IMG/VR virus record: IMGVR_UViG_3300034068_001182
Coordinates: 1-22,053 of that record
DNA from: a virus
Reading direction: 5' to 3' (one strand)
DNA length: 22,053 bases
The number at the start of each line of letters is the position of its first letter. The first letter of the stretch is position 1. Shown piece by piece: positions 1 to 22,053 of the stretch. The notes under the pieces are model-generated. The model ran no database searches, had not been told where the DNA came from, and saw nothing but the letters and a program-made list of their open reading frames with translations. A program made the translations under genes and the position numbers.

Positions 1-46
1 ACCCTATTTATTATTCTTTTTAATACCAAAACCCACATTTTTTCTG

Positions 47-75
47 TTGACTTTTCGCCAAAACCATGCGACAAT
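47..75 (+). promoter_or_regulatory. sigma-70-like promoter of the first membrane-protein gene
   Basis: TTGACT (47-52), 17 bp spacer, GACAAT (70-75). The ATG at 82 lies 6 bp after the -10, the same geometry seen for leaderless genes elsewhere in the window. Confidence 0.5.
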
Positions 76-81
76 ATGGCA

Positions 82-336
82 ATGAAATTCATCCAACTCA
101 CGATACTCGTAATCGCCGCAATCGTTGCTGTACCAATGGTTGCAGCGCTTTTTGGACTCGTTGTTATGATCCGATTGTTCTGCGAATTGTATGATGCAAT
201 CAAGTTTGATCTCTCCAATTCTAGCTCAAAAAACACAAACAATACTGCCAAAAAATCCAACATTTGGGATGCGCATGTAAAGCGTATCAATGCTAAAAAG
301 AGTGCATTGAACTGTGAAAACGACAGCGCCAAATAA
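82..336 (+). CDS. small membrane protein, unknown function
   Basis: An 84-residue protein if started at ATG 82 (86 if started at the in-frame ATG 76). I prefer 82 because the predicted -10 at 70-75 is 6 bp upstream, matching the leaderless geometry of many genes here. Residues about 4-32 form one hydrophobic segment rich in I, V, A and L, followed by a polar, Ser/Asn/Lys-rich tail, so a single-pass inner-membrane protein is likely. No family is recognised. The last codons overlap the first copy of the ACTGTGA-N12-CAAATAA repeat (312-336), whose final TAA is the stop codon. Confidence 0.6.
   Translation: MKFIQLTILVIAAIVAVPMVAALFGLVVMIRLFCELYDAIKFDLSNSSSKNTNNTAKKSNIWDAHVKRINAKKSALNCENDSAK
312..336 (+). 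repeat. bipartite repeat ACTGTGA-N12-CAAATAA, copy a
   Basis: One of seven close copies in the first 1.03 kb with exactly the same distance between the two conserved halves. This one overlaps the 3' end of the first gene, so the motif is not confined to non-coding DNA. Confidence 0.55.
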
Positions 337-595
337 AGAGTCTGCACGTTTTTCATCTATGAATTAAAACTACCCAAATATAAGCACGACAAAAAACAGC
401 ACTCAGATCGGCTGTGGAGAACCAAGTCCCAAGCGAAAGGAACTTTTTTGACAAGCTTAAATGTCTGTTTTCTTTTTCTTTTTTGGCGGTCTACTTTAGA
501 ATTCCAAATTCACTTTTGCGCAAAGCACGATCTCTACTTCCCAAAGGGCTTGACGAACTATTTACTCAGGGTTCACACCTGTTCTAAACGCAAAA

Positions 596-620
596 CTGTG
601 AAAGCGAAACTTTCAAATAA
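596..620 (+). repeat. bipartite repeat ACTGTGA-N12-CAAATAA, copy b
   Basis: The variable centre can form a hairpin, GAAAG-CGAAA-CTTTC (600-614), flanked by the two conserved halves. Confidence 0.6.
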
Positions 621-653
621 CCGACCCGACAGTATTATTGTGCTGTCGCACCA

Positions 654-662
654 TGTTATACT
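654..662 (+). promoter_or_regulatory. extended -10 element
   Basis: TGTTATACT fits an extended -10 (TGn plus TATACT). No good -35 stands 16-18 bp upstream. It would give a leader of about 55 nt for the gene at 723. Confidence 0.35.
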
Positions 663-677
663 ATATATTACACAAAA

Positions 678-702
678 CTGTGAACCATTTCCATTCAAAT
701 AA
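678..702 (+). repeat. bipartite repeat ACTGTGA-N12-CAAATAA, copy c
   Basis: Same spacing as the other copies; GAA and TTC at the edges of the variable centre can pair. Confidence 0.55.
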
Positions 703-722
703 ACAAATAAATAAAAAAAAAT

Positions 723-926
723 ATGAACAACGAAACTGTGAGCGAAATTGAAGCAAATAACGAACTTATAAATTCTGTTGTCACTGACGAGCAGATCATG
801 GCGCAAAAGGAAATGATGCGTGCGCTGTATGAATCGATGCGGCGTGGCAAGCATTACAATCAGCGGCGTACCAAGGGAGCATTCGGATCATCTAAAAACA
901 AATACAAGCCCCAAACAAATCGCTAA
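723..926 (+). CDS. small basic protein, unknown function
   Basis: A 67-residue protein. The N-terminal half is acidic and helical (E, N, I-rich); the C-terminal half from about residue 39 is strongly basic (RRGK, QRRTKG, SKNKYK), so binding to nucleic acid is possible. Upstream is a run of A with no Shine-Dalgarno. An in-frame GTG at 738 is an alternative start: it coincides with the conserved GTGA of repeat copy d (736-760), which lies inside this frame. No family is recognised. Confidence 0.5.
   Translation: MNNETVSEIEANNELINSVVTDEQIMAQKEMMRALYESMRRGKHYNQRRTKGAFGSSKNKYKPQTNR
736..760 (+). repeat. bipartite repeat ACTGTGA-N12-CAAATAA, copy d
   Basis: Lies inside the 723-926 reading frame and ends in AAC rather than AAA. 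Spacing is unchanged. Confidence 0.5.
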
Positions 927-927
927 A

Positions 928-952
928 CTGTGAGCGCGAAAGCGCCAAATAA
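928..952 (+). repeat. bipartite repeat ACTGTGA-N12-CAAATAA, copy e
   Basis: The variable centre forms GCGC-GAAA-GCGC, a stem with a GNRA-type tetraloop (934-945). It lies just after the stop of the preceding gene. Confidence 0.6.
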
Positions 953-1010
953 ACAGTGCGACATTTTGTCACACCAAACTGTGAGCGAATTAATTGCAAA
1001 TAAACTATGA
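930..1010 (+). CDS. possible 26-residue micro-ORF with GTG start
   Basis: The frame begins at the GTG of repeat copy e, runs through copy f and ends at a TGA that overlaps the ATG of the next gene (CTATGA), an arrangement typical of translational coupling. The product would be MSAKAPNK followed by 18 more residues. The start depends wholly on the repeat, so this may be chance; confidence is low. Confidence 0.2.
   Translation: MSAKAPNKQCDILSHQTVSELIANKL
979..1003 (+). repeat. bipartite repeat ACTGTGA-N12-CAAATAA, copy f
   Basis: Spacing between the halves is identical to the other copies, and a weak 4-bp stem can form in the centre. Confidence 0.55.
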
Positions 1011-1029
1011 GCAAAAAAACGCCAAATAA
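1005..1029 (+). repeat. bipartite repeat, copy g (ACTATGA variant)
   Basis: The GTG of the other copies is ATG here and serves as the probable start codon of the 1007-1153 gene. CAAATAA is retained at the invariant distance. Confidence 0.5.
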
Positions 1030-1153
1030 ATGTCGCCGCCGTACTCTTCGGCAGGAAGTCAACCGCGATCTTGCTTGCACGTTTCTTTTTCTTCTGTTTG
1101 TAGCGGTTGGTTTCTTTTTGTGTGATTACCTGCTTTCTAAGCTGCTTTGGTGA
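1007..1153 (+). CDS. small single-pass membrane protein
   Basis: A 48-residue frame. The first 22 residues are basic and polar (MSKKTPNKCRRR at the start); residues about 23-40 are hydrophobic (phenylalanine/leucine-rich, then VAVGFFL), followed by a short LLSKLLW tail. This is the layout of a single-pass membrane protein with a cytoplasmic basic N-terminus. The ATG coincides with repeat copy g. It overlaps the stop of the upstream micro-ORF by 4 bases. Function unknown. Confidence 0.5.
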   Translation: MSKKTPNKCRRRTLRQEVNRDLACTFLFLLFVAVGFFLCDYLLSKLLW

Positions 1154-1217
1154 TTTTAAATGTGTTTAAAGGTTTTTTGGCGGGGATTGTTGTCCGCATT
1201 TTTTTCCCAAATAAAAT

Positions 1218-1246
1218 TTGACGACGCGAAAAAACGGTGGTAGGCT
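1218..1246 (+). promoter_or_regulatory. sigma-70-like promoter for the AT-hook gene and ATPase
   Basis: TTGACG (1218-1223), 17 bp, TAGGCT (1241-1246). The ATG at 1257 is 10 bp after the -10, so the leader would be only a few nucleotides. Confidence 0.55.
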
Positions 1247-1256
1247 CCTCTTTGTA

Positions 1257-1499
1257 ATGAGCAACGAAGCAAACGCAAAACGTCGTGGTCGCCCAGCTGG
1301 TAGCAATTCTTTCGTCAAGATTCGTCTGTGCGATCTTGTCGCACTGATGGGCAATCAAGTAATCGTTCCAGTGTCGAAAGTGTGGATGCGTGAAAATGGT
1401 ATTGACACGGGTGAAAAGCCTGTCACTCTCTCCATCGCACCTGCCACCGAGCCGCAGGAAGAAATGCCCAAGATCGAGTTCAACATCACTTCGTTCTAA
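1257..1499 (+). CDS. small AT-hook-like DNA-binding protein
   Basis: An 80-residue protein from ATG 1257. The longer frame from TTG 1218 would start on the promoter -35, so I reject it. Near the N-terminus KRRGRPAGS matches the AT-hook core (RGRP), which binds the minor groove of AT-rich DNA. The rest (KIRLCDLVALMG and onward) is an uncharacterised small domain ending in an acidic stretch. It is followed 35 bp later by the RuvB-like ATPase, probably in the same transcript. A nucleoid or regulatory role is inference only. Confidence 0.6.
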   Translation: MSNEANAKRRGRPAGSNSFVKIRLCDLVALMGNQVIVPVSKVWMRENGIDTGEKPVTLSIAPATEPQEEMPKIEFNITSF

Positions 1500-1534
1500 G
1501 CAGTAAACAACCAACACCAACACACCAAAACATT

Positions 1535-2434
1535 ATGTTCGACAACCTCATTGGTCAGCACAGCCTCAAGAGCCGCCTCAACTTCTACTTGGAAGCTCAC
1601 GCCGCGACTGGTCTTACTCCCTTCCTTATGTTCAACGGTGCCAAGGGACTGGGCAAGACTGAGTTCGCCAAGGAATTCGCCAAGAGCCTCAAGAAGCCTC
1701 TGCTGGAAATCAACTGCGCAACCATCAAAAACAATCAGCAGTTTTTCGAGCAGATCTTCATGCCTGTCATCATGGACAACGAAATCACCATTTTGTTTGA
1801 TGAGGCTCACAACATGCCCAAGGAACTGCAACAGGTTTTCCTTACTGTTTTCAACGTGGAAAGCGCACGACGCAAGCAGGTTTCTTGGCGCGAATCCACT
1901 TTCGAATTCAACTTCGAAAAGCAAACTTACATCTTTGCGACTACTGAACTCGACAAGATCTTTCCTCCTCTCAAAGATCGCTTTACCGTGGTAGACTTCA
2001 AGCCCTACAGCGAAATCGAGCTTGGATCGATCATTCAAAAGCGTTTGGACTGGGTGGAGTTCGAAGATGGACTGGTCGCAGAGATCGCAGAAACTGTTCG
2101 TGGCAATGCCCGCGATGCAGTCAAGCGAACCAAAGAAATTGAAATGTATTGCGAGGCTAAGAACATTGCCAAGTTCACTCGCACCGCATGGAATGAATTG
2201 CGCGGCCTTGTCGGCATCAACGTTCACGGACTTAACAACACGGAAATGGAAGTGCTTTCCATTCTCAAGGAACGTGGCGACTGCACGCTGGGTATGCTGA
2301 GTGCTGCTACTGGTATGTCTCGCACTGCCATTCAGCGCGACATCGAAACCTACCTGCTGCGCAAGGCATTGATCAAGATCGAGGGAACTCGCAAGATCAC
2401 CAATGCGGGCATCCGAGTTTTGGCCAAGGTGTGA
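1535..2434 (+). CDS. RuvB-like AAA+ ATPase
   Basis: A 299-residue protein. Walker A is G35-A-K-G-L-G-K-T42, Walker B is ILFDE (86-90), sensor 1 is around TT136-137, a candidate arginine finger is R149 in LKDRF, and sensor 2 is R193 in GNARDA. A C-terminal winged-helix domain covers about 234-299. The order, the IGQ start and the GLGKT and DRF signatures match RuvB, the Holliday-junction branch-migration motor, which is slightly longer (about 330-350). I see no RuvA or RuvC homologue in the window, although a structure-specific nuclease lies at 19973. A clamp-loader-like role cannot be excluded. The leader is CA-rich with no Shine-Dalgarno. Confidence 0.8.
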   Translation: MFDNLIGQHSLKSRLNFYLEAHAATGLTPFLMFNGAKGLGKTEFAKEFAKSLKKPLLEINCATIKNNQQFFEQIFMPVIMDNEITILFDEAHNMPKELQQVFLTVFNVESARRKQVSWRESTFEFNFEKQTYIFATTELDKIFPPLKDRFTVVDFKPYSEIELGSIIQKRLDWVEFEDGLVAEIAETVRGNARDAVKRTKEIEMYCEAKNIAKFTRTAWNELRGLVGINVHGLNNTEMEVLSILKERGDCTLGMLSAATGMSRTAIQRDIETYLLRKALIKIEGTRKITNAGIRVLAKV

Positions 2435-2446
2435 GGTGTGAAGGTG

Positions 2447-2476
2447 GGCGGGGTGGAGAAATCTGCCCCGCCTTTT
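2447..2476 (+). terminator. intrinsic terminator after the RuvB-like gene
   Basis: GGCGGGG (2447-2453) pairs with CCCCGCC (2466-2472) around a 12-nt loop and is followed by TTTT. It lies 13 bp past the stop codon. Confidence 0.7.
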
Positions 2477-2517
2477 CTCTTGACGAAAACCGCTCCAACA
2501 ACTAATTTATCCCTGAC

Positions 2518-2928
2518 ATGAATCCTCTACACTACATCGTTTCCAACAACGGATTTGGCGTTGCCATCGGCATCGTCGGCAACAAGCGACAAGCACTCGA
2601 AGATGCTACTCTAGCCGAAAATATCTTTGGTAGCAATCATTCTGATCATCTGTTTACTCATCTGCTTTACATGAGCAGCGTCGAGCAGTTTAAAAAGTTT
2701 CTTATTCTCAAGGAATACTTCTCTGTGTGGGATGAACATTTCGGCAGGAATAAGGTTGCAGGTCGCCGCGATTCAGGTATGGTGATGCAGTTCACCCGCC
2801 GCGCAATCAAGCGCACCCGCCTCATCATGGAATCCCGCGTCAAGTTCGAAAACTTCATGCAGCAGATCAGCTCACGAAACAACGAATACAATATCGGTGG
2901 TTATCAAGACGAAGCGGGCGAAGAGTAA
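2518..2928 (+). CDS. conserved-looking protein of unknown function
   Basis: A 136-residue soluble protein. The N-terminal part (HYIVSNNGFGVAIG) looks like beta strands; the middle and C-terminal parts are helical and rich in R, K, F and E, ending in an acidic tail (QDEAGEE). No catalytic motif or zinc site is visible. It follows the terminator, but no clear promoter was found in the 40 bp between them. It is followed 25 bp later by the 2954 gene, with an A-rich leader and no Shine-Dalgarno. Confidence 0.6.
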   Translation: MNPLHYIVSNNGFGVAIGIVGNKRQALEDATLAENIFGSNHSDHLFTHLLYMSSVEQFKKFLILKEYFSVWDEHFGRNKVAGRRDSGMVMQFTRRAIKRTRLIMESRVKFENFMQQISSRNNEYNIGGYQDEAGEE

Positions 2929-2953
2929 TCATTAAACAACAATAAAAAACAAT

Positions 2954-3343
2954 ATGACTCAAGAACAGATCGTTCGTGAAACCGTTGCATTCTACACTTC
3001 CAAGAATCGTGCAGCGGTTGAAAGTGTACGTCCAGACAACGGATGCACTTCTACTCAGTGTCTTTATCTCACTGACGAAGGCAAAATGTGCGCAGTGGGT
3101 CGTTGCATGACCAAGAAGGGATTGGAGCGCGTTCTTGTATCGCACCCTAAATCAAGCACTCATGATCTAGACGACGCATTCGATGGAATCGATAAGCTTC
3201 TCAAGAAGAAGTATCATGGACAAAACATTTCGTTTTGGGCTAATCTCCAACGTCTTCACGACAATAAGAATTGGTGGGACGAAAACGGTATCACTGAAAA
3301 TGGCAAAGCAGAAGTTCGTTATCTGTTTAAAATCGAACTCTAA
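2954..3343 (+). CDS. small phage protein, CAVGRCMT family, paralogue 1
   Basis: A 129-residue protein. Recognisable parts in order: ETVAFY and SKNR (about residues 8-18), CAVGRCMT in the middle, then SFW, LQRLHD, WWDENGIT and GK. A second protein in the window (4996-5376, opposite strand) has the same ladder (ETVSFY, SKNR, CAVGRCMT, SFW, LQLLHD, WDESGIT, GK), so the two are paralogues. Three cysteines recur (two in CAVGRC and one upstream), compatible with a metal or redox site, but no function is known. The start is clear, after an A-rich leader. Confidence 0.65.
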   Translation: MTQEQIVRETVAFYTSKNRAAVESVRPDNGCTSTQCLYLTDEGKMCAVGRCMTKKGLERVLVSHPKSSTHDLDDAFDGIDKLLKKKYHGQNISFWANLQRLHDNKNWWDENGITENGKAEVRYLFKIEL

Positions 3344-3399
3344 ACAACCGAGCTTGGCACCTCACTAAACTGCCAAACATTTCTTGCTTAATAATCAAC

Positions 3400-3555
3400 A
3401 TGATCACTATCATTCACTGGAACGACGGCGGGGTAAATAAGTTTATCAAGGGAGATCCTAACATCCAAGACTTTATTGTTTGGAAGAAAGAAAAGAATCC
3501 CACGCTGCGAATCGTTTGTCGGTATAATATCAACCGTGAACACTGCAACTGCTAA
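3400..3555 (+). CDS. 51-residue protein, unknown
   Basis: The frame starts at ATG 3400 and ends at TAA 3553. The product has a beta-like N-terminus (MITIIHWNDGG), a central VWKKEKNP stretch and a Cys-rich end (HCNC). It is the last plus-strand gene before the strand switch. No family recognised; support is a clean frame in an otherwise empty stretch and an AT-rich leader. Confidence 0.45.
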   Translation: MITIIHWNDGGVNKFIKGDPNIQDFIVWKKEKNPTLRIVCRYNINREHCNC

Positions 3556-3579
3556 TAAGTAAAATGCTAAATAATAAAT

Positions 3580-3604
3580 TTGTAAATAAATAAACGCCAA
3601 ATAA
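3580..3604 (+). repeat. divergent bipartite repeat (TGTAAAT ... CAAATAA), copy h
   Basis: TTGTAAAT then CGCCAAATAAG with the same phase as copies a-g (G of GT to C of CAAATAA = 16 bp). The first half is TTTGTAA rather than ACTGTGA. Confidence 0.4.
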
Positions 3605-3610
3605 GGGTAT

Positions 3611-3625
3611 GGGGGTAGATCCCCC
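3611..3625. repeat. short hairpin at the strand switch
   Basis: GGGGG-TAGAT-CCCCC. It sits between convergent gene ends (3555 and 3749) directly before R1. There is no T-tract on either side, so it is not a standard intrinsic terminator, although it may help stop convergent transcription. Confidence 0.4.
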
Positions 3626-3739
3626 AACCCATTGAGCATCAACGACTTACAACGATGAGTCGTAAGTGACTGAGTGTCAAGGACTTACGCCGATGGGGCC
3701 CCCCGCCTCGACGTAAGTCGTTGGCGCTCAACGACTTAC
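3625..3739. repeat. R1 compound dyad element
   Basis: A degenerate dyad (about 3625-3650), then dyads at 3662-3688 and 3713-3739 starting 51 bp apart, with GGGGCCCC at 3695-3702 between them. The core is in the GGGGCCCCCC orientation. It lies between the convergent 3400-3555 and 3749-4030 genes, so here it cannot be a gene promoter region. Confidence 0.85.
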
Positions 3740-3748
3740 GCAGAAGGC

Positions 3749-4030
3749 TCAGAAGGGGATATCGTCCTCGAAAGTCAAGACAATTTCTGCGGGAGGATCG
3801 GGGAGATATTCCTTGACAGGCTCCTCCATTTCATAGCGACCATCATCGTCCTCTGGATGCCTACCTGGTTTCCCCATATAAAATGGATTTTTAACCCATA
3901 CATCCCAGCTTGTCAAGATCCATTCATGATCGGGATTCTCTTGCCCAAAAATGAAACGCTGTTCTTCCATTGCTTCTTGAATAGGGCTTCCGCCGTAGGT
4001 TGGCGGATCGTAAAGATCGTGGTGTATCAT
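3749..4030 (-). CDS. acidic protein of unknown function
   Basis: A 93-residue protein rich in D, E, P and aromatic residues (YDPPTYGGSP near the N-terminus, TFEDDIPF at the end). Its ATG overlaps the TGA of the upstream gene (ATGA at 4027-4030), so the two are probably translationally coupled. No domain is recognised; strong negative charge raises the possibility of a DNA-mimic or inhibitor, but this is speculation. Confidence 0.6.
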   Translation of the reverse strand: MIHHDLYDPPTYGGSPIQEAMEEQRFIFGQENPDHEWILTSWDVWVKNPFYMGKPGRHPEDDDGRYEMEEPVKEYLPDPPAEIVLTFEDDIPF

Positions 4031-4284
4031 AGAATTGTGGCAGTTGAGGTGGTTCCGTTGATTGGTCCAGTGAAAAACGCTTTATTGTCATCAGAGTTCC
4101 ACCCGACAAAAGTAAACTTGCGACCTTCGAAAAGCAAGACTTTTTTAGTCAGCTTCTTCACATCGCCCCATCCTTCTGGACAGTCAACGGTCAAGAACTC
4201 CCGACCAATAGAAGCACGATAGGAATGCAAGACGGGAATTTCGTTGGGTAGGATCTGCGCTTTCATTACGGCAAGAGATTGCAT
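4027..4284 (-). CDS. small conserved phage protein, unknown
   Basis: An 85-residue protein from ATG 4284 (an alternative ATG is at 4266). A longer frame reads back through R2 and is rejected. Visible features are CPEGWGDVKKLTKKVLLFEGR and FVGWNSDDNKAFF, a mixed alpha/beta pattern I recall among hypothetical proteins of large phages, without function. The tail is Thr/Ser-rich. Overlaps the next gene by ATGA. Confidence 0.55.
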   Translation of the reverse strand: MQSLAVMKAQILPNEIPVLHSYRASIGREFLTVDCPEGWGDVKKLTKKVLLFEGRKFTFVGWNSDDNKAFFTGPINGTTSTATIL

Positions 4285-4331
4285 GATTTCGGGCGCAATG
4301 TAAAGAGAAAAATAAATTATTTTTTTGCTTC

Positions 4332-4409
4332 GTAACTTGTTGACACTCAAGGACTTACGCGGACGAGGGGGGCCCCATATCCGTAACTCGTTGACCCTCA
4401 ACGAGTTAC
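4332..4409. repeat. R2 compound dyad element
   Basis: Dyads at 4332-4358 and 4383-4409 (51 bp start to start) with GGGGGGCCCC between. It lies between the stop of the 4422-4673 gene and the leader of the 4027-4284 gene. The second dyad is a perfect palindrome apart from its 3-bp centre. Confidence 0.9.
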
Positions 4410-4421
4410 AGACACCTTATC

Positions 4422-4673
4422 TTATCGCATTCTGGATGAGTGGGCATACTTAGAATAGTTCCCACACTTATCTTCCCAGCGCAGAAGATCTCGACAAGCT
4501 GCACCAATGTGTTGTTTACCAATACAGCGATTCTCTGCGTTAAGTTCACCGTTTGTATACACACGGCAACCATACACACCCTTGCCCAAGTATGTAACTT
4601 TGATGGAGTGTTCAACACAACCCATCATCATTCTACGAGGATTAAAAACAGTCCAAAAATTATATGTTTTCAT
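4422..4673 (-). CDS. Cys-rich small protein, unknown
   Basis: An 83-residue protein from ATG 4673, one base after the stop of the upstream gene (TAAAATG). A longer frame from 4727 overlaps that gene and is rejected. It carries several cysteines (GCVEHS, YGCRVYT, RCIG, ACRD, DKCGN) and a basic tail, and looks like a short beta-sheet followed by a helix. The ACRDLL and DKCGNYSK ending resembles small hypothetical proteins in other phages. Probably the third gene of an operon with 4996-5376 and 4675-4983. Confidence 0.55.
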   Translation of the reverse strand: MKTYNFWTVFNPRRMMMGCVEHSIKVTYLGKGVYGCRVYTNGELNAENRCIGKQHIGAACRDLLRWEDKCGNYSKYAHSSRMR

Positions 4674-4674
4674 T

Positions 4675-4983
4675 TTATTGCACGCTCCAGTCTGTTTCCA
4701 ACATACGCAGTTCGAAGATATCGACACCGATCTTTCGAGCTATAAGTTCTTCGTGATCCATCATAGCACAAGTAGGATCACCCGCGCCAACATAAGAATC
4801 ACAGTAGTCTTGGATTTGTTCTTTCCTGCTTGACTTTAAACAAGCTTTCTTATCCGAAAACTTACGATTGTTTTCGCAGTAAGGACATCCACCATGTGGG
4901 CGGCAGCTATGGTCAAAAGCTTGTGAACCAAAGTAGTTCTTACGCTTTTCCTTATTGTGCTTGATTGCTTTTTCGAGGCTCAT
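4675..4983 (-). CDS. small Cys/His-rich protein, possible zinc-binding
   Basis: A 102-residue protein. Basic N-terminus (EKAIKHNKEKRKNY), then CRPHGGCPYCENNR with closely spaced C and H that could bind zinc, then a helical acidic C-terminus with two further Cys. I recall similar basic-plus-HGGC-x2-C proteins in unrelated phages, always unannotated. It starts 12 bp after the stop of the 4996-5376 gene, with an A-rich leader. Function unknown; binding nucleic acid would fit the charge. Confidence 0.6.
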   Translation of the reverse strand: MSLEKAIKHNKEKRKNYFGSQAFDHSCRPHGGCPYCENNRKFSDKKACLKSSRKEQIQDYCDSYVGAGDPTCAMMDHEELIARKIGVDIFELRMLETDWSVQ

Positions 4984-4995
4984 GATTTTATTATT

Positions 4996-5376
4996 TTATA
5001 GAGTAACTCCGAAATCACGCTCCACACTGACCTTACCATAATCTGTAATCCCAGATTCATCCCAGCATGGAGGAGTATCATGTAACAATTGAAGCTCTTT
5101 CCAAAAACTCAAGGAAGCACCTTGATACTTTTCTTGAAGAAGGGAATCAATATTGACCTTCATATTGATAACAATAACATCAGCTCCTCCATCATTTGGA
5201 AATGTGTTGGCAATTTTAATACCTTCGTCGGTCATACAACGACCGACAGCACAACGGTTGCCATCTGATCCTTCATAAACACAGTTGCCAGAGTCTTCAT
5301 CATAACCACGATTTTTTGAGTTATAGAAGCTGACGGTTTCCAGTAGGATTTCTTTTTCTTTTTGGGTGATTGTCAT
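4996..5376 (-). CDS. small phage protein, CAVGRCMT family, paralogue 2
   Basis: A 126-residue paralogue of the 2954-3343 product: ETVSFYNSKNR near residue 14, CAVGRCMT, then SFWKELQLLHD, CWDESGIT and GK in the same order. The pair sits on opposite strands about 2 kb apart. The -10-like TATACT (5383-5388) lies 6 bp before the ATG, the leaderless geometry seen for other genes here; the -35 is weak. First gene of an apparent three-gene operon. Confidence 0.65.
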   Translation of the reverse strand: MTITQKEKEILLETVSFYNSKNRGYDEDSGNCVYEGSDGNRCAVGRCMTDEGIKIANTFPNDGGADVIVINMKVNIDSLLQEKYQGASLSFWKELQLLHDTPPCWDESGITDYGKVSVERDFGVTL

Positions 5377-5382
5377 GTGTGT

Positions 5383-5388
5383 AGTATA
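5383..5388 (-). promoter_or_regulatory. -10 element, leaderless geometry
   Basis: TATACT on the minus strand, 6 bp before ATG 5376. A weak TTCTGA is 18 bp upstream. Confidence 0.45.
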
Positions 5389-5406
5389 GTTTAACGTTTT
5401 ATTGAT

Positions 5407-5784
5407 TCAGAATTGAACACCCTTGAATTCAGGGATTAGAGCGATCACTTTACCATCGACGATAGTTACATACTTAGCATAGTCCAAAGGCTTACCTTCT
5501 GACTTAACCATAAAGTTAGGTCCAGTATAAGGGTTGTAGCTAACTTCGTCACGATAAACAAAAGACTTGGGAATGAAAGGCCAACGCTCGCCCAAGATGA
5601 ACGCATGAACATTCTTGCGCATTCCTTTCAAGACTCTTTGCCGCCCTGCTTCACTGACCTTGAAAGTCGCATTGCGAAGATAGATGTCTTTTGTGTATTC
5701 CACAACCTTCCACGATCCATTGACCTTCTCTTGCACGGAAAAGAGTTTCTTGCGGAAGTGGTAGTAGATTCGGACTTGTTTCAT
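5407..5784 (-). CDS. small conserved phage protein, unknown
   Basis: A 125-residue protein with a basic beta-rich N-terminus (VRIYYHFRKKLFSVQ), a central SEAGRQRVL and RKNVHAFILGE, then an aromatic-rich C-terminus. The EAGR..VL..RKNVHA signature recurs in hypothetical proteins of many unrelated tailed phages; no function has been assigned that I know of. It has its own promoter with the start codon 9 bp after the -10, so the mRNA leader would be only a few nucleotides. Confidence 0.65.
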   Translation of the reverse strand: MKQVRIYYHFRKKLFSVQEKVNGSWKVVEYTKDIYLRNATFKVSEAGRQRVLKGMRKNVHAFILGERWPFIPKSFVYRDEVSYNPYTGPNFMVKSEGKPLDYAKYVTIVDGKVIALIPEFKGVQF

Positions 5785-5793
5785 GGCAGGGAG

Positions 5794-5822
5794 AGAATGG
5801 CTTAGAACGGGGCAGCTTGCAA
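5794..5822 (-). promoter_or_regulatory. promoter of the 5407-5784 gene
   Basis: TTGCAA (5817-5822), 17 bp, CATTCT (5794-5799), then 9 bp to the ATG. Confidence 0.6.
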
Positions 5823-5852
5823 GCTTTTAGTTGTATTTTCTCACGAAAAAAA

Positions 5853-5881
5853 GACTGTGCATTTTCTGCTTTCTGCTTGAC
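5853..5881. repeat. conserved GCATTTTCTGCTT box, copy 1
   Basis: One of ten copies of a box (plus-strand pattern CTSCGCATTTYTTGCTT then GCTTGAC) between a minus-strand gene promoter and an R element or the strand-divergence zone. Its TTGAC end doubles as the -35 of a plus-strand promoter into R3. Confidence 0.6.
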
Positions 5882-5904
5882 GCGGATGGTTTTTGCGGTA
5901 GAGA
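5877..5904 (+). promoter_or_regulatory. promoter directed into R3
   Basis: TTGACG, 16 bp, TAGAGA; the first R3 dyad begins exactly 10 bp later. Confidence 0.55.
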
Positions 5905-5914
5905 GAGCGTCTTC

Positions 5915-6046
5915 ATAACTCGTTGAGCATCAACGACTTACACCGAGGCGGGGGGCCCCATGTCCGTAACTCGTTGATAATCAACGACTTACGTCAGAGG
6001 ATTTTTTTCTTGCATCTTCGCAACTCGTTGACCCTCAACGAGTTGC
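5915..6046. repeat. R3 compound dyad element (three dyads)
   Basis: Dyads at 5915-5941, 5966-5992 and 6020-6046; GGGGGGCCCC between the first two, which start 51 bp apart. The third dyad has GCAAC/GTTGC ends in place of GTAAC/GTTAC, a paired change that keeps the palindrome. The element fills the space between the stop of the 6056-6268 gene and the promoter region of the 5407-5784 gene. Confidence 0.9.
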
Positions 6047-6055
6047 GCCTATTCC

Positions 6056-6268
6056 TTATGATAGGCTTTCGTCCAAGATAGGCAACAGCCTATTCACTAA
6101 GTTATCATGAGTCTCCTTGTCCAGATCCTGCGGTGGCATGATAACATCGACACCGTTTGATGTCTCGATCTTGTGGCAGGATAGGGATACCTCGTCCGAC
6201 ACCACAAGACAAACAAAGAACTGCCCCAGTTCTGTGCTTAGCATAGTGTGAAGAACTAACGTTTCCAT
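6056..6268 (-). CDS. 70-residue protein, unknown
   Basis: The frame starts at ATG 6268, overlapping the end of a 20-codon micro-ORF in another frame. The N-terminal half is hydrophobic beta-like (LVLHTMLS, FFVCLVVSDEVSL); the C-terminal half is acidic and helical (DLDKETHDNLVNRLL, ending in DESLS). It follows the GP88-like gene by 51 bp and is probably in the same transcript. No family recognised. Confidence 0.5.
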   Translation of the reverse strand: METLVLHTMLSTELGQFFVCLVVSDEVSLSCHKIETSNGVDVIMPPQDLDKETHDNLVNRLLPILDESLS

Positions 6269-6318
6269 GTGATAAGAAGAAGTGAGATGACCGTTACGAT
6301 AAAATTTAAAATGTCCAT
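6256..6318 (-). CDS. possible 20-residue membrane micro-peptide
   Basis: The ATG lies one base after the stop of the GP88-like gene (TAAAATG) and the frame ends in TAG inside the start of the 6056-6268 gene. The product is almost entirely hydrophobic (IVTVISLLLI core) with a WKR end, like a minimal transmembrane peptide. It could be a coupling ORF or chance; evidence is only position and composition. Confidence 0.25.
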   Translation of the reverse strand: MDILNFIVTVISLLLITWKR

Positions 6319-6319
6319 T

Positions 6320-7018
6320 TTATTGAGGCTCAAGGACAAAACCTGTTTCGTCTTTTTTCGCAAGACCTTTCTCCTTAAGTCCGACAATCTTACCAGAGCC
6401 ATCCAAGAAACGCAAGTCCGTTTCGTCGCCGTCGATAACTTCGTGACCATAGTAAACAGAGGGAAGAGACTTGCGAAACACCATAGCGACATTACCGCCC
6501 GACTTAAGAAACGCCAAAGCAATTGCGCCGTTACTTTCCGAACGGGAGAAAGTGAGATGATAATTTTTCGGCATGTCGCCATTCACAAAACTAGTCATAC
6601 GCTTTGCGCTTTTGGTATAGTCGTAAAATTGGACTTGTGGGAAAGCGTCAAAGATAGAAACACCGTTGAGTTTGATTTGTTCCCACGGAAGATCAGACGT
6701 AAGGTTGAGGCGGAAGCAAGGCTGCATTTTGTTTTTATCAGCTTTGCGGATAGCCTTCGCCACCTCATCCCACAGCATAACCAAAAAGATAGTTTTGCTG
6801 GTGAAGAATAAGCGCGTTTTGGCGATGCGTGCCTTTTGCACCGAGGACATGGCACCGCGCCCCGCTGTATTGAGGCAAGCGGCGGCACATCCAACGGATT
6901 GATCTTTGCAGACATTAAAGCCTGAAAGGTTGGCGGGAGCGAGATGAATCCCGAAGGTGATCCAACCGAGCTTTTCACCTTTGCGAGTCTTGGCGTTTCC
7001 AGAGTTGAGGAGTTGCAT
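6320..7018 (-). CDS. GP88-like Cys-containing phage protein
   Basis: A 232-residue protein from ATG 7018; a longer frame reads back through the promoter and box and is rejected. Near the N-terminus come NAKTRKG (8-14), GIHLAPA (23-29), then C37, C44 and C48 in CAAACLNTAGRG, then ARIAKTRLFF. This order matches my memory of the GP88 family of mycobacteriophage and marine phage proteins (conserved Cys cluster, then an arginine/lysine helix). Biochemical role unknown; the Cys cluster could hold a metal centre. The mRNA is nearly leaderless: the -10 lies 8 bp before the ATG. Confidence 0.6.
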   Translation of the reverse strand: MQLLNSGNAKTRKGEKLGWITFGIHLAPANLSGFNVCKDQSVGCAAACLNTAGRGAMSSVQKARIAKTRLFFTSKTIFLVMLWDEVAKAIRKADKNKMQPCFRLNLTSDLPWEQIKLNGVSIFDAFPQVQFYDYTKSAKRMTSFVNGDMPKNYHLTFSRSESNGAIALAFLKSGGNVAMVFRKSLPSVYYGHEVIDGDETDLRFLDGSGKIVGLKEKGLAKKDETGFVLEPQ

Positions 7019-7026
7019 ACGACCAA

Positions 7027-7054
7027 AGAATACACGCGGGCGCGGATTGCGCAA
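7027..7054 (-). promoter_or_regulatory. promoter of the GP88-like gene
   Basis: TTGCGC (7049-7054), 16 bp, TATTCT (7027-7032), 8 bp to the ATG. Confidence 0.6.
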
Positions 7055-7084
7055 GGGTTTTCTGCATCCCACGCCGAAAAAAAA

Positions 7085-7114
7085 AGACTGCGCATTTCTT
7101 GCTTCGCGCTTGAC
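7085..7114. repeat. conserved CTGCGCATTTCTTGCTT box, copy 2
   Basis: Same box as at 5853, upstream of the GP88-like gene promoter. The TTGACA at its end is followed by AGATGC then GTCAA, an inverted TTGAC/GTCAA pair. Confidence 0.6.
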
Positions 7115-7145
7115 AAGATGCGTCAAGAACTTTCTGTGTCATGAT

Positions 7146-7223
7146 GTAACTCGTTGATTATCAACGACTTACGCGGGCGGGGCCCCCCGCGTCGGCGTAA
7201 CTCATTGGTTTTCAACGACTTAT
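7146..7223. repeat. R4 compound dyad element
   Basis: Dyads at 7146-7172 and 7197-7223 (51 bp apart) with GGGGCCCCCC between. The gene-free 304 bp around it read, on the minus strand: DUF932 gene end, terminator, promoter into R4, R4, conserved box, GP88-like gene promoter. Confidence 0.9.
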
Positions 7224-7233
7224 GACTTGAGAC

Positions 7234-7261
7234 GCTTTACGACATTTTCTTTTTTTGTCAA
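7234..7261 (-). promoter_or_regulatory. promoter directed into R4
   Basis: TTGACA (7256-7261), 16 bp, TAAAGC (7234-7239); the R4 dyad starts exactly 10 bp later. It sits just downstream of a terminator, so it starts a new transcript whose first element would be R4. Confidence 0.65.
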
Positions 7262-7282
7262 GAACTTTTTCAGAAATTGGGC

Positions 7283-7314
7283 AAAAAAAACCGCTCCCCT
7301 TTCGAGGAGCGGTT
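7283..7314 (-). terminator. intrinsic terminator after the DUF932 gene
   Basis: On the minus strand AACCGCTCC, loop TCGAAAG, GGAGCGGTT, then eight T. Strong GC stem with U-tract. Confidence 0.9.
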
Positions 7315-7322
7315 TGGGTTTG

Positions 7323-8126
7323 TCAAGCCGAAATCACGACAGTCGGCGTTTCCGATTCGTCGTCCGCGCCAGCATCGGCGGGATCGATGTCAATCGTAAT
7401 TTGCGGACGATGCCCAGCCATGCGGTCGAAAACGCTTTGTGCAGTCATCGTGCGGAAGGGAAGCTTGGACAAATCGCCACCCTTGAGGTTTTCGGTGATC
7501 GAGTTGTAAAGAGTCCACAACGTGCCACCCTTGAATTCTTCGTGGCGAGGGTTGCGGAATTCCTGAATCGCGCTGTAAATGTCGCGAGCAGGGAAAGCCT
7601 TGGAATCCACAAGGTCGATCAGGAGATCCGCCGCACGGTCGCGACCAATTTCCGTTTCCTTGTAAAGCTCAATCCGCTTTTCCATGTCGTTCCAGTGCGA
7701 AACAACGCGGGAAACAGCATCCGACAGCACGCGGGGAAGATCGGCCATGATGTTCGTGGTGTGGCGGCGAGCAAGCTTCACATCAGAAGAGAAGCAGAGA
7801 TTTTCGCAGACCAGCATCCGATTGCCAACGCAGATCGAGGCGGCGAAGCTCTTGTCGTGAGCGTTGCGCAGACCAAGAACGATTTGACGATCCACGCCGT
7901 CGATGCCCATACCCTTCAGAGCGAACCCGCCGAAGTAACGCTGCCCGCCGCGAGCGAGCGAATGCTCTTCGATGTCCACACTCAGACCAGCGCGACCGAT
8001 AGCGTCCCGCGTAAGGTTGACGAGTTGGGCGTGAGGAATCGGGGTGAAAGAATCGGTGCGGTCAGGAGTCGCGACGGTCGCGAGTTGATCAGCGGAAACC
8101 TTGTTTTTTGCGATGATGAGGGCCAT
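7323..8126 (-). CDS. DUF932-type phage/plasmid protein
   Basis: A 267-residue protein. The central RNAHDKSFAASICVGNRMLVC followed by ENLCFSSDVKLARRHT is the hallmark of the DUF932 family found on phages and plasmids; length is within the usual 250-350 range. The C-terminus is acidic (DPADAGADDESE). Function has not been settled for the family. The start ATG 8126 has a 50-nt CA-rich leader with a GTCGCC/GGCGAC hairpin and no Shine-Dalgarno. Own promoter and strong terminator make this a monocistronic unit. Confidence 0.8.
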   Translation of the reverse strand: MALIIAKNKVSADQLATVATPDRTDSFTPIPHAQLVNLTRDAIGRAGLSVDIEEHSLARGGQRYFGGFALKGMGIDGVDRQIVLGLRNAHDKSFAASICVGNRMLVCENLCFSSDVKLARRHTTNIMADLPRVLSDAVSRVVSHWNDMEKRIELYKETEIGRDRAADLLIDLVDSKAFPARDIYSAIQEFRNPRHEEFKGGTLWTLYNSITENLKGGDLSKLPFRTMTAQSVFDRMAGHRPQITIDIDPADAGADDESETPTVVISA

Positions 8127-8182
8127 GATAGTAGTTGCTTTGGTTTGGTTTGGATCAGGTCGCCATCAGCGGCGACAAGGAG

Positions 8183-8210
8183 AAGATAGCACATGCAGCG
8201 GATTTGTCCA
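8183..8210 (-). promoter_or_regulatory. promoter of the DUF932 gene
   Basis: TGGACA (8205-8210), 16 bp, TATCTT (8183-8188). Confidence 0.5.
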
Positions 8211-8242
8211 CACCTTTTTGAATGTTTTTGTGAGATTCTTTT

Positions 8243-8271
8243 TTCTCCGCATTTTATGCTTTCTGCTTGAC
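8243..8271. repeat. conserved CTCCGCATTTTATGCTT box, copy 3
   Basis: Same box as at 5853; its TTGAC end is the -35 of the plus-strand promoter into R5. Confidence 0.6.
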
Positions 8272-8294
8272 ACGTAGAGGTTTTGCGGTAGAGG
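8267..8294 (+). promoter_or_regulatory. promoter directed into R5 from the left
   Basis: TTGACA, 16 bp, TAGAGG, then 10 bp to the R5 dyad. Confidence 0.55.
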
Positions 8295-8304
8295 CGCAAC
8301 TTAC

Positions 8305-8381
8305 GTAACTCGTTGAGTATCAAGGACTTACGCGCACGCGGGGGCCCCATCGACGTAAGTCGTTGAATATCAGCAACTTAT
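8305..8381. repeat. R5 compound dyad element
   Basis: Dyads at 8305-8331 and 8355-8381 (50 bp apart) with GGGGGCCCC between. The only copy with a fixed-geometry promoter pointing in from both sides. The 354 gene-free bases here hold terminator, two promoters, R5, the conserved box and the DUF932 promoter, and no gene. Confidence 0.9.
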
Positions 8382-8391
8382 GACTTGAGGC

Positions 8392-8419
8392 TCTTTACGA
8401 TATTTTCTTTTTTTGTCAA
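8392..8419 (-). promoter_or_regulatory. promoter directed into R5 from the right
   Basis: TTGACA (8414-8419), 16 bp, TAAAGA (8392-8397), 10 bp to R5. Nearly identical in sequence to the promoter at 7234-7261. Confidence 0.65.
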
Positions 8420-8440
8420 GAACTTTTTCTAGAACTACGC

Positions 8441-8469
8441 AAAAAAAAACGCTCCCCTTTCGGGGAGCG
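8441..8469 (-). terminator. intrinsic terminator after the SH3-fold gene
   Basis: Minus strand CGCTCCCC, loop GAAA, GGGGAGCG, then a run of nine T. Confidence 0.9.
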
Positions 8470-8480
8470 CCTTGGGTTTG

Positions 8481-8906
8481 TCAAGCGGAAACTTCCTTGA
8501 CGAGCGAACCGCAACGGAAGGTCACGATTGCGTCCTTGTGAGCGGATGCCCAAGTTTCGGTGTTGCGGTTGACGAAGGGAACGTATCCCGCGACGGTGAC
8601 ATTGTTCACGCCACCCTTGAGCAAGCGGCGATACTTGTCCTTGCCGTTGATGACGCGGACGGTGCCATCCTTCTTGACGAAGGTAATGGAGAAGAACTTT
8701 CCTTTGGTTTCAGCGATCAGGTTGTCGAGTTCGGTTTGCATGGTCTTTTGTTTCTTGGTTTCGGTTTCGAGGAGAGTCTGAATGAATTTGCGCTTGTTGT
8801 CAAGAGTTTTGTTGAGGCAGCGAATTTCGTCCGCGATCATGAGAGCCATGCAGACGAGGATGATGACGAGGGAAGAGGCGAGGACGAGCGTGGTGTTGTC
8901 GGTCAT
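8481..8906 (-). CDS. membrane-anchored SH3-fold-type phage protein
   Basis: A 141-residue protein with an N-terminal transmembrane helix (about residues 6-25), a charged coiled-coil-like stretch (30-65), then a beta-rich domain with GKFFSITFVKKDGTVRVING and KYRRLLKGG. The FFS..F.KKDG..R......LKGG pattern matches small phage proteins annotated as SH3 beta-barrel fold-containing, of unknown role; the membrane anchor fused to it is less usual. Monocistronic, with promoter at 8940 and terminator at 8441. Inner-membrane location inferred. Confidence 0.65.
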   Translation of the reverse strand: MTDNTTLVLASSLVIILVCMALMIADEIRCLNKTLDNKRKFIQTLLETETKKQKTMQTELDNLIAETKGKFFSITFVKKDGTVRVINGKDKYRRLLKGGVNNVTVAGYVPFVNRNTETWASAHKDAIVTFRCGSLVKEVSA

Positions 8907-8939
8907 TTGGTTTGTTTGGTGAGGTCAGGTGACGGGGAA

Positions 8940-8968
8940 AGAATGCATGAAAAACGGAGGTATTGCAA
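8940..8968 (-). promoter_or_regulatory. promoter of the SH3-fold gene
   Basis: TTGCAA (8963-8968), 17 bp, CATTCT (8940-8945). The leader begins TTTCCCCGTCACC, shared with the 12789 gene. Confidence 0.55.
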
Positions 8969-8998
8969 GCTCTTTCTAGTATTTTTTCGAGAATAAAA

Positions 8999-9027
8999 CA
9001 CTGCGCATTTCTTGCTTTTCGCTTGAC
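8999..9027. repeat. conserved CTGCGCATTTCTTGCTT box, copy 4
   Basis: Same box as at 5853; TTGAC end used as the -35 of the promoter into R6. Confidence 0.6.
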
Positions 9028-9050
9028 GATTTTGCGTTTCGTGGTAAAGA
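9023..9050 (+). promoter_or_regulatory. promoter directed into R6
   Basis: TTGACG, 16 bp, TAAAGA, then 10 bp to the R6 dyad. Confidence 0.6.
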
Positions 9051-9060
9051 AGCGATCTTC

Positions 9061-9138
9061 GTAACTCATTGATTATCAACGACTTACGCCTACGCGGGGG
9101 GCCCCAGCCCCGTAACTTATTGATACTTAGTGGGTTAG
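9061..9138. repeat. R6 compound dyad element
   Basis: Dyads at 9061-9087 and 9112-9138 (51 bp apart) with GGGGGGCCCC between. The second dyad is the most degenerate of the set and runs into a separate hairpin. Confidence 0.85.
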
Positions 9139-9166
9139 GTAGGGGAGCCACCACAACTCCCCTACC
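9138..9166. repeat. 10-bp hairpin next to R6
   Basis: GGTAGGGGAG pairs with CTCCCCTACC across 9 nt. It lies just past the 9183-9359 gene. No T-tract, so termination is uncertain. Confidence 0.6.
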
Positions 9167-9182
9167 ATGTTACCGCACCATG

Positions 9183-9359
9183 TCAACCAGAAATTTTCTT
9201 TTCTTTTTGGCTTGCTATGTAAGCGTCAGCAGTAGCAGCCATTCGGGCAAATTCAAGCCGCACGTTTTGATTTGCTTTTCCCGTGCTGTTCTCCAGCAGG
9301 TGAAACATGAAATCGAGAAGTTCTGACCATGTAGGGGTCGCGTCAATAGTTTTAGGCAT
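9183..9359 (-). CDS. 58-residue ATPTW-type small phage protein
   Basis: The frame from ATG 9359 to TGA gives MPKTIDATPTWSELL at the N-terminus, then LLENSTG and a helix ending in ARMAATADAY and a basic tail. I recall many small phage and prophage proteins with an ATPTW start and an R.MA..AD.Y helix; none has a known role. It is 8 bp downstream of the 9368-9631 gene, so it is the third gene of the 9759-9183 operon. Short length hides it from ordinary gene callers. Confidence 0.6.
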   Translation of the reverse strand: MPKTIDATPTWSELLDFMFHLLENSTGKANQNVRLEFARMAATADAYIASQKEKKISG

Positions 9360-9367
9360 GGCGAAAA

Positions 9368-9631
9368 TTAAATGATAAAATCAACTGGGTGTTGGATCAA
9401 TAGAAACTTTAGATGAACTGGATATTCTTGAACATAAAAGAAGACTCCGCAGTCTGCAATTTCAATATCTCCATCAATAGTGTCGAGATCAATTCTATCT
9501 TCTCCAGCGGAATCGGAAATGTATGGTATTTCGTCGTCATATCCAATGAAGTAAAGAGTATCGTTTACGCAGACAGCATAGCATTCAGAAAGAGCGTTGT
9601 GGAATTGCTCAAGAGAAATTGTTTGTTTCAT
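9368..9631 (-). CDS. acidic 87-residue protein, unknown
   Basis: From ATG 9631 (the longer frame to 9697 is not supported). The ATG overlaps the TGA of the 43-residue ORF upstream (ATGA). The protein is beta-rich and acidic (DDEIPY, AGEDRIDLDTIDGDIE), ending in a hydrophobic strand. An internal promoter at 9697-9725 could also serve it. No family recognised. Confidence 0.55.
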   Translation of the reverse strand: MKQTISLEQFHNALSECYAVCVNDTLYFIGYDDEIPYISDSAGEDRIDLDTIDGDIEIADCGVFFYVQEYPVHLKFLLIQHPVDFII

Positions 9632-9759
9632 TTTCGGCAGGCTTTCTTGTTTTGTTGTTTCTTTTTGCTTGGGAAGCAGAAGGTGGGCGGCGGGCAAGTG
9701 TGCCGCACCAAGTTGCGCATGTCAAGCGAGTTCTTGGAAAGAGTTTTGGGCTTTTTCAT
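9628..9759 (-). CDS. basic 43-residue protein
   Basis: Begins at ATG 9759, 9 bp after a good -10 with a consensus -35, and ends by ATGA overlap with the next gene. The product is basic (MKKPKTLSKNSL start, KKKQQNKKACRK end) with a Pro/Cys-rich middle (CPPPTFCFP). Promoter placement and coupling support it; no homologue recognised. Confidence 0.45.
   Translation of the reverse strand: MKKPKTLSKNSLDMRNLVRHTCPPPTFCFPSKKKQQNKKACRK
9697..9725 (-). promoter_or_regulatory. possible internal promoter for 9368-9631
   Basis: TTGACA (9720-9725), 17 bp, CACACT (9697-9702), inside the 43-residue ORF. Confidence 0.4.
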
Positions 9760-9768
9760 GGCGGCGAG

Positions 9769-9797
9769 AGAATGAATCAAAGTAAACAACCTGTCAA
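9769..9797 (-). promoter_or_regulatory. promoter of the 9759-9183 operon
   Basis: TTGACA (9792-9797), 17 bp, CATTCT (9769-9774), 9 bp to the ATG. The -35 overlaps the stop of the upstream gene. Confidence 0.65.
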
Positions 9798-9985
9798 TCT
9801 TTTTTTGGCAACCAATCTGCGGGATACCAGTTTTGGCGCAATTCTTTTCGGATGACTCTTTTCAACTGATCCAAATCGTAAGAATTAGCCTTGCGACAAA
9901 GGCCGCTTCTAAGGATGATTTCATCCATCGATTGTTCAACGTGTTTGTTGAAATTGTGCATGTTTTTGATTGGTGGATTCATCAT
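9794..9985 (-). CDS. 63-residue helical protein, unknown
   Basis: Two adjacent ATG codons (9985 and 9982) could start it. Contains NFNKHVEQSMDEIILRSGL, then a helix (DLDQLKRVIRKELRQNW) and a short YPADWLPKKD tail. Mostly alpha-helical and basic. Promoter TTGACT/TAAATT at 10009-10036 overlaps the end of the SprT-like gene. No family recognised. Confidence 0.5.
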   Translation of the reverse strand: MMNPPIKNMHNFNKHVEQSMDEIILRSGLCRKANSYDLDQLKRVIRKELRQNWYPADWLPKKD

Positions 9986-10008
9986 TGGCGAAGCGTTAAG
10001 CTGGGATC

Positions 10009-10036
10009 AATTTAGCAGTAGGATTGAAACAGTCAA
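10009..10036 (-). promoter_or_regulatory. promoter of the 9794-9985 gene
   Basis: TTGACT (10031-10036), 16 bp, TAAATT (10009-10014). Confidence 0.45.
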
Positions 10037-10362
10037 GCAGGGATTCTAGTTCTTGCGGGAATTTTCATTCGGCGGCATTGAGCTTTGAAATCCGCGCCGT
10101 GAAGTTGCCAACGATTATTCTTGCGCAAAAACTTCTTGCCGTTCGCTTCGAACGTTAGAAAGTGGGCAATCTCATGTTTCAGAACCTCATCAAACAAACT
10201 GAAGCGTTTCAGGATCAAAACATTTAATTTGATTTTATTCTGGTAAACACAAGCAAGACCCAAAGTCCTTTCTGATTCGAACCATTCGATTCTCAAGTGG
10301 GCCTGACCCCATTGTTTCAGGGTCAGGCGAATGTATTGATCAACTTCTTGCTTGGTGAGCAT
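10033..10362 (-). CDS. SprT-like zinc metalloprotease domain protein
   Basis: A 109-residue protein with H63-E-I-A-H67 (the HExxH zinc-binding and catalytic motif) and a third histidine ligand candidate H88 in LHGADFKAQCRRM, the spacing and context of SprT-like/WLM minimal proteases. A hydrophobic strand (KIKLNVLIL) precedes the motif as in that fold. Bacterial and eukaryotic relatives act on DNA-bound proteins; in a phage the substrate is unknown. It lies 9 bp after the stop of the 10372-10695 gene, so it is second in an operon. Confidence 0.75.
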   Translation of the reverse strand: MLTKQEVDQYIRLTLKQWGQAHLRIEWFESERTLGLACVYQNKIKLNVLILKRFSLFDEVLKHEIAHFLTFEANGKKFLRKNNRWQLHGADFKAQCRRMKIPARTRIPA

Positions 10363-10371
10363 GGAGAAAGT

Positions 10372-10695
10372 TTATCGGTTGTCGGACAGGAACGCAAGGA
10401 AATCTTCAGCCAAGGAACTGATTAGTTCTTCCGTGTAAAACCAAGGATCATCCATCGGGTGAAGATCTTTCACGATGCATTCCCAAGGCTTCACATCTTT
10501 TTGATCTGGCGATTCCTCATCGATCATGGCCAAGCAAAGACGTTCGGCACTCCAATCTTGAGGCCAACCCGCGAGGAAGTGACTCGCTGCCTTCAGGTAA
10601 GCAGCAGCTTGCACAGGTTGGCGAAGATCAAGACCAGCGGAAAAGTCTTCTTTCAATTTGATGACGGCGGGTGGTTCTGGTAGCGTGTTTTTCAT
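10372..10695 (-). CDS. 107-residue acidic protein, unknown
   Basis: Rich in D, E, W and P, with LKAASHFLAGWPQDWSAERL and KPWECIVKDLHPMDDPW; mostly helical. The ATG is 9 bp after TAGAAT of a consensus-like promoter (10705-10733) that overlaps the stop of the preceding gene. Co-transcribed with the SprT-like gene. No family recognised. Confidence 0.55.
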   Translation of the reverse strand: MKNTLPEPPAVIKLKEDFSAGLDLRQPVQAAAYLKAASHFLAGWPQDWSAERLCLAMIDEESPDQKDVKPWECIVKDLHPMDDPWFYTEELISSLAEDFLAFLSDNR

Positions 10696-10704
10696 GGCGG
10701 AGAG

Positions 10705-10733
10705 ATTCTAAGGTTTTTGCGCGGATTAGTCAA
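10705..10733 (-). promoter_or_regulatory. promoter of the 10372/10033 operon
   Basis: TTGACT (10728-10733), 17 bp, TAGAAT (10705-10710), 9 bp to the ATG. Confidence 0.65.
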
Positions 10734-10878
10734 TGCCCAAGACAATCTTTCTTGCTTGCTGGTATTGAGCTTCTTCAACTTGTTTTTGCAACCAACTCTT
10801 GCTTTGGAACACTTCAGGACCAAGAGTAAAGCGGCGGCGGCGAACGAACAGAGACAGAATGAATTGGATTGCTTTCAT
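10726..10878 (-). CDS. 50-residue basic protein with hydrophobic N-terminus
   Basis: The frame from ATG 10878 gives an amphipathic or hydrophobic start (MKAIQFILSLFV), an RRRR stretch, then a helical Gln-rich tail (WLQKQVEEAQYQQARK). The ATG is exactly 6 bp after the TACCTT -10, the leaderless geometry found elsewhere, which supports both gene and start. Its stop overlaps the next promoter. Function unknown; membrane association is possible. Confidence 0.5.
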   Translation of the reverse strand: MKAIQFILSLFVRRRRFTLGPEVFQSKSWLQKQVEEAQYQQARKIVLGID

Positions 10879-10884
10879 GTCCAC

Positions 10885-10912
10885 AAGGTAACGGTTTTCG
10901 GCTCGATGTCAA
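10885..10912 (-). promoter_or_regulatory. promoter of the 50-residue gene (leaderless)
   Basis: TTGACA (10907-10912), 16 bp, TACCTT (10885-10890), 6 bp to the ATG. Confidence 0.6.
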
Positions 10913-10942
10913 AATCTTTTTTTATTATTTTTTTACTTGACA

Positions 10943-11002
10943 AGCTGTAAGAAAGTAAGCTGTAAATAGATAAGCTGTAAATAGATAAGCTGTAAATAGG
11001 TA
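10943..11002 (+). repeat. tandem 15-bp repeats AGCTGTAAATAGATA
   Basis: AGCTGTAA recurs at 10943, 10958, 10973 and 10988, an exact 15-bp period; the last three carry the full unit. The surrounding gene-free stretch from 10879 to 11196 contains this array, a divergent bipartite repeat (10990-11014) and R7, and no gene that I can see. Confidence 0.85.
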
Positions 11003-11014
11003 TTCGCCAAATAG
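10990..11014 (+). repeat. divergent bipartite repeat (GCTGTAA ... CAAATAG), copy i
   Basis: Formed by the last tandem unit plus CGCCAAATAGA, with the same 16-bp phase as copies a-h. Confidence 0.4.
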
Positions 11015-11036
11015 ACATGTGTTGAACATATGTTGT

Positions 11037-11183
11037 GCAACTCATTGATAATCAAGGAGTTACAATCGGCATAACTCATTGAAAATCAACGACTTACGTC
11101 GATGGGGCCCCCCGCCTCGGCGTAACTCGTTGACAATCAACGACTTACAGAGGTTCGCAAGTCGTTGACGCTCAAGGAGTTGC
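11037..11183. repeat. R7 compound dyad element (four dyads)
   Basis: Dyads at 11037-11063, 11071-11097, 11122-11148 and 11157-11183. The central two start 51 bp apart around GGGGCCCCCC; the outer two are satellites 34-35 bp away. The last has GCAAG/GTTGC ends. Largest copy, directly after the lysozyme gene. Confidence 0.9.
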
Positions 11184-11196
11184 AGATAAAGCCGAC

Positions 11197-11763
11197 TTAA
11201 CTGCGTAGGTCTATGATACCGCTCCATAAGGTAAGTTCCCACTTACGACGCTTAACTAAACCTTGAAGAACTTTTCCTCCACCCTTACGATACATAGGCA
11301 TAAGTTTTTCCACGCTATCATAGTTGCCAGAGTTAAGCCTATTCTTACCATTGATAAGTTTTTGGAGATTGCCTTCTCCAGTATTAAAAGCAAAAGAAGT
11401 TAACGCGCAAAGCTGATGTTCCTTGAGTGGAACCTTAACATTATTCAATACAATGCGCCGATAATGATCAAGCTCTTCAATCAATAGTTTTTCAGCCTGT
11501 TGTTTATTAACATAGCGTGACGCATACTCACCAGTATGACCATATCCAACAGTTAAGACACCAGCGGGGCAAACATATGGTGCGGGCTTGAAAGATTCAA
11601 AAGATTTAACACCCTCAATCATCTTATCTTCCCAAACAACATATTGTTTATTAGGCTTGACCAACACGGGAAAGTTCTTTTCATACGCCATCGGATTGAT
11701 AGCTTGAAAAGCAAAGGTAAGAATCAAAGAAAGCATAAGAAAAGAAAAGGTTAGGACTTTCAT
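11197..11763 (-). CDS. exported GH24 lysozyme (endolysin)
   Basis: A 188-residue protein. Residues 3-21 are hydrophobic after MK, ending AFQA, a plausible signal-peptidase site, so Sec-dependent export (or a releasable anchor) is likely. The muramidase core shows E56, C65 and T71 with the 9- and 6-residue spacings of the E-D/C-T catalytic triad of the T4 lysozyme family, followed by GYGHTG. Cys replaces the usual Asp, a known GH24 variant. Later ALTSFAFNTGEGNL and the Arg/Lys-rich KRRKWELTLW are also family-like. It cleaves peptidoglycan glycan strands in the periplasm. It lies 15 bp after a hydrophobic micro-protein, the likely holin. Confidence 0.9.
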   Translation of the reverse strand: MKVLTFSFLMLSLILTFAFQAINPMAYEKNFPVLVKPNKQYVVWEDKMIEGVKSFESFKPAPYVCPAGVLTVGYGHTGEYASRYVNKQQAEKLLIEELDHYRRIVLNNVKVPLKEHQLCALTSFAFNTGEGNLQKLINGKNRLNSGNYDSVEKLMPMYRKGGGKVLQGLVKRRKWELTLWSGIIDLRS

Positions 11764-11778
11764 TTTATTGTTTAAAAC

Positions 11779-11895
11779 TTAGAACAAACAAACGATAAAT
11801 TCTCCAATGGCCGATCCGATAAAGAAAGATGCCATAGACAAACAAACAAAGAAAAACAATCCGACAAGAGTGATGATGGGAATTAGGGAGTTCAT
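11779..11895 (-). CDS. 38-residue hydrophobic protein, candidate holin
   Basis: The frame from ATG 11895 gives an almost wholly hydrophobic protein (start MNSLIPIITLVGLFFFVCL, then a GSAIGEFIVCLF end), enough for one long or two short membrane helices. It stands directly upstream of the exported lysozyme in the same operon, where holins or lysis accessory proteins are expected. It has few charged residues (one E), and 38 residues is short for a holin, so an antiholin, spanin part or unrelated membrane peptide remains possible. Too short for ordinary gene finding. Confidence 0.5.
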   Translation of the reverse strand: MNSLIPIITLVGLFFFVCLSMASFFIGSAIGEFIVCLF

Positions 11896-11911
11896 ATCTT
11901 TTTTTTATAGG

Positions 11912-12082
11912 TTACAGGGTGACGTATCCGCCGATTTTGTTCGCTTCTTCTTTTGCTTTATTGTAAAGCTCAGCAAATGTCTTGCCAATGTTGTTTGGGG
12001 TGTAGCAATTGACAAGCTTGCCGTTGCGGTCGCGGACGATGATCATCGAGGTTTTCTTTCGGTTGGTGGTGGTGTTGCTCAC
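11912..12082 (-). CDS. 56-residue protein, leaderless GTG start
   Basis: GTG 12082 is exactly 6 bp after the TATTCT -10, which decides the start; an internal ATG at residue 13 is the alternative. A Thr/Asn/Lys-rich start (SNTTTNRKKTS) is followed by a small alpha/beta domain (IIVRDRNGKLVNCYTP, then a helix with FAELYNKAKEEANK). No family recognised. First gene of the lysis operon. Confidence 0.5.
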   Translation of the reverse strand: MSNTTTNRKKTSMIIVRDRNGKLVNCYTPNNIGKTFAELYNKAKEEANKIGGYVTL

Positions 12083-12088
12083 GCCCAA

Positions 12089-12117
12089 AGAATACAGCAG
12101 TGGGCGACTTGTTGCAA
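12089..12117 (-). promoter_or_regulatory. promoter of the lysis operon (leaderless)
   Basis: TTGCAA (12112-12117), 17 bp, TATTCT (12089-12094), 6 bp to GTG. Confidence 0.65.
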
Positions 12118-12148
12118 GCTCTTTTTGGTATTTTCTCAGAAAAAAAAT

Positions 12149-12177
12149 CTCTCCGCATTTTCTGCTTTGTGCTTGAC
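12149..12177. repeat. conserved CTCCGCATTTTCTGCTT box, copy 5
   Basis: Same box as at 5853. Its TTGACA is followed by AAGCGC then GTCAA, an inverted TTGAC/GTCAA pair. Confidence 0.6.
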
Positions 12178-12208
12178 AAAGCGCGTCAAGCTTTTTTTGT
12201 GTCATGAC

Positions 12209-12285
12209 GTAAGTGATTGATACTCAACGAGTTACGCCGATGCGGGGGCCCCATGTGCGTAACTCGTTGATGCTCAACGACTTAC
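12209..12285. repeat. R8 compound dyad element
   Basis: Dyads at 12209-12235 and 12259-12285 (50 bp apart) with GGGGGCCCC between. Followed by ACGACTGGAGTTAAGTTAA, also found after R9, leading into the end of the 12304-12597 gene. Confidence 0.9.
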
Positions 12286-12303
12286 GACTGGAGTTAAGTT
12301 AAC

Positions 12304-12597
12304 TTACGCCTTGGCTTGCGCCAACCTACCAGCAGGGATAAGTCTATCGTTAACAACCACAAAGATACGGTGTGGCGATTGTCCTCTACGCTTACCTTCG
12401 CTGCCTTTAACTACGCGGATAGTATAATAGCCAAGAAAGTCTTGACCCCAAGCGCTATACAGAGGCACATCAAGAAGAGTGCATTCCATATAGCGTGGCA
12501 ACTTATCTTTACCTTGTCCATATCCATAGTGAAGGGCATAGACGGCGCGGCGAAGCTTACCCATATGAACGCGCTTATGAACGAGTGTGGTTTTCAT
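12304..12597 (-). CDS. 97-residue basic protein, unknown
   Basis: Basic protein (VHKRVHMGKLRRAVYALHYG at the start; KGSEGKRRGQSPHR near the end) with a central beta-rich part (CTLLDVPLYSAWGQDFLGYYTIRVV). No family recognised; charge suggests contact with nucleic acid or the ribosome. It follows the 54-residue gene by 27 bp in a probable two-gene operon; that spacer carries CGCCAATAAATAAAC just before the ATG. Confidence 0.6.
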   Translation of the reverse strand: MKTTLVHKRVHMGKLRRAVYALHYGYGQGKDKLPRYMECTLLDVPLYSAWGQDFLGYYTIRVVKGSEGKRRGQSPHRIFVVVNDRLIPAGRLAQAKA

Positions 12598-12624
12598 GTG
12601 TTTATTTATTGGCGAAACTTGAAT

Positions 12625-12789
12625 TTAGCTAACGTCGCGGCCTCCACGCATAAGAGGACGAGGCTTAAGCGCGAATTGCGCCAGCGTCGGACCTTTCGGC
12701 TTTGCAGCGTCTTTGACGATCTGTTCGGCAACCTTGTTTCTGGCAATGGCAGCGGTGATTTTCACGGATGGAGTGGGAACTTCTTTCAT
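12625..12789 (-). CDS. 54-residue small protein, duplicated family copy 1
   Basis: Starts at ATG 12789 after a CA-rich leader with a GGCTAGT direct repeat. The N-terminus is variable (MKEVPTPSVKITAA); from NKVAEQI to the end the protein is nearly identical to the 15504-15674 product, sharing KPKGPTLAQFALKPRPLMRG and then GRDVS. Basic, Pro-rich C-terminus, no domain known to me. The duplicate is on the same strand about 2.9 kb away, each with its own promoter. Confidence 0.65.
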   Translation of the reverse strand: MKEVPTPSVKITAAIARNKVAEQIVKDAAKPKGPTLAQFALKPRPLMRGGRDVS

Positions 12790-12822
12790 GGTGGCTAGTG
12801 GCTAGTGGTTGGTGACGGGGAA

Positions 12823-12852
12823 AGAGTAGCACGAAAGCCGACCTTGTGGCAA
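12823..12852 (-). promoter_or_regulatory. promoter of the 12625/12304 operon
   Basis: TTGCCA (12847-12852), 18 bp, TACTCT (12823-12828), then TTTCCCCGTCACC at the presumed transcript start. Confidence 0.55.
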
Positions 12853-12883
12853 GCTTTTCTTTGTGTTTTTGCAGAAAAGAATT

Positions 12884-12911
12884 CCTCCGCATTTTCTGCT
12901 TTGTGCTTGAC
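12884..12911. repeat. conserved CTCCGCATTTTCTGCTT box, copy 6
   Basis: Same box as at 5853; here GCAGAAAA and TTTTCTGC also form an 8-bp inverted repeat across it. Confidence 0.6.
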
Positions 12912-12934
12912 AGATTCGCGCTTTTTGGTAAACG
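12907..12934 (+). promoter_or_regulatory. promoter directed into R9
   Basis: TTGACA, 16 bp, TAAACG, then 10 bp to the R9 dyad. Confidence 0.55.
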
Positions 12935-12944
12935 GTCTGTCTTT

Positions 12945-13022
12945 GTAACTCGTTGACGCTCAACGACTTACGTCGAGGCGGGGGGCCCCATATCCGTAAC
13001 TCGTTGAACTTCAACGAGTTAC
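12945..13022. repeat. R9 compound dyad element
   Basis: Dyads at 12945-12971 and 12996-13022 (51 bp apart) with GGGGGGCCCC between. Confidence 0.9.
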
Positions 13023-13040
13023 GACTGGAGTTAAGTTAAG

Positions 13041-13310
13041 TTAGTCAAGAGTAAACTCCCCATCGACAAAACTAACCTTTACAGGCTCGAAGTAGTAGTT
13101 AACTTCTTTAGCTTCATAACGATACCATTGACCGTGACGATTATACACCTCATTAAACTTCTCGATAAGTTCATCTTCATCGAGAGCTTCCGTTGCGGGA
13201 GTAGCATCAAAGATAAACTCTTGCCCACCTTTTGCTTTATAGCGTCCTTCGGCAAAGTCTTCGGAACCATACCATTCCCACACCTGACAAGAGATAATGC
13301 GTTTTGACAT
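13041..13310 (-). CDS. 89-residue acidic protein, unknown
   Basis: Contains SCQVWEWYGSEDFAEGRYKAKGG at the N-terminal side (read in two parts: a tryptophan/acid stretch then a basic loop), a central acidic helix (ATEALDEDELIEKFNEVY) and a beta-rich C-terminus (VNYYFEPVKVSFVDGEF). No family recognised. It follows the 13334-13627 gene by 23 bp with an A-rich leader and no Shine-Dalgarno, so the two probably share a transcript. Confidence 0.55.
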   Translation of the reverse strand: MSKRIISCQVWEWYGSEDFAEGRYKAKGGQEFIFDATPATEALDEDELIEKFNEVYNRHGQWYRYEAKEVNYYFEPVKVSFVDGEFTLD

Positions 13311-13333
13311 CTTATTTTTTATTAATTTTTATC

Positions 13334-13627
13334 TTAGAGAGCGGCGTTGCGGGGAAGATTGTCGAGATAGCGCTTGACCATGTTTTCGCGGTCTTGCTTC
13401 ATCCATTCCCAACGCTCTTCCGTGATGATTTCCAAGCTGTCGAAAGTGCGGACACCTCCGATCAAGCAAGCGTTGAAAGGAATCTTCGAGGTTCCATGCT
13501 CCAAGTTGCGGAAGGTAGCGACTGGCCACTTGTCGCCGTTGGTATCCACACGGTATTCGACGCCAAGGAAAACGCCGAAGTTGGTGAAGGTTCCGATTGG
13601 CAGGGCGAGAAGTTCGTCGTTCGTCAT
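13334..13627 (-). CDS. 97-residue protein, leaderless start, unknown
   Basis: ATG 13627 is exactly 6 bp after TATTCT, which selects it over the longer frame that reads into the upstream box. The protein has a beta-rich N-terminal half (IGTFTNFGVFLGVEYRV, then DKWPVATFRNL) and a helical charged C-terminal half (ITEERWEWMKQDRENMVKRY). No family recognised. Confidence 0.55.
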   Translation of the reverse strand: MTNDELLALPIGTFTNFGVFLGVEYRVDTNGDKWPVATFRNLEHGTSKIPFNACLIGGVRTFDSLEIITEERWEWMKQDRENMVKRYLDNLPRNAAL

Positions 13628-13633
13628 GCGCAA

Positions 13634-13662
13634 AGAATACATCGGGAGCGGACTTGTCGCAA
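13634..13662 (-). promoter_or_regulatory. promoter of the 13334/13041 operon (leaderless)
   Basis: TTGCGA (13657-13662), 17 bp, TATTCT (13634-13639), 6 bp to the ATG. Confidence 0.65.
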
Positions 13663-13692
13663 GCTTTCTTTTGCACTTTCCAAAGAAAAAAT

Positions 13693-13721
13693 CTCTCCGC
13701 ATTTTTGACTTTCCTCTTGAC
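13693..13721. repeat. conserved CTCCGCATTTTTGACTT box, copy 7
   Basis: Variant of the box at 5853 (TTGACTT in place of CTGCTT). Confidence 0.5.
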
Positions 13722-13753
13722 AAGCATCAAGGCATATCTTCGACATATGTGAT

Positions 13754-13831
13754 GTAAGTCGCTGATACTCAACGAGTTACGGGGCTGGGGCCCCCCGCTT
13801 CGGCGTAAGTCATTGATATTCAACGAGTTAC
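13754..13831. repeat. R10 compound dyad element
   Basis: Dyads at 13754-13780 and 13805-13831 (51 bp apart) with GGGGCCCCCC between. The gene-free 301 bp around it hold terminator, promoter into R10, R10, the box and the 13627 promoter, and no gene. Confidence 0.9.
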
Positions 13832-13841
13832 GCGAATTGAT

Positions 13842-13869
13842 TCTTTACGATGTTTGCGTATTTTGTCAA
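13842..13869 (-). promoter_or_regulatory. promoter directed into R10
   Basis: TTGACA (13864-13869), 16 bp, TAAAGA (13842-13847), then 10 bp to R10; it lies just downstream of a terminator. Confidence 0.65.
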
Positions 13870-13892
13870 GCTTTTTTTTCAGACAAGGGCAC

Positions 13893-13920
13893 AAAAAAAT
13901 CGCTCCTTTCGGAGCGATTT
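13893..13920 (-). terminator. intrinsic terminator after the acidic-protein gene
   Basis: Minus strand AAATCGCTCC, loop GAAA, GGAGCGATTT continuing into TTTT. Confidence 0.9.
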
Positions 13921-13928
13921 CGCTTGAC

Positions 13929-14162
13929 TCAGAAGTCGCCGCAGCAACCCTCCATGCCGTATTCCGACTGGTCCTCCCAGTAGGAGTCGAGGTAGCGGTC
14001 CTCGCCGCCCTCGTCCTCGTAGTCCTCCCAGTTCCCGTCGAGGTGGGAATCATCGGGAGGCTCGGGATCGGGCGTGGAGGATTCGGCCAGATCGGCCATT
14101 TCCTCCATGGCTGCGGTGTATTCTTCGTATTCGGCGGAATCGGCAGGGAATGGCAGGATCAT
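13929..14162 (-). CDS. strongly acidic 77-residue protein
   Basis: From ATG 14162. Dominated by D and E (EYEEYTAAMEEMADLAE, then NWEDYEDEGGEDRYLDSYW), ending in CCGDF, with very few basic residues. Such acidic small phage proteins include DNA-mimic inhibitors, but no specific motif supports that here. Monocistronic: promoter at 14210-14239, terminator at 13893. The leader carries a GCCGC/GCGGC hairpin and a CACCACC tract, with no Shine-Dalgarno. Confidence 0.6.
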   Translation of the reverse strand: MILPFPADSAEYEEYTAAMEEMADLAESSTPDPEPPDDSHLDGNWEDYEDEGGEDRYLDSYWEDQSEYGMEGCCGDF

Positions 14163-14209
14163 GGTGGTGGTGGAGTGGGTGGTGAGAGCCGCTCTCTCGC
14201 GGCGGGGAC

Positions 14210-14239
14210 AGAGTAGCACGAAAGCGGGTGTAGTGGCAA
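14210..14239 (-). promoter_or_regulatory. promoter of the acidic-protein gene
   Basis: TTGCCA (14234-14239), 18 bp, TACTCT (14210-14215). Confidence 0.55.
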
Positions 14240-14270
14240 GCTTTTTTAGGTATTTTTCCAGAAAAGAATT

Positions 14271-14297
14271 TCTCCGCATTTTCTGCTTTTGCTTGAC
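14271..14297. repeat. conserved CTCCGCATTTTCTGCTT box, copy 8
   Basis: Same box as at 5853; TTGAC end used as the -35 of the promoter into R11. Confidence 0.6.
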
Positions 14298-14321
14298 AGA
14301 ATTGCATATGCATGGCAAAGC
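14293..14321 (+). promoter_or_regulatory. promoter directed into R11
   Basis: TTGACA, 17 bp, CAAAGC, then 10 bp to the R11 dyad; weaker -10 than its relatives. Confidence 0.45.
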
Positions 14322-14331
14322 ATCACCATGC

Positions 14332-14443
14332 GTAACTCGTTGATTGTCAACGACTTACGTCGGCGCGGGGGGCCCCATCCGCGTAACTCGTTGATGCTTA
14401 GCAACTTACAACTATCGCAAGTCGTTGATGCTCAATGAGTTAC
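14332..14443. repeat. R11 compound dyad element (three dyads)
   Basis: Dyads at 14332-14358 and 14383-14409 (51 bp apart) with GGGGGGCCCC between, plus a satellite dyad at 14417-14443 starting 34 bp after the second. Confidence 0.9.
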
Positions 14444-14459
14444 AGACAGTGCTATCTTA

Positions 14460-14717
14460 TCATACCGCTAGTTCGATACAGTCAAGGATAAGGTTACGAT
14501 ACTTACCTTCGCCAGCATCATCGATATCCTTACAAAAGACAGTGACATAAGTTTCGTCTTTCTTATTGGTGCCGACCTTGTCTACATTCTCGATCTTAAG
14601 AACGCGGATAGCACCAAGAACAACGCTGCTTCGGCCTTTGCCGACATAGTAACGAATAGTCTTGCCGACAAGATAAGAAGCGATTTGAGCAGGTGAGCAG
14701 GTGTGGTCGATGTCCAT
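14460..14717 (-). CDS. 85-residue protein, unknown
   Basis: From ATG 14717. Contains CSPAQIASYLVGKTIRYYVGKG, read as a short helix then strands, and a C-terminal half with ETYVTVFCKDIDDAGEGKYRNL, a beta-rich pattern. I have a faint memory of similar KDID..G.GKYR endings in phage hypotheticals, but no function. It follows the 14749-15102 gene by 31 bp; the spacer has a tandem TTAAC repeat. Confidence 0.55.
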   Translation of the reverse strand: MDIDHTCSPAQIASYLVGKTIRYYVGKGRSSVVLGAIRVLKIENVDKVGTNKKDETYVTVFCKDIDDAGEGKYRNLILDCIELAV

Positions 14718-14748
14718 AGTGATGAGGTAGTTAAGTTAAGTTAAGAAT

Positions 14749-15102
14749 TCAGAGGATTTCGAAAACCGTTGTCTTGTATTCGCGAACAATGCAGAACTCG
14801 CGACGAGTAACCCACTCAGTGGGAACGATATGCGTATTTGTTTTCGTGCCATCTGTTTCGATTGCGTCGATGAGGTGGCAACGATAGCCGTCAAGCGCTA
14901 CAAAGCCTTCCTTGCAACGTTCAAGGTTTACCTTGTCGCCCACCTTGTATTCGCGGGCTTGATTGTATTGAAGATGCACAACGAAGTCTTTTGCGGCATA
15001 GTATTCAAAAAACGTTTTGCCTTGCGTCGTTTTGACTTCCGTGTCGATTGCCTTGGTGACGACTTCGGTGGTGAATTTCGGTGTAGTGGTGGTGGTGATC
15101 AT
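14749..15102 (-). CDS. 117-residue beta-rich protein, unknown
   Basis: Thr-rich start (MITTTTTPKFTTEVV), then EYYAAKDFVVHLQYNQAREY, KVGDKVNLERCKEGFVALDG and a beta-rich end (TEWVTRREFCIVREYKTTVF). The KVGDKV turn resembles SH3-like or carrier-type barrels, but no family is assigned. The promoter overlaps the stop of the upstream gene. Probably co-transcribed with 14460-14717. Confidence 0.55.
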   Translation of the reverse strand: MITTTTTPKFTTEVVTKAIDTEVKTTQGKTFFEYYAAKDFVVHLQYNQAREYKVGDKVNLERCKEGFVALDGYRCHLIDAIETDGTKTNTHIVPTEWVTRREFCIVREYKTTVFEIL

Positions 15103-15130
15103 GGTCTTGAGGTGGTTTCCTTACGGGGAA

Positions 15131-15159
15131 AGTGTAGAACAGGCGGGCGGATTAAGCAA
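15131..15159 (-). promoter_or_regulatory. promoter of the 14749/14460 operon
   Basis: TTGCTT (15154-15159), 17 bp, TACACT (15131-15136). Confidence 0.55.
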
Positions 15160-15286
15160 CTTCTTTTTGGTCCTTTTTGCAGAATTCTTCAGTCCATGCG
15201 TTGACATGATCGACAAGCGCTTCGAAGCGACCAGTCGCGGCGAGTAGTTCGGTGATCCAAGCGGGAGTTTCGGTGGGGCTTTCCAT
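15152..15286 (-). CDS. 44-residue protein, leaderless start
   Basis: ATG 15286 is exactly 6 bp after TATTCT, which chooses this start over the longer frame running into the upstream box. The product is an acidic helical miniprotein (ETPAWITELLAATGRFEALV, then a DQKEVA end). Its TPAWITELL start is loosely like the ATPTWSELL start of the 9183-9359 product. Function unknown. Confidence 0.5.
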   Translation of the reverse strand: MESPTETPAWITELLAATGRFEALVDHVNAWTEEFCKKDQKEVA

Positions 15287-15292
15287 GCGCAA

Positions 15293-15321
15293 AGAATACA
15301 TCAGGGACTGACTTAGCGCAA
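15293..15321 (-). promoter_or_regulatory. promoter of the 44-residue gene (leaderless)
   Basis: TTGCGC (15316-15321), 17 bp, TATTCT (15293-15298), 6 bp to the ATG. Confidence 0.65.
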
Positions 15322-15351
15322 GCTTTCTTTTGTATTTTCCGCCAAAAGAAT

Positions 15352-15380
15352 TTCTCCGCATTTTCTGCTTTGTGCTTGAC
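15352..15380. repeat. conserved CTCCGCATTTTCTGCTT box, copy 9
   Basis: Same box as at 5853. Its TTGACA is followed by GAGACA then TGTCAA, a 6-bp inverted pair. Confidence 0.6.
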
Positions 15381-15412
15381 AGAGACATGTCAAGGCATTT
15401 TTGTGTCATAAT

Positions 15413-15499
15413 GTAACTCGTTGATACTCAACGACTTACGTTGCAACGACCCCCTTCGGGGGCCGCGTCGGCGTAAGTCGTTGACGCTAAGCGAGTTAC
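15413..15499. repeat. R12 compound dyad element (variant core)
   Basis: Dyads at 15413-15439 and 15473-15499. Start-to-start distance is 60 bp rather than 50-51, and the core is CCCCCTTCGGGGG, a GC hairpin, in place of GGGGCCCC. The stop of the 15504-15674 gene is 5 bp beyond it. Confidence 0.85.
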
Positions 15500-15503
15500 G
15501 AAC

Positions 15504-15674
15504 TCAGCTAACGTCGCGCCCTCCACGCATGAGAGGACGAGGCTTGAGCGCGAATTGCGCCAGCGTCGGACCTTTCGGCTTTGCAGAGTCTTTGGCGATT
15601 TGTTCAGCGACTTTGTTCTTGGCTTTTGCATTTGCAGTCATGAGAGGCTCGGTGGTAGTAGTGGTTTTGCTCAC
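15504..15674 (-). CDS. 56-residue small protein, duplicated family copy 2
   Basis: GTG 15674 is 6 bp after TATTCT and gives a 56-residue product close in length to its 54-residue paralogue at 12625-12789; an internal ATG at 15641 would give 45. From NKVAEQI to the end only a few residues differ between the two (A/V and S/A changes). The N-terminus is Thr-rich and unlike the paralogue. Function unknown. Confidence 0.65.
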   Translation of the reverse strand: MSKTTTTTEPLMTANAKAKNKVAEQIAKDSAKPKGPTLAQFALKPRPLMRGGRDVS

Positions 15675-15680
15675 AGGCAA

Positions 15681-15709
15681 AGAATAGCACGGGGATCGGA
15701 CTCGCGCAA
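15681..15709 (-). promoter_or_regulatory. promoter of duplicated gene copy 2 (leaderless)
   Basis: TTGCGC (15704-15709), 17 bp, TATTCT (15681-15686), 6 bp to GTG. Confidence 0.65.
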
Positions 15710-15735
15710 GCTTTCTTTTGTGCTTTTCTGAAGAT

Positions 15736-15903
15736 TTATGCGCCGTGGATTTTCACGCTATCGGGAAGCGCGTTGAACATCGCACTGACCTTGGCGACTT
15801 CGTCTTGAATCGCACGATCAAGCTGATCATCGTTTTCAATGCGGTGGATGTAGCGCTTGACGGTTTTGTTGGCGATGAGGATTGTAATGCGGAGGATGTC
15901 CAT
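15736..15903 (-). CDS. 55-residue protein, leaderless start
   Basis: ATG 15903 is exactly 6 bp after TATTCT. The product has an isoleucine-rich basic start (LRITILIANKTVKRYIHRI) and an acidic helical end (DDQLDRAIQDEVAKVSAMF). No family recognised. It is the first minus-strand gene, divergent from the structural gene at 16209. Confidence 0.5.
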   Translation of the reverse strand: MDILRITILIANKTVKRYIHRIENDDQLDRAIQDEVAKVSAMFNALPDSVKIHGA

Positions 15904-15909
15904 GCGCAA

Positions 15910-15938
15910 AGAATACATCAGGGACCGACTTAGCGCAA
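15910..15938 (-). promoter_or_regulatory. promoter of the 15736-15903 gene (leaderless)
   Basis: TTGCGC (15933-15938), 17 bp, TATTCT (15910-15915), 6 bp to the ATG. Confidence 0.65.
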
Positions 15939-15969
15939 GCTTTCTTTTGCTCGTTTCTACAAGAAAAAC

Positions 15970-15995
15970 ACTGCGCATTTCTTACTATACACTTG
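15970..15995. repeat. conserved CTGCGCATTTCTTACTA box, copy 10
   Basis: Same box as at 5853 but with no R element beyond it; the only copy at the edge of the minus-strand block. Confidence 0.5.
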
Positions 15996-16208
15996 ACACC
16001 ACATCCCCCCCCATTTCTCAAAAAAATCTAGAGCGCAAAGTCGCGCCAACGGCGGGGGGTGCCTTCCTTCAACCTCCCCTCCCCAATCCCACCAAACCAT
16101 ACCCTCCCCCCCATTGTTCGAAAACGTAGCACACTCATCGACTTCAACCCAAATAAAAGTGTAAAAAAATAAACAAGCCCCCGTCAACAAAACTAAAAAA
16201 ATAAAAAA

Positions 16209-17018
16209 ATGCCAGTTATAAAATACAGTCAAACACCAGTAACTATCACATATGAAGCGGGAGAAAATCTTGTAACTGCCAACTCTGCAAGTGTTTCATA
16301 TGCTGCATCTTTAGAACCATCGCGCATTCTTGCGCCAAATCAAAACAACAACTTCCGAATTAATGGACCTCTTGCCGCGAAAATATCCTTTAGTTTTGTC
16401 GCGTGTAATAAAACATCATACAATGCCGCAAACATATTGTTGAACTCTCTCACAGGCACTGGTTCTAGTTCTATTAGAATCGGCAATTCAGAGTTTTCTG
16501 GTTGTTTCTGCAACAGCGCATCTGTGGAAATTACTCCATTTGCGCCTGTGATTGTGAGCGCGGAATTTACCAGCACCAACATGATTGTCAATCAAGCTTT
16601 TGCGGCGGCAACTGGTGCGCCAGACACTGGAGAATTAAATGGATTTCTAGCACATGGATACAACACCGTTGTCAGCAATGGTGCATTGTTGTCGGATCAG
16701 AATTATGAATCTATTTCTTATCGAGTGAGTTGTGCGCGAACACCCACATTTGTTTTGGGGCAAGATAAATCAACAAATATGTTTTTAGACGGTGTGGAAA
16801 AAGAAGTAAGCATCAAAGCCACAAACATAGGTAATTTTATTGCTTACAGTGGATATGGAGATACTATAAATATAAATGTGAAAAACGATTTGGGCGCAAG
16901 CATCTTTACGCCGAACTTATCTATGTCGTCAAATTCGCGCATTGTTTCTCAAAATATATCAATATCAGAAAATTCGATTTTGGCAGGAGATATTTCATTG
17001 CGCGAGGTAATTCTATAA
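16209..17018 (+). CDS. putative virion structural protein
   Basis: A 269-residue protein rich in S, N, T, A, I and V with few charges, typical of beta-sandwich virion proteins. Contains a Ser/Asn-rich N-terminal half (ANSASVSYAASL), a two-Cys stretch (SGCFCNSAS), the strand-like PVIVSAEFTSTNMIVNQ and the C-terminal KEVSIKATNIGNFIAYSG. It could be a tail-tube, neck or minor capsid-decoration component; the sequence alone does not decide. It heads the plus-strand late-type block and has an A-rich leader without Shine-Dalgarno. Confidence 0.5.
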   Translation: MPVIKYSQTPVTITYEAGENLVTANSASVSYAASLEPSRILAPNQNNNFRINGPLAAKISFSFVACNKTSYNAANILLNSLTGTGSSSIRIGNSEFSGCFCNSASVEITPFAPVIVSAEFTSTNMIVNQAFAAATGAPDTGELNGFLAHGYNTVVSNGALLSDQNYESISYRVSCARTPTFVLGQDKSTNMFLDGVEKEVSIKATNIGNFIAYSGYGDTININVKNDLGASIFTPNLSMSSNSRIVSQNISISENSILAGDISLREVIL

Positions 17019-17026
17019 TTATACGG

Positions 17027-17040
17027 TGTAAATATAAATG
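17027..17040 (+). promoter_or_regulatory. candidate late-promoter-like AT motif
   Basis: TGTAAATATAAATG just upstream of the PhoH-like gene resembles the TATAAATA late-promoter box of T4-type phages. A similar GTGTAAATAAATATAG is at 17765. Assignment is tentative. Confidence 0.3.
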
Positions 17041-17041
17041 A

Positions 17042-17770
17042 ATGGCAAAGAAAAAACTCGATAAGTCGGGTTCTCTTGAGTTCCACCCTCAACTAGAACA
17101 TAAGATCAGAACAAGACCTCGTAAATTCAAATTTACAGACAAACAAGTTCGATTCTTAAATATCATACTCAATCCAGACAATTCTATTGTTTTTGTTTCT
17201 GGACCAGCAGGATCATCTAAAACTTACATGGCGATTTATGCGGCGATTCAACTCATGGCGGCGGATCGTGAAAAAGAACTTCTATATGTTCGAAGCATTG
17301 CCGAAAGTGCTGACAAAGGTTTGGGAAGTTTGCCAGGTGATATTGCTGAAAAGTTTGATCCATTCCTAATGCCTTTATACGACAAACTCGAAGAGATTGT
17401 GCAGCCGCAAGATGTTGCTTGGTTAAAGAAGCAAGAAATGATCAGTGCTGTGCCAATTAACTTTTTGCGCGGCGCAAGCTGGACAGACAAAATTGTTGTG
17501 GCAGATGAGTGCCAAAACTTCACCTTGAAAGAACTAACTACTTTGATTACAAGAGTTGGCGAAGGCACCAAGCTTATTATGTGTGGAGATACTATGCAAA
17601 GTGATATTGGTCAGCGCTCTGGATTTAAGAGTATGTTTAATTTGTTTAACGACAAAGAAAGCAAAGACAAAGGAGTGCAAACATTCTCATTCTCTCACGA
17701 AGATATTGTTCGCAGTGAAATTCTTAAGTTTTTAGTGTCTAAATTGGAAAAAATCGGAGCTACAGTGTAA
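17042..17770 (+). CDS. phoH: PhoH-like P-loop ATPase
   Basis: A 242-residue protein. FTDKQVRFL precedes Walker A G54-P-A-G-S-S-K-T61; later SLPGD (96-100), Walker B VVADE (152-156) followed by CQNFT, and the sensor-like CGD (181-183). These are PhoH-family hallmarks; phage PhoH proteins of this length are common in large marine and freshwater phages and their role is unresolved (RNA- or nucleotide-related functions have been proposed). A basic N-terminus precedes the domain. It stands between the structural gene and a strong hairpin terminator. Confidence 0.9.
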   Translation: MAKKKLDKSGSLEFHPQLEHKIRTRPRKFKFTDKQVRFLNIILNPDNSIVFVSGPAGSSKTYMAIYAAIQLMAADREKELLYVRSIAESADKGLGSLPGDIAEKFDPFLMPLYDKLEEIVQPQDVAWLKKQEMISAVPINFLRGASWTDKIVVADECQNFTLKELTTLITRVGEGTKLIMCGDTMQSDIGQRSGFKSMFNLFNDKESKDKGVQTFSFSHEDIVRSEILKFLVSKLEKIGATV

Positions 17771-17779
17771 ATAAATATA

Positions 17780-17842
17780 GACAAGGCTACCACAACGCAC
17801 GCAGCGGATGCTAAATTATAACAGGTGGTGGCCTTGTCTTTT
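17780..17842 (+). terminator. terminator after the PhoH-like gene
   Basis: GACAAGGCTACCAC (17780-17793) pairs with GTGGTGGCCTTGTC (17825-17838) with one wobble, followed by TTTT. The loop is unusually long (about 31 nt) and contains GCACGC and GGATGC, so it may have extra structure. Confidence 0.75.
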
Positions 17843-17892
17843 CGTCGGAAAAATTAACTGGAAAAACAACCATTTAAAGACATTATAATAGT

Positions 17893-18258
17893 ATGATTTC
17901 TATTTTTTGTCCTAACTGCGGTTCAAAACATACATATAATTATTCCAAGCCTAAGTTCTGTTCGAGTTGCGGAAATGCAATGGCGGCAATGTTAGAAAAA
18001 CCAAAGGCTGTATCCAAAGCTCGTTTGTCGAGCAATGATGATGATTATGATGATGATTCTGACCCAGAAAACTCTAGCGCGGAACATGTTCCTCAAATTA
18101 ATAAATTTCAATTCGAGATCGAGCATGAATCTGAATATAATTCCTTTTCTTTAGGATCTATTTTTGGCCAAGGCTCTGAAGCTCCCAAAACAACACGCCG
18201 CAGATCAGCTGCAAGCGTTGACGATTTCGTAAATCAAAAAACCCGTCGTGGAGAATAA
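17893..18258 (+). CDS. zinc-ribbon protein
   Basis: A 121-residue protein. The N-terminus has C-P-N-C-G then C-S-S-C-G about 17 residues later, a classic four-Cys zinc ribbon. The rest is low-complexity and acidic (DDDYDDDSDPE) with a basic C-terminal TTRRRSA. Its stop overlaps the next gene by 11 bp. Placed directly before the sigma-like factor, it may help late transcription or DNA processing, but this is positional inference. A TATAAT lies a few bases before the ATG. Confidence 0.6.
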   Translation: MISIFCPNCGSKHTYNYSKPKFCSSCGNAMAAMLEKPKAVSKARLSSNDDDYDDDSDPENSSAEHVPQINKFQFEIEHESEYNSFSLGSIFGQGSEAPKTTRRRSAASVDDFVNQKTRRGE

Positions 18259-18934
18259 TTTAAAAACATACGAGGATTGTTCCGATATCATTGATTTGGT
18301 AGTTCAAAAATTTAAAAAAAAATGGCAGTTAAAAGCTATTAATTGGTTTGATTTTGACGATGTATCTCAGAACATTAAGATCCACATTTATAACAAGTGG
18401 AGCATGTGGGATCAAACAAAGCCATTGGAGCCTTGGGCTGCTCGAATAGCTTCCAATCAAATCAAAAATACCATACGCAACAACTATACCAACTACGTTA
18501 AGCCGTGCATGAAGTGCAAGTTTAATATGGGAGATAATCTATGCGCTGCCACCAGCAATGGTATTCAAAACTCTTCTTGTGCTATATACGCCAAATGGAC
18601 CAAGCGAAAACAATCTGGCTATGGTATCAAGCTTCCACTTCCAATGGAGAATCATACTCAAGAGGTTAATCAGAAACATGATTCGGGCATAGATTTCTCT
18701 GATTCTGTTTTAAAATTAAACGATCTTTTAAAGCAGCAACTTTCCGAACCTCACTACACAGTTTATATCATGCTGTTCTTCGAACATAAAAGCGAAGAAG
18801 AAGTGGCTAAGTTTATGGGCTATAAAAGCAATGAAAAGAATCGCAAAGCTGGCTATAAACAAATAAAGAATTTGAAAAAAATGTTAAAGGAAAAAGCCGA
18901 AAACATTATTAATGAATACGATATAATTTTATGA
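18248..18934 (+). CDS. phage sigma-70-like transcription factor
   Basis: A 228-residue protein from GTG 18248, overlapping the zinc-ribbon gene. Residues about 35-85 (DFDDVSQNIKIHIYNKW, then WAARIASNQIKNTIRNN) match sigma region 2, which contacts the polymerase clamp and the -10. An insert with C87, C90, C99 and C111 follows, a probable zinc site. Residues about 165-215 (YTVYIMLFFEHKSEEEVAKF, then YKQIKNLKK) look like a region 4 helix-turn-helix. The likely role is directing RNA polymerase to late promoters, analogous to T4 gp55. Ends by ATGA overlap with the next gene. Confidence 0.7.
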   Translation: MENNLKTYEDCSDIIDLVVQKFKKKWQLKAINWFDFDDVSQNIKIHIYNKWSMWDQTKPLEPWAARIASNQIKNTIRNNYTNYVKPCMKCKFNMGDNLCAATSNGIQNSSCAIYAKWTKRKQSGYGIKLPLPMENHTQEVNQKHDSGIDFSDSVLKLNDLLKQQLSEPHYTVYIMLFFEHKSEEEVAKFMGYKSNEKNRKAGYKQIKNLKKMLKEKAENIINEYDIIL

Positions 18935-19983
18935 CTTTAACTGAAGAACAAAAACAAAAAATCAAAGATACATATCGAAAAACAACAGATCTTAACGATA
19001 TTACCCGAATTGTTTTCGACAACCAAGATATCGACGGTAGAAGCAAAGAAGGAAGACTGATTAGATCTTATATGATTGAAGCTGGCTTGAAGTTCAAAAC
19101 GTCAACTCGCGTAAAAAAAGAAGGAATCGAGTTTACCAAGCAGCAAAAGGATTTCATTGTCGAACATGCCAACGGAGGATCTTCTTCTTTGCGCATTGCA
19201 GAAATTTTATTTCCTGACAAGGAAATAAAACCGTTGTCGCTTGAGCAAAGAGCTGTCTTTAGCGTCATTAATGAAATTAACCCAGATTATTCCCCATCAC
19301 AGGATAGTGATGTTGGATTAAACAGTTATGTAGCGCCGAAATCGACGAGCCGAATCGTCAAGAAGATCAACGATGCAACTGGCAGTGAATTGCAGGATGA
19401 GAAGATTAATAGGCAACATAAGGTATGTGTAGATAGGTTGGGTATCAATTTAAATAATTCAAGATTTTTAAAAATTGTAAATAATTATACATCTAAAGAA
19501 GATAGGGGATTGTTCGAGCATGAATTCATCCGTCTTACTTGGGACAAGCCTGATTTAACTGCTGATGAAATTAACTTGTACATGAACGTGTGCAAGGAAA
19601 TTGTTAATTTGGAAGTCGTTAGCAAACACTTGAATAAACTTAATGATATTTTTGACATTACAAATGATCAAGAAGAAATGAGCGTGCGCCTATCTGAGAT
19701 TATTAAAGCAAAAAGTTCTGAATACCATCAGTGCGAAACTCGAATTGAAAATCTTACTAAAAAGCTTCAGGGTGATCGCTCTGAACGTATGAAAAGTAGA
19801 CACAAAGAAAATGCATCAATTCTTTCTTTGGTTCAATCCTTTCAAGACGAAGAAGAGAGAATCAACATGGTTAATATCGCGGAGATGCAGAAAGCTCTTA
19901 TCAAAGAGGAAGCTCATCGCTTAGAGGGAATGGCTGAATGGAAAAGCAGAATACTAGGAATTTCACAAGAAGATGTCATTTGA
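18931..19983 (+). CDS. 350-residue protein with duplicated N-terminal unit
   Basis: Unknown family. Residues about 3-49 and 68-115 look like two copies of one unit: T..QK..I, then I..I.F....I...S.E.R...S, each predicted helical and similar in size to small DNA-binding domains. A middle domain includes FIRLTWDKPDLTADEINLY; residues about 255-345 are charged and helical, likely coiled coil. Overlaps its neighbours by 4 and 11 bp, so expression is coupled to the sigma-like factor and the nuclease. Candidate roles are terminase small subunit or late-transcription cofactor, from position only. Confidence 0.55.
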   Translation: MTLTEEQKQKIKDTYRKTTDLNDITRIVFDNQDIDGRSKEGRLIRSYMIEAGLKFKTSTRVKKEGIEFTKQQKDFIVEHANGGSSSLRIAEILFPDKEIKPLSLEQRAVFSVINEINPDYSPSQDSDVGLNSYVAPKSTSRIVKKINDATGSELQDEKINRQHKVCVDRLGINLNNSRFLKIVNNYTSKEDRGLFEHEFIRLTWDKPDLTADEINLYMNVCKEIVNLEVVSKHLNKLNDIFDITNDQEEMSVRLSEIIKAKSSEYHQCETRIENLTKKLQGDRSERMKSRHKENASILSLVQSFQDEEERINMVNIAEMQKALIKEEAHRLEGMAEWKSRILGISQEDVI

Positions 19984-20911
19984 TTGTAAAGAGTGCGAGG
20001 AATCATTTCCTCTGTTAAAAAGCCTACATGCTCATATCAAAAAACACGATATGATGCTTGGGGATTACTATGTAAAGCATTTTCAAAGAAAAAACAAGTT
20101 AACTGGATGCTTACTGCAATTCAAAAATTATGAAGACTACTTTGAAAGAGATTTCACTACATATAAACAATTAATCGAGTGGTGTGAAACGGCTCCCATT
20201 GAAGAAGTTGAGCCTTATATAATTTCTTGCTTGAAAAAAAGAATAAAAAAGAAACAATTAATATATGGCCCGAACACTATTGAGCTTTTCACTTCCAGCT
20301 TGCCTTCTATGCATATTTATAAAGAAGTTTTCGGAAGCTATTCAAAAGTTTGTAAACTATGTGATGTGGAACCTATGTTCCCCGCTAATTTGCCACAAGC
20401 ATTTCATAATGATTGCCGCGATGTGCAGATATATGTAGACACAAGAGAACAGCAGCCGTTAGAGTTTAAAAACTCCAAGAGTCTTAAATTAGATGTCGGA
20501 GATTATGCCGTAAGCGGTGACGATTATAATTATACTTATGTAGACAGAAAATCATTCGCTGATTTTTGTTCTACCATGACAGTCGGCTACAAAAGATTCA
20601 GTAGAGAACTTCAAAGATGTAGAGATCTTGGATCTTATTTGTTTATTGTCACTGAATGCGATTTATATCGAATGTCAGAAAGAAATGCTCACTCACCAAA
20701 GAGATATAATCTTGATTATGCCTTTCATGTGATGAAAGAACTGCAACACGAATATAGAGACTGTTGCCAATTTGTTTTTAGCGGAAGTAGAGGGAATAGT
20801 CAAATACTAATTCCAAAACTATTGGTTTGCGGAAAAGAGTTGTGGAATACTGACATACAGTATTTCTTAGATAACAAGGTTATGGATTATTACGAAAGGG
20901 GTTCCAAATGA
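19973..20911 (+). CDS. C2H2 zinc finger plus ERCC4-type nuclease
   Basis: A 312-residue protein. C5-x2-C8-x12-H21-x3-H25 is a canonical C2H2 finger. After a linker with CKLC (127-130), the region from about 153 has Y-V-D-T-R-E (D156, R158, E159), V-G-D-Y (D177) and V-D-R-K-S (190-194) with D197, the catalytic ladder of ERCC4/XPF-type nucleases (usually GDY then ERK); here ERK is DRK. Such enzymes cut branched or flap DNA. Lying just before the terminase, it may resolve replication branches before packaging, a job done by endonuclease VII in T4. ATGA overlap with the terminase. Confidence 0.8.
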   Translation: MSFDCKECEESFPLLKSLHAHIKKHDMMLGDYYVKHFQRKNKLTGCLLQFKNYEDYFERDFTTYKQLIEWCETAPIEEVEPYIISCLKKRIKKKQLIYGPNTIELFTSSLPSMHIYKEVFGSYSKVCKLCDVEPMFPANLPQAFHNDCRDVQIYVDTREQQPLEFKNSKSLKLDVGDYAVSGDDYNYTYVDRKSFADFCSTMTVGYKRFSRELQRCRDLGSYLFIVTECDLYRMSERNAHSPKRYNLDYAFHVMKELQHEYRDCCQFVFSGSRGNSQILIPKLLVCGKELWNTDIQYFLDNKVMDYYERGSK

Positions 20912-22053
20912 GTTGGCAAGAAGGATCGCAGAAATTAAATAAAAAATTCAACAATGTAAATAAAGAAATTCTTGATTGCAAAGGTTTTATAGAAGAGAAA
21001 AAAGCAAAGGTTCTTTTATATAAATTCTTGCGAGAGAATCCATCTTTTGCCACCGAATTAATCACTGGAGTTAGTTTATTCCCGTTCCAACATATAGCAA
21101 TCAAGTCTATGATGGAAACGGATTACTTTTTAGGCATTTGGAGTCGAGGTCTTTCCAAATCATTCTCAACAGCTGTGTTTGCTATTCTAGATGCAATATT
21201 TAATCAGGGTGTTCACATTGGGATTATTAGTAAATCATTTAGACAGTCAAAGATGATTTTCAGAAAGATCGAAGATATTTCTAGAAGTCCCAAAGCTGCA
21301 TTATTATCTCAGTGTATTACAAGAGTTTCTAAAAGCAATGATGAATGGGTTATGGAAATTGGAAGAAGTAAAATCACAGCACTGCCTCTTGGTGATGGTG
21401 AAAAACTTCGTGGTTTCCGTTTCCAAAGAATGATTATCGATGAGCTTTTATTGATGCCAGAAAAGATTCTCAACGAAGTTATTTTACCGTTCTTGGCTGT
21501 TGTAGAAAATCCTACTGAAAGACAACAAGTTTATGATTTAGAAACCAAGATGATACAAGAAGGCAAAATGGAAGAATCTGAGCGTCATATTTGGCCTCAC
21601 AACAAAATCATTGGACTGTCTTCGGCAAGTTATCGATTCGAGTATTTGTACAAGCTTTATTTGCAGTATGAAAACTTGATTATGAATCCCGATCAAAAAG
21701 ATAAAGCTCATAGAGTTATTATGCACTTAAGTTACGATTGCGCTCCAGAGCAACTTTACGATGCCAACCTTCTAGATCAATCAAAAGCTACCATGAGTGT
21801 TGCACAGTTCGAGCGAGAATTCGGCTCTGTGTTCACAGACGATAGCTCTGGATACTTCAAGGTAAGCAAGATGGCTCAATGCACTGTTCCAGACGGAGAA
21901 GGGCAGTGTGTCGAAGTAATAGGGGATTCTAAAGCAAAATACATTGTATCGTTTGACCCATCGTGGTCTGAAAGTGATGGTTCTGATGATTTCGCTATGC
22001 AAGTTATCAAACTACAGCCAAATCAAAGAACAGGCATCGTGGTTCACTCGTAT
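20908..22053 (+). CDS. terminase large subunit, 3' end outside the window
   Basis: 382 codons are visible; the frame stays open at the window edge. The N-terminal ATPase has FPFQ (58-61), a deviant Walker A S79-R-G-L-S-K-S85, Walker B MIIDE (175-179) and LRGFRF (167-172). A nuclease domain begins near YIVSFDPSWSESDGSDDFA, with D350 and D357/D360/D361 as likely metal ligands. It packages concatemeric DNA into the prohead and cuts it. The ATG overlaps the nuclease gene stop (ATGA), so it is the last visible member of a five-gene overlapping run. Confidence 0.9.
   Translation, partial: MSWQEGSQKLNKKFNNVNKEILDCKGFIEEKKAKVLLYKFLRENPSFATELITGVSLFPFQHIAIKSMMETDYFLGIWSRGLSKSFSTAVFAILDAIFNQGVHIGIISKSFRQSKMIFRKIEDISRSPKAALLSQCITRVSKSNDEWVMEIGRSKITALPLGDGEKLRGFRFQRMIIDELLLMPEKILNEVILPFLAVVENPTERQQVYDLETKMIQEGKMEESERHIWPHNKIIGLSSASYRFEYLYKLYLQYENLIMNPDQKDKAHRVIMHLSYDCAPEQLYDANLLDQSKATMSVAQFEREFGSVFTDDSSGYFKVSKMAQCTVPDGEGQCVEVIGDSKAKYIVSFDPSWSESDGSDDFAMQVIKLQPNQRTGIVVHSY

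Follow-up and report, generated by a model that had tools for sequence, protein, structure and literature searches.

What reads the two-part repeat ACTGTGA-N12-CAAATAA that is clustered near the start of a virus sequence, and what is it for? We analyzed the 22,053-base virus record IMGVR_UViG_3300034068_001182 (positions 1 to 22,053, one strand), here called the window. A sequence-only reading had counted seven copies. Six of them are exact, located on the + strand at 311, 595, 677, 735, 927, and 978, and the seventh, at 1004 (+), has one mismatch in its left half (ACTATGA); the earlier coordinates were one base late, starting at the C of CTGTGA. This cluster of six exact copies and one one-mismatch copy spans positions 311–1029. 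Site 1 (ACTGTGA-aaacgacagcgc-CAAATAA, 311–336) lies across the stop codon of ORF 76–336, and site 2 (ACTGTGA-aagcgaaacttt-CAAATAA, 595–620) is non-coding, with both halves identical in the nearest relative, L206. Site 3 (ACTGTGA-accatttccatt-CAAATAA, 677–702) ends 20 nt before the ATG at 723, site 4 (ACTGTGA-gcgaaattgaag-CAAATAA, 735–760) is found within the N terminus of ORF 723–926, which encodes a 67-amino acid protein without a family, and site 5 (ACTGTGA-gcgcgaaagcgc-CAAATAA, 927–952) follows immediately 3' of the stop of that ORF. Site 6 (ACTGTGA-gcgaattaattg-CAAATAA) occupies 978–1003, and site 7 (ACTATGA-gcaaaaaaacgc-CAAATAA, 1004–1029), which reads ACTGTGA in L206, covers the ATG at 1007. 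The placement of copies across a stop, in a frame, after a stop, and over a start is as had been claimed, and the two divergent copies reported at 3580 and 10990 exist as well: the former (TTTGTAA-ataaataaacgc-CAAATAA, 3579–3604, +) scores 16.0 bits with a position weight matrix (PWM), and the latter reads GCTGTAA...CAAATAG. A degenerate + strand site at 412–437 (GCTGTGG...CAAGCGA) is the counterpart of an L206 copy at 1182 (GCTGCGA...CAAATAA). An inverted repeat, CGACAG-TATTATTGTG-CTGTCG, is located between sites 2 and 3 (595–660) and has one change in L206, and a near-palindrome, GTGYGACATTTTGTCRCAC, recurs beside sites in the window (952–975), in L206 (∼1720–1765), and in L272 and L275.

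The repeat is absent from the – strand of the window, and no exact copy appeared on either strand of 200 dinucleotide-preserving shuffles. The shorter pattern GTGA-N12-CAAATAA, allowing two mismatches, occurs 23 times in the window versus 10.3 expected, a number reached by 0 of 100 shuffles. CAAATA is found exactly 18 bp after CTGTGA for six of the seven + strand CTGTGA words, and the other CTGTGA-to-CAAATA distances shown for the window have one occurrence each. All 23 aligned copies contain the CAAATAA right half. An exact scan for both 7-base halves in viral contigs, used only as a control set, returned at least 119 stretches; the 80 listed have a single match per contig and no sign of kinship, which is the level of chance. 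These single matches and the AT-rich, common right half would suit a chance or compositional artefact, but the shuffles and the constraint and strand asymmetry among relatives (see below) already contradict that explanation, and its probability is negligible. In the literature searched, which was limited and in part available only as excerpts, we found no published description of this repeat.

Relatives were found in viral contigs via the RuvB-like ATPase gene and the PhoH gene, yielding 90 loci (54 of them non-redundant) around the RuvB-like gene. The phage records searched contain no isolate close to this group (the best PhoH match is ∼36%), and a host search in genome contigs returned one gene of 45% identity, on a contig binned to an uncultured bacterium (L310), the others being distant (21–27% identity). 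L206, which is part of the 112-kb record G001, contains the same region with six exact CTGTGA-N12-CAAATAA matches and one one-mismatch copy. Comparing the five copies shared with the window, 1 of 70 half positions differs when counted by hand on the alignment and 5 of 70 differ in an automatic, copy-by-copy blastn count, where we think that one copy was perhaps aligned elsewhere. Single copies turn over between these near relatives: site 6 is missing from this place in L206, and an L206 copy inside a small membrane-protein ORF is not found there in the window.

Scanning without a preset left word for at least three similar hexamers at a fixed distance upstream of YAAATAA, we obtained a signal at distance 18 on the + strand of 34 and on the – strand of 2 of the 54 non-redundant loci. 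It extends broadly over 16–22 bp, as expected for a conserved block of ∼9 bp. Halves occurring independently and with variable spacing would have spoken against a bipartite element; the 18-bp distance in the window and in these 34 loci does not bear this out, and the fixed spacing first proposed for the window recurs across relatives. Site sets are absent from 8 of the 54 loci, and several others give only a vague A-rich consensus.

Our comparison reveals a right half (YAAATAA) and a spacing (11 or 12 bp) that persist among relatives and a left half that depends on the lineage. The left half is CTGTGA in the window, L206, L209, L211, and L212; TTACGA or TTGCGA in L214, L256, L259, and L272; AGATCG or GATCGA in L225, L284, L296, L276, L251, and others; AGGTCA in L261 and L265; and AAATTA or AAATTT (AAATTW) in L282, L291, and L298. 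In some AGATCG phages the register is shifted by one base, giving an 11- instead of a 12-bp spacer. The left half has switched in concert in all main-array copies of a genome, with the right half unchanged, and such a concerted change across copies with different spacers is expected if a diffusible reader changed. Even the coding-sequence copy takes part: equivalents of site 4 lie close to where comparable small ORFs begin in L275 (TTACGA) and L250 (TTACAA), each carrying the left word of its own genome.

Homologous copies differ at 14 of 504 left-half positions (2.8%), 9 of 504 right-half positions (1.8%), 117 of 864 spacer positions (13.5%), and 399 of 4260 flank positions (9.4%), in a count that drew on 16 locus pairs (15 with data, L251/L253 giving none; L212/L213 and L209/L210 are almost identical) and on copies picked by the words that one member of each pair, the first, contained; this selection lowers the apparent half rates, at most about twofold. 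Both halves are constrained while the spacer drifts. The 12 middle bases, previously described as varying freely, are variable but follow a weak consensus, R-Y-G-A-W-W-W-W-N-S-G-C. Hairpins seen earlier in some spacers do not exceed chance: among 22 distinct spacers, pairing of the outer four bases is 1.41 compared with 1.20 after arms were exchanged among copies, and 16% of these exchanges are equally high. We rejected spacer hairpins on this basis, and conserved pairing as in a structured RNA element was not found in the spacer. A search of seven sources for Rfam families returned none except tRNA. The first 20 kb of G001 (L237, 1–20000) contain 17 tRNA genes and a tmRNA with the tag GNNKIVSFRKPNYSSKTVAFAA.

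In records of 112–148 kb, the copies occupy a single region. All seven matches of G001 lie at 110.4–111.1 of 112 kb; PWM scores above 20 bits occur only in this region, and matches elsewhere stay under 15 bits. The sites of G002 and of the TTACGA phages are likewise restricted to a single region, apart from an isolated reverse-strand match in the 148-kb record G003 (L214, L380). Offset by 124,371, the terminal 5.2 kb of G003 correspond to sequence close to the beginning of the record, with 4,784 of 5,177 positions equal in an ungapped comparison, which perhaps reflects a wrapped or strain-mixed assembly. Direct repeats that share one orientation number seven at the locus in the window, seven in G001, and four in L209. 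In 27 of the 54 non-redundant loci, chosen for a recognized lineage word and with loci and words both derived from the + strand signal, all 129 lineage-word sites share the strand of the RuvB-like gene (+), with none on the other. Ninety-three of these 129 sites are noncoding, compared with 27 expected from the noncoding share. Steps between sites (15, 26, and 34–36 bp) do not correspond to whole helical turns.

The array is coupled to a conserved noncoding tract (L206 673–865, L209 215–371, L211 8865–9013, and L284 8642–8760), which in many loci opens with a terminator-like repeat, continues with a pyrimidine-rich stretch and ∼100 nt of purine-rich sequence, and ends near GTGGATTCGC. A profile of the purine-rich tract, matching in relatives, identifies 37 of 90 loci versus 0 of 80 control loci; sites lie downstream of the tract in 32 of the 37, at 212–616 nt in 31 of these 32. 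By-eye comparison with L206 places the 3' end of the tract at positions 1–40 (+) of the window, the remainder lying beyond it. In CTGTGA and TTACGA phages, tract and array precede the RuvB-like gene; marine-type AGATCG phages have them ∼1.4–2.1 kb past its start. Their coupling holds in both gene arrangements, so that the block moves as one unit. AGATCG arrays sit in DNA without genes, and the L284 and L298 arrays are gene-free. As a structured RNA the purine-rich tract was rejected, RNAalifold returning only five pairs, all in the terminator-like repeat. GC skew was considered as an origin signal and none was seen; in none of four long records is the array accompanied by a switch in third-position GC skew, a sign that is usual for iteron-type origins though not obligatory. 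AT-rich sequence, considered as a possible opening region beside the repeats, is extreme around the array in the window, L209, and L275, near-extreme in L211, and ordinary in L284.

The divergent copy at 10990 closes a second, tandem array (10945–11014, +) of four overlapping CTGTAA-N12-YAAATAG sites, where the 18-bp distance returns every 15 bp and a fused word, CTGTAAATAG, provides the right half of one site and the left half of the next. Counterparts are found in L206, L209–L212, L214, and L275. In these loci and in the window, the array lies 7.5–9.4 kb past the RuvB-like gene's start and is made of overlapping CTGYRA-N12-YAAATA sites, with TTGYAA as the left word in L212. All eight second arrays are on the same (+) strand, and the flanking genes on both sides are on the – strand in the window, L206, L209, L211, and L214. 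L214 and L275 combine CTGYRA in the second array with TTACGA in the main array, so one reader cannot simply explain both, and two readers or two duties are possible. Around this array, between 3749 and 16129 (–), runs a series of small genes, between which GGGGCCCC stretches and GTAACTCGTTGA...TCAACGAGTTAC repeats are interspersed. No gapped repeat is more common in the window than TCGTT-N6-CAACG, and similar double repeats are present in distant phages (L261 13300–13390 and L284 9620–9700).

In the search for an initiator gene linked to the main array, only two proteins were noted nearby. The RuvB-like AAA+ ATPase (1535–2434, +) matches RuvB_N (5.9e-10), RuvB_C (1.5e-8), and a phage clamp-loader family (1.8e-17). 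Conserved upstream of it by alignment is a small AT-hook-like protein (KRRGRPAGS; 1257–1499, +), which occupies this position in 68 of 90 loci and has a conserved EEKIxFSITxF tail. No Pfam or PHROG family matched this protein. Assignment to a known fold was dropped, the model being weak (pLDDT 71, pTM 0.30) and without a PDB match. We consider it a candidate site binder. Among the proteins scanned, no initiator gene adjoining the array, no initiator family in Pfam or PHROGs, and no partition gene or recombinase was recognized.

We propose that the repeats are iteron-like double-stranded DNA sites for a phage-encoded protein, which would touch each site at two places ∼1.8 helical turns apart. 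Its left contact would be lineage-specific and would have changed together with its reader, and its right contact (YAAATAA) would have stayed constant. Same-orientation sites 3' of the purine-rich tract would form a cis-acting locus; the second array, of equal polarity, lies several kilobases away. The likeliest task would be replication initiation or its control, with the sites loading an initiator with fixed polarity. We assign this reading as a whole, iteron-like sites at a replication or replication-control locus, a probability of roughly 0.4; taken separately, the iteron-like nature of the DNA sites is probable, and a role in replication is a tentative assignment that falls somewhat short of even odds. 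Among the three readings offered from sequence alone, a two-contact protein site fits best because the halves are held, the spacer drifts, and the left half changes in concert, and the non-sigma-70 promoter and the short RNA motif are disfavored. Strict one-strand polarity, outlying copies included, is more than double-stranded DNA binding needs and stands against our proposal. Other points that weigh against it are the lack of a recognized initiator gene beside the array, the missing skew switch, the ordinary AT content near the L284 array, steps that are not whole turns of the helix, the differing left words of the two arrays in L214 and L275, the 11-bp register of AGATCG phages, and the loci with no site set or with only a vague consensus.

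In PMC7157519 and PMC7145576, direct-repeat iterons are described as initiator sites that are usually linked to the initiator gene, and an origin located within such a gene is described as well. The iterons covered there (P1 RepA; RepA_N origins, e.g. that of PLE of Vibrio cholerae) resemble our sites in being same-orientation direct repeats in a small, mostly noncoding region and in having a recognition word that varies between relatives. They differ in that each of our sites has a drifting 12-bp middle flanked by two short blocks that stay constant, with no initiator gene recognized beside the array and with a second, distant array of equal polarity. The conserved place of site 4 in coding sequence recalls the phage lambda-type origin inside an initiator gene, as far as PMC7157519 describes it; however, the protein containing site 4 belongs to no family, and most sites lie outside genes.

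Control of transcription is a competing explanation. T4 middle promoters consist of a MotA box plus a –10 element, and the sigma-70 –10 consensus is TAnnnT. By analogy, the sites could be operator or activator sites for an early small-gene region, with a phage factor reading the left half and the right half acting as a promoter element. As in T4, two blocks lie ∼12 bp apart, one predicted to be read by a phage factor; the sites are found just 3' of a promoter-like block, TATTACAC, in the window, L206, L209, L211, and L212, and around small-ORF starts, and the combination of an invariant right half and a left half that differs by lineage resembles a core element plus activator. Yet YAAATAA lacks the last T of the –10 consensus, the sites cluster in one locus rather than being spread before middle genes, some are located after stop codons and within ORFs, and the L284 and L298 arrays contain no genes. 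Promoters genome-wide also differ: GTGTAA precedes ATG in forward versus reverse orientation 15/4 times in G001, 21/5 in G002, 18/5 in G003, and 10/2 in G027, with 13, 17, 9, and 7 forward occurrences, respectively, 10–20 nt before the ATG (examples in the window are at 17020–17042 and 16160–16209). GTGTAA is a motif of its own, independent of lineage and probably a late promoter; as such a candidate it would give almost leaderless mRNAs. Its presence before genes across four long records from different lineages indicates that the array is not the general promoter, and we rejected the array as late promoter, since GTGTAA holds that place and the array motif is confined to one region. For the same two reasons a non-sigma-70 promoter is disfavored. 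Operator or activator sites we regard as unlikely. A protein-binding or processing site in early transcripts is quite improbable. Sites on one strand only, main-array sites in the sense of the local + genes, and a spacer that tolerates change would agree with such an RNA element, but spacer pairing is at chance level, the second array is antisense to its neighboring genes at five loci, which is unfavorable to an RNA element belonging to the local genes, and AGATCG arrays sit in gene-free DNA.

Partition, packaging, or recombination would place the sites in a centromere-like array, a pac-like site, or sites for shuffling small cassettes. The direct arrays adjoin a variable cassette region, single copies turn over between near relatives, and PMC7157519 describes a parS locus made of five direct repeats, so that parS-type centromeres of extrachromosomal phages share with our locus a short direct-repeat array forming a cis-acting locus. 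Unlike in those systems, no par genes were found among the proteins scanned, recombinases are likewise missing there, and the terminase gene is ∼20 kb distant, making this explanation rather improbable.

Returning to iteron-like sites, a broader claim may be ventured, although the odds are clearly against it: a strand-polar two-part cis-element of an undescribed class would mark the locus of replication (or segregation) in a large group of uncultured phages, with the left half rewritten between lineages, even inside coding sequence, and with right half, spacing, and purine-rich tract kept, amounting to natural recognition-code swaps in one protein-DNA system. If our proposal is true, a control locus has been located for a widespread phage group with records of 100–150 kb, and the YAAATAA array together with the purine-rich tract would serve as a marker for this locus in further contigs. 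The group would also offer numerous naturally occurring DNA sites with one contact rewritten and the other kept, and comparing them would make it possible to test whether a phage DNA-binding protein and its sites have co-evolved.
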